Source: Desulfosoma sp. (GTDB lineage: Bacteria; Desulfobacterota; Syntrophobacteria; Syntrophobacterales; DSM-9756). Taken from it: a stretch of 64,000 nt of DNA. The notes under the pieces were generated by a model, which searched no databases, was not told the origin of the DNA, and saw nothing but the letters and a program-made list of their open reading frames with translations. The translations under genes and the position numbers were made by a program. This document shows, in pieces, positions 1 to 64,000 of this stretch. Location of the stretch: positions 232,893-296,892 of the forward strand of contig JBBFKY010000004.1 of the NCBI GenBank assembly GCA_037481875.1. The letters are read 5' to 3'. Position 1 is the first letter of the stretch. The number at the start of each line of letters is the position of its first letter.

Positions 1-39
1 CCGGCACGAAACTAGATGATCTTAGTCGTCACAGTCGGG

Positions 40-80
40 CATTCCTGCCCGTAGGGGCGGACCCATGTGTCCGCCCCGGA
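40..80. repeat. REP-like palindrome, copy 1
   Basis: A palindromic element built on GGGGCGGAC-CCATGT-GTCCGCCCC lies in the non-coding DNA downstream of pabC. A second, shorter copy follows at 143-163 and two more lie near 37.8 kb. The unit is usually preceded by a CATTCC motif. All copies are intergenic, as expected for dispersed REP-type elements; no function can be read from the sequence. Confidence 0.7.
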
Positions 81-142
81 CAACACCACCGAGAACCGAG
101 ATCTTCCCCTGGTTTGTCACATCATCGTCAACAACCCGAAAT

Positions 143-163
143 GGCGGACCCATGTGTCCGCCC
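143..163. repeat. REP-like palindrome, copy 2 (short)
   Basis: This has the same GGCGGAC-CCATGT-GTCCGCC core as the element at 40-80, without the flanking CATTCC and TAGGG part. It sits about 105 bases before the end of pabC on the opposite strand and could form a hairpin in RNA read from either strand. Confidence 0.6.
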
Positions 164-269
164 TCAAAAGATCCGGTTTCGGGAAATCACCGGCAGGCAT
201 ACACCGGTGCGCCCCCTCAGAGGGCACTTCTCAGCGGGATATACCGCCAGGCAGGAAGATTGACTCAAC

Positions 270-1175
270 CTACGGGTCCTGAAGACCTCTGCGAAAAAAA
301 AGATCCCGATACCGGGAGGCCTCAAAGCCCAAAAGCCGCGGCAAAGGTCTGCCGTCAATGGCGCGGATGGGCATAATGCCCAAAAGGGCGTTGGTCATCC
401 AAACGGCATGAAAATTAGAAAGGTCTTTTTCCTGAAGATCTTTTTCCTCCACTATCCAGCCGTCCTCGCGAAGGAGTTCCACAAGGCGCCCTTCGGTGGT
501 GCCTTTAAGACGATATGGGCTCGCGGACACCGCACAATGTCCTTCGGTCAAGAACAAAAGATTTCCCGTAGCCGTTTCGGCCATACGTCCATCTTTGTCG
601 TAAATGAGGGATTCATCATAACCCGCGTCCAAAGCCTGTTGGCGAGCCCATAAATAAAAAAGATAGTTGAGGGTTTTCATGGCCGCCGTAGGAGGCGTCC
701 ATCCTTTGGACAGGGTGCACAGCGTCCATCCTCGGTCATATTCTTCCGAGGATGGTGGTGTGTAAGGTTCCGCCAGAATCCCTATGGTGGGGGTCGTAGA
801 CCGTGGAAGTCCTACGCCCGAGATAGGACCCCGAGTTAAGAGAATCTTCACACGGGCAATTCCTTGATGTAGCCCGTTCCTTTTCAAAACGGCGCTGATA
901 CGCTCCCTCCATACCCAAGGTGATTCTAGACAAACCCAGGTCGCGTTTTCGTCGCCTTTATCGAAAAACCGAAGCTGTATTGCGGCTTCCCTGAGTCGTT
1001 TCCAATGGTCCGTGACGTACAGGGGTTGACCATTTTCGGCACGAAGGGTTTCAAACAAGCCGTCCCCGTACAGCAAACCTCGGTCAAAAGGCGAAATGCA
1101 CACTTCGTCTTCCGGTAAGAGTTTGTTATTCCACCAGACAATTCGTTTTTTGGAAACGGCTCGGCCGGCGCTCAT
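270..1175 (-). CDS. pabC: Aminodeoxychorismate lyase-type class IV aminotransferase
   Basis: A 301-residue fold-type IV PLP enzyme. The conserved SPFDRGLLYGDGLFETLR block lies near residues 28-45, the PLP-binding lysine is K167 in MKTLNYL, and a later ETATGN motif contacts the cofactor phosphate. The family includes branched-chain and D-amino-acid aminotransferases, so sequence alone does not fix the substrate. Its start overlaps the stop of pabB by four bases (ATGA), so the two are translationally coupled; with pabA upstream, the job is most likely release of pyruvate from 4-amino-4-deoxychorismate to give p-aminobenzoate for folate. Confidence 0.85.
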   Translation of the reverse strand: MSAGRAVSKKRIVWWNNKLLPEDEVCISPFDRGLLYGDGLFETLRAENGQPLYVTDHWKRLREAAIQLRFFDKGDENATWVCLESPWVWRERISAVLKRNGLHQGIARVKILLTRGPISGVGLPRSTTPTIGILAEPYTPPSSEEYDRGWTLCTLSKGWTPPTAAMKTLNYLFYLWARQQALDAGYDESLIYDKDGRMAETATGNLLFLTEGHCAVSASPYRLKGTTEGRLVELLREDGWIVEEKDLQEKDLSNFHAVWMTNALLGIMPIRAIDGRPLPRLLGFEASRYRDLFFRRGLQDP

Positions 1176-2584
1176 CGACAGGACTCCTCGTGATGTTGCG
1201 CCATGGCTCGAAACAGAGTGCGCCCTTTATGCAGTGTTTCCTCATATTCCGCGCTTTCGTCGGAATCGTAGACCACACCGCCTCCGACGGCGAAGTGCAA
1301 CCGTCCATCCTTGAGAATAGCCGTGCGAATGGCGATGTTCATGTCCATGGTGTCATGCCAACCCAGGTAGCCGATGGATCCCGTGTAGACATGTCTCACG
1401 TGAGGCTCCAATTCATCGATGATTTCCATGGCGCGAATCTTTGGGCATCCGGTAATGGAACCTCCAGGAAAAGTAGCTCGAAAAATATCCCCCGGCGTTA
1501 CGTTCGGTTTCAGCTTTCCGGTCACAATAGACACCAAGTGCCAGACGTTTTCATAACCTTCCAGGCGTTTGTGGTCCTTGACCACAATGGATCGGGGTTT
1601 GCAGACCCTTCCTAGGTCGTTGCGCAACAGATCCACAATCATGGAAAGTTCGGCATCATCTTTGGGGTTATGACAAAGGTCTTCGCGCAATCTTCGGTCT
1701 TCGTCCACGCTGGTGCCTCGAGGCCGTGTTCCCTTGATGGGTCGTGTTTCGATTTCATCGCCACGTCGGCACAGGAATCGTTCCATGGACGTAGAAAGAA
1801 TGATTTGGTCCGGAAAGTGCAAATAGGCATAAAAAGGGGCGGGATTTCTTTGAAAGAGCCGCGTCCAGAGAATCCAAGGATCGCCTCGAAACGGTGCCGA
1901 AAATCTTTGGGATAGATTCACCTGATAAACATCGCCGTTTTTGATGTAGCGGCGGATTTTCGCCACAGCCTCCATGTAGGCATCTCGTGAGAAATTGCTT
2001 TGCAGCTTTCCGGCATGGAGATTGTCACAAGGTTGAAAAGGAGCTTGATATGGGGAAGATGCCGCTATGGGCTTCAAACCAATTGTTTCCAAGGTTAAAT
2101 GAACGGTTTTTCCGGCACGCCTTTCAAAAATAAGAATATCTTGAGGAAGAAAAAAAAGGCTTTCTGGAAGATCGAGGTCGTCGTCGGCGTTTTGAGGCAA
2201 GACTTCGAATACGTTTTTTAATTCGTAGGCAAGATAACCCACAAGGCCGCCCGAAAAAGGTTCCAACAACAAAGGGACGTGAGGATGGGTGGCTTCGAGA
2301 AGCCTGTCGAGCACTTCGAGAGGATGCTTGTTTTGGGTGATGGTATCCTCGGCGGTGGTGATTTGGACATGAAATCCTTTGGAGCGAAAAACGACAAGCG
2401 GGTTCCAAAACGCCATGGAATAACGGGCGCAATCCAGGTCGGTTCCGCTGAGAAACACTGCGCTGTAGGGAAAACGCGCCAAGGGAGCCACCCTTTCCAG
2501 AAACGAAGCATCGGTTTCGTTTCTGAAAACTCCGGCGATGCTGACGCCTCGAACCGCCCCTCGAACCACGTCATCCATAAACAT
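1172..2584 (-). CDS. pabB: Aminodeoxychorismate synthase component I
   Basis: A chorismate-binding enzyme of about 470 residues. The C-terminal catalytic half carries PIKGTRPRG, DLLRNDLGRVC, GSITGCPKIRAMEIID and VGGGVVYDSD. PIKGT, with lysine where anthranilate synthases usually have alanine, is the aminodeoxychorismate synthase signature, so this is PabB rather than TrpE. An in-frame TTG lies at 2605, but ATG at 2584 has a well-spaced CAGGAG upstream and is preferred. It takes ammonia from PabA and makes 4-amino-4-deoxychorismate, which PabC processes. About 200 non-coding bases containing a long inverted repeat separate it from pabA. Confidence 0.9.
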   Translation of the reverse strand: MFMDDVVRGAVRGVSIAGVFRNETDASFLERVAPLARFPYSAVFLSGTDLDCARYSMAFWNPLVVFRSKGFHVQITTAEDTITQNKHPLEVLDRLLEATHPHVPLLLEPFSGGLVGYLAYELKNVFEVLPQNADDDLDLPESLFFLPQDILIFERRAGKTVHLTLETIGLKPIAASSPYQAPFQPCDNLHAGKLQSNFSRDAYMEAVAKIRRYIKNGDVYQVNLSQRFSAPFRGDPWILWTRLFQRNPAPFYAYLHFPDQIILSTSMERFLCRRGDEIETRPIKGTRPRGTSVDEDRRLREDLCHNPKDDAELSMIVDLLRNDLGRVCKPRSIVVKDHKRLEGYENVWHLVSIVTGKLKPNVTPGDIFRATFPGGSITGCPKIRAMEIIDELEPHVRHVYTGSIGYLGWHDTMDMNIAIRTAILKDGRLHFAVGGGVVYDSDESAEYEETLHKGRTLFRAMAQHHEESCR

Positions 2585-2638
2585 AAACCGGCTCCTGGTC
2601 GCCAAGAGTCCATGGCATGCGGATCCAAGGCCCCTCTG

Positions 2639-2729
2639 GAAGCTTGTTCGAGAACTCGGAATCGCTCCTCGCCCCTACTTTGAAACGGCCTTCGATGCAA
2701 CGCCCGTTATCCGTGCTCGAACAAGCTTC
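2639..2729. repeat. Long inverted repeat between pabA and pabB
   Basis: Two perfect 14-base arms (GAAGCTTGTTCGAG at 2639-2652 and its complement at 2716-2729) enclose 63 bases. The pair could form a long stem in the pabA-pabB transcript or be a small non-autonomous mobile element. Left-arm-like sequence (AAGCTTGTCCGGGAAC) recurs in the gap near 4.8 kb, suggesting a dispersed family. No poly-T follows, so it is not a standard terminator. Confidence 0.7.
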
Positions 2730-2788
2730 AAAACCTCCATGCAAAGGCCTCATTCGAACTTCCATAGTTTTTTCGAACCCATGGCACC

Positions 2789-3472
2789 TCATGGCAGTGG
2801 CATCTTCAGGTTTTGTGGCCTTGGCTCACAAAAAGGTTCCTGGATCTGAATCCAGCGAGGAAACCGATCGCCTGGAAGGTTGGACGGTGCCGGCGAATAA
2901 GAAAACAAGGGGTGGGATGCCAAAAAACGTGCAGCCATTTCCAAACCGTATTGAGAAAGGAAGGATTCCGGGTGAAACTGCACGCCCCACACGGGAAGCT
3001 TCTTGTGCTCCAAGGCCATCACTACACCGTCTTCGGCCCAAGCGGTTTCCAGAAGATCCGGAGAACTCACATGGCATTGCAGGGAATGGTATCTGGCCAC
3101 TTGAAAAGGCGAGGGTAGGCCCTCAAAGAGACCCGTGCCCAGGTGATGGATCCAAGAGCGTTTTCCATGCACGGGCAGAGGAGCCCGCCCCGTAGATCCC
3201 CCGTAAACTTCGTTGATCACCTGCATACCTAAGCACACGCCCAAAATGGGCACTTTGCCTGCGAAGGATCGCACCACGTCCTTGCTGATACCCGAATGGG
3301 CCGGAGAACGTGGCCCGGGACTGATGACGATCCAGTCCGGGTTCAGGGAGGCAAGGGCTGTCAAGGAAATCTTATCGTGTCGAAAGACCAGAACATCCAG
3401 GTCAAACTCGCAAAACAGCTGGAAAAGGTTGAAGGTAAAGGAATCGTAGTTGTCGATCAATATGAGACGCAT
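2789..3472 (-). CDS. pabA: Glutamine amidotransferase component of aminodeoxychorismate synthase
   Basis: A class I glutamine amidotransferase opening with MRLILIDNYDSFTFNLFQLF. It has the nucleophile motif GVCLGMQ and the HPE catalytic motif in VQFHPESF. It hydrolyses glutamine and channels ammonia to PabB. The start at 3472 follows AAGGAAGG; a longer in-frame extension would run through the upstream hairpin and is unlikely. At 227 residues it is longer than typical PabA/TrpG proteins (about 190-200) because of a proline- and charge-rich tail after the catalytic domain. PabA and TrpG are hard to separate by sequence; the neighbours favour folate. Confidence 0.88.
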   Translation of the reverse strand: MRLILIDNYDSFTFNLFQLFCEFDLDVLVFRHDKISLTALASLNPDWIVISPGPRSPAHSGISKDVVRSFAGKVPILGVCLGMQVINEVYGGSTGRAPLPVHGKRSWIHHLGTGLFEGLPSPFQVARYHSLQCHVSSPDLLETAWAEDGVVMALEHKKLPVWGVQFHPESFLSQYGLEMAARFLASHPLFSYSPAPSNLPGDRFPRWIQIQEPFCEPRPQNLKMPLP

Positions 3473-3512
3473 AAGCCTTCCTTTCGGGAAAGTGAGGCTT
3501 TTCCCTGAAATA

Positions 3513-3547
3513 GAAAAGCCACCCCGCCATGAGGCTGGGTGGCTTTC
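3513..3547 (-). terminator. Rho-independent terminator after the methyltransferase
   Basis: Read on the minus strand, a GCCACCC/GGGTGGC stem is followed by TTTTCTATTTC. It lies between the methyltransferase stop and the pabA start, so it ends the methyltransferase transcript or attenuates read-through into pabA. Confidence 0.7.
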
Positions 3548-3608
3548 GCCTGGCATACCTCGAATCTTATATGCCCTTTTTTGATCTCCTCGTCAACGCC
3601 GTTTACCC

Positions 3609-4592
3609 TTAGACATAAGCCTGAATGAGGCAATCCATTTGAGGACCTTTACGGATCCAATCCACCCTGCGAAACCCGGATTCCTTCAAAGCAGCCTCCG
3701 TCTCTTCAAAGGTGTACGTGTCCCCACCGTGGGTATTGACCAGCATGTCGATGGCAAACAGAGCCCCTGCCGGAGGATGGGTTCGATCGGGCTCCATGAT
3801 GTGGTCTCGAATCACAAGACATCCACCGGGTTCCAAGACTTCTCGAATCTTACGATACAAGGCCAGGTTTTCTTCGGGGCTGTTTTGATGAATGATGGCC
3901 GAAAGAAGCGCCAGATCGCATCCGAGAGGTAATGGGTCTTTGTAGAAGTCTCCGGCAACCAGACGCACGCGATCCATGAGCCCATGAGCTTGAAGACGTT
4001 CCTGGGCCATGGGAAGAACATCGGGTAGATCATAGAGCACGGCGTGCATGGACGGGTTTCGTTCCAGAAAAGCGATGGTGTAGGTGCCCGAGGCGCCCCC
4101 GATATCCAAAAGTTTTCGAAAAGGTGAAAGATCCAGGGAAGCGGCGATGTCTCGAGAAAGGTTTTTCCCTACCACATGCATAGCTCCAATAAAGGCCCTC
4201 AAGGCCTCGGGAGCGGAATGGACAATACTCAGGCGATGCGGGTTGGTACCTTGGCGAACCGTTTCCGTCAAATGATGCCAGTTGTGCCAGATGTGAGCCA
4301 GATGCAGCACCATGGGAAGAACCGAATCCGAATGGTTGGAAGAGAAAACGGCGCCTTTTTCCGTCAGAGCGTAGATTTCATCAGATTTTTCGAGATGCCC
4401 GAAGGTGACTAGGCAATCCAAAAGGCGGGTTAGAGCTCGAAGGTCCGTTCCCGTGATCCGGGCCAACTCATGAGCCGAAGAAGCCTTGTGATCCAACAAG
4501 GTAAAAAGATCCAGCTCCGCCGCACTGAGAATCACACGACTTTTCATGAAGCTGCGCACATCTTCCAAAGGATCGTTTTGATGGCTTGTCAT
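3609..4592 (-). CDS. SAM-dependent O-methyltransferase, dimerisation plus class I domain
   Basis: A 327-residue protein with an N-terminal winged-helix dimerisation domain (about 1-90: AAELDLFTLLDHKASSAHEL) and a C-terminal class I methyltransferase domain. The SAM loop is LLDIGGASGTYTIAF and the following acidic strand is HAVLYDLP. The family includes hydroxyneurosporene and plant-type O-methyltransferases and multimeric methylases of secondary metabolism; the substrate cannot be told. ATG at 4592 is preferred over one 13 codons upstream because AAAGGGG precedes it. It is monocistronic, with a terminator just downstream. Confidence 0.8.
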   Translation of the reverse strand: MTSHQNDPLEDVRSFMKSRVILSAAELDLFTLLDHKASSAHELARITGTDLRALTRLLDCLVTFGHLEKSDEIYALTEKGAVFSSNHSDSVLPMVLHLAHIWHNWHHLTETVRQGTNPHRLSIVHSAPEALRAFIGAMHVVGKNLSRDIAASLDLSPFRKLLDIGGASGTYTIAFLERNPSMHAVLYDLPDVLPMAQERLQAHGLMDRVRLVAGDFYKDPLPLGCDLALLSAIIHQNSPEENLALYRKIREVLEPGGCLVIRDHIMEPDRTHPPAGALFAIDMLVNTHGGDTYTFEETEAALKESGFRRVDWIRKGPQMDCLIQAYV

Positions 4593-5115
4593 ACGGTGCC
4601 CCTTTCGTGAAATGTGTTCAAAAATGCACAAAATAATCTGACAGTCTTGACCGTCTTTGAAGAGGTCGTTAAAGTCTGCCCGATTGGGTGAGCGGGATTC
4701 ATTGAAGCCTTGATTAGGTTAGCAAGCTCCTCTAACTCTTGTCAATCGGGAAGCGACGCTGCATTCGAAGCAGGTGAGCGACCTGTGCTGGCAAGGGTTT
4801 GAGCTGGAAGCTTGTCCGGGAACCTAAAATGAGCCGTTCGAGTCCAAGACGTGGGAGCACGGCGCGCCGTGCTCCATGCCGTAAAACTTTTGTTGTCCTG
4901 GGAGCGAGGGCGTCCCGCCAGCATCAATGGCGGGCCGGAGACTCGACCTGTTGGGAAGGAGCTCCGTGTTAGGTTTTTTGGGGTCGGGCGACGCCTCGGC
5001 CCTAGGTGACGGCATGTGACACAGCGGTCCTTGGACGTTCTCGGACAGCCTTCCGGGGTAAAAGAGTGGATATCGGACACAGTTCAGGAATTTGAAAAAC
5101 GGCAGGGGATGGAGC
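4593..5115. other. Non-coding gap upstream of the tmc-like cluster
   Basis: No convincing gene is seen in these 520 bases. They hold a 22-base perfect palindrome (4854-4875) and, at about 4788-4808, a sequence resembling one arm of the pabA-pabB inverted repeat. Promoters for the methyltransferase (leftward) and the tmc-like genes (rightward) should lie here, but I could not assign boxes confidently. Confidence 0.5.
4854..4875. repeat. 22-base perfect palindrome, copy A
   Basis: GGAGCACGGCGCGCCGTGCTCC is a perfect palindrome with core GCACGGCGCGCCGTGC. The same 16-base core occurs again at 8490-8511, on the other side of the tmc-like cluster, with the outer three base pairs changed together so that symmetry is kept. 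Confidence 0.85.
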
Positions 5116-5775
5116 ATGCAGACGTGGTATGCGTTTTTGACGGGACCGGCTCTATGGGTGACGTTCATTGTTTTTCTCGGGGGACTTGTGGTGCGGCTGG
5201 CCTTCCTTTACGGACTTAGCCGGGAAAGGGACCGCATCTTTTACAACCACATGGACTGGAAATGGGGGTTCAGGTCGATCCTTCACTGGCTCATTCCATG
5301 GGGGAGCGCTTCCATGCGATTGCAGCCTGTATTCAGTGCCGTGTTTATCCTTTTTCACGTGGGGCTACTGGCGGTTCCGCTTTTCCTTTCAGCACATAAT
5401 CTTTTGTGGGATCGAGCCTTTGGGGTGAGTTTGTGGTCCATGAGTGATGCCTGGGCGGATGCTTTGACCATAATGGTCCTAGGGTGCGGTGTATTCCTTT
5501 TCGTGCGCCGGATGATTCGACCGGAGGTTCGTATTCTCACCACAGCTTGGGACTACAGCCTTTTGGCACTCACCTTGGCTCCTTTTGTGACCGGCTTTTT
5601 GGCCTATCACCAATGGGGTCCTTACGAACTTATGATGGTTCTTCATGTGCTTTCAGGGGAAATCCTTCTCATCCTCATTCCCTTTACGAAGTTGGGTCAC
5701 ATGGTCCTGTTTTTCTTCACGCGGGCTTTCATCGGATTTGAAATGGGCGCTCGGCGAGGGGCTCGAGCGTGGTAA
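5116..5775 (+). CDS. tmcC: TmcC-like integral membrane subunit
   Basis: A 219-residue membrane protein with about five hydrophobic segments and conserved histidines in and next to membrane spans (NHMDWKWGFRSILHW, FILFHVG, MMVLHVLSG, LGHMVLFF). This pattern fits the NarI/DsrM-type family that binds b hemes and exchanges electrons with menaquinone. In sulfate reducers the small version paired with an HdrD-like protein and a cytochrome c3 is TmcC of the Tmc complex, which links periplasmic cytochrome to the quinone pool or cytoplasm. ATG 5116 has AGGGG seven bases upstream and is preferred over TTG 5092. Its end overlaps the tmcB start. Confidence 0.75.
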   Translation: MQTWYAFLTGPALWVTFIVFLGGLVVRLAFLYGLSRERDRIFYNHMDWKWGFRSILHWLIPWGSASMRLQPVFSAVFILFHVGLLAVPLFLSAHNLLWDRAFGVSLWSMSDAWADALTIMVLGCGVFLFVRRMIRPEVRILTTAWDYSLLALTLAPFVTGFLAYHQWGPYELMMVLHVLSGEILLILIPFTKLGHMVLFFFTRAFIGFEMGARRGARAW

Positions 5776-7163
5776 CTGTGGGTGAGGTTTCAGCGTTCGA
5801 AGCGCAGGCAATGAATGAGGGAGCGGCGGCAGTGGAGCAACGAAACGATTCGCATCGTCCCGTAGACGTTAAAAAGATTCAACAACTCTTGGATGCCAAC
5901 AACGGAGCCCGTGTGCGCACATGGCTAGGCATTTGCTCTCGGTGTGGTTTGTGTGCGGAAAGTTGCTTTTTTTACCTGGCCCATAACCGAAATCCTCGGT
6001 TAAGCCCGGCTTATAAGTTCAAAGCGACCCTTGGGGAACTCTACAAACGTAAAGGGCGTGTGGACTGGGATTTTCTCCAACGTTGCGCCGACATTGTCTG
6101 GGGAGAGTGTACCACATGCAAGCGATGTTCTATGTTCTGCCCTTTTGGCATTGATGTAGCCACCCTGATCGCCACCACGCGAACCATCCTTTACTCCCAA
6201 GGCATCACGCCTCAAGGACTGGCTCGAGCCGTGGTCAATTACCGAGAAACAGGGAACCAGATGGGCATGAGCACCGAAGACTTTGTGGATACCTGTGAAT
6301 GGATGGCCGAAGAGAGTCAGGATGAAGTCAGCGGTGTGACCATTCCCATCGACAAAAAAGGCGCCAAGTACATGTACACGGTGAATCCTCGAGAACCCAT
6401 GTTTTACCCTCAGGACTTGGCCATGGCCGCAAAAATCCTGACCGTCGCCGAAGAAGATTGGACCATGCCTTCCACGGGCTGGGATTGTACCAATCTGCCC
6501 ATGTTCGCGGGCGATCGTGCTTTGGCCGGGCAGGTGGTTCGCAACATGTATGAGAAAGCGGTGGAACTGGGTGTTCAAGCCATTTTGATTACGGAATGCG
6601 GTCATGCCTATCGTTCCGCCCTTTTTGAAGGCCCGTATCTGGCAGGGTACCCAGATGGAAAACCTCCGGTTCCCATCGTGCATTCCGTGCAATTGTTTTA
6701 CGAATACATTCGAGACGGTCGTATTCGCATCGATCCTGCCAAGAAGTTGAAAGAGCCTGTGACCTATCAAGACCCGTGCAATGTGTCTCGAAATGGCGGT
6801 TTATGGGAAGAGGGAAGAAAGCTGGTGCAGTTCTTGGCCGAAGATTTTCGGGACATGGAGCCCAATCGAGATCATAACCATTGCTGCGGGGGTGGAGGCG
6901 GCTACATTCCCATGGGACCCGAATACAAGGCGCGGCGAATGGCGTCAGGGCGCGTAAAAGCCGAACAGATTCGGGCTACCGGAGCCAAGATCGTTATCGC
7001 TCCGTGCCACAACTGCTTCGACCAACTGAGTGACCTCAACAAGGAATATCAGCTCGGCGTTAAGGTCATGTCCCTCAAGGAAATCATCTGTGAGCTTATG
7101 GTGATTCCGGAAAAGTTCCAGCCAAGTGACGAAGGGGAAGGGGAAGGGGAAAAGGAGGCATAG
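5769..7163 (+). CDS. tmcB: TmcB-like Fe-S protein, HdrD/CCG type
   Basis: A 464-residue cytoplasmic redox protein. Two 4Fe-4S motifs lie near the N terminus (C56, C59, C62, C66 and C114, C117, C120, C124). Two CCG-type blocks follow, the second ending in HCCGGGGGY (about 371-379) and CHNC (413-416); such blocks bind the special clusters of heterodisulfide reductase HdrD. The first block is degenerate (CTNLPMF, ECGHAYR). With the membrane subunit upstream and the cytochrome downstream it fits TmcB. The GTG start overlaps tmcC; an ATG 14 codons inside (5811) is an alternative. The tail is a short Gly/Glu repeat. Confidence 0.8.
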   Translation: MVTVGEVSAFEAQAMNEGAAAVEQRNDSHRPVDVKKIQQLLDANNGARVRTWLGICSRCGLCAESCFFYLAHNRNPRLSPAYKFKATLGELYKRKGRVDWDFLQRCADIVWGECTTCKRCSMFCPFGIDVATLIATTRTILYSQGITPQGLARAVVNYRETGNQMGMSTEDFVDTCEWMAEESQDEVSGVTIPIDKKGAKYMYTVNPREPMFYPQDLAMAAKILTVAEEDWTMPSTGWDCTNLPMFAGDRALAGQVVRNMYEKAVELGVQAILITECGHAYRSALFEGPYLAGYPDGKPPVPIVHSVQLFYEYIRDGRIRIDPAKKLKEPVTYQDPCNVSRNGGLWEEGRKLVQFLAEDFRDMEPNRDHNHCCGGGGGYIPMGPEYKARRMASGRVKAEQIRATGAKIVIAPCHNCFDQLSDLNKEYQLGVKVMSLKEIICELMVIPEKFQPSDEGEGEGEKEA

Positions 7164-7247
7164 AGGCGGGGGCTTTTTCACGATGGGTCGTCCATTCAGG
7201 GTAAGTATTATGAAATTCGAAGCACGGGACCGTGAGGGAGGGGAAGC

Positions 7248-7778
7248 ATGTATCAAAAAATACTTTTTTGCGCGGATCTCTATGCCAGTTCCGATTATGC
7301 CTTTGCTGCGGCACTGGATCTCGCGGAACGGTCCGGAGCTGAATTGATCATCCTTCATGTGTTGGAGTCCCGGCATAGATATTCGGGTCATGTGATCACT
7401 GAAGACGGGGAAACATGGGCGGGTCCGGAAGTCATTGAAAAGCTCAAGAAAAAACTTCGAGAATACTACCTGATTCGTATCGAACAGGAGGACCCTCAAA
7501 ACGTGCGCGTGGAAGTGCGTGCCGGCATTCCGTGGGTGGAAATCTGTCGGTTTGTGCGCAAGGAAAAAGTGGATCTCATTGTCATGGGCCCTTACACCAT
7601 CCATGACCCGAAAGCACCTCTAGACCTGGAAAAGCCTCATTTAGGCCAAAATGCTCGGGAAGTGTCCCTTCGTGCTCCCTGTCAGGTTTCTATAGTGACC
7701 TCCCCGAAGCAACGGTTGGCTCTGGAAAAGGTTGAAGAAGACGCGCGGAGCAGAAAGCGGAAAAGGAAAACGGTTTGA
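7248..7778 (+). CDS. Universal stress protein (UspA family) within the tmc-like cluster
   Basis: A 176-residue single-domain UspA protein. It begins MYQKILFCADLYASSDYAFAAAL, has the central DLIVMG strand and ends in a short basic tail. The usual nucleotide-binding G-x2-G-x9-G-S motif is altered (VMGPYTIHDP...LGQNAREV), so ATP binding is uncertain. A GGGAGGGG ribosome site precedes ATG 7248. It lies between tmcB and the cytochrome on the same strand, which suggests a regulatory role for the redox complex rather than general stress. From memory, Desulfovibrio tmc loci also carry a Usp gene; I could not check this. Confidence 0.8.
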   Translation: MYQKILFCADLYASSDYAFAAALDLAERSGAELIILHVLESRHRYSGHVITEDGETWAGPEVIEKLKKKLREYYLIRIEQEDPQNVRVEVRAGIPWVEICRFVRKEKVDLIVMGPYTIHDPKAPLDLEKPHLGQNAREVSLRAPCQVSIVTSPKQRLALEKVEEDARSRKRKRKTV

Positions 7779-7806
7779 ACAGAGACAAAGGGTGGCAGGA
7801 GGTTTC

Positions 7807-8184
7807 ATGAAACGCGGTGTTCGAATCCTGTGTGGATGCGGGATCATCTTTTTCCTGGTTTCATGGGCGTGGTCTCAGGAGGATGTGATTGTCTTTAAGG
7901 GAGATGGAAAAGGAAAGCGGGAACGGCCCGCTGTGTCTTTCCCCCATGAAAGGCATGCTCAGCTTGTAGAATGCACCTTATGCCACCATGACTATGACGT
8001 CTACGGTGTCAACAAGGGTAGTGAAGGTCAAAAATGTGCCGACTGCCATGGCCGATCTTCTGCGCAAAACCCCATTCCTTTGCAAAGGGCCTTCCATGAA
8101 CAATGCCTATCGTGCCATGAACGCCTGCAGGCACGGAAGGGGCAAAACCTTCCTGTTATGTGCGGCCAATGTCACGTACGTTGA
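7807..8184 (+). CDS. tmcA: Periplasmic tetraheme cytochrome c3, TmcA-like
   Basis: A 125-residue protein with a signal peptide (hydrophobic stretch about 8-20, cleavage probably after WAWS) and four CXXCH heme motifs: CTLCH, CADCH, CLSCH and CGQCH. The spacing and single-domain size fit class III cytochrome c3, and the neighbours suggest the type II form (TmcA) that takes electrons from periplasmic hydrogenase or cytochrome and feeds the TmcB/TmcC complex. The start follows GGAGG. Maturation would use the ResB/CcsB pair at 61-63 kb. The order here is C-B-usp-A, unlike the A-B-C-D order I recall from Desulfovibrio. Confidence 0.85.
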   Translation: MKRGVRILCGCGIIFFLVSWAWSQEDVIVFKGDGKGKRERPAVSFPHERHAQLVECTLCHHDYDVYGVNKGSEGQKCADCHGRSSAQNPIPLQRAFHEQCLSCHERLQARKGQNLPVMCGQCHVR

Positions 8185-8211
8185 CGGATGTGTCTAAAGG
8201 TGTCGCCGAAC

Positions 8212-8237
8212 CCAGAGGCCGGCTTCACGGCCTCTGG
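8212..8237 (+). terminator. Hairpin after tmcA
   Basis: A perfect 10-base stem (CCAGAGGCCG/CGGCCTCTGG) with a six-base loop lies 28 bases after the tmcA stop. No T-run follows, so it may act as a 3' end stabiliser rather than a classical terminator. Confidence 0.5.
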
Positions 8238-8319
8238 TCGGGGCACATTTGGCGCAGGGCCGAGGAAACTCCTTGAATTGTCCTTGACATTTCCCTTTAG
8301 GCAAAGCACTAGGATCGTG

Positions 8320-8431
8320 TCCGGGAATTCGCAAGACCGAGGGCTTTAATGGCGTTTCAGGGTAGGGGCGCGCGCGGCCTTGCCCCTACCTTGAAGTGGC
8401 ATCAGATGGATTGGTGTTGCGAGTTTTCGGA
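8320..8431. repeat. Nested imperfect inverted repeat (MITE-like)
   Basis: Outer 15-base arms (TCCGGGAATTCGCAA and an imperfect complement at 8417-8431, about 12 of 15 matching) enclose an inner perfect pair GGTAGGGGC/GCCCCTACC (8361-8369 and 8382-8390). The total is about 112 bases. The nested arrangement resembles a small non-autonomous element. Confidence 0.5.
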
Positions 8432-8489
8432 TAGCTTCTAAGGAGCCACTTCGGGAAAATGAGCCAGGACAGGCCATGCTATTTCAGGA

Positions 8490-8511
8490 GGGGCACGGCG
8501 CGCCGTGCCCC
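8490..8511. repeat. 22-base perfect palindrome, copy B
   Basis: GGGGCACGGCGCGCCGTGCCCC shares its 16-base core with the palindrome at 4854-4875. An AAATGAGCC motif precedes both copies within about 40 bases, so they probably belong to one repeat family. Confidence 0.85.
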
Positions 8512-8549
8512 GACGTCTGAAGTCCCTGGTTTTCCTGGGGACGAAGGGT

Positions 8550-8634
8550 CGTGAAATCGTAAAGCCGTGAAGTCGTAAATCGTGAAGCGGTGAATCGTGA
8601 AGTCCTAAGTTATGAAGTCGTGAAGGGGTGAATT
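8550..8634. repeat. Degenerate 8-base tandem array
   Basis: About eleven units resembling CGTGAAGT follow one another (for example CGTGAAAT, CGTAAAGC, CGTGAAGC, GGTGAATC). The array lies about 90 bases upstream of ndk. Units vary in length by a base, so it is an old or drifting array. Confidence 0.65.
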
Positions 8635-8720
8635 GATAAGGGATTGTTTCGGGAATAGCGGTGAAGTTTTTTGGCGTGAAGGTTTAGGTGGTGTGAGGAT
8701 TTCAAATCAGAGGAGGATGA

Positions 8721-9143
8721 ATGGGTATGGAGCGGACCTTGTCGATCATCAAGCCGGACGGTGTGCAAAGAAATCTTGTGGGTAACATTGTGGGGCGCTT
8801 TGAGAGCGCGGGGCTTCGTATCGTGGGGATGAAACGCTTGTGCTTGACCAAGAAAGAAGCGGAAGCCTTTTATGCCGTGCACAAGGAACGGCCTTTTTTT
8901 GACAGCCTCACTTCCTACATGTCATCCGGACCGGTCGTGGTGATGGTTTTGGAAGGTCCTAATGTTATTCAGCGCAACCGTGAGATCATGGGAGCTACCA
9001 ATCCGGCTCAAGCGGCTTCGGGAACCATTCGCAGGGATTACGGGTTGGATGTGGAAAAGAACACCGTCCACGGTTCTGATGCCCCGGAGACGGCGGCCAA
9101 GGAGATTGCGTTTTTCTTCAGCGAACTGGAGCTCATGCGTTAA
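8721..9143 (+). CDS. ndk: Nucleoside diphosphate kinase
   Basis: A 140-residue NDK. It starts [15 protein letters not shown], contains the ATP-site region [13 protein letters not shown] and has the phosphohistidine in [12 protein letters not shown]. It passes the gamma phosphate of ATP to NDPs through this histidine. GAGGAGG lies just upstream; ATG at 8727 would have better spacing than 8721, so the protein may be two residues shorter. It is followed closely by a lytic transglycosylase on the same strand. Confidence 0.95.
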
Positions 9144-9166
9144 GGCAGTGTGAAGGGAGGTCCTGC

Positions 9167-10300
9167 ATGCGTTGGCGAATGGTGCTCACGGCCATGGTGA
9201 GCTTGGCAGTTTTTGCCTGTACAGGAATGGCGACCAAGCAGACCCAGGAACCTACCTCGGCTTCGGTGCCGCCGCCCTTGGCTCAACCCTCAGCTCCGCC
9301 TCAGTTTTCGGCTTTCATGGCGCCTTACGTGGCCCCCCCCGAAACACTGGACTTGTGCGGTGAGCCGGTCCCGATGCATCTGCAAGACGTCAAGGAACGC
9401 TTTGATCGGGAATTTACCATTGTGGTGTATTCGCACGCTCAGGTGTATTTGTGGCTCAAAAGGGCGGAGCGGTTTTTCCCCTGGTTTGAACAAGAACTCC
9501 GACGAAGAGGCCTTCCTGACGATTTGAAATATGTGGCCGTAGCCGAAAGCGATTTGCAGCACGGAGCCGTCTCTCCAGCGGGAGCCGCAGGCATGTGGCA
9601 GTTTATTCCCTCCACGGGAAGCCGCTATGGCCTCGACCAAAGCCTCCAGCTGGATCAACGCTATGATTTTGAAATGGCCACCGACAGTGCGCTGCGCTAC
9701 TTGGCGGACCTTTACCGTCGGTTCAACAATTGGGCTTTAGCCCTCGCGGCATATAATTGCGGCGAAAAGCGGGTTTCCGATGAGATGGTCTTTCAGAGGG
9801 TAAGCGATTACTATCAGCTGAAACTTCCTTTGGAAACGGAACGCTATGTGTTTCGTATTTTAGCCATCAAGACGGTGCTTTCGAACCCGCAGAAATACGG
9901 GTATTATCTGCCGCCCGGAGCCGGGTATCCTCCGGAGCGGGTCGATGTGGTGACCCTCAACGCGCGTTCGGCGGTACCCATCGTGGCCGTCGCTCAAAAA
10001 GCCGGCATCACTTTCAGGGAATTTAAGAGGCTCAACCCGATGTTTACCACCACGACCATTCCACCGGGAACTCATCGAGTGCGTGTGCCGGAAGGACACG
10101 GCCGAGCTCTGGAACAAGATCTGGAATCCTTTCAGGCGAGTGACAAAACCCCTGAAGTGATCTTTCATAGGGTGACCCAAGGAGAAACCCTGAGCCAAAT
10201 TGCAAACCGATACGGTGTTTCGCTTGCGGACATCAAGCAATGGAACGGACTCAAGGATGCGACGATTAAACCCGGACAGACACTGCGCATTCAACGCTGA
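9167..10300 (+). CDS. mltD: Membrane-bound lytic murein transglycosylase, MltD type
   Basis: A 377-residue putative lipoprotein with signal sequence and candidate lipidated Cys18. A Pro/Ala-rich linker is followed by an SLT domain (about 85-230) with catalytic Glu127 in VAVAESDL and the family motifs GAAGMWQFIPSTG and ALAAYNCGE. A degenerate LysM-like stretch spans about 260-310, and a clear LysM lies at the C terminus (HRVTQGETLSQIANRYGVS). It cleaves peptidoglycan glycan strands in the periplasm, forming 1,6-anhydromuramic ends. E. coli MltD has a similar SLT-LysM architecture. Confidence 0.9.
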   Translation: MRWRMVLTAMVSLAVFACTGMATKQTQEPTSASVPPPLAQPSAPPQFSAFMAPYVAPPETLDLCGEPVPMHLQDVKERFDREFTIVVYSHAQVYLWLKRAERFFPWFEQELRRRGLPDDLKYVAVAESDLQHGAVSPAGAAGMWQFIPSTGSRYGLDQSLQLDQRYDFEMATDSALRYLADLYRRFNNWALALAAYNCGEKRVSDEMVFQRVSDYYQLKLPLETERYVFRILAIKTVLSNPQKYGYYLPPGAGYPPERVDVVTLNARSAVPIVAVAQKAGITFREFKRLNPMFTTTTIPPGTHRVRVPEGHGRALEQDLESFQASDKTPEVIFHRVTQGETLSQIANRYGVSLADIKQWNGLKDATIKPGQTLRIQR

Positions 10301-10395
10301 GGGATTCCAGGGGGATCCTTGACAAGGCCGGAAGAACACCATTACCATGCAACGGCTGAGTTCCTTGAGTCTGTAGGTTGAACTGAGGCTTTCCC

Positions 10396-11151
10396 ATGCA
10401 GGCATCGGTGATCAAAGAGGCGGCGGAGCGCCTTGCGGCCAGTACCTGGGCTGTGGCGCTTACGGGTGCCGGCATTTCCGTCGAAAGCGGCATACCCGAT
10501 TTTCGAAGCCCCGGTGGGTTATGGTCTAAATACGACCCGCTGGAATACGGGGACATTCGGTCTTTTCGTGCCAATCCCGGCAAAGTGTGGCGAATGCTGG
10601 TGGATATGGACCGCATGCTCCACGAGGCGCCCCCCAACCCGGCCCATTACGCTCTCGCTGCCCTGGAACGGGAAGGCCGCCTGAAAGGTGTGATCACCCA
10701 AAATGTGGACAGTTTGCATCAGAAAGCGGGCAGCCGAAACGTGGTGGAGTTTCATGGGCATGGGCGAAGTGCTCGCTGCGACCAGTGCGGACGAGAGGTG
10801 CCCAGGGAAGCACTCAAACTGCAAGACTTGCCTCCTCGATGCGCCTGCGGTGGGCCCATGCGGCCCAATTTTGTCTTTTTTGGAGAGGGCATTCCGCGAT
10901 CGGCGTATCTTCAGGCGGTCCATATGATGGAAAGCTGTGATCTTCTCCTGGTGGTGGGGACTTCGGCGACCGTGGCTCCGGCATCGCACTTGCCTCTCAT
11001 GGCCAAAAGCCGAGGGGCTTTCCTCATTGAGGTGAACCCGAACCCGACAGAACTGACCTCATTGCACACGGATCTTTACGTCGCTTTACCGGCAGGACAG
11101 GCTCTGCCGGCCATTGTTTCGTCGATGGGACTGTCCATGGATCGGCGGTGA
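10396..11151 (+). CDS. cobB: NAD-dependent protein deacylase (sirtuin)
   Basis: A 251-residue Sir2 protein. The NAD motif is LTGAGISVESGIPDFRS, followed by TQNVDSLHQKAG, the catalytic histidine in FHGH, a four-cysteine zinc site (CDQC...CAC, the last pair separated by one residue rather than two) and VVGTSATVAPAS. It removes acyl groups from lysines using NAD. The desuccinylase-type Tyr/Arg pair is not evident: the region after the NAD motif reads GGLWSKYDP. It stands between mltD and tolQ, with only six bases to tolQ, so co-transcription with the tol genes is possible. Confidence 0.92.
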   Translation: MQASVIKEAAERLAASTWAVALTGAGISVESGIPDFRSPGGLWSKYDPLEYGDIRSFRANPGKVWRMLVDMDRMLHEAPPNPAHYALAALEREGRLKGVITQNVDSLHQKAGSRNVVEFHGHGRSARCDQCGREVPREALKLQDLPPRCACGGPMRPNFVFFGEGIPRSAYLQAVHMMESCDLLLVVGTSATVAPASHLPLMAKSRGAFLIEVNPNPTELTSLHTDLYVALPAGQALPAIVSSMGLSMDRR

Positions 11152-11157
11152 CAGAAA

Positions 11158-11991
11158 GTGAGTGGAATTTTCATGTTTTTCTTAACCGTGTTTGTGCCTG
11201 TGATGGTGAGCGTCCTGGCGGCGGCGTCAAAGGCTGACGCCGCCAATGGCGTGACGGACATGATTTGGAACGCCGGCCCCATGGTCAAACTGGTGATGTT
11301 GATTCTGGTATGCATGTCCTTGGCCTGCTGGGGTGTGGTGCTTTTGAAGTTCAAGCTCTTTCGGCGTGCGGAAAAGCAATCGGAAGATTTTTACGACCTT
11401 TATCGCCAGAAAAAAAACTTTGGGGCTTTGTATCGGGAAAGTCAGCTTCTCAGCGAAAGTTACCTGGCTCAGGTGTTTCGCTCCGGTTACACCGAATGGG
11501 GACGCGTGACGAAAATCTTGGAATCTTTGGCCTCGGCGGAACCCGGGGCATGTGATGGGGAAGAAGCCCTGAGCACGGTGGAAAAAGCCATGGAAGGTGC
11601 CATGCTGCTGGAAACACGGCGACTGGAGCGGTTTCTACCCCTGTTGGCCACTACGGGCAATACGGCTCCGTTTATCGGGCTGTTCGGTACCGTTTGGGGA
11701 ATCATGACGTCGTTTCATCAGATTGGATTGAAAGGGGCGGCGAACCTAGCCGTGGTGGCCCCTGGCATTTCGGAAGCCCTGGTGGCGACGGCCATCGGTC
11801 TTTTTGCCGCCATTCCCGCAGTGATTTTTTTCAATTACTTTATGAATCGTATCCAGGCGATTCAGGGGCAAATGCAGTATTTTGCCGGGGATCTTTACGC
11901 GGTGCTGAAAAGGGAATGGGTGCGGCGATCCTTGATGCAGTCCAAGGAAAATGCCGAAGAAGCCCCGGCCGTTGTCCGCACGTCGCGCTGA
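11158..11991 (+). CDS. tolQ: Tol-Pal proton channel subunit TolQ
   Basis: A 277-residue MotA/TolQ/ExbB-family inner-membrane protein with three membrane spans (about 36-58, 160-185 and 200-225) and the conserved blocks LPLLATTGNTAPFIGLFGTVWGIM and GISEALVATAIGLFAAIPAV. With TolR it forms the channel that couples proton flow to TolA and outer-membrane constriction at division. An N-terminal hydrophobic stretch (VPVMVSVLAAASKADA) looks like an additional signal-like segment not seen in E. coli TolQ. The start is uncertain: GTG 11158 or ATG 11173. tolR follows after 11 bases. Confidence 0.9.
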   Translation: MSGIFMFFLTVFVPVMVSVLAAASKADAANGVTDMIWNAGPMVKLVMLILVCMSLACWGVVLLKFKLFRRAEKQSEDFYDLYRQKKNFGALYRESQLLSESYLAQVFRSGYTEWGRVTKILESLASAEPGACDGEEALSTVEKAMEGAMLLETRRLERFLPLLATTGNTAPFIGLFGTVWGIMTSFHQIGLKGAANLAVVAPGISEALVATAIGLFAAIPAVIFFNYFMNRIQAIQGQMQYFAGDLYAVLKREWVRRSLMQSKENAEEAPAVVRTSR

Positions 11992-12002
11992 GAGTCACCG
12001 TC

Positions 12003-12434
12003 ATGAAAACCAACGGATCCGGGCGACAGCTCATGTCGGAAATCAACGTCACGCCTTTTGTGGATGTGATGTTGGTCCTTTTGATCATTTTCATGGTCAC
12101 GGCTCCCATGATGATGCAGGGTATCGATGTGGACCTACCCAATGCGGAAGCACCCGCCATTCCTACGGAAGAGGAAAGGTTGGTGGTGACGGTGGACGCT
12201 CAGAGAAAGGTCTATATCAATGAGTATGCCGTGGACATGGATACCCTTGGACCCAAATTGAGTGCCATATACAAGAATAAAGGGGGCAAACAGGGAGTTT
12301 TCTTGCGCGCCGATGCCTCCCTTCCTTACGGCTTCGTCATGGAAGTTATGGGCACCATTCGGCAGGCGGGTATCGATCAGATAGGAATGGTGACGGAGTC
12401 GGCGGAAAAACATGAAAAGGCAGCGAGTGGGTAA
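12003..12434 (+). CDS. tolR: Tol-Pal channel subunit TolR
   Basis: A 143-residue ExbD/TolR protein. The single membrane helix (about 20-40) contains the proton-translocating aspartate in INVTPFVDVMLVLLIIFMV, and the rest is a periplasmic domain ending in a Lys/Glu-rich tail. ATG 12003 is chosen because it gives the canonical N terminus; the frame is open further upstream but overlaps tolQ. It is followed six bases later by tolA. Confidence 0.92.
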   Translation: MKTNGSGRQLMSEINVTPFVDVMLVLLIIFMVTAPMMMQGIDVDLPNAEAPAIPTEEERLVVTVDAQRKVYINEYAVDMDTLGPKLSAIYKNKGGKQGVFLRADASLPYGFVMEVMGTIRQAGIDQIGMVTESAEKHEKAASG

Positions 12435-12440
12435 GGACTG

Positions 12441-13373
12441 ATGACGGCTGCGGACGCTTTTGATCGTTTGCGTCTTCCTCGTCAAGACGTGGTCTTTGGC
12501 ATGGCGGTTTCTTTGATCGTCCATGTGGCCATGGTTTTTGGGGTGGTCTTTTTGCCTCATGTGCTTCCCCGAAAGCCCGTGGAAATGCCGTTTTATGCCG
12601 TGAAATTGGTCAGCGCGGGTGAAGTGGGCCTGGATGCGGGATCCGGTGCCACAGGGCCTCAAACCAAGGTGAAGGCTCCATCGGCTCCGGCATCGGCACC
12701 ACGAAAGGAAGCTCCATCGGTTCCCGTGGTGCCCGTAAAACGGCTTGCAGACAGTTTCAAAATGTCTGAAGCCAAGGTGGAAAAACTGGAGACAAGCTTG
12801 AGCCCCAAGCTGGAACCCATGGAAAAGCCTTCCATAGAGAAAAGTGTCGAGCAGCTTTTGCCCAAGGAAAAGGCGCAACGGCCCAAAACTCCAGCCATCC
12901 GCGAAGGGACTCCAGGAAAACAGGCCTCCGAAGGACCCGCATCGTCTTCGGATTCTAAAGAAACTTCCGCAAAGACGCCCACTTCCGGCTCCGGTATGTC
13001 AGGGGCTTCGGGTGCGACTTCGGGATCGGGCAAAGGAGCTTCCGGACCTTCAGGTCCTGAAGGTGCCGGGGATCAGTTGGCCTTGGCGCGACGCTTGTAC
13101 TACACGGAAGTTTGGGCAGCCATCAAGAGGCAGTGGGTGCTTCCCAAGTCCCTGATTAACGAAAAGGGACTGGAAGCCGTGGTGGTCATCGTGGTGCGCC
13201 GGGATGGCAAGATTGAAAAGATGCAGTTTGAAAAGCGATCCGGCAATCAGCTCTTTGACGATTCCGTCCTCCGAGCCATTCAAAAGGCGGATCCGTTACC
13301 GAAATTTCCAGACATCTACAGTCCGCCTCGAGATGAAATCGGCGTGCGTTTTCGACCTGAGGATTTGGCCTGA
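12441..13373 (+). CDS. tolA: TolA/TonB-type periplasm-spanning protein
   Basis: A 310-residue protein with a short cytoplasmic start, one N-terminal membrane anchor (about 18-42: VVFGMAVSLIVHVAMVFGVVF), a long Pro/Ala/Ser/Gly-rich periplasmic spacer and a C-terminal TonB/TolA domain (about 220-305: YYTEVWAAIKRQWVLPKSL through FRPEDLA). The spacer is rich in Ser and Gly rather than the Ala/Lys helix of E. coli TolA. Position between tolR and tolB indicates TolA, transmitting energy from TolQR to Pal and TolB. AAGGA precedes the start. Confidence 0.85.
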   Translation: MTAADAFDRLRLPRQDVVFGMAVSLIVHVAMVFGVVFLPHVLPRKPVEMPFYAVKLVSAGEVGLDAGSGATGPQTKVKAPSAPASAPRKEAPSVPVVPVKRLADSFKMSEAKVEKLETSLSPKLEPMEKPSIEKSVEQLLPKEKAQRPKTPAIREGTPGKQASEGPASSSDSKETSAKTPTSGSGMSGASGATSGSGKGASGPSGPEGAGDQLALARRLYYTEVWAAIKRQWVLPKSLINEKGLEAVVVIVVRRDGKIEKMQFEKRSGNQLFDDSVLRAIQKADPLPKFPDIYSPPRDEIGVRFRPEDLA

Positions 13374-13395
13374 ACGTTTTCTTGTGGAAAAGGAC

Positions 13396-14736
13396 ATGGG
13401 TAAAAGAGGGCGCCGAGGATTTGGTTTTTGGATATGTTTTCTTGGTACATGGGCAGCCGTGACGTGTCTGCCGGCGTTTTCGGTATGGTCTGCGGAACGG
13501 GTTTACATCGACATTACACAACCGGGCTTTGTCAAACTGCCCATCGCGGTTCCGGACTTCAAGATGCAGGGAAATCAAGAAGCGGCCTTGGCAAAAGAAA
13601 TGGCCGAAGTGATTCGTTCCGATTTGGACTTTTCCGGATATTTCAAGGTGTTGGATCCAGCCGGTTTCCTTGAATCTCCGCAGCAGATGGGAGTTTTGCC
13701 TTCAGAAATTCGTTTTGATACGTGGAAGGCTGTCGGAGCGGAATTCCTTGTGCGGGGCCTCTATGAAGTGCGCTCGGGAAGTTTGAATGCGGAGTTTCGA
13801 CTTTTTGACGTGGTTTCCCAAAAAGTCGTCGTCGGAAAAGCCTATGAAGCCCGGGTGGCCGATGCCGTTGCCGTGGCCCATCGTATCGCCAATGAAATCA
13901 TGGCCGCTCTTACCGGGGAACCGGGTATCTTTGATTCTCGCATCGCCTTTGTGCAAGCCGAAGGAGACACCAAGGAAATTTATGTGATGGATGTGGACGG
14001 CCGCAACCTGACGGCGATCACTCGAGACGGCAGCACGGCTTTGTCTCCAGCCTGGAGTCCCGACGGAACCCAGTTGGCTTTCGTCAGCTACCTGGAAGGA
14101 TCCCCGAAGATTTACGTGGCTAACATCCTCTCGGGAGTTCGCCGGGCCTTGAGCGGTTACACGGGGATCAACATCACGCCGGCATGGTATCCGTCGGGGG
14201 GACGCCTTGCCGTGACCCTTTCCAAAGATGGAAACCCGGACATTTTTCTTATCGACTCGCAGGGATCGGTTGTGCAAAAACTGGTGAGCGGCTGGGGTAT
14301 CGAGGTTTCCCCGACCTGGTCCCCCGATGGATCCAAAATCGCTTATGTTTCCAACGAATCGGGAAACCCTCACATCTATGTGCTGGATGTGGCCAGCGGG
14401 AATAAAAAACGACTGACTTATGAAGGAAAGTACAACACATCGCCTGCATGGTCTCCAAAAGGGGACTGGATTGCATTTTCCGGTGCGACGGGAGGCATAC
14501 ACAACATTTACATCATTCGCCCGGATGGTTCAGGGTTGCGGGCTTTGACCCATGGGCAGGGTTCCAACGAAAGTCCTACATGGTCTCCTGACGGACGCCT
14601 CCTTGCGTTCAGTTCCACGCGTGAGGGTGCCAGTTCCATCTGGGCCATGGCTGTGAACGGAGAGGGTCTAAGGCGGTTGACTCGATTGGTAGGGGCTCAG
14701 AGCCAACCGAGTTGGTCGCCGCGATCTAATCGGTAA
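13396..14736 (+). CDS. tolB: Tol-Pal periplasmic beta-propeller protein TolB
   Basis: About 446 residues: a signal peptide, an N-terminal alpha/beta domain (IAVPDFKMQ...FKVLDPAGFL) and a propeller with repeated SPAWSPDGTQLAF, SPTWSPDGSKIAY and SPTWSPDGRLLAF blades. It binds Pal in the periplasm. The start at 13396 gives a good signal peptide (MGKRGRRGFGF, hydrophobic core, cleavage near WSA). The frame stays open upstream into tolA, and GTG 13384 is an alternative. It is followed by pal after about 30 bases. Confidence 0.92.
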   Translation: MGKRGRRGFGFWICFLGTWAAVTCLPAFSVWSAERVYIDITQPGFVKLPIAVPDFKMQGNQEAALAKEMAEVIRSDLDFSGYFKVLDPAGFLESPQQMGVLPSEIRFDTWKAVGAEFLVRGLYEVRSGSLNAEFRLFDVVSQKVVVGKAYEARVADAVAVAHRIANEIMAALTGEPGIFDSRIAFVQAEGDTKEIYVMDVDGRNLTAITRDGSTALSPAWSPDGTQLAFVSYLEGSPKIYVANILSGVRRALSGYTGINITPAWYPSGGRLAVTLSKDGNPDIFLIDSQGSVVQKLVSGWGIEVSPTWSPDGSKIAYVSNESGNPHIYVLDVASGNKKRLTYEGKYNTSPAWSPKGDWIAFSGATGGIHNIYIIRPDGSGLRALTHGQGSNESPTWSPDGRLLAFSSTREGASSIWAMAVNGEGLRRLTRLVGAQSQPSWSPRSNR

Positions 14737-14766
14737 ATGTTTGATGCTCAAACCAGGGAGGGTTCT

Positions 14767-15342
14767 ATGAATCATCGTGTGATGGGGGTTGGAATCTGGT
14801 GCTGCACGCTTTTAGCCATTCTCAGCCTGGGGGCATGTTCCAAGAAAGCTGTGCCCGGACAGGCAACCTATCCGACGACGGCCACAACGCCTATGGGACC
14901 GGGTACCGGCCGGTACACTCCGGGAGGTCCCATCGACGAAGCCACCTGGCAAAAATTGGGATTGCGCACGGAAGAAGAGCGCCAGAGGTTCCTGAAGGAA
15001 ATGGACGAATTCCAAAACGAGGACATTCACTTTGAATTTGATGCTTATGTGCTCATGGATGAAGCCAAGGCCATATTGGACAAGAAGGTGGATTTTCTGC
15101 GACGTTACCCCGCCGTGCATATCACCATTGAAGGGCACTGTGACGAAAGAGGCACCAATGATTACAACCTGGCTCTGGGAGAGCGGCGTGCCAACAGTGC
15201 TTGGCAGTACCTGGTCAATTCCGGTATTGAGCCTTCTCGATTGAACATGATCAGTTACGGGGAGGAACGCCCCATTGCTCTCGGTCATGATGAAGCCTCG
15301 TGGGCTAAGAACCGAAGGGCTCATTTCGTGGTGCAGTTCTAA
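14767..15342 (+). CDS. pal: Peptidoglycan-associated lipoprotein Pal
   Basis: A 191-residue lipoprotein with lipobox LGAC (Cys24), a low-complexity linker and a C-terminal OmpA-like peptidoglycan-binding domain with IHFEFDAYVL, IEGHCDERGTNDYNLALGERRA and INMISYGEERP-type motifs. The conserved Asp and Arg of the domain bind meso-diaminopimelate. It anchors the outer membrane to the wall and is the endpoint of Tol energy transfer. ATG 14767 after GGGAGGG is preferred over an ATG ten codons upstream, which would lack a signal. Confidence 0.95.
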   Translation: MNHRVMGVGIWCCTLLAILSLGACSKKAVPGQATYPTTATTPMGPGTGRYTPGGPIDEATWQKLGLRTEEERQRFLKEMDEFQNEDIHFEFDAYVLMDEAKAILDKKVDFLRRYPAVHITIEGHCDERGTNDYNLALGERRANSAWQYLVNSGIEPSRLNMISYGEERPIALGHDEASWAKNRRAHFVVQF

Positions 15343-15360
15343 AGGGGAAAGGAGCGGTCC

Positions 15361-16185
15361 ATGGGCGGCGAGGGACGGCGGTTCGGAGTCTTTGGGTTTG
15401 GATGTGTGTTTGGCGTGTTCATGATTCTTGCAGGATGCGCTTCCACACAGGAAAGCACCAGGCTCCAGAGCCAACTTGCCGGCTTGCAGATGCAGGTTCA
15501 ACAAATGGATGATCGGGTGCAAAAGCTGGAGCAGGCGGTCTTCGGGGCCAAAGGCTCGACGGGATCCGGCCCTGGGGGCCTGGCCGCCTTGAATGCCCGC
15601 ATGGATCAAATGCAGATGGATTTGGGGCAGATCAGAGGGCAGATCGAGGAACTGCGCTATCGGCAGCAGCAAGTGCCGCAGGAAACATCGGTTGCCAAAC
15701 CACCTTCGGATCAGCCGGTGATTTCCATTCCAGGGGTTCCTGCTCCGGCAAAAGCCCCAGACGGTGCACCCTCGGCAACGGCCGCTCCAGCACCTGCGGC
15801 TCCGGCGCCGAGCCCTGAAAAAGATCTCTACAACAGCGCTATGGCCCTTTTCCAGAAAGGGGATCATGCCGCGGCTTTACAAAAATTCAAAGAGTTTATG
15901 AGCCGCTATCCCACGTCCGAACTTATGGACAACGCTCTATTTTGGACGGGCGAATGTTATTTGATGATGGGAAGTTATCAGGAAGCCATTAACAGTTACC
16001 AAGAGGTTTTGGATCGGTTTCCCAAGGGAAACAAGGCTCCGCACGCGCTTTTGAAGCAGGGGGCCGCTTTTGAGAAATTGGGAGACACCACCGCGGCACG
16101 CATTCTTTACGAGCGTGTCCTGCAGCAGTACCCCAAAAGCCCTCAAGCCCAAGTGGCCAAGCAATGGCTTGAAAGACTCAAGTAA
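15361..16185 (+). CDS. cpoB: Tol-Pal accessory protein CpoB (YbgF)
   Basis: A 274-residue protein. The signal ends in lipobox LAGC (Cys26), so unlike E. coli CpoB it is probably a lipoprotein. A coiled coil spans about 32-112 (QSQLAGLQMQVQQMDDRV...), followed by an Ala/Pro linker and a C-terminal TPR region (about 155-272: YNSAMALFQKGDHAAALQKF, ALFWTGECYLMMGSYQEAI). In E. coli the protein links Tol function to peptidoglycan synthesis at division. A GGAAAGGAG ribosome site precedes the start. Confidence 0.9.
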   Translation: MGGEGRRFGVFGFGCVFGVFMILAGCASTQESTRLQSQLAGLQMQVQQMDDRVQKLEQAVFGAKGSTGSGPGGLAALNARMDQMQMDLGQIRGQIEELRYRQQQVPQETSVAKPPSDQPVISIPGVPAPAKAPDGAPSATAAPAPAAPAPSPEKDLYNSAMALFQKGDHAAALQKFKEFMSRYPTSELMDNALFWTGECYLMMGSYQEAINSYQEVLDRFPKGNKAPHALLKQGAAFEKLGDTTAARILYERVLQQYPKSPQAQVAKQWLERLK

Positions 16186-16197
16186 CAGGGCGTCACT

Positions 16198-18030
16198 TTG
16201 AGCAATCGCCTTTGCCGACTGTTCATCGGCGTGGCTCTTTCCCTCCTGATGCTGGCCTGGCCGCCGTCGCTTCACGGGCAGACGGCGGTTTCCCCCGCCG
16301 TTCGCTTTATCCGTTTTGTGGGTGTCAAGAGTTTTGAACCGAATCGCCTGGAAAAAATCATGGAAACCCAGGCGAAACGTTTTCGCTGGGGGCGCGGGTT
16401 TCCTCTGAAGGAAGCCGTGCTGCAGCGTGACGTGGAGCAGCTTGAAAAATTTTACAGAAGCCAGGGGTTCTATGACGCTCGCATCACCGGGCATCGTCTG
16501 ATCCCTCTGGGCGGCCGGGAAGTGATTTTGGAGATCACGGTGGATGAAGGCCGACCCGTCATGGTGGAGAGTGTGGATCTCACTGTGGACGGTGCGGAGC
16601 TGAGCCCCTGGCATGAGGAGCTCGCCAAGATCATACCGCTTAAGAAAGGGCGACGCTTTACATCCCCGGATTTTTACGACACCGAAAAAACCGTTCGGCA
16701 CTATCTGAGTCTGTGGGGATATCCACGAGCGACGGTGGAAACCACGGGCACGATGGACAAGGAAATGAAGACGGCGCGTCTTCAGGTCCATGTGACTCTG
16801 GGTCCTGCCTGTTTTTTTGGTCCCGTGCGCGTCGAAGGCAACCGCCGCGTGGAAACAGCCTTGATCCTCAAGGAGCTGACCTTTCGACCCGGAGAGCGGT
16901 ACCGGGCCAAGGCTTTAAGCGATTCTCAAAAACGCCTCATGGACCTTCATTTGTTCAGCTACGTGGACATTCAGCCCCTTTTGGATGAATCCACCGGCGT
17001 TGAAGTGCCGGTTTCCGTCGTGGTCAAGGAAGCGAAGAGCCAGAGCGTGCGTGTGGGAGCGGGGTATGGGACGGAAGATCATCTTCGAGGTCGTCTCGGG
17101 TACGAATACCGCAATTTTCTTGGGGAAGGTCGAAATCTGGAACTGGATGCCAAGGCGAGTTCGCTAGTCCGGTTCTTCGAGGGACGCCTGACACAGCCCC
17201 ATTTTCTTTGGGATCCCTTTCGCTTGACGGTCGCCGGCGGGGTCTCCCGTGAGATGCAGGAAAGCTATGAAAACGAACAGTATTTCCTAAGACCTCAGCT
17301 GAGCTGGCAGATCAGTGAGCATTGGCTTCTGAACGCCGGACCCAATGTGGAAGCGAACCGTTTGGTGGATGTGGATATCTCTTCCAAGAGCATTCGACCC
17401 AGTGACCAAAAAGGGGAAGAGTACTTTGTGTCCTCACTGCTATTTGGAGCGACTTACCAGAAAGTGGACGATATTTTGGATCCTCGGCGCGGGGTCCAAT
17501 TTTTCCAAAGGCTGGAATGGGGAGGATCTCCTTTGGGTTCCGAGGTGGCGTTTGTCAAGGTCGGCCTGGAAGGACGGGCTTATGTGCCCATAGATTTTTT
17601 GGGAGTGCTGGCTTTTCGAGCTAAATGGGGCAGTATCACTGAAATTGAAGACACCGCTCGTATTCCCATCTTCAAGCGCTACTTCAGCGGAGGAAGCACC
17701 AGCATTCGAGGATACCCGTACCAAAAACTGGGACCCCTGGACGAGGACGGAAACCCTCTGGGGGGATTGACCCTCCTGGAATTAAGCGGTGAATGGCGTT
17801 TTCCTCTGAAAAGATCCTGGGAGGGAGTCCTTTTTATGGATACGGGCAACGTCTTTAAAACCCGATATGAGTTTCTCTGGGACCGGTTGCGTTCCACCGT
17901 CGGCGCTGGCCTTCGTTACAAAACCCCCGTGGGACCTCTACGCCTGGATTTCGGATACCAACTCAACCCCCCAGACCAGGATTTTTTCAACCGTTATCAA
18001 ATCCACTTGAGTATCGGACAAGCCTTTTGA
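16198..18030 (+). CDS. tamA: Omp85-family outer-membrane protein, TamA-like
   Basis: A 610-residue protein with a signal peptide (cleavage near LHGQ), POTRA domains in the first half (for example FVGVKSFEPNRLEKIMETQ, VRVEGNRRVETALILKELTF) and a C-terminal beta-barrel ending in phenylalanine. The barrel has the Omp85 motif GGSTSIRGYPYQKLGP. BamA is usually larger (about 750-900) with five POTRAs; three or so POTRAs and a tamB gene nearby favour TamA. The start is a TTG 12 bases after cpoB with weak ribosome-site support; the signal peptide supports it. Confidence 0.8.
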   Translation: MSNRLCRLFIGVALSLLMLAWPPSLHGQTAVSPAVRFIRFVGVKSFEPNRLEKIMETQAKRFRWGRGFPLKEAVLQRDVEQLEKFYRSQGFYDARITGHRLIPLGGREVILEITVDEGRPVMVESVDLTVDGAELSPWHEELAKIIPLKKGRRFTSPDFYDTEKTVRHYLSLWGYPRATVETTGTMDKEMKTARLQVHVTLGPACFFGPVRVEGNRRVETALILKELTFRPGERYRAKALSDSQKRLMDLHLFSYVDIQPLLDESTGVEVPVSVVVKEAKSQSVRVGAGYGTEDHLRGRLGYEYRNFLGEGRNLELDAKASSLVRFFEGRLTQPHFLWDPFRLTVAGGVSREMQESYENEQYFLRPQLSWQISEHWLLNAGPNVEANRLVDVDISSKSIRPSDQKGEEYFVSSLLFGATYQKVDDILDPRRGVQFFQRLEWGGSPLGSEVAFVKVGLEGRAYVPIDFLGVLAFRAKWGSITEIEDTARIPIFKRYFSGGSTSIRGYPYQKLGPLDEDGNPLGGLTLLELSGEWRFPLKRSWEGVLFMDTGNVFKTRYEFLWDRLRSTVGAGLRYKTPVGPLRLDFGYQLNPPDQDFFNRYQIHLSIGQAF

Positions 18031-18335
18031 TTCCGTCTCTGACTCACCGTTTGGCTTACGACACGGTGCTTCCTTTGCGCTCCATACTAAAAGAATAAGG
18101 CGTTGCCATGGGATTCATATCAGCAGGATTCGTTTGTAAGGCCGCTCGCATAAACTTTCAACGGAAAGATGGGGTGTTTTTGCTTACCTACTGCTGGTCC
18201 TTCAATAGTGGAGACGTTCACGACCAGGAAGATCTCTGTGATCACTTTCAGGCTGATCTTCTCACGTAACGGATTGCATTGGAGCGCCAGACACTCCAAA
18301 GATCTGTCCTTCATAGGCGGCATTGTCGGCCGGTC
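18031..18335. other. Gap between tamA and the alcohol dehydrogenase
   Basis: These 305 bases lie between convergent genes. A 67-codon frame on the minus strand (18120-18323) has no recognisable product and no clear ribosome site. No terminator hairpin with a T-run was found. Confidence 0.4.
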
Positions 18336-19358
18336 TTAAGGAAGAAGGACTCCTGTGCCTTCAATCCGGTCCGCTTTGAGGTCCTGAAGAGCCTCATTGG
18401 CGGCCGTCAAAGGATAGGTTCGTACGGTAGGACGCACAGGAACAGCAGCTGCTGTTTCCAGAAGTTCCAAAGCGTCCTGCCGTGTGTTGGCGGTCACGCT
18501 GTGAATGTTTTTTTCGTAAAACAGATGCTTTTCGTAATCCATCGGTGGAATTTGGGTCATGTAAATACCGGCGAGGGCCAAAGTGCCCCCTTTGTCCAGG
18601 TGTTCCAGCGCGTCTAGGACCAGAGGACCCGCCGGTGCGAACACAATGGCGTGCTGAACCTTGACGGGAAGATCCTTGGCGGAAGGCCCCGCCCATACCG
18701 CACCCAGTTCCAGAGCGAGCTTTTGATGGCGCTCGGTGCGTGAGACGGCATAGACTTCATAACCCCAATACCGAGCGATCTGCAGGACGATATGGGCGGA
18801 AGATCCAAAGCCGTAAAGGGCCAAAGTGCGAGAAGTGTTCCGTTCATGACGGTTCAAGGGGCCGCAAAGAGCCCGTTTAAGGCTGCGATACCCGATGATG
18901 CCGGCGCAAAGCAAAGGCGTGGCTTCGGCATCGGACAGGTTGTCCGGAATAGGATAGGCGAAATCTTCATGAACAACGGCATGCGTCGCGTAGCCTCCCG
19001 GGGCGTGATAGCCTGTAAAAAGAGCTTTTTCACAAAGATTTTCTTTGCCCTCCAAACAATAACGGCATGTGCCGCAGGTGTGCCGAAGCCACGCGATGCC
19101 CACGCGGTCTCCTTCACGAAAACGATGAGTTTCTGGACCCCTTTTATCCACACGCCCCACGATCTGATGACCTGGAATAACGGCATGGCCTAAGGGCGGT
19201 AATTCTCCTTCCACTACGTGAAGATCGGTACGGCACACACCGCAGGCCAAGACACGCACACGAATTTCTCCTTGAGATGGTTCGGGATCGGGGAGTTCCT
19301 CTAGGACAAGGGGGTTGTTTTCAACGGGCGCGCACCGATGTAAGACCATGGCTTTCAT
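18336..19358 (-). CDS. Zinc-dependent alcohol dehydrogenase family protein
   Basis: A 340-residue medium-chain dehydrogenase. Catalytic-zinc residues are seen in ACGVCRTDLHVVEGELPPLGHAVIPGHQIVG; the structural-zinc cysteines are in CGTCRYCLEGKENLC. The cofactor region ALYGFGSSAHIVLQIARYWGYEVYAV has GFGSSA in place of the usual GxGxxG, so cofactor affinity may differ. It resembles bacterial YcaD/AdhA-type primary alcohol dehydrogenases that use NAD(P). The start at 19358 follows AAAGGATG. It lies between tamA and tamB on the opposite strand, an unusual interruption of that functional pair. Confidence 0.85.
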   Translation of the reverse strand: MKAMVLHRCAPVENNPLVLEELPDPEPSQGEIRVRVLACGVCRTDLHVVEGELPPLGHAVIPGHQIVGRVDKRGPETHRFREGDRVGIAWLRHTCGTCRYCLEGKENLCEKALFTGYHAPGGYATHAVVHEDFAYPIPDNLSDAEATPLLCAGIIGYRSLKRALCGPLNRHERNTSRTLALYGFGSSAHIVLQIARYWGYEVYAVSRTERHQKLALELGAVWAGPSAKDLPVKVQHAIVFAPAGPLVLDALEHLDKGGTLALAGIYMTQIPPMDYEKHLFYEKNIHSVTANTRQDALELLETAAAVPVRPTVRTYPLTAANEALQDLKADRIEGTGVLLP

Positions 19359-19479
19359 GGCGCATCCTTTCGTCAAGATAAAAAGACGTGAACATGAGTT
19401 GATTTGAAGAGCCGAGTGATCGATAATCGATCCATGTTGAAACATCAAAAACCAAACCCCATTCAGGGATGATCGAACC

Positions 19480-22400
19480 GTGGGATTCATGAAAGGTCAA
19501 GCAAAAACGCCATCGAACTCCACGAAAACACCGAGCCCATTGCCCAGGTTTTCGATATTTTCGGGTGTGTTCAAAGCCCTGATGCTTCTCGGCGCCTTTT
19601 GTCTTATCGTGCCGCTTTTGGGAGTGATTTTGATCCACACACCTGGGATCCAAGAACGGGTCTTGAAAATCTTGATTGACCGAATCCAGCAAGAAACCGG
19701 TGCGGACGTGGCCGTAGGTGGTTTTCGCTGGTCCCCTTTTGGAAGTCTTCGTCTCAAAGACGTTTCCGTGGAAACGAACGGAACTGTGGTGTTTTCCACG
19801 GACTTCGTGCAATTGGAGTACCGTCTCGGCTGGTTCAAACCCCATGTGTCCGTCCACGATGTCACACTTGAAAAGCCTTTTTTGCGACTGGAGAGATTCG
19901 AAGACGGTCGATGGTGTATTCCTCTGTCCCCGCATCGAGACGACAAAGGAGGAGACGAGACGCCGCGACGATGGCCTTTGTGGCCTTCCACTCAGGTGGC
20001 CATGATTGCGGGGCGCATTCAAGGGTTTCAAGGGGAACGCCGTGTGCTGGACATGTCCGACATCACGGGAAAACTGCGTCTCCATCGATGGTCTGAAGGG
20101 GACCGATCAGGTGTGGAAGTGCTTTTTGAGCCGTGGCGCATGGAACTTCGAACCCCGATTTCCGGTACCTGGACTTTTGCGGGAAAGGCTTTTTGGGAGA
20201 ACGGAACCCTTCGGCTGGACACTCTGGAAGCGACGTTCAATGAAACATCGCGCGTAATAATTCGCGGAACATGGAACACTTTTCCTGAAGGAAATCTGTC
20301 GGCCCAGATTCAGCTCAAATCATGGCAACGGCCGGTCAAGGTTTTGGAGCAAAGGGAAAAGGGCCAAGCCCTTGGAGAAACAACGGAAGGTGTCATCGAA
20401 ATCGAAGGTCTATGGCCAAGGCTGCAGGCTCGATACGATCTTCGACAAGCTCGAGGGCATCTTGTGGGGACCGGCTTCGGAACCTTTTCCAAGGAAGCCA
20501 TGCTTTTCAAAACGGATGCTTCGGTGACAGGGTCGAAGTTGCCTTGGGGCTTAAAGGGATCTTCGGATTTTTCAGGAAAGGTTCAAATGGTCCTGGAACA
20601 CAAGCAAGGCAGCCAGACGAAATTATCCCTTTCCGTGTCTCAAGGCCGGTACGGTTCGGGAAACCTTCTTTTGCAACAAATTGTCCTGGACATGGATCTT
20701 CAAGGGGATCTTCTCACGGTGCGCCGTGCTGCAGCTCGGTGTGAGAACGCATGCGCTTTTGAAACGGTGGGCACTGTGAGTTTCACAAAACAGACGACTT
20801 CGGAAAAAGTCGTTCCGACACTGGATCTCTCCATCAAAGCCGATCAGGTGCCCTTGGTTCTCCTGCAGGATCTGCTACCCAATCATAGTCTGATGGGTTT
20901 TTTTTCGGGAAACGGTAAACTTCAAGGAACCTGGCCGAACCTTAATTGGTCGGGGCGCATGACGGCACGGGATGTGATCATTGGAAGCTTTCGAGCCAAG
21001 ACTGTGGGGATTGATGGAACTTCAAGCCTTTCCATTCTTCAGGGATCGAGAAAGCTTGCTTTGGAATTTTCCACCTTGAGTTACAGACGCTATGCGGGAG
21101 ATTTTCTTTCCCTCACTCTGCGTCAGAATGGATTGTCCAACACGGTGGACTTTGAGGCCCAGGGGAAAGGCCTTGCGGGGCTTGAACGGCTAAGTGTTCA
21201 AGGCAGAATGGAATCCCTACAGAGTCCGCTCAAGCTTTTTCGCATTGAAAAGGGCGATTTTTCCGTGGCCGGAGAAAGGTATGGGCTGCAGGGAGAGATT
21301 CGAGCTGGCGAAGGGTCTGTGGATATTTCGGCGCTTCGTCTAAGCCGCGAAACGGAAGAGGTTCAACTTCAGGGAATCCTTGGAACTTCTCAACCTTTGA
21401 ATCTGACCCTACGAGCAAAAAACATGAATCTGGCCCATTGGCTACCAAAGGTTTTTTCTCAACAGTCCTTCACCTTGGGTGAAGCGCTTAAAAAAACGCT
21501 TCAGGGGCGTCTGGAAGCTCAGGTCAGCTTTCGCGGGGCTCTGGAAAATCCCAGCATGCTTTTTCACGGGACCCTGACACAGATATCCGTACCGGGTCTT
21601 GAACAGGTATCCACCACCTTTTCTGGGCGTTATGAAACAGGATGGCTGACATTTCGAGGGGAATTTCAGAGTCCGTTCTTAAACACTCCCATGCTGCTGG
21701 AAGGAAGCTGGCCTGTGGAGCTTCGACTTTCACCCTGGATTTGTCGGCTTCGTGAAGGTGGAGAAGGGCAGCTACGATTCGCGGCTCGGAATGTTGCGCT
21801 GGAAAAGCTGAATGTCTTGATCCCCTTAGAAGAGCTTAAAGGCTTGGCTTCCTTCGATGGCCGTCTTGTGGGTTCTGTCACGAATCCCAGGCTGGAGGGT
21901 TCAGGCACGATCACAGGTGCTTCTTTTCTTTGGCCAGGCTGGAAACAGAAGATCCATGATCTGGACATTCAATGGCGTGCTGAAGGATCCTCGGTTCACA
22001 TTGAAAACGCTGAGTTTACTCTGCTAGGCAGTCGCGGACGGGCTTACGGGGAAGTTTTGTTTCCAGGAACTAGGTTTGCAGGCTATACGCTGCATGTCGC
22101 CGCAGATGAAGTGCAGTTTCCCGAAATTTTTGGCATAGTGGGACAAGGTGCGGTGCGTGGCACGATTTCTCAGGCCGGATACGCATTTGCCCCGAACATT
22201 GTCGGGGAAGTCAATCTCACGAGGGCTTCCATCAGCCTGGGTGAACTGGAAAAGGACGTCGCCCGCCACATACGTCTCGTGGAGGAAACCAGCCAGGGAT
22301 CCAAGGTGCTTCTTGGCAGACCTCGTGGCCAGGTACGTAAGCACGAAGTTTTCCAAAGTGTGGGGATGCAGCTTCAGATTCACTTGCCTTCAAAGGGTAC

Positions 22401-23079
22401 CTGGGTGCGCGGATTCGGGTTGGAAGCCGAGGTGCAAGGGGGGGTGACCCTGCATAAGGTTCAAAACGGCCCACTTCAGCTTCTTGGGACCTTGGGGACT
22501 TCCAAAGGTGAATACGTCTTTCAAGGGGTGCGTATGAAAGTTGTTGAAGGGGAAGTGACATTTCGAGGACAAACCCCTCCGGATCCGTTTCTATCCTTGA
22601 CATGCCAGAAGGATTTACGGGATGTGAGTATCACGGCGTCTCTGACAGGACAGATCAGTCGCCCTACGCTAGTCTTTTCCAGTACGCCGGAAATGGACCA
22701 AGTGGATATCGTTTCCATGCTGCTTTACGGTCGCCCGGCAAAGGATTTGAATCCCAGACAAACCCAGGATCTACGGGACCGAGGTGTCCAGTTTGCATGG
22801 GGAGGAACCACACCAGTGGTGAAAAGCCTTCTGAGTGGTATGCCTCTTTCACCGGATGCCGTGGATATTAAGGGAACCGAAAACGGCAGCGTTTTGGAGA
22901 TCGGCAAATACCTGACCCCGGAACTCTACGTCACTTACCAAAAGAGCCTCGAAGGGGACAAGGACGATGAACTGCGCGCGGAATACCGAGTGAACCGATA
23001 CCTTTCCGTGGAAAGCCAGGTCGGTCGGGAGGATCGTGCAGGGGTGGATGTGTTTTTCCGCTATGATTTCGGCAAATAA
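19480..23079 (+). CDS. tamB: TamB-type translocation/assembly or lipid-transport protein
   Basis: A 1199-residue AsmA-like protein. An N-terminal membrane anchor (about 28-52: FKALMLLGAFCLIVPLLGVIL) is followed by a very long periplasmic beta-rich region of repeating strands, then the conserved C-terminal TamB (DUF490) domain: GTSKGEYVFQG, LEVTFRGQ-type strands, YLTPELYVTYQKSL and the end VFFRYDFGK. It would bridge inner and outer membranes, working with the Omp85 protein upstream in barrel assembly or glycerophospholipid transport. GTG 19480 or ATG 19489 are both possible starts; the difference is three residues. Confidence 0.88.
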   Translation: MGFMKGQAKTPSNSTKTPSPLPRFSIFSGVFKALMLLGAFCLIVPLLGVILIHTPGIQERVLKILIDRIQQETGADVAVGGFRWSPFGSLRLKDVSVETNGTVVFSTDFVQLEYRLGWFKPHVSVHDVTLEKPFLRLERFEDGRWCIPLSPHRDDKGGDETPRRWPLWPSTQVAMIAGRIQGFQGERRVLDMSDITGKLRLHRWSEGDRSGVEVLFEPWRMELRTPISGTWTFAGKAFWENGTLRLDTLEATFNETSRVIIRGTWNTFPEGNLSAQIQLKSWQRPVKVLEQREKGQALGETTEGVIEIEGLWPRLQARYDLRQARGHLVGTGFGTFSKEAMLFKTDASVTGSKLPWGLKGSSDFSGKVQMVLEHKQGSQTKLSLSVSQGRYGSGNLLLQQIVLDMDLQGDLLTVRRAAARCENACAFETVGTVSFTKQTTSEKVVPTLDLSIKADQVPLVLLQDLLPNHSLMGFFSGNGKLQGTWPNLNWSGRMTARDVIIGSFRAKTVGIDGTSSLSILQGSRKLALEFSTLSYRRYAGDFLSLTLRQNGLSNTVDFEAQGKGLAGLERLSVQGRMESLQSPLKLFRIEKGDFSVAGERYGLQGEIRAGEGSVDISALRLSRETEEVQLQGILGTSQPLNLTLRAKNMNLAHWLPKVFSQQSFTLGEALKKTLQGRLEAQVSFRGALENPSMLFHGTLTQISVPGLEQVSTTFSGRYETGWLTFRGEFQSPFLNTPMLLEGSWPVELRLSPWICRLREGGEGQLRFAARNVALEKLNVLIPLEELKGLASFDGRLVGSVTNPRLEGSGTITGASFLWPGWKQKIHDLDIQWRAEGSSVHIENAEFTLLGSRGRAYGEVLFPGTRFAGYTLHVAADEVQFPEIFGIVGQGAVRGTISQAGYAFAPNIVGEVNLTRASISLGELEKDVARHIRLVEETSQGSKVLLGRPRGQVRKHEVFQSVGMQLQIHLPSKGTWVRGFGLEAEVQGGVTLHKVQNGPLQLLGTLGTSKGEYVFQGVRMKVVEGEVTFRGQTPPDPFLSLTCQKDLRDVSITASLTGQISRPTLVFSSTPEMDQVDIVSMLLYGRPAKDLNPRQTQDLRDRGVQFAWGGTTPVVKSLLSGMPLSPDAVDIKGTENGSVLEIGKYLTPELYVTYQKSLEGDKDDELRAEYRVNRYLSVESQVGREDRAGVDVFFRYDFGK

Positions 23080-23094
23080 AAAAGGTGTTGACCT

Positions 23095-23295
23095 ATGAAG
23101 ATGCAAGAAATTCGAGCGAAAGCCAAGGCATTGGGGATCAATTCTTTTGGGAAAAAGAAAGCGGATCTTATTAGAGAGATCCAAAGGGCTGAAGGAAACT
23201 TCGACTGCTTCGGCACCGCTCAGGGTTATTGCGACCAGGAGGAATGCTGTTTTCGAAATCTTTGTCTTGCGGAATCTGATAAACCTCAGTTGTGA
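23095..23295 (+). CDS. Small SAP-like protein with C-terminal cysteines
   Basis: A 66-residue protein. The N-terminal half (MQEIRAKAKALGINSFGKKKADLIREIQRAEG) matches the helix-extension-helix pattern of SAP or Rho N-terminal domains that bind nucleic acid. The C-terminal half has four cysteines (CFGTAQGYCDQEECC) and a fifth in LCLAE, suggesting metal or cluster binding. The start follows AAGGTG, 15 bases after tamB. The role is unknown; a small nucleic-acid-binding, metal-sensing protein is only a guess. Confidence 0.7.
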   Translation: MKMQEIRAKAKALGINSFGKKKADLIREIQRAEGNFDCFGTAQGYCDQEECCFRNLCLAESDKPQL

Positions 23296-23399
23296 TGTGA
23301 TCTCCGGCACGAATGAAAAAGGGGCGGTGAGAAGGTCGCGTTGTTCCTTGGGCAAGAGCCGACGAAACATGGACCTACGTGGGAAAACAAAGGATACCT

Positions 23400-23768
23400 A
23401 TGGAAACGACAGCGTCAGAAAGAAAGATTGAACTGCTCAAAGTCCAAAATCAAAAGAAACCCGAACAGGTCATTTCAGTCGTTCGTGACCCTCATGCTGA
23501 TGGATTTCACACGGAAGGTCTCTCGCGCCTTTTTGGGCTCAAAGAAATCTGGATTGATACTCGTAACATTTCCGAATCGGTCCTGGAATACGCCAAAGTA
23601 CTCTCCTTTATCATGGAAAGCATTTCGGAAGCTCAAGACCTAGGTCTCCCTTTTGGATACCAAGACGAATTCACTTTTCAGGGGCTCAAGTATTCTCTCA
23701 AGGACAAAGGAACCTATCGTGTGCTTCGGCGAGTACCCGAATTCGGCCAAGCCGCCTACGACGAGTAG
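23400..23768 (+). CDS. Conserved-looking protein of unknown function
   Basis: A 122-residue soluble protein. After a charged N terminus come VISVVRDPHADGFHTEGLSRLFGLKEIWIDTRN and a helical stretch VLEYAKVLSFIMESISEAQD, then strand-like YQDEFTFQGLKYSLKDKGTYRVLRRV. I do not recognise the family. ATG 23400 is chosen because AAAGGA lies six bases upstream. It converges with engB at its 3' end. Confidence 0.6.
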   Translation: METTASERKIELLKVQNQKKPEQVISVVRDPHADGFHTEGLSRLFGLKEIWIDTRNISESVLEYAKVLSFIMESISEAQDLGLPFGYQDEFTFQGLKYSLKDKGTYRVLRRVPEFGQAAYDE

Positions 23769-23836
23769 CACCAAGTCCAAGGCCGGGTTTCCTTTTCACC
23801 AGGTGGGATTGCTGAAAGACAGCCTTTGGCATTGGT

Positions 23837-24442
23837 TCAGATAGGCTTTGAAACCCAGGGTAGGATTTTGGTCCATAGGGCTTCGAGCCCTTCTCGAGTA
23901 GTCGCCGAAAAGAGGACAATTTCCGTTGCAGGGAGTCCAAGAAGGCGAGCCGCCATCTGCAACTGCTGCTGTCGTTTACCTCGAGGAACCTTGTCCGCCT
24001 TGGTTAGCACGGGCACAGCGTGCCGTCCCTGGGTTTGCAACCAGTTCCAGAGTTGCAGGTCATCGGGAGTGGGCGGATGTCTCAGATCCATGATGTGCAC
24101 CAAGCCGACCAGTTCTCGGCGTGATGTAAGATATTTTTCCACCATGGGTCCCCATTGTTCCCGAACGTGTTGTGGAACCTTGGCATAGCCGTACCCGGGA
24201 AGATCTACGAAGAAAAAGGCATCATTAATACGGAAAAAGTTAATGGTCTGGGTGCGGCCCGGCGTGGAGCTGGTATGCACGAGTTTTTTTCGACCGAGCA
24301 AGGTGTTGATCAGAGAAGATTTCCCCACATTAGATCGACCTGCAAAGGCCACTTCCGGCATTCCTTCCTGAGGATACCCCTGAGGGGACACGGCGGATGT
24401 GACGAACACCGCGGATCGAATCACAGGCTGCGGACACATCAT
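23837..24442 (-). CDS. engB: Ribosome biogenesis GTP-binding protein EngB/YsxC
   Basis: A 201-residue TRAFAC GTPase. P-loop GRSNVGKSSLINTLL, switch region SSTPGRTQTINFF, DLPGYGYAK (G3), TKAD (G4) and a final SA box are all present. It assists assembly of the large ribosomal subunit. It is the last gene of a long minus-strand unit and its start overlaps the aminotransferase stop by four bases. Confidence 0.95.
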   Translation of the reverse strand: MMCPQPVIRSAVFVTSAVSPQGYPQEGMPEVAFAGRSNVGKSSLINTLLGRKKLVHTSSTPGRTQTINFFRINDAFFFVDLPGYGYAKVPQHVREQWGPMVEKYLTSRRELVGLVHIMDLRHPPTPDDLQLWNWLQTQGRHAVPVLTKADKVPRGKRQQQLQMAARLLGLPATEIVLFSATTREGLEALWTKILPWVSKPI

Positions 24443-25593
24443 GAGCTGCGTTGGGCGAGGAAACGTTCGAGTCGATCCATGGCTTCGGCAATGTTTTCCA
24501 AGGAATTGGCGTAACTGAACCGTAGGTATCCTTCTCCGCGACTTCCGAAATCCACGCCCGGAGTGACCCCCACACGGGCCTTTTCCAAAATCTCAAAAGC
24601 CAAAGCTAAGGAATCGGTGGAAAACTTTTTTGCGTTGGCAAAAACGTAAAAAGCTCCGGTAGGCTCCACCGTAATACCAAAACCCATGGCACGGAGTCTT
24701 TGAATCATGAAACGACGTCGCTCATCGTAGATGCGCACCATTCGAGCCACATCGTTCCGTACTTCGGGCACCGTCAAAGCCGCCAGACCGGCCCATTGAG
24801 AAACGGAGTTGGCGGAAATGAAAAAGTTCTGCATCAAGGCTTGCATGGGGCGGACCAAGTCTTTGGGCACCACGAGGAAACCGAGCCGCAGCCCGGTCAT
24901 GGCAAAGAGTTTGGAGAAGCCGTTAAGGACAATGGCCTTTCGTGTAAATTCCAGGATGGAATGGGCTCGGCCTTCATAGACAAGCCCGTGATAGATTTCA
25001 TCACTGAGAATCCAGAGGTCCAAATCGGCCAACGCCTCCAGATGTTCCTTGTCCATGAGGGTTCCCGTGGGGTTTGCCGGCGAGTTGATGAGCACCGCAC
25101 GGGTTCGAGGTCCTATGGCTTGGCGAACCGCCTCGGCTCTTAGCTGAAAGCCGTCGTCTTCTTCTACGGAAACCAGCTTGGGAACTGCGTCAAGAAAGGT
25201 CAAAAAGCTTGGATAACATGCATAGTGAGGGTTTGAAAGAATGACTTCGTCACCGCAATCGACCAGGGTGCTGAGAGCCACGAGAAAGGCTGGAGAAGAT
25301 CCGGAAGTGACCAAAAACTGATCGGGTTCCAGGTCGGTGACACCGTAATTTTCCGCATAGTAGGTGCATAGAGCTTCCCGCAAACGCCAGAGTCCCAAAC
25401 TGTGTGTGTAATGAGTTTCTCCGCGCTGCAAGGCTTCGACGGCGGCTTCTAGGACGGCTCTCGGAGCCGGAAAATCAGGTTCACCCACTTCCAAATGGAT
25501 GACCTTTTCCCCGGCCCGCTCCATGGCCTGAGCCTTTTCCAGAACATCCATCACCAGAAACGGTTTGACGTCTCGCACTCGACGGCAAATCAT
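24439..25593 (-). CDS. Class I/II pyridoxal-phosphate aminotransferase
   Basis: A 384-residue fold-type I aminotransferase. It shows EVGEPDFPAP near the N terminus, YTHSLGLWRLREAL, NSPANPTGT, the LSDEIYHGLVY aspartate/tyrosine pair contacting the cofactor, and the Schiff-base lysine in NGFSKLFAMTGLRLG. The C-terminal substrate arginine is in GYLRFSYA. It belongs to the AspC/PatA-like group; the amino acid is not predictable. It overlaps both neighbours by four bases, so it is translationally coupled between the TPR lipoprotein and engB. Confidence 0.88.
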   Translation of the reverse strand: MICRRVRDVKPFLVMDVLEKAQAMERAGEKVIHLEVGEPDFPAPRAVLEAAVEALQRGETHYTHSLGLWRLREALCTYYAENYGVTDLEPDQFLVTSGSSPAFLVALSTLVDCGDEVILSNPHYACYPSFLTFLDAVPKLVSVEEDDGFQLRAEAVRQAIGPRTRAVLINSPANPTGTLMDKEHLEALADLDLWILSDEIYHGLVYEGRAHSILEFTRKAIVLNGFSKLFAMTGLRLGFLVVPKDLVRPMQALMQNFFISANSVSQWAGLAALTVPEVRNDVARMVRIYDERRRFMIQRLRAMGFGITVEPTGAFYVFANAKKFSTDSLALAFEILEKARVGVTPGVDFGSRGEGYLRFSYANSLENIAEAMDRLERFLAQRSS

Positions 25594-26420
25594 GGCATCT
25601 GCCTCTCGTTTTCGAGCTTGCGAAGAAAAATGTCGGCGGCATCGGCCAGCGGCGTTCCAGGCGCGATCTGCAAGACACGACGAAAAGCCACAATAGCCTC
25701 TTCGCTGCGGCCTTCGGCTGCGCAGATGCGGCCATAGTGAAATTGAGCGTCCGCCGACTGAGGTCCGTAAGTCACGGCTGCCTTGTAAGCGTGGCGCGCT
25801 TCGGCTCGTCTTCCCAGAGCTTCCAGGGCCCTGGCTCGATAAAGATGGGCTTCAGCGTAGGTGTTCTGGAAATGGAGCGCTTCATCGAAATAGGCCACAG
25901 CTTCCGCATAGCGTCCCTGATCCATCATGAGACGTCCCAAATTGTACAAGGGCTTTTCAGGAGTCCGGTAGAACGGGTTCGCTAGAGCTTTTTGGAAATG
26001 CTCCATTGCCTTGTCCTTCAACCCTTGCTCAGCATAAAAGGCTCCCAAAGCGTTGTGAGCTTCAGAATAATCGGGTTTCAGTTGTAAAGCCTTGAGAAAG
26101 TGCGCCAAAGCCTGGTCGGGCAATCGGCGTGCCGCGTAGGCCAAAGCCAAGCTATAGTGAATACGAGGGTTTTTCGGATCCTTTTTTTCTGCGGCCACCA
26201 GATACTGTAAGGCTTGTCCCGTGTCTCCGGCAGCCAGAAACTTATCCCCTAGAGCCTGCAGTTCTTCTCCGCTCATCCAGGCCGAGGGATCTTGTTCCGA
26301 AGAGGGCAATGGGGCGCAGCCCGTCACACTGAAAGCCAGCATCAGGGCAGCGAACCACAGATTCCGGAGCCTGTTCCTGGTCCCGACCATGTTCCGTGCC
26401 TTAGCCCCTTGTCGCTTCAT
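25590..26420 (-). CDS. TPR-repeat lipoprotein
   Basis: A 276-residue protein with an N-terminal hydrophobic segment and lipobox VTGC, then five or six tandem TPR units (for example GQALQYLVAAEKKDPKNPRIHYSLALAYA, ALNALGAFYAEQGLKDKAMEHFQKAL-like repeats). The layout resembles PilF/NlpI lipoproteins, which act as periplasmic adaptors. An internal ATG at 26390 would give a shorter signal peptide and is possible. Function beyond scaffolding cannot be stated. Confidence 0.8.
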   Translation of the reverse strand: MKRQGAKARNMVGTRNRLRNLWFAALMLAFSVTGCAPLPSSEQDPSAWMSGEELQALGDKFLAAGDTGQALQYLVAAEKKDPKNPRIHYSLALAYAARRLPDQALAHFLKALQLKPDYSEAHNALGAFYAEQGLKDKAMEHFQKALANPFYRTPEKPLYNLGRLMMDQGRYAEAVAYFDEALHFQNTYAEAHLYRARALEALGRRAEARHAYKAAVTYGPQSADAQFHYGRICAAEGRSEEAIVAFRRVLQIAPGTPLADAADIFLRKLENERQMP

Positions 26421-26451
26421 ACAGATTAACCCGGGCGCTTTTCCCCGCCAC

Positions 26452-27324
26452 TCAGATGACCTTGTTCAAACTGTACTCGATGATGCCTTCCGCTCCCCGT
26501 TTGAGCAATTGCGGAATCAGTTCTCGCACCGTATGCTTGGACACCACCACTTCCACACTCAGCCAGTCGGACTGATAAAGATGCGCCGTGGTGGGCGAAG
26601 TGAGGCTTGGTAGGATTTCGATAACGTCGTTAAGTTTTCCTTTGGGCACATTCATTTTCAGACCTACCAGATCTTCGGCGCGAAGAGCGGCCTGAAGCAA
26701 CAGACTGATCTGCTCGATTTTTTCCCGTTTCCACGGGTCGTTCCAGGCGGATTTGTTGGCGATCAGCTGGGTGTTCGTGAGCATCAGCTCCTTGACGATG
26801 CGCAGCCCGTTGGCTCTCATGGTGGCCCCGGTTTCCGTGACCTCCACGATGGCGTCGCACAAGCCGGCGATCACCTTGGCTTCGGTGGCCCCCCAGGAAA
26901 ATTCCACATGCACGTTCACTCCGGCTTGCGCGAAATAGCGCCGCGTGAAATTGACCAGTTCCGTGGCAATCTTCTTGCCTTCCAGGTCGGCCACGTCTTT
27001 GACAGGTGAATCATAGGGAACGGCCAGAACCCATCGAGCCGGACGCTGACTGACTTTGGAATAGATTAGGTCCGCCACCACATGAACATCGGAGTCGTTT
27101 TCCAGAATCCAGTCCTTGCCGGTCAGACCCGCATCAAAGGTGCCACTTTCCACATACCGGCTCATTTCCTGAGCGCGACAGATACTGCACTGAATTTCCG
27201 GGTCGTTGATTTCCGGAAAATAATTGCGGTTCGTCAGCGAAATCTTCCAACCGGACTTTCGAAACAATTCGATGGTCGCTTCCTGCAGACTTCCTTTGGG
27301 AATACCGAGAATCAGCTGTCTCAC
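26452..27324 (-). CDS. hisG: ATP phosphoribosyltransferase, long form
   Basis: A 290-residue HisG. It has [24 protein letters not shown], the PRPP-binding [15 protein letters not shown] and a C-terminal ACT-like regulatory domain (about 215-288: [23 protein letters not shown]). It catalyses the first step of histidine synthesis; the long form is normally inhibited by histidine and needs no HisZ. It overlaps hisI by four bases. No other his genes are present here, so the pathway is split across the chromosome. Confidence 0.95.
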
Positions 27325-27722
27325 GCTTTGTAAACCTCCTTGGGATCAAACACACGTTCTTCACAGATCACAAATGCGCCGTTTTCCAAACGGCGGAAAA
27401 AGCACGAGTCGTACCCTTCATGGCAGGCGGCTCCGGTCTGTTCCACCTCAATGAGAAGAGTGTCCGCATCGCAATCTATGTACATGGCTCGAACCCTTTG
27501 CACATGTCCCGAGCTTTCCCCCTTGAGCCACAACTTGTTACGAGATCGGCTCCAATAATGTGCCAGCCCGGTTTCCACGGTCTTGGCCCAGGCTGTTTCG
27601 TTCATGTAAGCCAGCATAAGGACGCGACGGCTGAAGGCTTCTTGTACAATGACGGGAAGCAGACCGTTTCCTTTAGCGAAATCAGGTTTTTCTGTCAACG
27701 TCGTCTCCTGTGTTTTGATCAT
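27321..27722 (-). CDS. hisI: Phosphoribosyl-AMP cyclohydrolase
   Basis: A 133-residue HisI without a HisE domain. Typical motifs are [29 protein letters not shown], the zinc/magnesium-binding DCDADT and the C-terminal [11 protein letters not shown]. It opens the purine ring of PR-AMP in histidine synthesis. AAGGTGG precedes ATG 27722. It lies 65 bases after rlmN in the same direction and overlaps hisG. Confidence 0.95.
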
Positions 27723-27787
27723 CTATGAACCACCTTGCGCATGCGAATGACGCTCTGGGTCATAAACTTCAGAGGTGGCGTGAAACG

Positions 27788-28828
27788 CTATGGAGATACC
27801 ATTCGAGCGGCCAGCTGTCCACAGGCGGCTCGAATGTCGGCACCGCGACTCTGACGAATGGTCACGGTAAAATGGGCCTGCTGCAGAATATCCTGAAAAG
27901 CCAGAACACTTTCTTCCGATGGCCGTTCAAAAGGTAAGGCAGGATGCGGGTTGAATGGAATCAAGTTCACTTTGCATCGCACGTGGGAAAGAAGCTTTAC
28001 CAGACGTCGAGCGTCTTCCGGCCTGTCATTGACCCCCTTCAAAAGAAGATACTCAAAGGTGATCCTTTTTCGGGACGGCATTGGGTAGGTTCGACATGCT
28101 TCCATAAGAGCGGCCAAAGGGTATTTCTGGTTGATGGGCATAAGGCGGCTTCGTGTCTCATCATCGGCCGCATGAAGACTAACGGCTAAATTCACGGGAC
28201 TTTCTCGTCCGAGGCGTTCCATTGAGGGCACCAACCCGACCGTGGAAACCGTGACGCGTCTGTGCGAAAATCCGAGTCCTCCGGGGTCCAGAAGAATCTT
28301 GAGGGCTCGCAGCACAGCCTCCTCGTTGGCCAAAGGTTCTCCCATGCCCATGAACACAATGTTGGTGATCCGCTGCTCCGACCCGACAACATGCTGCATG
28401 TGAATCAATTGGTCGACGATCTCCGCCGTTCGCAACTGTCTTTTAAACCCCATGGTTCCCGTCAGGCAAAACCGACAACCCAAAGCACAACCCACCTGGC
28501 TGGAAATGCATGCGGTGAGTCGTGGAGGATCGGGAATAAGGACACTCTCGATGAGATGATGATCCTGAAGGCGAAAGACAAACTTACGGGTTCCATCCTG
28601 GGCCTCTTCGGTGGCGACGAGGCTGAGGGCGTTTAAAAAGGTGCCGTATTCCAGTTGGGTGCGAAAGGTCTTGGGCAGATCGGAACATTCCTCCCAGGAT
28701 CGGATCAATCGCCCGTAAAGGTGCCGAAAGATTTGGCGTGCTCGAAAAGCCCGTTCTCCAAGGCTGACAACCCAAGCTTCTAGAGCTTCCTGGGGAAAGT
28801 CCTTGATAAAAACACGATCCTGGACCAT
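27788..28828 (-). CDS. rlmN: 23S rRNA/tRNA adenine-C2 methyltransferase RlmN
   Basis: A 346-residue radical-SAM protein. The cluster motif is CALGCRFC in SSQVGCALGCRFCLTGTMG; NIVFMGMGEPLAN follows, and the final GADIRAACGQLA carries the methylated cysteine. It methylates A2503 of 23S rRNA and A37 of some tRNAs. The open frame extends back into the upstream gene, but ATG 28828, seven bases after that gene's stop, fits the family length. HSHAAD-type motif (SLHAADDETRSRLMPIN) supports RlmN over Cfr. Confidence 0.95.
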   Translation of the reverse strand: MVQDRVFIKDFPQEALEAWVVSLGERAFRARQIFRHLYGRLIRSWEECSDLPKTFRTQLEYGTFLNALSLVATEEAQDGTRKFVFRLQDHHLIESVLIPDPPRLTACISSQVGCALGCRFCLTGTMGFKRQLRTAEIVDQLIHMQHVVGSEQRITNIVFMGMGEPLANEEAVLRALKILLDPGGLGFSHRRVTVSTVGLVPSMERLGRESPVNLAVSLHAADDETRSRLMPINQKYPLAALMEACRTYPMPSRKRITFEYLLLKGVNDRPEDARRLVKLLSHVRCKVNLIPFNPHPALPFERPSEESVLAFQDILQQAHFTVTIRQSRGADIRAACGQLAARMVSP

Positions 28829-28835
28829 GGGCAGG

Positions 28836-30152
28836 TTAAGCCTTTCGAACCAAGTACCGATTGGTGGTGCGATCTTGCAGAAAGACTCGATCATAAGATC
28901 GGCCATGAACGGCATCGAACCATTCATAACCCAAGGCCACACATTCCGGACAGGCTTTTCTTGGAATGTGAATGGCGAAAATGTGATAGCCTCGGTCGGT
29001 CAAGGAATCAATGGATAAAACGCCGCTGCACACAGGGCAGACACGAAGGCGTTCCTTTTGGTTTTCCAAAATGTTGTCCGTATCATAATAGATTGTGCGT
29101 TCCCTTTGAGCAAATTCCTTGGTGGCACGGTTTTTGGCGATAAATTCCGGGCATCGACGCCAGTAGCCCAGAATCTCTTCAGCTAACCGGTCGATGTAAG
29201 CGTTAGTTTCTTCTGGTTGCCGAATGCGTTTCGGGTCGTAATCCGGTTCCTTGACCTTGCTGTAATCCAATCCGGCCAAAGCCAAAATGATCCCCACATT
29301 GACATATGGTAAGGCCCCCTCGATGGAATAACCTCCCTCCAAAACAGCGATATGAGGTTGCAGCATACTGGTCAAAGTGGCGTAGCCTTGGGCTGAAAAG
29401 TTCATGTTGGTGATGGGGTCTGTGTAATGATTGTCCTGACCCGCGGAATTAATGATAAGTTCCGGCTGGAATTCTTGCACAATGGGGAGAACGATCTTTT
29501 CCATGGCCCGAAGAAAGCCTTCTTCCGAGGTCTTGGGTGGGAGGGGTATGTTGATGGTCGCCCCCATGGCCGTGGGACCTCCCAGTTCGTGATGAAAGCC
29601 CGATCCGGGATACAGGGTGCGGCCGTCTTGATGAATGGAGATAAAAAGAGTGTCCGGATCGTGCCAATAGATATCCTGGGTGCCGTCCCCGTGATGGCAA
29701 TCGGTGTCCACGATGGCGATCCTGTCCACACCGTACACATCACGCAGGTACTCGATCATGATGGCTTCAATGTTGATATTACAAAACCCCCGGGCACCGT
29801 GCACAACCCTCATGGCATGATGACCCGGTGGACGAACCAAGGCGAATCCTCGGTCGATCTTATGGGCCATAAGGGCCTTTGCGATGGTCATGGCGCCCCC
29901 GGCGCTGATGAGATGACTTTCGGTGAGCACACTGCGTTCGTCGGGCGCGCAGAAATGCACCCGTTGCACATCTTCGATGGTGGCGAGGTCCGGTTTAAAT
30001 TCTAGAATGCCTTGAATGTCTAAAAGACCTTCCTCAAAAATCTGATCTTGTGTGTAAAGTAGCCTTTCTTCCCGCTCCGGATGTGTCGGGCTGATGGCCC
30101 AGTCAAAAGCAGGAAAGATCACCAAACCGGTTTTATAAGCAGCACGAAGCAT
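28836..30152 (-). CDS. Histone-deacetylase-family (AcuC-like) protein with C-terminal zinc ribbon
   Basis: A 438-residue protein. Residues about 1-310 form an arginase/deacetylase-fold amidohydrolase with VRPPGHHAM, DTDCHHGDGTQDIYW and the late GGYS; zinc ligands D and H are in place. The last 80 residues add a CPVC...CPEC zinc-ribbon-like module not found in simple AcuC proteins. Substrates in this family include acetyl-lysine proteins and acetylpolyamines. It follows the hydantoinase-like gene by 12 bases and precedes rlmN by seven. AAGGAG supports the start. Confidence 0.85.
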   Translation of the reverse strand: MLRAAYKTGLVIFPAFDWAISPTHPEREERLLYTQDQIFEEGLLDIQGILEFKPDLATIEDVQRVHFCAPDERSVLTESHLISAGGAMTIAKALMAHKIDRGFALVRPPGHHAMRVVHGARGFCNINIEAIMIEYLRDVYGVDRIAIVDTDCHHGDGTQDIYWHDPDTLFISIHQDGRTLYPGSGFHHELGGPTAMGATINIPLPPKTSEEGFLRAMEKIVLPIVQEFQPELIINSAGQDNHYTDPITNMNFSAQGYATLTSMLQPHIAVLEGGYSIEGALPYVNVGIILALAGLDYSKVKEPDYDPKRIRQPEETNAYIDRLAEEILGYWRRCPEFIAKNRATKEFAQRERTIYYDTDNILENQKERLRVCPVCSGVLSIDSLTDRGYHIFAIHIPRKACPECVALGYEWFDAVHGRSYDRVFLQDRTTNRYLVRKA

Positions 30153-30164
30153 GACCCGTTCTCC

Positions 30165-31886
30165 TTAGGAAGACCGTGCAGAGCCGCAGGGTGCGCTGGC
30201 ATAGGTGATTTGCATTTTTTGAACCACAGATTGGTAATGGCTGATGAGGCCCGGTTTCACCTGGACACGGACACGGTAATACTTGCCTGTGGTGTAGAAA
30301 CCTCGAACCATGTTAAACTGCAGTTTCTCTAAGACTTCCGTTTCCAGATCGTCGCGGCTTGCCCCTTCTCGAACAGCTTTTTCCGTAAGCAGTTCCAAGG
30401 CCAAGGACACCGCCTTTTCCATGGTGAAATCGCGTTTCACAGGCTGATGAAAAGCTTCTTCGGGCGCCGTGGCGATTCCTCGTTCCGTGTCCACAAACAA
30501 GGTCAGTTCACATGTGGTGCGGGCCAAGGCGGCTCCCACGGCGTTGGCCACATCCCACGAAGGCACGACACGTACGGAATAAGGCGAAATTTCCTGCATG
30601 CGTTTGGCAAAGTAGGGGGCCGGACCTCCCAGAACAAGGATTTCTTTCGGTTGTACCTGATAGCCTTCCAGAAGTTGACGCACGGTATAGACCGGTTTGG
30701 CGTTGATGGCTTGAACCATATCTTCGGCGGCCCGAAGAATTCCTCGGCATGCTTCATCAAAAACCCATTGAGCGGCTTCGCGCAAAGGCAACCCCAAAGC
30801 CTGAGCCACCTGAGCCATACCGCGTTCGGAAGCCGCCCGGTTTCCTTTCAAATCCTCGCCCAGGACAATGATGGCATCGGTAGGGGTGGGTGTGGGACCG
30901 CCGAAAGCCATAGCCGGCCCTTCTCGATCCGGTCCCAATTGGAGACGTCCGTCCTTGACCCGCACCGCAGTGTCTCCCCCCAAAGCCAGAGAATGGCTTC
31001 TCAGGGCGCGAATAAGCGTTCGGAATTGACCTACTTCAGCACCCTGAGCTGCCAAAAGAGGCACGGTGCCTACAAGGATGGCCATATCCGTCGTGGTGCC
31101 ACCGATATCCAAAACAAGGGTGTCCAGGTTTTCCGTGGCATAGGGCAGGGAGCCCATCACACTGGCCGCGGGACCCGATAAAATGGTCTGTCCGGGAAGA
31201 TCCAAGGAAGCGTCAAAACTCATGGTCCCGCCATCCGCCTTCAAGATATGAATGGGAATGGCCAGGCCGTTTCTTTTCAAGGAGCGTCGCACGGCGTCGA
31301 AGAACTTCTTGTGAATGGAATAGACTGCCGCATTGAGATAGGCTGTGGCGATACGGCGGGGAAAGTTCAGATGTCCCGAAAGTCGATGCCCCAAAACCAC
31401 GTAATCAAAATGATCTCCAAGGATCTGTTGAATCTGGGTTTCATGTTTGGGATTACGTACGGAAAATTTCCCCACCACCCCCACGTGACGGACACCTTCC
31501 TTGCGCAACTTGGAAGCGATGGCCTCTATCTCCACGGGTTCGATGGGTTGAATTTCTCGGCCTCGATGATCGATGGAACCGGAAACCGAATAATAATGTT
31601 CGCTGGTGCGGAAAGCTTCAGGATCCAAACCTGGTCCGGCCGCCACAATCATCCCTACCGGGGGAAGCTTTGCTTCAGCGATGGCATTGGTGGTCAGGGT
31701 GGTACTCAACACAAGGCGTTCCACCTCATGAGGCGCCACGCCCAAGGTGACCGCTTCCAAACCTTTCCAGACACAAGCCAGCAAATCGTCGTGGGTCGTG
31801 GGAACCTTGGCTTGACATTCGATGCCCTGCTCGCCCAACAAGACCACATCGGTGTGCGTGCCGCCCACATCCAGTCCTATGATCAT
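30165..31886 (-). CDS. Hydantoinase/oxoprolinase-family protein (HyuA-like)
   Basis: A 573-residue actin-fold protein. It starts MIIGLDVGGTHTDVVLLG, has STTLTTNAIAE, a second phosphate loop LDIGGTTTDMAIL and the typical VLGGPAPYFAKRM near the C-terminal third. The family covers ATP-dependent N-methylhydantoinase, 5-oxoprolinase and acetone/acetophenone carboxylase subunits. No HyuB-type partner is adjacent, so the substrate is open. GAGGT precedes ATG 31886. It heads the long minus-strand unit, paired with the deacetylase-like gene. Confidence 0.82.
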   Translation of the reverse strand: MIIGLDVGGTHTDVVLLGEQGIECQAKVPTTHDDLLACVWKGLEAVTLGVAPHEVERLVLSTTLTTNAIAEAKLPPVGMIVAAGPGLDPEAFRTSEHYYSVSGSIDHRGREIQPIEPVEIEAIASKLRKEGVRHVGVVGKFSVRNPKHETQIQQILGDHFDYVVLGHRLSGHLNFPRRIATAYLNAAVYSIHKKFFDAVRRSLKRNGLAIPIHILKADGGTMSFDASLDLPGQTILSGPAASVMGSLPYATENLDTLVLDIGGTTTDMAILVGTVPLLAAQGAEVGQFRTLIRALRSHSLALGGDTAVRVKDGRLQLGPDREGPAMAFGGPTPTPTDAIIVLGEDLKGNRAASERGMAQVAQALGLPLREAAQWVFDEACRGILRAAEDMVQAINAKPVYTVRQLLEGYQVQPKEILVLGGPAPYFAKRMQEISPYSVRVVPSWDVANAVGAALARTTCELTLFVDTERGIATAPEEAFHQPVKRDFTMEKAVSLALELLTEKAVREGASRDDLETEVLEKLQFNMVRGFYTTGKYYRVRVQVKPGLISHYQSVVQKMQITYASAPCGSARSS

Positions 31887-32157
31887 GACTAACCTCGAAG
31901 TCTCTGGGGAATTCCCGATGTCGCATGAAATCGCCTTTGGAAGTCGTCTAAGACAACGAAAAGGCTCACGTCGCGCCTCATGAACAAGGTCCTGCAAACA
32001 TTGAAGATGCTAGTCAAAAGCCGTTCCTCTGTCAATGAACCGTTTCTGCTTTCGAAACACCAAACAACCATTGCTTTACAACAAATGCAAAAGAGGCTAT
32101 CGTGCACCGATTTAGTGAGCATCAGAAGTCCTTTGAAACGACAAGGGCGACGAGCCG

Positions 32158-32832
32158 ATGATACCCCTGCGAGATGCCAATCCTTCCAGGCGTTTTCCTG
32201 CGGTGACTTACGGGATCATAGGGATCTGTGTTCTGGCTTTCTTTTATGAATTGGCTTTGGGGCCGAGCCTGCGGGTGTGGATTTACCATTATGGCATCGT
32301 CCCCGTTCGCTACACGCATCCGCAGGTGGCGGCGCGCTTCAGTCTTTTGGAACAAGCGATCCCCTTTCTGACGACCATGTTCTTACACGGAGGTTGGATG
32401 CATCTGATTGGCAATATGTGGATCTTGCATATATTTGGAGACAACGTGGAAAGTGCTCTGGGGCATGGTCGTTATCTGTTTTTTTACCTGTTATGCGGCC
32501 TTGCGGCGTCTCTTTTCCACATTATCACAAACCCCGCTTCTTCGGTGCCCACGATCGGAGCCAGTGGGGCCATTGCCGGGGTGATGGGAGCCTATTTTCT
32601 GCTCTATCCGCGAGCCAGGGTGCTTACCCTGGTTCCGATCTTTTTTTATTTCAGCATTGTGGAGCTGCCGGCTTACGTGTTTCTCGGGGTGTGGTTTGTC
32701 ATGCAATTTTTCAGCGGCACCTTTTCCCTCATGGGTAGCGGGACTCAGGTGGGCGGGGTGGCCTGGTGGGCCCATATCGGCGGATTTCTTGCCGGCATGG
32801 TGTTTCTAAAGGTCTTTCGAGGGCGTCCATGA
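32158..32832 (+). CDS. Rhomboid-family intramembrane serine protease
   Basis: A 224-residue membrane protein with about six to seven helices. Loop motif GGWMHLIGNMWILHIFGDNVE, catalytic serine in TIGASGAIAGVMG and catalytic histidine in WWAHIGGFLAG are all present. It cleaves transmembrane substrates within the membrane. AAGGG precedes the start. Its stop overlaps the start of the DUF167 gene (ATGA). Confidence 0.92.
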   Translation: MIPLRDANPSRRFPAVTYGIIGICVLAFFYELALGPSLRVWIYHYGIVPVRYTHPQVAARFSLLEQAIPFLTTMFLHGGWMHLIGNMWILHIFGDNVESALGHGRYLFFYLLCGLAASLFHIITNPASSVPTIGASGAIAGVMGAYFLLYPRARVLTLVPIFFYFSIVELPAYVFLGVWFVMQFFSGTFSLMGSGTQVGGVAWWAHIGGFLAGMVFLKVFRGRP

Positions 32833-33209
32833 ATCGGGAACAGAAAGAGGGTTTCCCATCGACACAGGAAAAGCTTCCATCTTTTTTGCAGAATCATCCT
32901 GATGGAGCGACCGTGTCGGTGTCTGTGCAACCGAAGGCGCGTCGAACCGAGGTTGTGGGTGTTCAACATGGGGAGCTCAGGATCAAATTGTGTGCCCCAC
33001 CGGTGGAAGGAGCCGCCAATAGGGAATGTCTTCGATTTTTGGCAGATTTAACGGGAACGGCAAAAAGCCGAGTCCGGTTGCTTTACGGGGATAAAAGCCG
33101 AAAGAAAGTGATTTTGATTCAAGGAACGAACGCCGAGCGGCTCGTGGAAATCTTTGAAGCGCTCGGGTATGGCGAAGAGCGGCCTTCGCCCACATCCAAC
33201 GGAAGCTGA
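32829..33209 (+). CDS. DUF167/YggU-family protein
   Basis: A 126-residue protein with the DUF167 core VSVSVQPKARRTEVVGVQHGELRIKL, APPVEGAANRECLRFLAD and GDKSRKKVILIQG. The family has a known fold but no settled function. An N-terminal extension of about 25 polar residues precedes the core. It is translationally coupled to the rhomboid gene and followed 16 bases later by thiolase. Confidence 0.85.
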   Translation: MNREQKEGFPSTQEKLPSFLQNHPDGATVSVSVQPKARRTEVVGVQHGELRIKLCAPPVEGAANRECLRFLADLTGTAKSRVRLLYGDKSRKKVILIQGTNAERLVEIFEALGYGEERPSPTSNGS

Positions 33210-33225
33210 GAAGGAGGACGGAATC

Positions 33226-34401
33226 ATGCGGGAAGCGGTTATTGTCAGTGCGGTGAGAACGCCGCTGGGAAGCTTCAACGGCTCTCTTTCGAACATCGGA
33301 GCTACAGCTCTGGGTGCCTTTGTCATCGAAGAGGCCGTGCGACGCGCAGGTATTCAAAAACAAGACGTGAACGAAGTGATCATGGGGCAGGTCCTTCCTT
33401 GTGGTTACGGGCAAAACCCGGCCAAACAAGCAGCCGTTAAGGCGGGTATGCCATGGGAAGTGGAATGCTTGACGGTGAACAAGGTCTGTGGCTCGGGCTT
33501 GAAGGCCGTCATGCTGGCCGCTCAAGCCGTTCAAACGGGTGATGCCGACGTGGTGGTGGCCGGTGGCATGGAAAACATGAGCATGGCTCCGTATTTTCTG
33601 GACAAGGCTCGCACGGGCTACCGCATGGGCCATGGGCAGCTTAAGGATCATATGATTCACGACGGTCTGTGGGACATTGTCAATGATTTTCACATGGGCA
33701 TTTCCAATGAATTGTGTAGTGAACGCTATGGAGTGAGCCGAGAAGACCAAGATCGGTATGCGGAGGAATCTTATCGGCGCTCTTTGGCGGCTATCGCCGC
33801 AGGCAAGTTTCAGGATGAAATCGTGCCGGTGCCCATTCCGCAACGCAAAGGGGATCCTGTTCTTTTTGCCAAGGATGAATGCCCTCGGGAAACCACCTAT
33901 GAAGCCCTTTCCAAGATGAAGCCGGCTTTTAAGGAAGGTGGGGTGACCACGGCGGGCAATGCGTCGGTTATTTCCGATGGGGCTGCAGCGGTGGTGGTCA
34001 TGGCCAGGGAAAAAGCGGAAGCGATGGGCTGCCGGATTATGGCCACCATTGGAGCTCAAGCTTCTGCCGGCATTGACATGAAGTACGTGCTGGTAGCTCC
34101 CATTTGGGCAATCCCCAAGTGCCTCAAGAAAGAAGGGCTTGGACTCGAGGATGTGGACCTCTACGAAGTCAACGAAGCGTTTAGCGGCTCGACCGTGGCC
34201 GTCTTGAGGGAACTGAAGCTGGATCCGGCCAAGGTTAATGTCAACGGGGGCAGTGTTTCCTTAGGGCATCCTATTGGAGCCAGCGGAACACGTGTTCTGG
34301 TCACTCTGATTCATGAAATGATTCGACAGGACAAGAAAATAGGCCTAGCTTCCCTGTGCCTTGGCGGGGGTGAAGCGGTAGCGCTTGTGGTGAAGCGATA
34401 A
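33226..34401 (+). CDS. Acetyl-CoA acetyltransferase (thiolase)
   Basis: A 391-residue thiolase. Nucleophile Cys88 lies in [11 protein letters not shown], the active-site histidine in [14 protein letters not shown] and the second cysteine in [11 protein letters not shown]. It condenses or cleaves acetoacetyl-CoA or 3-ketoacyl-CoA. AAGGAGG precedes ATG 33226. With the next two genes it makes three of the four enzymes interconverting acetyl-CoA and butyryl-CoA. The block around 34100 ([16 protein letters not shown]) matches biosynthetic-type thiolases. Confidence 0.92.
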
Positions 34402-34419
34402 AGAAAGAGGAGGAAACCC

Positions 34420-35271
34420 ATGGAAGTGAAAACCTTTGGTGTGATCGGTGCCGGCCAGATGGGAAACGGGATTGCCCAAGTGGCAGCCATGAGCGGCCTT
34501 TCGGTGATCATGAACGATATTCAGGAAGAGTTTGTCCAAAGAGGGCTCAATACCATCAAGAAAAACCTGGCTCGTAGTGTGGAAAAAGGCAAGATGAGTC
34601 AGGAAGAAATGGACGCGGTGCTGGGGCGTATTCGCACCTCCGTGGATCTTAAGGACATGGCTGCCGCCGATTTCGTGGTGGAAGCGGCTACGGAAAATGA
34701 ACAGATCAAGTTCAAGATTTTTCAGGATCTGGACAACCTTTGCCAGGCCCATGCCGTGCTGTCTACCAACACCTCCTCGATTCCCATAGGACGTATTGCC
34801 GGAAAGACCAAGAGGCCGGAAAAAATTATCGGCATGCATTTCATGAATCCCGTTCCGGTGATGAAACTGGTGGAAATCATTCGCGGCATTGCCACATCCG
34901 ATGAAACTTTTCAGCTCACTTGGCAGCTTGCGGAAAAAATGGGCAAAACTCCGGCTCTGGCCCAGGATTATCCGGGCTTTATCGCCAACCGTATCCTCAT
35001 GCCCATGATCAACGAAGCCGTCTATTGTCTCTACCACGGTGTGGGCACTCGAGAAGACATCGACACGGTCATGAAGCTCGGCATGAACCATCCCATGGGC
35101 CCTCTCGCCCTTGCCGACCTCATCGGCCTGGATACCTGTCTCGCCATCATGGAAACACTGTACCAAGGATTCTGCGATTCCAAGTACAGGCCGTGTCCGC
35201 TTTTGCGTAAATACGTGGAAGCCGGCTGGCTGGGCCGTAAGGCGGGTCGAGGCTTTTACGAGTACAGCTGA
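34420..35271 (+). CDS. hbd: 3-hydroxybutyryl-CoA dehydrogenase
   Basis: A 283-residue NAD(P)-dependent enzyme. Rossmann motif GVIGAGQMGNGIAQVAAMSG, STNTSSIPI, the catalytic histidine in IIGMHFMNPVPVM, and the C-terminal NHPMGPLALADLIGLDT and RKAGRGFYEYS. It reduces acetoacetyl-CoA or oxidises 3-hydroxybutyryl-CoA. GAGGAGG supports the start. It is 18 bases from thiolase and 18 from the acyl-CoA dehydrogenase, so one operon. Confidence 0.93.
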   Translation: MEVKTFGVIGAGQMGNGIAQVAAMSGLSVIMNDIQEEFVQRGLNTIKKNLARSVEKGKMSQEEMDAVLGRIRTSVDLKDMAAADFVVEAATENEQIKFKIFQDLDNLCQAHAVLSTNTSSIPIGRIAGKTKRPEKIIGMHFMNPVPVMKLVEIIRGIATSDETFQLTWQLAEKMGKTPALAQDYPGFIANRILMPMINEAVYCLYHGVGTREDIDTVMKLGMNHPMGPLALADLIGLDTCLAIMETLYQGFCDSKYRPCPLLRKYVEAGWLGRKAGRGFYEYS

Positions 35272-35289
35272 GAGGGGAGGAGAGCTTCG

Positions 35290-36438
35290 ATGCATTTTGA
35301 GCTGACCGAAGAGCAAAAAATCATTCAGGATACCGCCGCCAAGTTTGCCAAAAACGAACTGGAACCCGTGGCGGCCGAACTGGATCGAACCAAGAACCGA
35401 GAGATACTGAAAAGAAACCTCAAGAAATTGGCGGAACTCGGCTTCATGGGTTTGAACGTGGATCCGGAATACGGAGGTACAGGGGCTGGGGTTGTCGCCT
35501 TTTCTCTGGCCATGACGGAGTTGGGACGTGCCTGCGCCGCCACCACCGTGACCACGTCTGTGACCAACATGGTGGCCGAAGTCATTCAAGCCATGGGCAC
35601 AGAAGAACAAAAGAGGCGGTATATTCCTCCCTTGTGCAGCGGGGAATACGCTGCTGGAAGCTTCGCTTTGTCGGAGCCTGGGGCGGGTTCGGATCCTTCA
35701 AGCATACGCACCAGCGCCGTCAAGGACGGAGACCACTGGGTCATCAACGGCACCAAGTTGTGGATTACCAGTGGAGAATACGCCGGCATTTTTGTGGTGT
35801 GGGCCGTGACCGACAAGGAGGCTCCAAAGGGCAAAGGGATCACCTGTTTTTTGGTGGAACCGGGAACGCCGGGCTTTACTATCGGGAAGGATGAAAAAAA
35901 ACTCGGCCAACACGGCTCTTCCACTAACGAGCTTCTTTTTGAAGATTGCCGCGTGCCGGAAAGTGCCGTGCTGGGCAAAGTGAATGATGGATTTCGTATC
36001 GCGGTTTCTGAATTGGCCGGAGGTCGTATCGGAATCGGGTCCATGGCTCTGGGGATAGGCTTGGCCGCCATGGATTTTGCCACCAACTATGCCAAGGAAC
36101 GTATTCAGTTCGGTGTGCCCATTGCCAAGCATCAGGCCATTCAGTGGATGATCGCAGACAATTACACAAGGTTGGAAGCGGCCAGACTGTTGCTGCTTCG
36201 AGCGGCTTATCTTAAGGAAAAGAAGCGCCCCTATTCCAAGGAAGCCTCCATGGGAAAACTTTACGCGACGGAGGCGGCCAACAAAGCATGCTATGATGCC
36301 ATTCAAATTCTCGGTGGCTATGGGTACACCCAAGATTTTCCCGTGGAACGTTATTACCGGGATGTTCGTGTGACGAGCATCTACGAAGGGACCAGTGAAA
36401 TCCAGCGACTTATCATTGCTCGAGAACTCTTGAAATAA
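35290..36438 (+). CDS. Acyl-CoA dehydrogenase, short-chain (butyryl-CoA type)
   Basis: A 382-residue flavoprotein with FALSEPGAGSDPSSIRTSA, WITSGEYAGIFVVWA, QFGVPIAKHQAIQWMIAD and the C-terminal QILGGYGYTQDFPVERYYRD. The catalytic glutamate is in IYEGTSEIQR, the position typical of short/medium-chain enzymes. It oxidises butyryl-CoA-like substrates with FAD, passing electrons to ETF. No etfAB or crotonase gene is in the window. A strong terminator follows. Confidence 0.9.
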   Translation: MHFELTEEQKIIQDTAAKFAKNELEPVAAELDRTKNREILKRNLKKLAELGFMGLNVDPEYGGTGAGVVAFSLAMTELGRACAATTVTTSVTNMVAEVIQAMGTEEQKRRYIPPLCSGEYAAGSFALSEPGAGSDPSSIRTSAVKDGDHWVINGTKLWITSGEYAGIFVVWAVTDKEAPKGKGITCFLVEPGTPGFTIGKDEKKLGQHGSSTNELLFEDCRVPESAVLGKVNDGFRIAVSELAGGRIGIGSMALGIGLAAMDFATNYAKERIQFGVPIAKHQAIQWMIADNYTRLEAARLLLLRAAYLKEKKRPYSKEASMGKLYATEAANKACYDAIQILGGYGYTQDFPVERYYRDVRVTSIYEGTSEIQRLIIARELLK

Positions 36439-36466
36439 GAACCGCTTCAAACGCCGTTCTCGTACT

Positions 36467-36497
36467 GAGGGCACACATGGCGTGCCCTCGCTTTTTT
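36467..36497 (+). terminator. Rho-independent terminator of the beta-oxidation operon
   Basis: GAGGGCAC/GTGCCCTC stem with a seven-base loop followed by GCTTTTTTG, about 30 bases after the acyl-CoA dehydrogenase stop. Confidence 0.88.
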
Positions 36498-36521
36498 GAT
36501 ACCTGCGTGGCTACGGAGACA

Positions 36522-37463
36522 TCACTTGTTGGAAGCTGAAGAGGCGCGCATTTTGAGGTACTGAGGAGCGGGTCGAAAAATGGTGGCAAGTTGAGAGAGC
36601 AGCATGCCGGCAAGCATCAAAGCGCAACCCAGAAGACTTCTGAAAGAGAGCGTTTCTCCGAGAAGGATCCATCCGGCGAGAGCGGCGATGGGGCATTCCA
36701 TACTCAAAAGAATAGCCGCATGGGCAGGTGGGGCGTTTTTTTGTCCCACCACTTGCAAGGTGTAGGCAATGCCGACGGAAAAAAATCCCCCATAAAGAAT
36801 GGGAATGGCGGCATTGTGAACCGCCTGCCACGAAAAGGTTTCAAAGAAAAGGGCCGAAAGCAAACTAAAGGCCGAACATACCGCGAATTGACAGCATGCC
36901 AATTTCACGGGATCCCTTTGAGGGGATAGCCATCCCAAAAGCAAGACATGAGCAGTCCAAAAAAAAGCTCCGAGAAGGACAAGGAAATCACCGAACTCCA
37001 TGGTAAATTCCTGGGTGATACTCAAAAAATAAAGCCCTACGGCGGCCAGAACAGCTCCAACCCAGGTACCCAAGGAAGGTCTTTGTTTCCAAAGCAAACC
37101 GAAGAGCGGAACCATGACCACATAAAGCCCCGTGATGAACCCTGCTTTTCCTGCAGTGGTAAAAACAATACCGACCTGTTGCAGCGTGGCGCCACCGAAA
37201 AGCACCAGACCAACGGGAAGACCGGATCGCCATGCCGCCCGCCACCTCGTGTCGGAATGAGGCAAAATCTTCCGGTCGTTTTTTCCCTTGTCCATCATGA
37301 GAATCAAGGGCACGAGAGAGAGACTTCCCAAGGCGAACCGTATGCTGTTAAAAGCCATAGGCCCAATGAATTCCATCCCTTTACGCTGGGCAACGAAAGC
37401 CACGCCCCAGAGAATGGCCGTTGTGAGAAGAAGTAGATCGGCTTTGAGCGTCTGCGTGTGCAT
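36522..37463 (-). CDS. EamA/DMT-superfamily exporter
   Basis: A 313-residue membrane protein with about ten helices in two EamA halves. The first begins LLLLTTAILWGVAFVAQRKGMEFIGP and the second near LVLLGAFFWTAHVLLLGWL; it ends with LSFRSLLGCALMLAGMLLSQL. The family exports amino acids or other small metabolites; no specificity can be read. ATG 37463 is preferred to an in-frame TTG upstream. It converges with the beta-oxidation operon. Confidence 0.85.
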   Translation of the reverse strand: MHTQTLKADLLLLTTAILWGVAFVAQRKGMEFIGPMAFNSIRFALGSLSLVPLILMMDKGKNDRKILPHSDTRWRAAWRSGLPVGLVLFGGATLQQVGIVFTTAGKAGFITGLYVVMVPLFGLLWKQRPSLGTWVGAVLAAVGLYFLSITQEFTMEFGDFLVLLGAFFWTAHVLLLGWLSPQRDPVKLACCQFAVCSAFSLLSALFFETFSWQAVHNAAIPILYGGFFSVGIAYTLQVVGQKNAPPAHAAILLSMECPIAALAGWILLGETLSFRSLLGCALMLAGMLLSQLATIFRPAPQYLKMRASSASNK

Positions 37464-37761
37464 GAACAAACCCCGCGGCGCGAGAGAGTCGATAAGCGGT
37501 GCCGTTTTCGGAAAGCTATCCCTTAACCGAGAAGATTTCAAAGAGTCAAGCTCAAGAGAGGCAAACCAAGGTCAGTTTGTTCTGCTTTCAAAGACGGCGT
37601 GTAATAGAGAATGCCGGTAAAGCCGTCGAAGGAGGCGCTCTTGGCTGGGTTTCCTGAAAGGCGGATCCCCACCTAAAAATTTTTTCAAAAATGGATTCTT
37701 CTTGGCATAGGCTTTCCACCACTGCTAAAGAACTTTCCTGAGAGTTCCCTCCCTTTTCGAC

Positions 37762-37797
37762 TATTCCATGTAGGGGCGGCCCCGTCTGTCCGCCCCC
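37762..37797. repeat. REP-like palindrome, copy 3 (variant)
   Basis: TATTCC-ATGTAGGGGCGG followed by CCCCGTCTGTCCGCCCCC. It matches the elements at 40-80 and 37855 in the outer arms but differs in the loop, as expected for compensated drift in a hairpin. Confidence 0.65.
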
Positions 37798-37854
37798 AAG
37801 AGACCCGGCGGGCAATATCTTTGGGATTTTTTCGCTTAAATTTGCCCTTTCCAG

Positions 37855-37889
37855 CATTCCCTGTAGGGGCGGACCCATGTGTCCTCCCA
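37855..37889. repeat. REP-like palindrome, copy 4
   Basis: CATTCC-CTGTAGGGGCGGAC followed by CCATGTGTCCTCCC. The left arm is the same as in copy 1; the right arm has one mismatch. It lies 60 bases from copy 3 in the same orientation. Confidence 0.65.
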
Positions 37890-38249
37890 AAGACGATTCT
37901 CTATGGCACCGCGTGTAGGATAGCCCGTTTCGGTTTTTCTTGCTTGCCGCATGGCAAAATGGATATGAATGAGCCAAGAAATTTCATGACAGTTGAAGTT
38001 AGGCATACTGAGGAAAACTTGGGCGATGCTTCTGAGGACCACCAAGATGTGGTCCTTTCGAAATGGATCGCCGTTTCTTGACCGCGGGGCAACGAACAGG
38101 TCCCGTCAGCTTCGTTTAAGGGATGCGCCCTATTCGGTGCTTGGATTGTTTTGCAAACCTTACGGAAAGTCGAGCGGCGGAAAGGCCGGGCCGCCCCACA
38201 GGGGACGGCGCCTGCCTCGATGGCTACCTTGCACGAAAGGAGTGTGCCC

Positions 38250-39791
38250 ATGCACGGAGAGGAGCGATTCAGTAAGCCTATTTTAGTCACAGGAGCGACT
38301 GGATACGTAGGTGGGCGACTCACCCCGAGGCTTTTGGCCGCAGGTTACAGGGTTCGTGTCATAGCTCGATCCATTTCGAAGGTGCGATGCCGTCCTTGGG
38401 GACGTCATTCGAACCTGGAAGTCTTTCGAGCCGACGTCATGGATCGTGATTCTCTTATACGGGCCGCTCAAGGATGCCGAGCCGCGTTCTATCTGGTGCA
38501 TTCCATGGCTCCCGGGAAAAAAGATTTTGCCCACGCCGACCGAATAGCGGCGGAAAACATGGTCATTGCGGCGGGCAAGGCCCGTATGGAACGAATCATC
38601 TACTTGGGCGGCCTGGGGCGTGAAGAAAAGGATCTCAGCAAGCATTTGCGCTCGAGAATGGAAGTGGCTCATATCCTTCAATCGGGGCCGACCCCCACCA
38701 CGTTCCTTAGAGCGGCCATGATTCTTGGAGCCGGAAGTGCTTCCTTTGAAATTCTTCGGTATCTTGTGGATCGACTTCCCATCATGATCACACCGCGTTG
38801 GGTGCGCACACCATGCCAGCCCATCGCTATCAGCAATGTTCTTCACTACCTTGAAGGCTGTTTGGAATCTCCTCATGTGTTGGGTCAAACCCTGGACATC
38901 GGCGGTCCGGACGTCTTGAGCTACGAGGATCTCATGCGTATCTATGCGGAAGAAGCAGGCCTGCCACGCCGATGGATAATCCCTGTACCGGTGCTGACAC
39001 CTCGGTTGAGTTCCTACTGGTTGAATCTTGTCACTCCCGTTCCTATGGCTTTGGCGAAGCCCCTTGCGGAGGGACTGCGAAACGCCGTGGTGTGCGAAGA
39101 TTTTCGTATCCGCCAGTGGATACCTCAAAAACTTCTAAGCTGTCGTGAGGCGATTCGCGAAGCGCTTCAAAAGATTCAGCAGGCTCAGGTCGAAACCTGT
39201 TGGTCTGATGCGGGCTGGTCCGTACCACCCGAATGGGTCCAGTGCGGAGATGCCCCCTACGCGGGGGGAACCGTGAAGGAATGTGCCTTCCGAATGACGC
39301 TTTCCGCAAACCCATCAAGAATTTGGCAGGAGGTGGAACGGATTGGTGGAGAGCATGGCTGGTTTTTTGGGAATGAGCTCTGGCGTGTCCGTGGCTGGTT
39401 GGATCGACTTGTGGGCGGTTTCGGCCATATGCGCGGACGACGTGATCCCAATCGATTGTACGTGGGTGATACAGTCGATTATTGGCGCGTCTTGGAAATC
39501 CTTCCTGAACGACGTCTCTTGCTCCTGGCTGAAATGAAAATGCCCGGCGAGGCCATACTGGATTTTCGCCTGGCGCCTCTGGACGCCCAACGCACGGAAG
39601 TTCAAGTCATCGCTCGCTTTCTTCCTCGAGGTCTCACCGGTATAGCCTATTGGACTCTGTTGGCTCCTTTTCACAAGCGCATCTTTCGAGGTCTGCTGAT
39701 AGGACTGGCTAAGGCTCTTGAAACCGTTCCCTTGGGAGGGCCGGAACCTTTTGATGCGCGTTTGCCGCATGTTTGTCATTTGGCAGCCTGA
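38250..39791 (+). CDS. SDR-type oxidoreductase fused to DUF2867
   Basis: A 513-residue two-domain protein. The N-terminal extended-SDR domain (about 1-310) has VTGATGYVGGRLTPRLLAAGYRVR for NAD(P) and a YLVHSM...FLRAAMILGAGSASFE pattern, but lacks a clear YxxxK. The C-terminal part (about 360-500) is a DUF2867 domain (FRMTLSANPSRIWQEVERIGG, RLYVGDTVDYWRVLEI). Fused proteins of this form are common but uncharacterised. AAAGGAG seven bases before ATG 38250 supports this start. It overlaps nothing and is 31 bases from the next gene. Confidence 0.85.
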   Translation: MHGEERFSKPILVTGATGYVGGRLTPRLLAAGYRVRVIARSISKVRCRPWGRHSNLEVFRADVMDRDSLIRAAQGCRAAFYLVHSMAPGKKDFAHADRIAAENMVIAAGKARMERIIYLGGLGREEKDLSKHLRSRMEVAHILQSGPTPTTFLRAAMILGAGSASFEILRYLVDRLPIMITPRWVRTPCQPIAISNVLHYLEGCLESPHVLGQTLDIGGPDVLSYEDLMRIYAEEAGLPRRWIIPVPVLTPRLSSYWLNLVTPVPMALAKPLAEGLRNAVVCEDFRIRQWIPQKLLSCREAIREALQKIQQAQVETCWSDAGWSVPPEWVQCGDAPYAGGTVKECAFRMTLSANPSRIWQEVERIGGEHGWFFGNELWRVRGWLDRLVGGFGHMRGRRDPNRLYVGDTVDYWRVLEILPERRLLLLAEMKMPGEAILDFRLAPLDAQRTEVQVIARFLPRGLTGIAYWTLLAPFHKRIFRGLLIGLAKALETVPLGGPEPFDARLPHVCHLAA

Positions 39792-39822
39792 CGGGCTTGG
39801 ACTCGAAGAGGAGGAAAAGAGG

Positions 39823-41205
39823 ATGAAAAAGACGGTAAAATTCTTGGTTCTTTTGGTATGTGTGCAGGGAATGCTGGGAACAGCCTCGAAAGCTCTTCCG
39901 TGGGCCTGGGCGGGGCCTCCTTTGATGATTGTGGGAGACAGCCTGGGGGAAGGTGTGCAGTCCGCGGACGCCAATCTACGAACCCAACCCTACAGCTACG
40001 GGGTCTGGGTGGCGCGCCAGGCCGGCTGGAATCTCGTGTTGCCTTACATAGTCAGCGGCCCTTTAGGAGTGGTGGGGGATACTTCTGTTCGGTATAGGCT
40101 CTTTCCCTATACGACATCCAGCAATCTAGCCGTTTCCGGAGCAGATTCCTGGTCTGTTCTAAACGATCGAGCCCTAGCTTCATCTCCTCGAGCCATTTCC
40201 AACGAGACGGAACTGGTGCTCTTTCCCAGGATAGGAAGCCAGATCGAAATCGTTGAAGCCGTAAAGCCCACCACAGTCCTTTGCTGGATTGGAAGCAACG
40301 ACGTGTTGTCCGCTGTTCTCGCTTTTGACCAATTGAATTCGACCCAAATTTCTCTGCTCATGACCAGGCCGGAAGACTTTGAGAAAAACTATAGAGAACT
40401 TGTCTCTCGATTGGGCGCCAGCGCAAAGCAAGTGGTTCTGGCCGACATTCCCGATGTGACTCACATCGGCTTTCTGCTCGACAATGATGACCTCGTTCGA
40501 TTCTTGGGGCCTGGAAATTACCTCGATGAAGGCTCCAGAACAACTGTCGCCGCTTTGTTTTCGATCCGACTCGGTCTTGCCGACTTGAGTATTTTGCAAG
40601 ACCCTAACTATGTGCTGGACTCGGATGAAACGGCACTCATTCAGGACCGGACCAACGCCTTGAACCAGATTATCTACGAGACGGCAACACAATACGGTTT
40701 TCCGGTGGTCAATATTTCCGAAAAATTTAACCAGATTGCAGAAAATCCGCCTTACTACTCAGGAGTCCCCATCACGCCTCGTTACCTGGGTGGGCTTTTT
40801 AGCCTCGATGGTGTGCACCCGTCCAATATCGGGCATGCCCTGGTAGCCAACGAGTTTCTCTCCACATTGAAGGTCCGATATGGTTGGAATGTGTCCACGC
40901 TCAATCAATCCATTCTGAACGATATTGCTGCTAAGGATCCCTTTGTGGACCTGGACGGGGATGGCCGAGTGCGAGGACGCCCTTTGGCCGGTATGCTGGA
41001 AACCCTCGGGCCTATTCTGGGTATTTCCGGCGACGTGAATGAGTCCATCCCGGAAAGGACATCAAAGTTCATGGAGCTGTCCGTCGAAGATCGTCAAGAA
41101 GCACTGAATATTCTGGACACGTTACGAGACCCTTCAGCGCGGGGCACAACCCTGTGGACGCCGGATCAGGTTCGTCAAGTCTTTCGCGAGCTCTTCCGCC
41201 TGTAA
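39823..41205 (+). CDS. Secreted SGNH/GDSL-type hydrolase
   Basis: A 460-residue protein with a signal peptide (cleavage near AWA). Block I is MIVGDSLGEGV with the nucleophile serine, block III is WIGSNDVLSA and block V is LDGVHPSNIGH, giving the Ser-Asp-His set of SGNH esterases. Near residue 380 DLDGDGRVRGR resembles an EF-hand or dockerin calcium loop. It probably deacylates lipid or carbohydrate esters outside the cytoplasm; the substrate is unknown. GGAGGAAAAGAGG precedes ATG 39823. Confidence 0.82.
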   Translation: MKKTVKFLVLLVCVQGMLGTASKALPWAWAGPPLMIVGDSLGEGVQSADANLRTQPYSYGVWVARQAGWNLVLPYIVSGPLGVVGDTSVRYRLFPYTTSSNLAVSGADSWSVLNDRALASSPRAISNETELVLFPRIGSQIEIVEAVKPTTVLCWIGSNDVLSAVLAFDQLNSTQISLLMTRPEDFEKNYRELVSRLGASAKQVVLADIPDVTHIGFLLDNDDLVRFLGPGNYLDEGSRTTVAALFSIRLGLADLSILQDPNYVLDSDETALIQDRTNALNQIIYETATQYGFPVVNISEKFNQIAENPPYYSGVPITPRYLGGLFSLDGVHPSNIGHALVANEFLSTLKVRYGWNVSTLNQSILNDIAAKDPFVDLDGDGRVRGRPLAGMLETLGPILGISGDVNESIPERTSKFMELSVEDRQEALNILDTLRDPSARGTTLWTPDQVRQVFRELFRL

Positions 41206-41207
41206 CT

Positions 41208-41241
41208 CCATGCCCTGGAGGTGTGTCAAAACAGGGCATGG
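41208..41241. terminator. Hairpin after the SGNH hydrolase
   Basis: A perfect 10-base stem (CCATGCCCTG/CAGGGCATGG) begins two bases after the stop codon. No T-run follows, so termination strength is unclear. Confidence 0.5.
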
Positions 41242-41311
41242 TGTGGTGGGAGTAGTGTTCCAGAACGTGCTGAAATAACCTTTAAAGATTCGTAGGAATG
41301 TGGATAAAGCA

Positions 41312-41346
41312 GAGCCGAAGGCGATGTCGCCTTCGGCTCCGCCTTT
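41312..41346 (+). terminator. Strong hairpin with weak T-run
   Basis: A perfect 12-base stem (GAGCCGAAGGCG/CGCCTTCGGCTC) with an ATGT loop is followed by CGCCTTTTC. It probably completes termination after the SGNH gene and may also protect the opposite strand. Confidence 0.65.
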
Positions 41347-41349
41347 TCT

Positions 41350-42069
41350 CCTCAAAGCTTTTGTCTATCTTCAGTCGGTCTTGGAAGGTGAGGCGGGTTT
41401 TGATGACGGGTTCGAAGCCTGTTTTTTCCGTGCTCGTGTGGCGGATCTGGGCTGTTGTGCCGAAGCGGTCACGGCAGGCTGGGTTTTTTCAAAGAAGTCT
41501 TTTGCGGAAAGCAGCCCTTACTTCATAGAATGAGAGCGGCTGCGAATAGAGCTACAAGAAGAAGCCACAGGCTTCAGGCTCTTAACTTTTCGGCATGGGG
41601 ATCCTTGAGAGTCCTCTGGGTTCCTTCGGGAAGCCGAGCGACTCCGGTGAGGGTTTTTCCAAGGGGAATATTGAGTCGTGCGCCGATCTTCACAGCCCAG
41701 CCACAAGCATCGAGGATGAGTTTTCAGGTTGCGCCGGCGTCATTTCAGCCATGGGATGATCACGGACGGGCCGGAAATGGCCGGCACAAGACCTGCGAGA
41801 GCCAGAAGGATTTGCCACCGTTGCAGGGTCATCAAGCCGGTCATGAAGGAAGTCAAGGCTGTTCCAAGAGCGCCAAAGGCGCGACCGATCAGCGTAGAAC
41901 TGACTTTCTTCAACTTCCCTGAAGTAGAATGGATTGCCTGAAAACGAGCTGCATCATGGAATGGCTCAACAAGGAATTTAGACACAGAACCAGACCAATG
42001 GAAACCCCGGCAGGAGAGTTCTCCAGGGACGCCCTGCCTGCCTTTTTTGCCTTTAAAATGGAAGCACAC
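41350..42069 (-). pseudogene. Possible decayed membrane-protein gene
   Basis: No intact gene fills this stretch, but three minus-strand frames in succession look coding: an N-terminal part ending LQRWQILLALAGLVPAIS, then LDACGWAVKIGARLNIPLGK and VARLPEGTQRTLKDPHAEKL, then a hydrophobic WLLLVALFAAALIL and a basic Ala/Ser tail. Stops or frame changes near 41735 and 41585 separate them. I do not recognise the protein. This may be a degraded gene or chance composition. Confidence 0.3.
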
Positions 42070-42297
42070 CTGAGGTCAAACCCTCTGGGAAAAGAGCGAA
42101 AAAACCTAGCAATACGGCAAAGTTTGGAAGGCAGAAAGTTGACACAAAATGCTGGGCATTAACGGAACTTTGAGGCTCTGTTCAGGCCACCTTTTGAGAT
42201 GGATGGTGTTGCATCCTCATGAAGTCTTGACTATGATACAAAGTAAATTGCATGATAAAGCAGTGCTTTGAGAAAATGATCTGCTTGGGGTTTCGGT

Positions 42298-42801
42298 ATG
42301 ATTCAACCCGTGGATCAAAATCCTACTTTCTCGCCCTTTGACCGGAATGCGACCACCGTCTCCCGCCATGACAAAGTTCAGAATCTTTCGGAAGTAGAGA
42401 TTAAGCAAGTCCAGAAGCTACAACAACGTGATCGTGAAGTTCGAGCCCATGAACAGGCCCACATCGTCGCCGGGGGACGCTACGTTCGAGGAGCGGCCCG
42501 TTTCGAATATCAGCGAGGACCTGACGGAAAATTGTACGCCATTGGTGGAGAGGTCACCTTGGACATAAGTCCTGTTCCTGGGGATCCTCAGGCCACGATG
42601 GCAAAAATGCAGGTGGTTAAGCAGGCGGCTCTTGCTCCGGCACAACCCTCCACACAGGACAGAGTCATCGCGTCAAAAGCTGACATGGAGATTCAAAAAG
42701 CCAGACAGGAACTCCTTTTAAAGAAGGCCCACACAGCCTACTCTCGTGAGAAGCTTCGCGAGCCATCGGAGGTGCCGTCCGTATTATCCGTTTACAGCTA
42801 A
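42298..42801 (+). CDS. Putative metalloprotease of the SprA-related/CJM1_0395 family
   Basis: A 167-residue protein with RAHEQAHIVAGGRYVRGAARFEYQRGPDGKLYAIGGEV, the motif that defines this small family; HEQAH resembles a shortened zinc-protease HExxH. A long charged helix precedes and follows the motif. No signal peptide is seen. Its role is unknown. ATG 42298 has no strong ribosome site (GGGGTTTCGGT), so the start is moderately sure. It stands alone between the decayed gene and the SLOG/DUF4062 pair. Confidence 0.72.
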   Translation: MIQPVDQNPTFSPFDRNATTVSRHDKVQNLSEVEIKQVQKLQQRDREVRAHEQAHIVAGGRYVRGAARFEYQRGPDGKLYAIGGEVTLDISPVPGDPQATMAKMQVVKQAALAPAQPSTQDRVIASKADMEIQKARQELLLKKAHTAYSREKLREPSEVPSVLSVYS

Positions 42802-43224
42802 CCCAAGTTTGTCTTTTTGGGGTTTAACTTATTTACTATTAGATCTCTACTTTTTTTATCCACTGCGGGTTTTATAGTCAACGTTCTTAAGGCTCTTGAA
42901 CGGGCGAGTTGGTAGCCAAAGAACGTTGTCAGTCTCCACATAGATGGGTTCAGGCTCGGACGTATGCCGAATATGAATCCTCTGGCCTATGTCGTTCAGC
43001 ATACTTGTTTTCAGAAGGACTTGTCCGCTCAAACGGGTGCGCAATGTGGCCCAAAGATGGCAAATGCCATGGGCTCGAAGGGCCCTTTGGTCTCATGACC
43101 TCGGAATCATCCGGCAATCTACAACTACCGAACGGCTTGCTATTGGGGTTGGAACGTAACAGAGAGTGCTTCTGCGGATCCATAAAACCGGTGTGAAGTT
43201 ACTGTAACTTCCAGCAGGCCGAAC
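42802..43224. other. Gap before the SLOG gene
   Basis: These 423 bases are between convergent genes. The part near 42830-42890 is clearly AT-rich. A 95-codon plus-strand frame (42909-43196) has no recognisable product and no ribosome site. No terminator or repeat was found. Confidence 0.4.
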
Positions 43225-44751
43225 TCATTCCTTGATAAGGCTAATCGGCTTGTTCCGGTGAATCAGCAGCCAGTTCGAAAGTTCAGCTAGGCACTCACTG
43301 CCGAGCTCCTGAACGAGAACGCGCCGTGTTTTCTCGTCGCCGTATCGCCAAATTTGCTGGCACCAGGAAAATGGTGCGGCCATAGATCTGTAACGTGAGG
43401 CGTCTTCCTCCCATCCACGGGTATGGGTGTAATGGCTTATGGCGCCAACAAGCAACAGTAATACGCTAGACAACATGGTTGTAAAAAATTCCCATTCGGC
43501 ACTGACTGCACCAAGCCATGCCAGGGTTACGCTTGCCGCAAAACAAATGTTTGTAAGCCAACGTGCACAACGCGCAGCAAGCCCGCTAGCTCCGCTCCTT
43601 TTTTGGTAAAAACGCTGCTGGTCATCGATCCAGAATGTTTTCACCAAGTCAAGATCTGGCTTAATCGAGGTATCGGGAATCCACAATGCATTCACCGCAC
43701 TTCGTATCCAGAGCAAATTGCCCCAATGTTGATTCAAAAAGCTATCTGTTGGGGTTGCTGTCACACCCGCCAAACGCCAAAAGCAGGCGATGCGGAGCAC
43801 TTCGGCCAGGGCTCGGTACTCAAGATAGCGTTCAAGATTCCTGCCACGATTCGAAAGACAGATGACCAGAAGCGCGAAAGTCAAGAATAAGCTCGCGCCA
43901 ATTTTCCCGGGTGTGGTGACCCAAACTTGCTGCACCACGTAACCTATAATTGCTAAAACAACGGACGCATTTAGGGCAAACCGAAACCGCCGTTGATGGA
44001 AAATTGCCAGGCGGTCTGCCAAAGCGAATACCCGACTCAGGTTGGACTCAACGAGTAGTTGCTCAGGCAGTTGTTTTAGGAAATCAGACACTGATGCTTT
44101 ACAAACCTTCTTCGCTTCTGCATTAAATTGATCCAGTGGCGAGAGCAATTGGCTGAGATTGGTTGTTTGATCATCGGGATTCGCTGGCCAGATCCAATGT
44201 GGTTTTCGCCTTTTTTCACACGGATTTCGTGGACAGTGAATATGTAACACAGGGCCAATATAGTCAGCAACGCTCGAAAGCGTGTGCCCAGATTCTCCGA
44301 CTTTAGTCCGGAGTTGCACAGTATGCGCCGTACCACCTGGCGCAGGCTCTTCCTGCTTGCCATCCCAAAGCGCGATGATGATCTGGCAGTGACGGGCAAT
44401 CCATCGGCTGGCCCCCTCGTAGCCGCAGAATTCCGACTCGGTAGCGACAAACCAAGATTGCGCCTGAGCCAGCAAGTTCTCAAATTCGTTTTCCGAACCA
44501 GGAAAATCCTGTTCGAATAAAACTTTCTCAAATGGGAGCGGAACAATGAGTTTCATTCCCTTGGCAAGTCCTACCTTCGCTCCCAAACGATCCGCTCCAA
44601 CTGCCAGAGAAGAAACCAAAACAACAGGCGTGTTCGGCACTTGTGATCGTATCTCATCCAGGGCTTGAGATAACTCCGCTTCCAGGTCGCACCGATATTC
44701 TTCCGGAAATTTGCGATGTCCGATGATTCCAATCAGCAGAGGAATGCTCAT
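43225..44751 (-). CDS. SLOG-like Rossmann protein with four C-terminal membrane segments
   Basis: 508 residues. Residues 1-175 resemble the SLOG/LOG nucleotide-binding fold: LLIGIIGHRKFPEE (6-18), VLVSSLAVGADRLGAKVGL (44-62), a strand MKLIVPLPF and CQIIIALWDG (122-131). The C-terminal part has membrane segments at about 258-278, 283-300, 400-418 and 422-441; between the pairs is RYLEYRALAEVLRIACFW (308-325), a pattern I associate with SLATT-type effector membrane domains. The start overlaps the upstream DUF4062 gene by four bases. A nucleotide-sensing, membrane-perturbing effector is inference from related conflict systems. Confidence 0.7.
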   Translation of the reverse strand: MSIPLLIGIIGHRKFPEEYRCDLEAELSQALDEIRSQVPNTPVVLVSSLAVGADRLGAKVGLAKGMKLIVPLPFEKVLFEQDFPGSENEFENLLAQAQSWFVATESEFCGYEGASRWIARHCQIIIALWDGKQEEPAPGGTAHTVQLRTKVGESGHTLSSVADYIGPVLHIHCPRNPCEKRRKPHWIWPANPDDQTTNLSQLLSPLDQFNAEAKKVCKASVSDFLKQLPEQLLVESNLSRVFALADRLAIFHQRRFRFALNASVVLAIIGYVVQQVWVTTPGKIGASLFLTFALLVICLSNRGRNLERYLEYRALAEVLRIACFWRLAGVTATPTDSFLNQHWGNLLWIRSAVNALWIPDTSIKPDLDLVKTFWIDDQQRFYQKRSGASGLAARCARWLTNICFAASVTLAWLGAVSAEWEFFTTMLSSVLLLLVGAISHYTHTRGWEEDASRYRSMAAPFSWCQQIWRYGDEKTRRVLVQELGSECLAELSNWLLIHRNKPISLIKE

Positions 44752-47192
44752 TGATTCTTCTTTGCGCCGGAATAGGCGTGCCAATGTGAAAGCAACACAC
44801 GCTCGGGAGACGCTTCCATCACTCGCATCAAGTAAGCCTTACCCTTAGCCTCTCCCTCCCTCATAAGCCATTCAGGCAAATCATCACGCAGTTCAACATC
44901 GCGAGACGATTCATTTTTGATCTGATCCACCTGTCGATCAAAAATTCTGACAACATCGCCCACTCGCACACCGTAAATAGAGGGAAACGGCAGAAGCATG
45001 CCTACCTTGCGCAGGGTAACACCCTCGAAGTGTTTTAAAGCCTTACGAGCCCGATCCTTGGCATCTTCACAAGCCTTTTCAATAGCCCCCAACTCATTGC
45101 GGAGTGAGGCGAGCTCTTGTTCATATAGAGCCTTTTCTCTGGTATCTTGGCCTACATCTCGCTTGATCTCGTCCAATGACAGTTGCAGTTCCCCCAGCAT
45201 GCTGCGATATTCTCTACGCCTATCGTAACCGACACTAGCAAAAAAAATAGCTATGAAAAAAGGAAGTATCGCATATCGTAGAAGGCCGAGGTAAATTAAT
45301 AGAGACCCTAGCACAGCACCAACAGCGCTTGTCAATAGCATCGCCATTCCGGGAATGTCTATCCCATGCCGCGGAAATGACTTCAGTGAATGTGCTATTT
45401 CGTCTTTGCGTAAGCAATTGTTTTTTAATCGTTCCTCGACAGCCAGCAATCTGCTCTCGGTGGTTTCAATTTCTTCGCGCAATCGCTGCACTCGGCTGGG
45501 CTCGGGGAGTTCAACAGTTGCAGGAACATGCTCAAAAATGTAAGAGTCGTCGGAAAAAACCCACGTTCCATCGTCGCCGGTGCGTGCTGTCATGCGCACG
45601 GCAGTATGTCCCCGAAACAACCACGGAATAATCTTTGTTGATCCTTCATGTTGAAAGGAAAAAACGGTCTCCTCAGGCCGAATGACGTCACCGGGCTTTT
45701 TGAACCATTGGACGATTTGTGCCCGACCTGGTCGGTTGAATTTTAGCAGTTCCTTCGTCGCAGGCGGCAGCTTTGGCGCTTCGGCGTGAAGTTCCTGCAT
45801 CTTCTGCTCGGCTTCATCTACGAGAGTGCAGAGGTAATCGTATTGCCGACGGCAGGACTCACGTCCAGCCTCAATCAATAGGTTAATCGTTTTTCCCTCA
45901 AGTTTCACCTCTACAGCGGATTTTCCTGCCAGCTTGGCGATTTCACCTTCAATTCGAACCACGTCGGCCGCGTCGCGAGCAATCTTTTCTTCTAGCTGTT
46001 GCAACAGCTTACCTATTTCTTTGCGAATGGGACGAAATACAGGATCGCGATAAACCTCGCGCAAGCTTTTGGGGTAAATCCTGAATGCCGTCTCGATCGC
46101 TTCGAGCGTGGCCTTTCTCTCGTTCTCGCGGCACAGCATGCTTTGGCGTGCCAGTTCAACATATGCTCGAGCAAAACGCGGTGCGACTTCAACAGCTTGT
46201 TTAGCAAAGCGGAGCGCCTCATCTAGACGACCAGCAAGTTGAGCCGCGCGGGCAGCGACCATGTAGGCCGCAGAAGCTCGATATGGCAGTTTCTCCAGCT
46301 CGGCGATGCGCCCAGCCCGTTCTGCCCTATCCATCGCCTCAAATGCTTTTTCTTTGCGGCCAAGCGCCACGTACAGCTGGGCCAGCCAGTAGTTGCTCAT
46401 CAAATCAAGCGGCTTGAATTCCAAGGCCCGTTTTAAATGACGAATCGCCACGCTCCATTCGCCAACATCCAGGGCGCGCTGCGCCTGTACGCGCTGCTCC
46501 AGTGCAGCCACGGCCGCTGGTTGGGTGATCGCCGCCAATGTGTTCGTAAAGTGCGCCTTGTCGTCAACCAGCGATGGCGATAGCGAATTACGCTCTTCAA
46601 GCGCCCTGACCTCAGAATCGTCGAGCAGTGATTCATCTTCGATCGCGTCGAAAAGTTCGTACTGGACATCTTCACGTTCCTCCACCGAGAGCGCTCCGAA
46701 GCGCATCTCGTACAACGCAGCCAAAAGCTTATTGAAAATGGTTTGAGCAATCACCTCGACGGGGGTCTCAGGATCGAAGAAACCCATTGTATGGTTTTCT
46801 TCGACCTGTTTTTGCCACGCCGCTAGACGTCTGTCGTCTGAGTATCTTAATCGCCCACCCCGGTAATGTTCGCCTATTCCGAAAACCAGTACGCGGGTAC
46901 CCGAGCCTTCGCTTATAGCCTCTTCGTATTCAAGGTGGGTGAATGACTTATCGGTTTTCGGTGCCAGACTGCCGTAGGTATCGCCCAGTAGTAGAATCAT
47001 GAACTCGGACCGTCGCACGTACCCCAAGCATTCGGCCAATGGTGGTCTGTGGCTGACATGACCATCGTTGAGGTCGATGGGCGTAAGCTGCACTGCTCGG
47101 TGATTTGCAATCAGATCCTTGAGCTGCCTTCGCAACTCTGTAAATTCCTCAAAACGTGATGCGATAAAAACGGCGGTCTTGAGTAAGGCCAT
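44748..47192 (-). CDS. DUF4062-TPR-coiled coil-2TM protein
   Basis: 814 residues. About 5-155 match DUF4062, a TIR-like domain (VFIASRFEEFTELRRQLKDL, FMILLLGDTYGSL, HLEYEEAIS). TPR-like helices follow (225-375), a coiled coil (395-475), a barrel-like block resembling a biotinyl/lipoyl fold (488-560: IVQWFKKPGDVIRPEETVF) without the attachment lysine motif, a second coil, a membrane hairpin (613-657), a third coil (660-725) and a small C-terminal domain. GAGGAG precedes the start. It is the first gene of a two-gene cassette. Overall architecture is not one I can name. Confidence 0.72.
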   Translation of the reverse strand: MALLKTAVFIASRFEEFTELRRQLKDLIANHRAVQLTPIDLNDGHVSHRPPLAECLGYVRRSEFMILLLGDTYGSLAPKTDKSFTHLEYEEAISEGSGTRVLVFGIGEHYRGGRLRYSDDRRLAAWQKQVEENHTMGFFDPETPVEVIAQTIFNKLLAALYEMRFGALSVEEREDVQYELFDAIEDESLLDDSEVRALEERNSLSPSLVDDKAHFTNTLAAITQPAAVAALEQRVQAQRALDVGEWSVAIRHLKRALEFKPLDLMSNYWLAQLYVALGRKEKAFEAMDRAERAGRIAELEKLPYRASAAYMVAARAAQLAGRLDEALRFAKQAVEVAPRFARAYVELARQSMLCRENERKATLEAIETAFRIYPKSLREVYRDPVFRPIRKEIGKLLQQLEEKIARDAADVVRIEGEIAKLAGKSAVEVKLEGKTINLLIEAGRESCRRQYDYLCTLVDEAEQKMQELHAEAPKLPPATKELLKFNRPGRAQIVQWFKKPGDVIRPEETVFSFQHEGSTKIIPWLFRGHTAVRMTARTGDDGTWVFSDDSYIFEHVPATVELPEPSRVQRLREEIETTESRLLAVEERLKNNCLRKDEIAHSLKSFPRHGIDIPGMAMLLTSAVGAVLGSLLIYLGLLRYAILPFFIAIFFASVGYDRRREYRSMLGELQLSLDEIKRDVGQDTREKALYEQELASLRNELGAIEKACEDAKDRARKALKHFEGVTLRKVGMLLPFPSIYGVRVGDVVRIFDRQVDQIKNESSRDVELRDDLPEWLMREGEAKGKAYLMRVMEASPERVLLSHWHAYSGAKKNQ

Positions 47193-47490
47193 CTAGTTGT
47201 TCTCCTCTTGGTTAGGCGGTCATGCAGAAGGTAGGCTGGCGTGAAAAGCCTTCTGAAATTTTAAGTCCTGAATCCGTGAGGTGTGGTGGACCGATCTGAG
47301 TTGCTGGCATGGTGACCCCGTTTTGAGCAGTCGACGATGCCCTGTTTCAGTCGGTTGCCCGAATCATCGCCTCTCGAGCGGTAGAAAAGTGATCGTGACT
47401 GTGATCATTCAGCTGTTTTCGGGCATAGCTCATCCCCGTTCAATGTGAACATAGAATGGATCCAGGCTCTTGCAACGAATTCCTTTTGCC

Positions 47491-48548
47491 TTACCCTGGG
47501 CAAAAATTTAGATAGACGCTCCGAAGTGCTCGAAAGGCATGACAATACCGGCTAAACTGGAGCTTCAGCCGACGACCGCTTCGAATCAAGCGCCCTGCCA
47601 GATAGATCAGTTCCTGGATCACGGTCTTGATGCGACGCCGCTTGGCCCGATGCCGTACGGGCGAAAAACGGCCCAAGAGCCCGTTTTGCCCCAGGATGCG
47701 CAAGATGTTGTAAGCCAGTCCGCCCAGGGTCAACACCAAAGCATTGGTCGCAAACTTTCCAGAGGGCAATCGCTCCAAGTCCAGATCGGACTTGATCTCA
47801 CTGTGAAACTGTTCACTCAGACCCCGCTTTTCATCCAACCGAATCCCTTGATCCTCATCGATGGAAAGAGACGTCCACCAACCCTCCAGCGTGATATCGG
47901 GCTGGATCAGCATTTGTCCCTTGGCATCCGATATTCGCTCGGTGACCCGGATCACCAGGCGAAACCGATAGCTTTCCCCTCCATAGTGTCGTGTCACCCA
48001 TGTGCTGAGGATCGCCACTTTCTTGCCGGGCCGAGGCTCCGTCACACGGCCCTCCCTGAAGGCCCGATCACGCCAAGAAAGGCGGTCCGCCCCGCGTGGA
48101 TTCCATTGGATGATGAAGTTCACATCAGGGTGTCGGCGAAGCTCCACAAGCGTTTCCACAGCATCGTGAGCCGAGTCGGTTCGCACCAGCAGGGGCCTTC
48201 GAGTATCCTTACGAGCATGCACCACCATCTTGCACAAAAACCCCACAAATCCGTTCTGGGAATGCTGAGACCCGGGTCAAAGCTTCATGCCCAGACACCA
48301 TCGGTTTCGGCCGAGGTAGGCCGCAATCGACGCGTATTCCTCATCGTTCCGGTACGTCCGCGACACCCCTTCTTTCTTTGTGGAGGTCCTGACCCCATCC
48401 GCATGAGAAATCACCGGCCCTCCCGGAACTTCCTTCTCCAAGCTTTAGCAAAGGTCCGTGCCGCCGTTGATCCAATCGCCCACAAGAACCAGGCCCGAGT
48501 GACCGCTGGAGAAGGCCTTCGAGATTGTTCAAGCTCCATTCTTTTCAT
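47491..48548 (-). pseudogene. IS1380-family transposase, disrupted
   Basis: The C-terminal 250 codons are open and carry LLVRTDSAHDAVETL, YNFIIQWNPRG-like and FHSEIKSDLDLERLPSGKFATNALVL, which are IS1380 transposase motifs. The N-terminal part is present upstream (MKRMELEQSRRPSPAVTRAW from 48548) but changes frame near 48415, and an in-frame TGA lies at 48277-48279 where the family normally has arginine (GMKL-stop-PGSQHSQNG). The element therefore cannot make an intact transposase. Confidence 0.8.
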
Positions 48549-48579
48549 GAGGGCACCTGCCGGGTGAAATTGGGACAGG
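47495..48579 (-). mobile_element. Degenerate IS1380-family insertion sequence
   Basis: The disrupted transposase is framed by imperfect inverted ends: CCTGGGCAAAAATTTAG at 47495 and CCTGTCCCAATTTCACCC reading inward from 48579. Flanking bases (TTAC and AGAT) do not match, so no target duplication remains. It lies between the DUF4062/SLOG pair and the tRNA genes. Confidence 0.6.
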
Positions 48580-48991
48580 AGATCCTATAACACAAAAGCG
48601 AATGAAATTCAATACGATACATGCGACAAGATAGTTTTATCTACAGACACAATCTCACGGATTAAAGCCTTTCTCACGCAGAGCCGACCATCTCAAACCA
48701 TCTCATGTCCATTCTGAACACTTTGAGTGGTTCCATCGTTTTCTTCGGACTCCGGGCAAATGCGGTTGTCTCGATTCAAAAGAGTGTCGACAAAAATCTA
48801 GGCGGTTTGGTCGTATCATTGACGTTGGTGGCGTGCCTCTCGTTTGCCCAAATTGATCAAAATGCTTGGAGCCGATCTTTGGATCTGCGTACCTTCCTCT
48901 GGTCTGTGGGCGATAGCGTCCGATAGGGAGGTGATGCGAGCCCTTAGGCGATCTTTTAGGTTCTTTTGATTGATTAAGGACAGAAGACACC
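48580..48991. other. Gap between the IS remnant and the tRNA terminator
   Basis: A 96-codon minus-strand frame (48703-48993) and a 73-codon plus-strand frame (48705-48926) overlap here, neither recognisable nor preceded by a convincing ribosome site. The stretch may be IS-associated debris. Confidence 0.35.
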
Positions 48992-49026
48992 AAAAAAGGG
49001 CTTTACCTCATGAAGGTAAAGCCCTT
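48992..49026 (-). terminator. Terminator of the tRNA-Val/tRNA-Asp unit
   Basis: On the minus strand a 13-base stem (AAGGGCTTTACCT/AGGTAAAGCCCTT) with a five-base loop is followed by TTTTGG. It lies 10 bases beyond tRNA-Asp. Confidence 0.9.
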
Positions 49027-49035
49027 CTTGGTAAC

Positions 49036-49112
<77 letters not shown>

Positions 49113-49120
49113 TTGTGTTG

Positions 49121-49196
49121 TGGTGGGCGGAACAGGGCTCGAACCTGCGACCCCCGGCTTGTAAGGCCGATGCTCTCCCACCTGAGCTATCCGCCC
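49121..49196 (-). tRNA. tRNA-Val (TAC)
   Basis: The 76-base cloverleaf starts GGGCGGATAGCTCAG, has anticodon loop CTTACAA (anticodon TAC), T-arm GCAGGTTCGAGCCCTGT and an encoded CCA. It is transcribed just before tRNA-Asp, eight bases away. Confidence 0.95.
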
Positions 49197-49291
49197 CCGA
49201 AAATCCGTCGGGATCATGTCGGCCTCGCCCTTACGTGAGGCCCCTTACTAGCCGAATTCCCACGACCATGTCAAGCGGTTTTTGGAGCCTT

Positions 49292-51745
49292 TCAGTGCGC
49301 GTGAATGTCCTCCGGGCATGGGACCGGTTCGGCTCCAAAGAACACAGGTTGCGCAGGCGTCGAAGTGTCCTTGAAAAGTTGGTCCGGATCGTCCAAAACC
49401 AGAGCCTTGCGCAGCACCTCGTCCATGTGCCCCACAAGTTCCACGTTGACTTCTTCGAGAATCTTCGCGGGAATATCTCGCAAATCCTTTGCGTTTTCTT
49501 CAGGAATAAGCACAGTCTTGATAAGACCTCGATGGGCTGCTAGAATCTTTTCCTTGAGTCCGCCAACCGGCAGCACTCTTCCGCGAAGTGTGATTTCGCC
49601 CGTCATGGCGAGGTCGCTCCGCACAGGAATCTTGGTCAGGGCAGATACCATGGACGTGGCCATGGTGATCCCGGCGGAAGGACCATCCTTTGGAATGGCC
49701 CCTTCCGGCACATGGACATGCAAGTCGTTGTTTTCATAAAAATCCTTGGGAATGCCTAAGCGTTCCGCTCGAGACCGCACATAGCTGAAGGCGGCTTGAG
49801 CGGATTCTTGCATCACTTCCCCAAGTTTTCCGGTAATGATAATCTTGCCCTTGCCCGGCATGATTACCGTCTCGATGCCTAAAAGGTCGCCGCCGAATTC
49901 CGTCCATGCCAACCCGATGGCCAAACCGACCTCATCCTTCTCCTCGGCTCGACCATAACGGAACTTAGGCACGCCCAAGTACTCCTGAATAATGTCTTCC
50001 GTCAGCACCACACGAGTCTGTGGGCCGCTTCGCACTACTTCTTTCGCCACCTTACGGCAGATGGAGGCGATTTCTCGCTCTAAATTACGTACTCCTGCCT
50101 CTTTCGTGTAGTGGCGAATAATGTGGAGCAATGTCTCATCGGAAAAGACGACATTCTCTTGCGTGATACCGTTGGCTTCACATTGTTTGGGCACCAAAAA
50201 CCCTTTGGCGATCTGCAACTTTTCGATCTCCGTGTATCCGGGAAGTCGAATGATTTCCATGCGATCCTGCAAGGGTAGGGGAATGGAGTGGAGCGTATTG
50301 GCGGTGGTGATGAAAAAGACCGACGACAGATCGAAATCCAGATCCAGGTAATGGTCGTTGAAGGCGAAATTTTGTTCCGGATCCAAAACTTCCAAGAGCG
50401 CAGCCGCAGGATCACCTCGAAAATCCATGGTCATTTTGTCGATTTCGTCGAGACAAAACACGGGGTTGTTGCTTTTCACCTTGCGAAGGCTTTGAATGAT
50501 TTTGCCGGGCATCGCCCCGATGTAGGTACGTCGATGCCCTCGAATTTCCGCTTCGTCTCGAACGCCCCCCAAAGACAGCCGCACAAAGTTGCGGTTCATG
50601 GCTCGAGCGATAGATCGGGCCAGAGAGGTCTTGCCGACGCCGGGAGGGCCCACAAAGCACAAAATGGGACCTTTGATCTTTTTCACCAAGGACTGCACGG
50701 CCAGGTATTCCAGGATGCGCTGTTTAGGTTTTTCCAACCCGTAGTGATCTTCATCCAAAACAGCCGCCGCCTGATCAATGTCCAATTTATCCTTGGTCTT
50801 TTCACACCAAGGCAAGGAGAGAATCCAGTCGATGTAATTACGGACCACGGTGGCTTCGGCGCTCATGGGGGACATGAGTTTCAGCTTTTTGAACTCATGA
50901 CGCACCTTTGCCGCCGCTTCTTTGCTGAGCCGTTTCTTCTTGATGCGCTTTTCGAGCTCTTCCAGTTCGGACCTAAAATCGTCCTTTTCCCCCATTTCCT
51001 TTTGGATGGCTCGCATCTGTTCATTGAGATAGTATTCCCGCTGGGTCTTTTCCATCTGTTTCTTGACCCGGCCCTTGATGCGCTCCTCCGTTTTGATAAT
51101 CTCGATCTCAGCCCGAATATGCCCGAAAAGTTTTTCCAACCGCCGCACGGGATCCAGGATCTCTAAAAGTTTCTGCTTGACCTCGATCTTGAACGGCATG
51201 TAGGCCGCTACCGTGTCGGCCAGTCGAGACGGTTCATCGATTTCATTGACGGCGTCCAGCACTTCCTGAGTAATCTTTTTGTTGTGCTTGGCATAAGAGC
51301 CAAAGGCGCTGCGCACACCCCGGCGCAAGGCTTCCACTTCCGTGGGGTCCGCATCGAAAACTTCTTCCAGGTTTTCAACCCTCACGTAAAAGGCATCGGG
51401 CTGGGAGAGAAATTCGGCAATACGGCAACGCGATTCCCCTTCCACCAACACCTTGACCGTCCCGTCCGGAAGACGCAACAATTGCAAAACAGTGGCCACG
51501 GTTCCGACACGGTAGATGTCGCCCGCACCTGGGTTATCCGTTTTGGCGTTTTTTTGGGCAGCCAGAACAATCCTCTTGTCGGTCTGCATGGCCTTTTCCA
51601 AGGCGTTTACCGACTTGTCTCGCCCCACGAAGAGAGGAACCACCATGGCCGGATAAACCACAATGTCCCTCAAAGGCAACAAAGGCATGACGATCGAGCG
51701 CCCCAATGCCGCGGGATTATCTCTTCTGCGAATTTTTTCCAACAT
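49292..51745 (-). CDS. lon: ATP-dependent protease Lon
   Basis: About 817 residues. The N-terminal LAN domain ([20 protein letters not shown]) is followed by coiled coil, an AAA+ module with Walker [16 protein letters not shown] and Walker [11 protein letters not shown], and the protease domain with catalytic serine in [15 protein letters not shown] and lysine in [11 protein letters not shown]. It degrades misfolded and regulatory proteins. ATG 51745 is preferred over TTG 51751. It stands just upstream of the tRNA-Val/Asp unit and downstream of clpX. Confidence 0.96.
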
Positions 51746-51771
51746 AGGCAACCGCTTTCCCAGAAACCTTT

Positions 51772-53028
51772 CTACGCCGACTCTTGGCTCTGGCTGTGAT
51801 AGAGCAAAATAGGTCGATCATTGTTGATCACGACCTCTTCATTGACCACGCATTCTTCCACGTCCGTTTGGGAAGGCAAATCGTACATAACATCCAACAT
51901 GATATTTTCCATGATGGATCGCAGCCCTCGAGCTCCCGACTTGCGGCGAAGGGCTTCCTTGGCGATCGCTCGAAGCGCCCCTTCCGTAAAGCGGAGCTTC
52001 ACGTTTTCCAGCTCAAAAAGCTTACGGTACTGTTTCACCAGGGCGTTGCGAGGTTCCGTAAGAATCTGGATCAGCTCTTCTTCCGTCAGTTCCCCTAGGG
52101 TAGCGATGACAGGAAGACGCCCCACAAATTCGGGAATCAACCCGAACTTGATGAGATCCTCCGGTTGCACCTGGCACAACGTTTCCCCTATGTTTCTTTC
52201 ATCCTTACTTCTGATATCGGCAGCAAACCCAAGACCCTTAATCCCTGTTCGAGACTTGATGATGCTGTCCAGGTGATTAAAGGCGCCGCCGCAAATGAAC
52301 AAAATGTTTGTGGTATCAATCTTGATAAATTCCTGTTGCGGATGTTTACGCCCGCCTTTGGGAGGCACATTGGCCACCGTGCCTTCCAGAATTTTGAGCA
52401 GAGCCTGCTGCACACCTTCTCCGGATACGTCGCGGGTGATGGACGGGCTGTCGGATTTCTTGGCGATTTTGTCGATTTCGTCGATGTAGACGATGCCTCG
52501 AGACGCCCTTTCAATGTCGTAGTCGGCTGCCTGAATGAGGCTTACCAGAATATTTTCCACATCCTCACCCACATAGCCGGCTTCCGTTAAGGTGGTGGCG
52601 TCCGCGATGGTAAAGGGAACATTCAGAATCTTGGCCAAAGTCTGAGCCAGAAGAGTCTTGCCCGAGCCTGTGGGACCGATCATCAGGATGTTGCTCTTTT
52701 GCAGTTCCACGTCGTCCTTTTTGTCCGGACGCAGCTCGATGCGCTTATAGTGGTTGTGCACCGCCACGGAAAGAATCTTCTTGGCCCTTTCTTGCCCAAT
52801 CACATACTGATCCAAAGCCGCCTTGATTTCCGCGGGCTTTGGAATCTGAGTCGCCCGGTTGACCTCGTCACGTTCGTATTCTTCCGCGATAATGTCGTTG
52901 CACAGCTCCACACATTCGTCACAAATGTAAACGGTCGGACCGGCGATCAATTTCTTGACCTCATTTTGGCTCTTTCCGCAAAAAGAGCACCGCAGCTCTC
53001 CCGTTCTCTCATCACGCTTCTTCGCCAT
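51772..53028 (-). CDS. clpX: ATP-dependent Clp protease unfoldase ClpX
   Basis: 418 residues. The N-terminal zinc-binding domain has CSFCGKSQ...[10 protein letters not shown]; the AAA+ module has Walker [18 protein letters not shown], Walker [15 protein letters not shown], the RKH-like pore region and the ClpP-contacting loop equivalent to IGF (around [13 protein letters not shown]). It unfolds tagged substrates into ClpP. It is separated from clpP by about 330 bases with a terminator, so it probably has its own promoter. Confidence 0.97.
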
Positions 53029-53220
53029 GGACTATCCTCCTCCGTTGACCCTAGGGGAAAATCTCTCGTGAATCAACCTCATGCCCCTAGGCCTGATACC
53101 GCCTTTGAGATCGCCAGCCCCATGTGCTGGTTGGTTGCCTTATGATAACCCTTGTGAGGCATCCTAGCAACGGCTCATGCCCCGTGCAACAAATAAAGCA
53201 AAATGTGAGCCAAAAACAAG

Positions 53221-53269
53221 AAGGGCGTCATCGCACGGCTTTCTCGGCGTGCCGTGGAACAACGCCCTT
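53221..53269 (-). terminator. Terminator between clpP and clpX
   Basis: A long stem (AAGGGCGT/ACGCCCTT) with an inner GCACGGC/GCCGTG pair is followed on the minus strand by CTTGTTTTTGG, about 95 bases after the clpP stop. It would end the tig-clpP transcript before clpX. Confidence 0.65.
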
Positions 53270-53362
53270 TCCCGCAAAGGTTCTGTTTTTTTTGCCTGAG
53301 AATCGGCCACTCGGGCACGCCATTGGAAGAGCCCACAGTTTTGGCCGAACCGACTTCTGGAC

Positions 53363-53977
53363 CTACACGGGGCGAGGTCCCTCGGTGGGGCTTTCAGCGC
53401 GTCGCACAATCACTTCATCGACCAGACCGTAGTCCTTGGCCTGGAACCCCGACATATAAAAATCCCGGTCCGTGTCCTTTTCAATCTGTTCCAGAGGCCT
53501 TCCCGTGTGATGCATCAAAATTTTGTTCAGCTCTTCACGCAGGCGAAGGATTTCTCGAGCCTGAATATCCACGTCCGTGGCTTGTCCCTGAAATCCTCCC
53601 ATGGGTTGGTGCAGCATAATACGGGCATGGGGTAGAGCGTAACGCTTCCCCTTGACACCGGCGGCCAGGAGCACGGCCGCCATACTCGCCGCCTGACCCA
53701 TGCACAGCGTGGATACGTTTGGCTTGATGTATTGCATGGTGTCGTAAATGGCGAGACCGGCCGTCACCAGCCCTCCCGGAGAATTGATGTAAAAATGAAT
53801 GTCCTTGTCCGGATCTTCAGATTCTAGAAAGAGCATTTGCGCAATGATCACGTTGGCCACTTCATCGGTAATGGCTGTGCCTAAAAAAATGATGCGGTCC
53901 CTGAGAAGGCGTGAATAAATGTCAAAGGCCCTCTCACCACGACTGCTCTGTTCAATGACAATGGGAATCAAAGACAT
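53363..53977 (-). CDS. clpP: ATP-dependent Clp protease proteolytic subunit
   Basis: 204 residues with the catalytic triad Ser98 ([12 protein letters not shown]), His123 (IMLHQPMGG) and Asp172. The start at 53977 after GGGAGG gives [25 protein letters not shown], the usual mature N terminus with almost no propeptide. It forms the tetradecameric chamber loaded by ClpX. It follows tig by 17 bases. Confidence 0.97.
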
Positions 53978-53994
53978 GACACTGCCTCCCAACC

Positions 53995-55305
53995 TCAACT
54001 CGCCGTCGCCTCGCCACCGGCTTTGGCCACGGCGTGATCTTCCAGTAATCGAAAAACCTTTTCTTCCAGCTTTTGCTGACACATTTCCGCCACGATGGTG
54101 CTGTCTTGGTATTCCGTTTTGACTTGCTCCGGCGTTGTTCGATACATGCGAGCCACTTCCGTGTAGACGCTATCTTTTTCGTCTTCACTCAGTTCCAAGT
54201 TTTCCTGCGCTGCAATCTGTTCCACGATCAAACGCCAGCGAATATCCCTTTCTGCGCCGGGGCGTTGGTCCGCACGGACTTCCGGAGTGTAAAATCGGCT
54301 GGGATCGATCTTGAGTCCCTGAGCCGTCAGTTGATGCACAAAATGCTGAATTCGTCGATCCACCTCTCGATCCACCACTTTTTCAGGAACATCAAAGGAC
54401 GTCTTGCTCAGCAGCTGTTCCATAATGGCTTCTCGAAGGCGCTGTTTGGCCGCCTGTTGGGCGGCTCGAGTGAGCCTTTCACGGAGCGATTCCTTGAGGG
54501 CTTCTACCGAAGCATGACCGCCCACTTTTTGGGCAAACGCGTCATTCAGTTCGGGCAAAATCTTTTCTTTGATCTCCTTTACGGTCACCTCAAAGTGCAC
54601 CGTTTTTCCCGCCAGATCCCGACTTTCTGCGTCTTCGGGAAAATGCAAGTCAAATTCCAGAGTTTCACCCGCACGATGCCCCACAATATGCTGATCGAAG
54701 TCCGGATGAATCCTCTGAGAACCCAGTTCGACATAAAAATTCTTGTTGACGCCTTTTTCAAAAAGGGCTCCGTCCACAAAAGGGATCACATCCACAATGG
54801 CATAGTCTCCCCACTGAGCCGGACGGTCCTCCTGAAGGGATCGAATTTCCGCGTGTCTTTCCTGCAGGGCCTTCAGTTCTGCTTCCACCCTTTCATCGGT
54901 AATTTCCTCAGGGGGTGCCGCCTCCACCTCCAGACCCAAATAGTCCTTGACCTCAAAGATTGGACGAACCTCCACAATGGCAGCATAGGAAAAGGATCCA
55001 TCGGGTTCAAACCGGTAATCCTCCACATCCCCTTCCATCATGGGCTTCAGGTCCGTTTGTTTCAAAGCATCAGGATAAGTTTCCTGAATGATGTGATTGG
55101 AAACCTCCCCTTGAATCGTTTTTCCGTAGTAAGATTCAAGGATTTTCCGCGGGACCTTCCCGGGGCGAAAACCTTTGAGGCGCACCTGTCGGCTGAGCTG
55201 CTTGTAGCGCTTATCCAGTTCTTTTTTAACGGCTTGAGGTTCAACAACAACATGCAGCTTTTTCTGGGTCGGCCCCAGGTCGGTCACGGTGACTTTCATT
55301 TCCAC
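53995..55305 (-). CDS. tig: Trigger factor chaperone
   Basis: About 436 residues: ribosome-binding N-terminal domain ([20 protein letters not shown], with the signature [17 protein letters not shown]), a central FKBP-like PPIase domain (about 150-245) and a helical C-terminal domain. It binds nascent chains at the ribosome exit. GTG 55305 has GGAAGG seven bases upstream; TTG 55311 and ATG 55299 are alternatives. It is co-directional with clpP, a common pairing. Confidence 0.93.
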
Positions 55306-55407
55306 GGTCAAACCTTCCTTCTGTTTTCGCTTAGCTTTCCCTGGCCCTTTTTTTCAAAAGGTCACCCAAAACGTCCTGGATTCAATCCGGTTGATAAGCA
55401 CGTTCGC

Positions 55408-55450
55408 GCAAAAACGAAACGAAGTTAGAAGCCCAATGGGACTAACTTCG
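55408..55450 (-). terminator. Terminator of tRNA-Leu
   Basis: On the minus strand CGAAGTTAG/CTAACTTCG with a 13-base loop is followed by TTTCGTTTTTG, about 70 bases beyond tRNA-Leu. Confidence 0.8.
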
Positions 55451-55521
55451 TCATATCCACGGTCAGGCGGTGGCCGATTCGGCCCATCCTTTTTTGGACA
55501 AGATGGTCAAGGCGGCTCGGG

Positions 55522-55603
55522 TGCGAGAGGGGGGAGTCGAACCCCCAAGCCCGAGGGCGCTGGATCCTAAGTCCAGTGCGTTTGCCAGTTCCGCCACTCT
55601 CGC
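55522..55603 (-). tRNA. tRNA-Leu (TAG)
   Basis: A class II tRNA starting GCGAGAGTGGCGGAACTGG, with anticodon stem-loop CTGGACTTAGGATCCAG (anticodon TAG), a variable arm (CGCCCTCGGGCTT region) and T-arm GGGGGTTCGACTCCCCC. The 3' CCA is not encoded (CCC follows the discriminator A). Confidence 0.93.
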
Positions 55604-55855
55604 GAAATCGTCCGGCGCAGCACAGGCTCTTCTAATCGTTCCTCAGGCACAGTGTCAAGGGAAAAGGAATCAATAGGTTAGCCGCCCTGTTTGAAGAGCG
55701 GAGCGATCAAGAAAAAAGGTGCATCAAAGAGTGTTCATCGAGGAAGAAAATATGTACAATGGTTCCAAGTCGACGCTTCGACGCAGGTGTATGGAGGATG
55801 CCTCAGCGCGGAATCGTTCAGAAAATGGGCATGTGGAAACAAGGAGGTGGCATTC

Positions 55856-56047
55856 ATGGTCGTGTATCGCCGCAAGGAAGACAGTCAGACATGGCATTGG
55901 TGTTCCAATTGCAGTCAGTACCCCACGGGTCAGGACATTATCAAGAGGCAGAGTCGGCCCGAGTATGGGGAATTTTGTAGCGAATGCACTGTCAAAGAGC
56001 AGACGGGGGACTGCAAGTCCGATTCCTTCTTTTCCGTGCGCAAATGA
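55856..56047 (+). CDS. Small zinc-ribbon-like protein
   Basis: 63 residues. It has VYRRKEDSQTWHWCSNCSQYPT and GEFCSECTVKEQTGDC, so two CxxC pairs about 30 residues apart plus a fifth cysteine, as in a zinc ribbon. AAGGAGGTG precedes ATG 55856; a longer frame upstream has no such site. I recall similar short proteins in related bacteria but know no function. It is 60 bases upstream of the next unknown gene. Confidence 0.65.
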   Translation: MVVYRRKEDSQTWHWCSNCSQYPTGQDIIKRQSRPEYGEFCSECTVKEQTGDCKSDSFFSVRK

Positions 56048-56107
56048 TACAGGGTGGTGCGGGCAAGCCAAGCCTTTTCGGGTTTTTGGGGCGGCCGGAG
56101 GTGTGAC

Positions 56108-56740
56108 ATGAAAAGGCGGTTTCATGTCCTTCCTGGAGGAAAATCTCTTAGAGCCGGCGGATTCCTGCAGCCCATGAGGCTTTATCGTGCGTACTCCATT
56201 ACCGAACTGGAAAAGGATCAAGTCACCTACTACGGGGTTCGGCTCAATTGGTACCGTCTGGACAGAACCGACCCCGTGCTTCCCATGGAAAACCTCATTG
56301 CGGGTTATGACAAGCTTGACGAGCGACAAAGGCGCCAGGCTTTGGAAGAGGTTTTACGGTACCTTACGGAAGAAGAGGTCTGGGGTCTGAGAACGTACTT
56401 ACGCGAAAAGCATGGTCTGGAGGTGATGGCCGAAGAGGTGCCTTTGCCCCTTGAGGTGCTCACGGGGCCTTTTTATTCCCCTTACGGTGAGGTGTTCGAA
56501 TTTCTGGAGTTGTCCGAGCAGGAAGGCTATTCGCTGCCTTACAAGATCTGGGGCTTTTATTCGCTTCGAGGATGCCTGAGCGGGCCGAACGTGGCCAAAG
56601 GTGTTCAGTTCCTGCAAAAGGCTTTGGAAAAACTTCAAACACCCCAAACATTTTCCACCAAGGATCTGGAAGGGGTTGTCAAAGCCTTGTATTTCGAAGA
56701 TGGCCTGGTGGTAACGTCTCGAGGCCGAGAAGCACCTTGA
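56108..56740 (+). CDS. Protein of unknown function
   Basis: 210 residues, soluble. It opens MKRRFHVLPGGKSLRAGGF, then MRLYRAYSITELEKDQVTYYGVRLNWYRL, a helical ERQRRQALEEVLRYLTEEEVWGLRTYLRE and a mixed C-terminal half. I do not recognise the family. GGAGGTG before ATG 56108 supports the start. A terminator shared with the convergent phosphofructokinase follows directly. Confidence 0.65.
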   Translation: MKRRFHVLPGGKSLRAGGFLQPMRLYRAYSITELEKDQVTYYGVRLNWYRLDRTDPVLPMENLIAGYDKLDERQRRQALEEVLRYLTEEEVWGLRTYLREKHGLEVMAEEVPLPLEVLTGPFYSPYGEVFEFLELSEQEGYSLPYKIWGFYSLRGCLSGPNVAKGVQFLQKALEKLQTPQTFSTKDLEGVVKALYFEDGLVVTSRGREAP

Positions 56741-56742
56741 GA

Positions 56743-56791
56743 AAAAGGGGCTGGAGATGCGGGTGTGAAGCAAACCCGTGCCCAGCCCCTT
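56743..56791 (-). terminator. Bidirectional terminator
   Basis: A 10-base stem (AAGGGGCTGG/CCAGCCCCTT) with an inner GGGT/ACCC pair. On the minus strand a TTTTTCTC run follows, ending the phosphofructokinase transcript; it may also stop the convergent unknown gene. Confidence 0.85.
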
Positions 56792-56797
56792 CATTGT

Positions 56798-57973
56798 TCA
56801 GTACAAGAACATGGGTTTACCCATGACGTGGCGCACCTTCGGGCGGTAGTTTTCCACGTCGTAGAGTTCGTGCACATCCACGCGTTTTTGTCCCGAAACC
56901 ACGATGCTCACTGGCATGTCCGTGTAAATGCCTTTGCTGAGTGCCACCATGCGGCCGAAGTTTCTTCTGAGGGCCAAATCCACGGCCATATTGGCGAAAT
57001 TGACCGCTACCATGAGATCCAAAGAATCCGGCGCTCCACTTCTCATGAGGTAGGAGAGCTGCTGGTAGATGATGTCTTGGCCTGTAAGCTTTTTAAGAAT
57101 CTCGCCGGTGATCAGGCCGATACCGCCAAGCTTTTTGTGACCGTAGGCGTCTTCTTCGCCACGTTCCACAATCGTTCCGGTCATCATCCGAGCCCCTTCG
57201 CTGATGGTCATCATGGCGTAATTGCTTGGATTGTTCTTTTTATCTTCCATAATCAACGTCGCCAATCTTTCGGGATCAAAGGGCACCTCGCTGATGATGG
57301 CTCGATCCGCGCCAGCAAGGTAGGCACTGATGAGAGACGTTTCTCCGCAATGACGCCCGAAAAGTTCAATGACTCCGATGCGTTCATGGGATCCTGTGGA
57401 CGTTCTCAAGGCGTGAATGAAGTTGACACTCCGCGTCACCGCCGTGGAAAAACCGATACAATAGTCGGTACCAAAAACATCGTTGTCCATGGTCTTAGGG
57501 ACCGCCAGTACCGGAAAGCCCTCCTGGTGTAACCGAACGGCATAACTTAGAGTGTCATCCCCGCCGATGGCCACCAGGCAATCGACGCCGAGTTTGTCCA
57601 AGTTGTTGAGCACATGGGATGTGAGATCTTTCTTCTCCCCTTCGGAACGGAACTGAGATGCCAAGAAGGGAGGCGCTTCCTTAAGCCGCACGGCCGCGGG
57701 GTTGGTTCGAGAAGTGTGCAGGTAGGTTCCGCCTGTACGGTCTATGGTGCGGACCGTGTTCTTTTCCAGCCATTGAAAGCATTTGGAGAATGTTTCCGAA
57801 TCTTCGGGATTGTAGTCGACAAGCCCTGCCCAGCCTCGGCGAATGCCGAGGACGCGAAAGCCCTCCTCGACACATCGATACACCAAAATTTTGATACAGG
57901 GATTGAGCCCGGGGACATCGCCTCCCCCCGTGAGGATGCCGATGGTGTGGATGGGTTTCAGCTCATAGACCAT
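56798..57973 (-). CDS. 6-phosphofructokinase with pyrophosphate-type signature
   Basis: 391 residues. The N-terminal [17 protein letters not shown] and the catalytic PKTMDNDV are clear. In ATP enzymes the nucleotide loop reads GGDGS and the catalytic loop PGTIDND; here they read GGDDT and PKTMDND. Asp and Lys at these places are the residues linked to pyrophosphate use, so this may phosphorylate fructose 6-phosphate with PPi reversibly. Some ATP enzymes of mixed clades share parts of the pattern. AGGAGGT precedes ATG 57973. Confidence 0.88.
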
Positions 57974-58174
57974 GGCAGCACCTCCTCTTTGTTGAGGCAA
58001 TACTCGAGTCACTCCATGGGAATGGCGAAAAAGATTTCCATTCTACTGTATACGAAGCTTGGACAACCGCAAAGGGAGTCCTTTACGAATAAAGCGGCGA
58101 TTGATAAAAAAACGGCTTGGGATTTTGGTTTGGAGTGACGAAAGACTCGTCAAATGCAAAGAGGTGGGATGAAG

Positions 58175-58618
58175 ATGTCGGATAAAGAAGTCCATGATTT
58201 TTGGCAGCATCATTCAGAAAAATTTCTGGAAATGGCCTTAAGAACGGATCGCATGGAATCTCTCGCACATGCCGATGGTCACGGAATGAAAAAAGGCTCG
58301 TGCGGAGACACGGTAGAGTTTTTCGTCGTCACCGACCCTGATGGAGCCATACAACGCGTGGCATTTCAAGTCCAGGGGTGCCTCAATACCGTTGCCTGTG
58401 CCAATACCGTTTGTGAACTCATGGAAGGAAAGTTTTTGGAAGACGCCTGGGACCTGACGCCGGAACAGGTCGTCGAATACCTTGAGACTCTTCCAAAGCA
58501 TGAACACCACTGCGCAGAACTGGCGGTGGGTGCCTTTTACCTGGCTATTGCCGATGTGCACCGAAAGAAAAAGGAACCCTGGAAGAAAATCTACGGAAGA
58601 AGCGACGAGAGCCACTGA
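58175..58618 (+). CDS. NifU/IscU-like iron-sulfur scaffold
   Basis: 147 residues of the NifU N-terminal family. The three cluster-binding cysteines are in GSCGDTVEF, VQGCLNTVACANT and EHHCAELA. It differs from housekeeping IscU (no LPPVK motif), resembling stand-alone scaffolds of anaerobes. ATG 58175 with AGAGGTGGG is preferred over ATGs six to 21 bases upstream. Its 3' end overlaps the convergent B12-like gene by 28 bases. Confidence 0.85.
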   Translation: MSDKEVHDFWQHHSEKFLEMALRTDRMESLAHADGHGMKKGSCGDTVEFFVVTDPDGAIQRVAFQVQGCLNTVACANTVCELMEGKFLEDAWDLTPEQVVEYLETLPKHEHHCAELAVGAFYLAIADVHRKKKEPWKKIYGRSDESH

Positions 58619-59133
58619 AGAAAAGAGGCTACGTCGTCAAAGACTTTATGGATACCCGTGCGTCGAGCAAAATCAGGATCCCATTGAAAGACGGGCCCAC
58701 CGGCCGCAACAATCACACCTTGAGGAAGCCCTTGAACAATGGCGGCCACAAGGGGTTCAGCATCGGCGCGAAGCACGGTCAGCCCCAAAATATCAGGCGG
58801 GTCTCGGCGACACGCCTCAAGGATCTCCTCGGGAGTACACAAAAGCCCTAAGCGAACTGTCTGCGCCCCTACAGCTTGAGCCGCAGCCGCGATGACCTCA
58901 AGACCGTTTCCCCAACCGTCGTCGATGGTTGCTAGAGCAATCTTCGGAAAACTGCCGAGAGGCGGTCGCGCTTCAAGCGGGACGGTTTCCAGAAGTCTCT
59001 GAAGATCTTCCAGATCTCGAAGGACATTCCATCGCCCGGGCAGCCGGTGAAGGCGCCAATGATGAACGCGGTCGAGAAGGTGCGCTTTAAAGTCTTGCCA
59101 GGATACACTCTGAGGCGGGTCAACGAGGCTCAT
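58591..59133 (-). CDS. Cobalamin-binding-domain-like protein without the B12 histidine
   Basis: 180 residues. About 60-178 fold like a B12-binding Rossmann domain: IALATIDDGWGNGLEVIAAAAQAVGAQTVRLGLLCTPEEIL and DILGLTVLRADAEPLVAAIVQGL. Where cobalamin proteins have DxHxxG, this has DDGWGNG, so the lower axial histidine is missing. It probably does not bind B12 base-off. Its start overlaps rdgB by 14 bases. Confidence 0.7.
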   Translation of the reverse strand: MSLVDPPQSVSWQDFKAHLLDRVHHWRLHRLPGRWNVLRDLEDLQRLLETVPLEARPPLGSFPKIALATIDDGWGNGLEVIAAAAQAVGAQTVRLGLLCTPEEILEACRRDPPDILGLTVLRADAEPLVAAIVQGLPQGVIVAAGGPVFQWDPDFARRTGIHKVFDDVASFLQWLSSLLP

Positions 59134-59785
59134 GCATACAGATGCCTTCTGAAAGCAGCCTCTTTTCTTCCGCCAACCTTTGGCGCAACCAGACCAACAC
59201 CTTGTCGAATTCGTCCCGCAATTCCCGTAAGGCTCGTCCCCGATGGCTCACCGCCGCCTTCTCTTCCGGTGTCATTTCCGCAAACGTCTTCCCTGCCGGC
59301 GGGTAATAAAAAAGGGGATCATAGCCAAATCCAAAACCACCTCGAGGTTCCGTGGTGATTTCCCCTTCGCATACGGCCTCATAGGTCAGGGCCGGACCTG
59401 TCGGTACGGCAAGCGAAAGGACACACACAAACCGGGCTTTACGATGGGTTTGGCCCTTCATGGCCTCAAGAAGCTTGCGGTTGTTGTCGGCATCCGTGGC
59501 GTTCTCGCCGGCGTATCGAGCGGAATGCACACCTGGCGCTCCACCCAAAGCTTCGACTTCCAAGCCGGAGTCGTCGGCCAGAGCCGGAAGCCCTAGAACG
59601 CGGGCTGTAAAAAGCGCTTTCTTGTAAGCATTTTCCTCAAAAGTTCGGCCGTCTTCTCGAGGTTCCGGCAGCGGGCCGAAATCCGTCACATCTCGAACCT
59701 CTACGGGAAAGCCCTCTAAAAGGGCTCGAATCTCCGCGGACTTTGCACGATTTCGAGTGGCAATGACCAGAGTTACGGTTTCCAT
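59120..59785 (-). CDS. rdgB: XTP/dITP diphosphatase (RdgB/HAM1)
   Basis: 221 residues. VIATRNRAKSAEIRALL, the DDSGLEVEALGGAPGVHSARYAG block and the GGFGFGYDPLFYYPPAGKTFAEM motif are all present. It removes non-canonical purine nucleotides. It lies 27 bases after tatC and overlaps the B12-like gene. Confidence 0.96.
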   Translation of the reverse strand: METVTLVIATRNRAKSAEIRALLEGFPVEVRDVTDFGPLPEPREDGRTFEENAYKKALFTARVLGLPALADDSGLEVEALGGAPGVHSARYAGENATDADNNRKLLEAMKGQTHRKARFVCVLSLAVPTGPALTYEAVCEGEITTEPRGGFGFGYDPLFYYPPAGKTFAEMTPEEKAAVSHRGRALRELRDEFDKVLVWLRQRLAEEKRLLSEGICMHEPR

Positions 59786-59812
59786 GACGGCGTACGTGCC
59801 TCCTTGAAGCCT

Positions 59813-60598
59813 TTAGGCTGACGAGGCGTGAGACGTGGAAGTTTCTTCCGCATCCGACGCCTCGGCCTCTTCTTTCTTTTCAAAGAAATGAGCAATCCAG
59901 ACACTCATTTCGTAGAGAATAAGCAAGGGAATAGCCATAAGAATCTGAGTAAAAACGTCGGGTGGTGTCAAAATGGCCGCCCCAATAAAGATGATAAGGA
60001 TAGCGTACTTTCTATGCTTTTTAAGAAAACTCGCTTTGACCAGCCCCAGTTTTGCCAGAAAGAAGGTGACCAAGGGCATTTCAAACACGAGCCCAAAGGC
60101 AATGAGAAGCCGCGTGGCAAAAGAAAGAAATTCTTTGGTGCTGATCATGGGGGCGATGAATTCCGTGGCAAAAGAAGTAAAAAACTGAAATCCATAAGGA
60201 AAAACGATAAGATAACCGAAAGCGGCACCACCGATAAAGAAAATTGTAGACAAGATGACAATGGGGTAAAGATAGCGGCGTTCGTGCTCATAGAGGCCAG
60301 GGGCCACAAAACGCCAAAACTGGTAAAGAATGACCGGAATCGCCAAGGCCACACCACCGAGAAAAGAAACTCTAATATAGGTCATAAAGGCTTCGTGTGG
60401 CGCCGTATAGATGAGCTTCTGATGCCCGTCTTTGGGTAGGGCTTGCAGTAGGGGCTGCATAAGCCAAGAAAAGATCTTTTCCTTAAAGAAATAGGAAATG
60501 ACAAACCCGACACCCACGGCAATGGCGCAAATAATAAGCCGTCGTCGCAGCTCCTCCAGATGTTCCGTGAACGGCATTTTATCAGAAGGCTGACTCAT
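59813..60598 (-). CDS. tatC: Twin-arginine translocase subunit TatC
   Basis: 261 residues with six membrane helices. The N terminus [27 protein letters not shown] holds the signal-peptide-binding region, and [21 protein letters not shown] is typical. It ends in an acidic/Ser tail. It recognises folded Tat substrates such as periplasmic hydrogenases. The start overlaps tatB by four bases. Confidence 0.96.
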
Positions 60599-60975
60599 GG
60601 GACTTTTCGATTCTCTGCGGTTTCACTCTGAGGTTCCGTCTCTTTCGGCACTTCGGTCTCTGTCTTGGATCCTTCGGCCACCGTTCCTTGCTGTGGGGTC
60701 GTCTCAGGGGCTGATTCAACCTTGACGGCCTCCGGCTTGATGGATGAGCTCAAATTTTCCAACATGATTTGGCTTTGGGCCGTGCGGAATTCCTTTTTCA
60801 GCTCCTGGACCGTCTCATCCTGCTCAAAGGTGCTCTTAAGGTCGCTTGTGGCCTTTCGAAATTCCGCCAACCCTCGACCTAGAGCCCGAGCAAGATCCGG
60901 CAGCTTTCCCGGTCCCACCACGATAAGTGCGATAAAAAGAATCAGGAGGAGTTCCTGAAACCCCATGCCGAACAT
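60595..60975 (-). CDS. tatB: Twin-arginine translocase subunit TatB
   Basis: 126 residues. One membrane helix ([32 protein letters not shown]) is followed by an amphipathic helix and a long Glu/Pro/Thr-rich tail. The [12 protein letters not shown] hinge is TatB-like. It lies one base after tatA. Confidence 0.9.
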
Positions 60976-60976
60976 T

Positions 60977-61201
60977 TCATACCCCCTTGGAATCCGGTGG
61001 CTCTGACGGCTCTACGTGTTCCGACAGCTCATGGTATTGGGCTTCCCGCACATCAGGTTTTTCGACCTGGAAACCTTTCTTGAACTCGGTGACACTTTCG
61101 CCCAGAGCTTTGCCCACTTGGGCGAGGCGCTTTCCACCATAAATAAAAATCACGATGCCCAGTATGAGGAGCAATTCCGTGGGGCCCAAACCAAAAACCA
61201 T
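60977..61201 (-). CDS. tatA: Twin-arginine translocase subunit TatA
   Basis: 74 residues. Helix [38 protein letters not shown] followed by a short acidic tail, the standard TatA form that makes the pore. It is first in tatA-tatB-tatC-rdgB, about 105 bases after ccsB. Confidence 0.92.
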
Positions 61202-61305
61202 GGATCCTTTCCTCTTAGTCCATGCCGCCTTCGATCGTTCGATTTTCGTCCTTTGATATCAGCCTTTCAATGTCTCAGGGATGGGATCACCTCCATGCTT
61301 GCTTT

Positions 61306-62154
61306 TTACTTCGTCGCGTAGCTATGCAAGCCGCTCAGCAAAAAATTTACACCAAAATAGGTGAAGAGGACTGAACAGAATCCAACAACCGACAACCAAG
61401 CCACCCTCGGCCCTCTCCAACCCCGCACCGCCCTCGCATGAAGCACCGTAGCATAAATAAGCCACGTGATCAGAGACCAGGTTTCCTTGGGATCCCAACT
61501 CCAATAGGATCCCCATGCCGAATCGGCCCACACGGACCCGGTGATGATGCCGATGGAAAGCCAGAAGAACCCGAAAAGGATAACCTGGTAATTGAATTCA
61601 TCCAGTTCTCGAGCGCTGGGAAAAAGACTGGCGGAAAGGAGGGACCATGGCCGTCCTTCTTTTCTTCTGCGCCAGAGGTAGGCAAGGCTTAAACCGAAGG
61701 AAATAGCGAAGGCGCCGTAGCCCATAAAGCAGGTGACCACATGGGCGATAAGCCAGTTGCTCTTGAGGGCCGGCACCAAAGGTTGAATCTTGGAAACCAC
61801 GTCAGGGGAAAACGACGCGTAGGCCATGGCCAGAAAAGCGATACCGGTCGGTACAAATCCAAGGGCACGGTGGCCCATCTTCCTTTCAAATACGACATAG
61901 ATAAGGACCAGAACCCAAGAGCCGAAGACAAGGGATTCATAGAGGTTGGAAAGAGGGGCGTGGCCGAAACCAAGATCGTAGGATTCTTTCCAACGAAGCG
62001 CGATACCCGCGGTTTGAATGAGAAGAGTGACGAGCGCGCACCCTGTGCCCCAGGAAAGCAGTCTCGGTTTCTGAAAGGTGACCCCCGCCAGATAGACGGT
62101 TGTGGTCAGAAGATAAGCAAATGTCGTGACTCCAAGAAGAATGGAACTGTTCAT
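61306..62154 (-). CDS. ccsB: Cytochrome c maturation protein CcsB/CcsA (System II)
   Basis: 282 residues with about eight membrane helices. The heme-handling WWD-type region is WADSAWGSYWSWDPKETWSLITW. It delivers heme to apocytochromes with ResB. It follows resB by 15 bases. This pathway would mature the tetraheme cytochrome at 7.8 kb. Confidence 0.92.
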   Translation of the reverse strand: MNSSILLGVTTFAYLLTTTVYLAGVTFQKPRLLSWGTGCALVTLLIQTAGIALRWKESYDLGFGHAPLSNLYESLVFGSWVLVLIYVVFERKMGHRALGFVPTGIAFLAMAYASFSPDVVSKIQPLVPALKSNWLIAHVVTCFMGYGAFAISFGLSLAYLWRRRKEGRPWSLLSASLFPSARELDEFNYQVILFGFFWLSIGIITGSVWADSAWGSYWSWDPKETWSLITWLIYATVLHARAVRGWRGPRVAWLSVVGFCSVLFTYFGVNFLLSGLHSYATK

Positions 62155-62169
62155 GGCGCGCTATGTCCC

Positions 62170-63531
62170 CTATGTGCGGCGATGCAGAGTGTCCGCAAGG
62201 CGGTCACAAAGATGTTGGAATTCCCGTTCAAAGGCAAGGCTTTTCTTGTTGGTCCAGGCGGCGGCCACAAGGGTTGTGCCCGGATTGTTTCGATGTGCCC
62301 AGAGGTAAAGTTTTTTATGGGAGACGTAAAAGGTGCATAAAAGGCCTACGAGAAGAGCCACAAATCCGGAGAGGACAAGAGGAACCCCGGGATCCCGCTT
62401 CACTTGTAACCCGGTATAGTATCCCCGTTCCGAATCCAGCAAGGTCACCTGATACCCTTGCAGACGATTGCCGTGAAATTCCGGGTGATTCAAAAGGATC
62501 CAGGAGCCTGAGGGCTGCTCGCCCTCTTTCCATGTAGCCATAGCCACGGCGGGACCAAAACCGCTGAAATCTTCGGTGAAGTCCACAAGCTGAATCTTTC
62601 GGCCCGTGGAACCAAAGGGAAGGGCTTCCCCAAAGGGCAGTTCCAGTTCGAAACGCTCGCCTTCCTCGGATTTGGTAAAGGCAACCCTTGCCCTCTTCAG
62701 TAAAGCCCCATAGGATGCCTGATAAAAAGTGACACCACGGTAGCTGATGGGGTCGTTGACACGAATGGAGGCGTTCAAGACCGGAATGCCGTCTTCAAGA
62801 AGGGTCACGTCCGATCGAAACTCTTTGGGCACTCCGTTTTCATAAAAACTTACATCAAAATCATCACAGCGCACCTGAAAGGGAAGGGCGATCAAGGCGC
62901 GATGTCTGGGTACGAACACTTCTTGGCTGGTTTCACCTTCCGCCAGATTCAAGATTCCTTTAAAACCGTAGATGGAACCCACTAAAGCGCCGAAGAAGAT
63001 CCAGAGCACACTCAGGTGGATCACATAAACCATATACCGGGACCAACGGCCTTTTTCCGCCACCAGGGCCAGAGAGTCGGCGGGAGCGTGCAGGTGCTGG
63101 AGTCGCCCAAAGGTCCGGCTTAGAACGTTTTCCGACAAAGAACGGACCCTGGAAAAATCCACCGGCACTTCCATGACCCGATGAAGGCTGTATTTGGTGA
63201 GCTTGGCAGGATCCAAAAAGTCGTCTCGTTCCCGCAAGAGGGCTCTCGTCTTGGGAAGCCGTTGCAGCGTGCAGGCGGTGAGGTTTAAACTGAGCAGGAC
63301 GAGAAGAGCCTTGAACGCCACGGAGTGATAAAGATCGGTGATTTGCAGGGCCATGAGCCATCGGGCTTTTTCGAGCCCATAGCGCGCCATGATTTCGCGC
63401 TCGCTTAACCCTTGGGGGACCAAAGTCCCCACAATGCAGCCCACGACAAGGATAAAGAACAAGAATAGAGCCAGACGAACACTGGCCAGCTTTCGCCAAA
63501 GTCGGTGAACGGTATCTGTGAATGCCTTCAT
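62170..63531 (-). CDS. resB: Cytochrome c biogenesis protein ResB
   Basis: 453 residues with membrane helices near 20-40, 70-90, 155-175 and about 400-425, and a large periplasmic domain between the last two. Typical motifs are ASVRLALFLFFILVVGCIVGTL near the start and RGVTFYQASYG in the domain. GGAAGG seven bases before ATG 63531 sets the start; the frame is open further upstream. It works with CcsB. Confidence 0.92.
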   Translation of the reverse strand: MKAFTDTVHRLWRKLASVRLALFLFFILVVGCIVGTLVPQGLSEREIMARYGLEKARWLMALQITDLYHSVAFKALLVLLSLNLTACTLQRLPKTRALLRERDDFLDPAKLTKYSLHRVMEVPVDFSRVRSLSENVLSRTFGRLQHLHAPADSLALVAEKGRWSRYMVYVIHLSVLWIFFGALVGSIYGFKGILNLAEGETSQEVFVPRHRALIALPFQVRCDDFDVSFYENGVPKEFRSDVTLLEDGIPVLNASIRVNDPISYRGVTFYQASYGALLKRARVAFTKSEEGERFELELPFGEALPFGSTGRKIQLVDFTEDFSGFGPAVAMATWKEGEQPSGSWILLNHPEFHGNRLQGYQVTLLDSERGYYTGLQVKRDPGVPLVLSGFVALLVGLLCTFYVSHKKLYLWAHRNNPGTTLVAAAWTNKKSLAFEREFQHLCDRLADTLHRRT

Positions 63532-63803
63532 AAAACAGCCTTCCGTCATGATGATGGTCCCTGGGCGAAAAAGGGGTTCGAGCTTCCAGGGGTGTTTTTC
63601 AAAGAGACTGCTTTGTAACCTACGCCCAAGGCCAAAGCAAGGCGCATTGTACGGACCTTTACGGTTGCCTTTGCCTTTTGAAGGACTGGGTCTGGCTCTG
63701 TCGGACAAAGACGAAAGAAAGAAGCCTGGTGCACAGAGAAACCTTTTTCAGTCAGCGAGGACAACGTGAAAAACATTTTTTTCAGACAAGAAGGAAAAAC
63801 CCC

Positions 63804-63831
63804 TTGACACTGGATCGTGGATCTCTATAAT
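63804..63831 (+). promoter_or_regulatory. Strong sigma-70-type promoter P1 of a presumed rRNA operon
   Basis: Perfect boxes TTGACA (63804-63809) and TATAAT (63826-63831) with a 16-base spacer. Such consensus promoters are typical of rRNA operons. The GC-rich bases after the -10 box (CCGGCC) fit a stringent-control discriminator. Confidence 0.8.
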
Positions 63832-63885
63832 CCGGCCTCCGTTGACGCCACGCGTCGGCGTTTTTGAGGGTCTCGAAAAAAGTGC

Positions 63886-63914
63886 TTGACCAAGACCCTC
63901 AGCTCTGGTAGAAA
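63886..63914 (+). promoter_or_regulatory. Possible second promoter P2
   Basis: TTGACC (63886-63891) and TAGAAA (63909-63914) with a 17-base spacer lie about 80 bases after P1. The -10 box is weaker than P1's. Confidence 0.45.
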
Positions 63915-64000
63915 GCAACTTTGCCTGCAGTGATCAGGCGGCGGTTCTTTGAAAACTAAATAGTGAGAAGCGTGCTGGGCCTTAAGAGAAAGGGGCAGCC
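63915..64000 (+). other. Leader region of a presumed rRNA operon
   Basis: The segment contains GGTTCTTTGAAAACTAAATAG, the type of sequence found in leaders just before 16S rRNA, with a boxA-like core. No 16S bases are yet visible, so the gene would begin beyond the right edge. Confidence 0.6.

What the first reader, a model, noticed from the sequence alone, without database searches (positions are those of the whole stretch)
43225..47192. Two-gene cassette: DUF4062/TPR/2TM protein coupled to a SLOG-4TM protein
The two genes overlap by four bases and share no function with their neighbours. Seen: a TIR-like DUF4062 start, TPRs, three coiled coils and a membrane hairpin in the first; a Rossmann GHR...GADR region and two membrane hairpins in the second. 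Known: SLOG and SLATT-type membrane domains recur in nucleotide-linked conflict systems. Inference: one partner senses or makes a nucleotide signal and the pair acts at the membrane, possibly as anti-phage defence.
Basis: partly seen in the sequence, partly recalled or inferred. Interest (0 to 1): 0.85.

Follow-up and report, generated by a model that had tools for sequence, protein, structure and literature searches.

The report
TIR-like NADase coupled to membrane effector
Two co-transcribed bacterial genes look like a small immune alarm: one protein probably breaks down NAD when something (likely a phage) is detected, and its partner probably senses the breakdown product and damages the cell's own membrane; the parts are known, but this pairing appears undescribed.

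Summary
Gene A (44748-47192, minus; 814 aa) is DUF4062 + TPR + coiled coils + membrane hairpin + an unnamed C-terminal domain. Gene B (43225-44751, minus; 508 aa) is SLOG + two SLATT-type membrane hairpins. They overlap by 4 bp (ATGA). DUF4062 was reported in a 2026 preprint (PMC13174449) as a TIR-like NADase used in antiphage defence (Swarozyc); its catalytic Glu aligns with E88 of A, invariant in all ten relatives. B's first domain models as a YpsA-like SLOG (Z 14.7). The same two-gene unit (70%/73% identity) occurs in a Burkholderiales genome, where only the cassette aligns. In other lineages A pairs with SLATT-SLATT (beside a Pycsar operon), TrkA_N-RyR or a TPR-S protein; B-type SLOG-SLATT proteins pair with TIR, RyR or DUF4062-STAND proteins. 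In two same-genus species the locus is an empty site beside tRNAs. Best explanation: a Thoeris-like conflict system in which A senses infection and cleaves NAD+, and an ADP-ribose-type product (or NAD loss) gates B's SLATT pore, giving abortive infection. Domains, coupling, mobility and selection are shown; NADase activity, ligand, pore and defence are inferred. New variant of a known kind.

The parts
44748..47192 (-). Gene A, 814 aa: DUF4062 (TIR-like) - TPR - coiled coil - 2TM - C-terminal domain
   Evidence: ORF and Pfam DUF4062 5.6e-15; AlphaFold model pLDDT 74
46698..47192 (-). DUF4062 / TIR-like domain of A (aa 1-165)
   Evidence: Pfam; profile matches solved KpSwz 10wc (E 2.8e-4) and TEP1 11gz (3.7e-4); TIR fold 4c6t_D Z 14.3, rmsd 2.7, 142 residues, model 6-163; dN/dS 0.07
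46929..46931 (-). Codon of E88, predicted catalytic glutamate (THLEY motif)
   Evidence: Aligned with the mutated E97A position of KpSwz; invariant in 10 of 10 relatives
46029..46520 (-). TPR array of A (aa 225-388), presumed sensor/oligomerisation part
   Evidence: Pfam TPR models, OGT TPR Z 16.2
45786..46043 (-). First coiled coil of A (aa 384-469)
   Evidence: Helices in model
45504..45782 (-). Insert of A (aa 471-563), weakly lipoyl-like, present only in this protein and the L053 relative
   Evidence: Alignments; weak PDB match to a lipoyl domain, E 0.03; low pLDDT
45222..45353 (-). Membrane hairpin of A (aa 614-657)
   Evidence: Hydropathy, model
45021..45221 (-). Long coiled coil of A after the hairpin (aa 658-724)
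   Evidence: Model
44763..45017 (-). C-terminal alpha/beta domain of A (aa 726-810), conserved in relatives, no Pfam name
   Evidence: Alignments; no Pfam hit there
43225..44751 (-). Gene B, 508 aa: SLOG - SLATT - SLATT
   Evidence: ORF; Pfam/NCBIfam; model pTM 0.75
44748..44751 (-). ATGA overlap of A stop and B start (translational coupling)
   Evidence: Sequence; coupled start/stop also in L053
44182..44751 (-). SLOG domain of B (aa 1-190), YpsA-like
   Evidence: VIA Z 14.7 to YpsA 2nx2, 10.4 to DprA
43768..44043 (-). First 2TM module of B (aa 237-328), DUF4231/SLATT_3 type
   Evidence: Pfam DUF4231 1.3e-4, NCBIfam SLATT_3 2.5e-4
43252..43653 (-). Second 2TM module of B (aa 367-500), SLATT_1 type
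   Evidence: NCBIfam SLATT_1 2.1e-5, Pfam SLATT_1 1.9e-4
41866..48992 (.). Interval absent from same-genus species (empty site beside tRNA-Asp/Val)
   Evidence: Flanks conserved in G001 and G002 with 1.5 kb and 0.55 kb between them instead
47266..48670 (-). Multi-copy IS with truncated DDE_Tnp_1_4 transposase, ending 74 bp before gene A
   Evidence: Many copies in G000 and G005; Pfam

Best explanation
The pair is a two-gene, Thoeris-like anti-phage (conflict) system. Protein A is the sensor and signal source: its TPR/coiled-coil/C-terminal parts detect a phage cue at or near the membrane and cluster the DUF4062 domains, which then cleave NAD+ to an ADP-ribose type product. Protein B is the effector: its YpsA-like SLOG domain reads that product (or NAD+ loss), and the two SLATT hairpins open or disrupt the membrane, so the infected cell stops or dies before phages are released. 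Shown: domains, conserved catalytic Glu, coupling, recurrence of the unit, partner exchange within NAD/ADPR-signalling domains, insertion at a variable site, purifying selection. Inferred: the NADase reaction in this protein, the ligand, the pore, the trigger and the defence phenotype.
For: DUF4062 5.6e-15; its profile matches solved KpSwz and TEP1 TIR-like NADases, and E88 aligns with the mutated E97A position of KpSwz, invariant in 10 of 10 relatives; TIR fold Z 14.3. PMC13174449 reports that DUF4062 proteins hydrolyse NAD+ and abort phage infection. B: SLOG Z 14.7, SLATT modules. PMC9503650 and PMC7159879 predict SLATT to be a nucleotide/ADPr-derivative-regulated membrane effector and report TIR+SLATT neighbours. 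Whole unit conserved in Burkholderiales G752, 70/73% identity, coupled the same way, only the cassette aligns. A next to SLATT_3-SLATT_1 beside Pycsar and ThsB-like genes in Paraburkholderia. B-type proteins next to TIR (L094, L095, L005), or in RyR + SLOG(-SLATT) + DUF4062-STAND triads (L096, L100). RyR-domain proteins of phages cleave or bind 2'/3'cADPR (PMC13232231). Empty site in sister species. dN/dS 0.24 and 0.11, DUF4062 0.07.
Against: No assay. Only one other genome with exactly this A+B architecture was found. KpSwz and TEP1 make plain ADP-ribose and KpSwz kills by NAD+ depletion, so a signal is not needed to explain A. A carries its own membrane hairpin. The window cassette is not in a defence island. 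SLATT models score slightly under their Pfam cut-offs in B itself. One solitary B relative (L050) and one A relative without an obvious partner (L014) exist. No matched control was run for the neighbourhood survey.
Confidence: 0.6

Rival explanations
1. Swarozyc-like executioner with an accessory: A alone senses phage and kills by depleting NAD+; B only anchors, regulates or restrains A at the membrane, for example by reading NAD+ or ADPR levels through SLOG.
For: KpSwz and TEP1 DUF4062 produce ADPR and KpSwz acts by NAD+ depletion; A has its own presumed sensor and membrane parts; solitary A relative in L014.
Against: SLATT hairpins are an effector-type module; a SLATT partner is kept when SLOG is lost (L011); the unit is co-inherited with strong constraint on B.
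Confidence: 0.2
2. B makes or edits the signal: the SLOG is an enzyme acting on an ADPR-type nucleotide, and the main membrane effector is A's hairpin.
For: Some SLOG proteins cleave base-ribose bonds (PMC9503650); A has a 2TM hairpin.
Against: The LOG catalytic motif PGGxGTxxE (motif recalled) is not kept in B (GGTAHTV; the following residues vary among relatives); A's hairpin region is its least conserved part.
Confidence: 0.08
3. Non-immune membrane stress or NAD+ homeostasis system carried on a mobile segment.
For: The window and G752 contexts are not defence islands; relatives of A without a recognisable DUF4062 (L060) sit among housekeeping genes.
Against: Patchy presence (only G000 of 395 phylum genomes at E<=1e-10), empty sites, and defence or conflict-domain neighbours in most relatives.
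Confidence: 0.1

Closest known systems
Swarozyc (DUF4062 antiphage system, PMC13174449)
   Same: N-terminal DUF4062 TIR-like NADase domain with the catalytic Glu; patchy, horizontally moved; auxiliary C-terminal sensor region
   Different: Swarozyc is described as a DUF4062 protein with an HTH/winged portal-binding domain; here TPR + coiled coil + 2TM + a different C-terminal domain, and a coupled SLOG-SLATT partner that the paper's main text does not mention
Thoeris (ThsB TIR + ThsA SIR2-SLOG or TM-macro)
   Same: Two-gene layout: TIR-fold NAD+-cleaving sensor plus SLOG or membrane effector
   Different: DUF4062 instead of ThsB TIR; YpsA-like SLOG fused to two SLATT hairpins instead of SIR2-SLOG or TM-macro
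TIR + SLATT and SLOG-SLATT conflict modules (Burroughs/Aravind network; PMC9503650, PMC7159879)
   Same: Nucleotide-signal module coupled to a 2TM SLATT effector; SLOG-SLATT association
   Different: The signal source is a DUF4062-TPR-2TM protein; neither of the two papers mentions DUF4062; the founding 2015 paper was not available to read
TEP1/NWD-type DUF4062-STAND proteins
   Same: DUF4062 TIR-like domain; bacterial DUF4062-STAND proteins share gene clusters with SLOG(-SLATT) and RyR genes in L096 and L100
   Different: No NACHT/STAND ATPase or WD40 in A

Membership tests
DUF4062 / TIR-like NADase family | Pfam DUF4062 match above cut-off and TIR fold | tested here: met
   55.7 bits vs cut-off 24.7; TIR Z 14.3
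DUF4062 / TIR-like NADase family | Conserved catalytic glutamate (KpSwz E97) | tested here: met
   E88 aligned at that position (residue offset inferred), invariant in 10 of 10
DUF4062 / TIR-like NADase family | NAD+ hydrolysis | not testable with these tools
   needs enzyme assay
Swarozyc | HTH/winged portal-binding auxiliary domain | tested here: not met
   The region after DUF4062 is TPR, coiled coil, 2TM and another alpha/beta domain; the KpSwz match stops at residue 103 of a profile covering aa 1-170, and the whole-A profile did not list KpSwz among its best 60
Swarozyc | works as a single gene | tested here: not met
   A is coupled to B, also in L053; whether A alone would defend is untested
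Thoeris | ThsB-type TIR protein | tested here: inconclusive
   TIR fold present, but no ThsB model matched A in PADLOC
Thoeris | ThsA effector (SIR2-SLOG or TM-macro) | tested here: not met
   No SIR2, Macro or STALD match in B
SLOG superfamily | Rossmannoid SLOG fold | tested here: met
   YpsA Z 14.7, DprA Z 10.4, LOG Z 8.7
SLATT effector domains | 2TM SLATT/DUF4231 profile | tested here: met
   SLATT_1 and SLATT_3/DUF4231 at 1e-4 to 2e-5, under cut-off, in B itself; DUF4231 in 5 of 8 aligned relatives, best 3.2e-16
SLATT effector domains | pore or membrane-permeabilising activity | not testable with these tools
   predicted in the literature, needs assay

The most novel reading that the evidence does not exclude
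DUF4062 proteins have, besides NAD+-depleting killers, a second-messenger branch: they make an ADPR-type signal read by YpsA-like SLOG domains that open SLATT pores, with RyR domains tuning the signal. DUF4062, SLOG, SLATT and RyR would form one exchangeable prokaryotic immune network, with counterparts in animal TEP1/NWD, TRPM and RyR proteins.
Probability: 0.35. Interest if true: 0.8.

Novelty: new variant of a known kind. Interest (0 to 1): 0.62.

Why it matters
DUF4062 was only just reported to be a TIR-like NADase that protects bacteria. If DUF4062 also signals to membrane effectors, the family is a messenger system as well as a killer, as canonical TIR domains proved to be. The partner exchange seen here (SLOG-SLATT, SLATT alone, TrkA_N-RyR, SLOG-STAND triads) gives a concrete, testable two-gene unit for asking what SLOG and SLATT domains respond to, a prediction that has stood without a direct test in the papers read here.

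Tried and rejected
Searches of viral contigs and phages with either protein, or with early alignments, found no full relative, only three weak SLOG-like loci. PADLOC gave no useful match for A or B (one weak LeoBC coiled-coil hit). PDB sequence search with the B family found nothing. Foldseek with whole A returned TPR structures only. The lists for B included ABC transporters, dynein and TRPM8; these are long-helix or weak matches and are rejected. The lipoyl-like insert could not be confirmed. The HK-RR proteins beside SLOG-SLATT in L092/L093 look DUF4062-like at their C-terminus, but support is below cut-off (0.0032 in L093, none in L092), so they are not counted. The SLOG-like start of the L012 TPR-S partner is weak (0.0045). 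A sigma-70 promoter scan found nothing in the cassette region. The founding SLOG/SLATT paper (doi 10.1093/nar/gkv1267) is not held, so prior mention of DUF4062 there cannot be excluded.
Full report
Observation. Gene A (44748-47192, minus, 814 aa) and gene B (43225-44751, minus, 508 aa) are both open and share an ATGA stop/start. Gene A has a good ribosome-binding site (AGAGGAGAACAACTAGATG).

Structure. The AlphaFold model of A (pLDDT 74) has a TIR fold at 6-163 (RPS4/RRS1 TIR 4c6t_D, Z 14.3, rmsd 2.7, 142 residues), TPRs at 225-388 (OGT, Z 16.2), coiled coils, a membrane hairpin near 614-657 and a C-terminal alpha/beta domain at 747-807. The model of B (pLDDT 74, pTM 0.75) has a SLOG domain, best matched by YpsA (2nx2, Z 14.7, rmsd 3.0, 153 residues) and DprA (Z 10.4), followed by a helical part with four TM segments. 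The motif of LOG enzymes (PGGxGTxxE, recalled) is not kept in B (GGTAHTV), which fits a sensor better than an enzyme (inference; alignment).

Catalytic residue. A profile of the N-terminal domain of ten A relatives finds two solved DUF4062 structures: KpSwz (10wc, E 2.8e-4) and human TEP1 (11gz, E 3.7e-4). E88 of A lines up with an Ala at chain position 84 of KpSwz; the preprint describes its construct as residues 15-C with E97A, and an offset of 13 makes this the mutated E97 (the numbering is my inference). E88 is invariant in all ten relatives. PMC13174449 reports that DUF4062 is a TIR-like NADase family, that KpSwz (Swarozyc) aborts phage infection by NAD+ depletion, and that E97 is required. 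Its main text mentions neither SLOG nor SLATT nor TPR.

Relatives of A. No relative of A was found in 394 other genomes of the same phylum at E<=1e-10. The same two-gene unit was found in a Burkholderiales genome (G752/L053): A 70% and B 73% identical, coupled start and stop, and 75.5% DNA identity over 3974 bp; in the 7-kb window stretch compared, only the cassette aligns. dN/dS is 0.24 for A (0.07 in DUF4062) and 0.11 for B, so both are under selection. A Thiobacillus genome keeps a truncated A (148 aa, 83%) beside type I restriction genes. In Paraburkholderia (L011) A is followed by a protein with SLATT_3 and SLATT_1 (1e-34, 3e-36) but no SLOG, then a Pycsar operon (PycC 1e-216, E1-E2, JAB, PycTIR), with a ThsB-like TIR gene upstream. 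In a gammaproteobacterial MAG (L012) A follows a TPR-S protein with a weak SLOG-like start, near a Card1/Csx1-type nuclease. In Campylobacterota (L004 plasmid, L059) A stands next to a TrkA_N membrane protein and an RyR domain, separate in one and fused in the other; L059 also has a DUF4062-STAND gene nearby. L013 and L015 are cut by contig ends; L014 shows no adjacent partner, but its genome has a B relative elsewhere.

Relatives of B. Searching with B gave loci found independently of A. SLOG-SLATT or related membrane proteins lie next to TIR proteins in L094, L095 and Caballeronia (L005); in L096 (from the Acidobacteria set) the order is RyR-AAA, SLOG-SLATT, DUF4062-STAND-WD40; in L100 (phylum of the window) RyR, SLOG without SLATT, DUF4062-STAND. 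L092/L093 have a histidine kinase-response regulator partner with only a sub-threshold DUF4062-like end. L050 is solitary. The pairings therefore recur with different architectures, but I did not run a matched control, so enrichment is judged, not measured.

Context in the window. Two same-genus species keep both flanks with 1.5 kb and 0.55 kb between them, where the window has about 7 to 8 kb carrying the cassette, a SprA-related gene and an IS. The right flank is a tRNA-Asp/tRNA-Val pair and lon. The IS has many copies in the genome and its transposase is truncated here. The cassette is thus a gain at a variable tRNA-side site (or lost in both sisters), though not in a defence island.

Mechanism. 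Most likely A senses an infection cue through TPR/coiled-coil/C-terminal parts, DUF4062 domains cluster and cleave NAD+, and B's SLOG reads the product and its SLATT hairpins permeabilise the membrane. Supporting literature: SLATT is predicted to be a nucleotide/ADPr-derivative-regulated membrane effector and TIR genes neighbour SLATT genes in phages (PMC9503650; PMC7159879); Thoeris SLOG binds 3'cADPR and TM-macro effectors oligomerise on ADPR (PMC11204291); RyR-domain proteins bind or cleave 2'/3'cADPR (PMC13232231). Steps shown: domains, Glu, coupling, recurrence, insertion, selection. Steps inferred: reaction, ligand, pore, trigger, defence. The main rival is that A kills by NAD+ depletion alone and B is accessory.

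Verdict. It is a new variant of a known kind: a DUF4062 NADase-type sensor paired with a SLOG-SLATT effector, between Swarozyc and Thoeris but meeting the full definition of neither.

Noticed in passing
window 44763-45017 (C-terminus of A) and relatives L011, L012, L004, L053: A conserved C-terminal alpha/beta domain (PFxS...VR...LSR..AY) without a Pfam name marks the A family and may be the trigger-sensing part.
   Followed up: partly
L060:8004-9932 (G858) and a match in G855: Relatives of A's TPR and C-terminal part without a recognisable DUF4062, in a housekeeping context in the phylum of the Campylobacterota MAG L015; may be a domesticated or degenerate form.
   Followed up: no
window 47266-48670: Multi-copy IS with a truncated DDE_Tnp_1_4 transposase ending 74 bp before gene A; could have displaced or supplied its promoter.
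   Followed up: partly
window 41900-42164 and 42799-43053: Repeats present many times in this genome or a same-family genome (the second often at contig ends), on the downstream side of the cassette.
   Followed up: no
L100:2100-10678 and L096:5293-14367: RyR-AAA, SLOG(-SLATT), DUF4062-STAND gene triads in two different phyla: a second recurring arrangement of the same domains.
   Followed up: partly
L092 and L093: SLOG-SLATT-SLATT proteins coupled to a histidine kinase-response regulator protein whose C-terminus looks DUF4062-like below threshold.
   Followed up: partly
window 45504-45782 (aa 471-563 of A): Insert with weak lipoyl-domain similarity, found only in the window and L053 versions of A.
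   Followed up: partly
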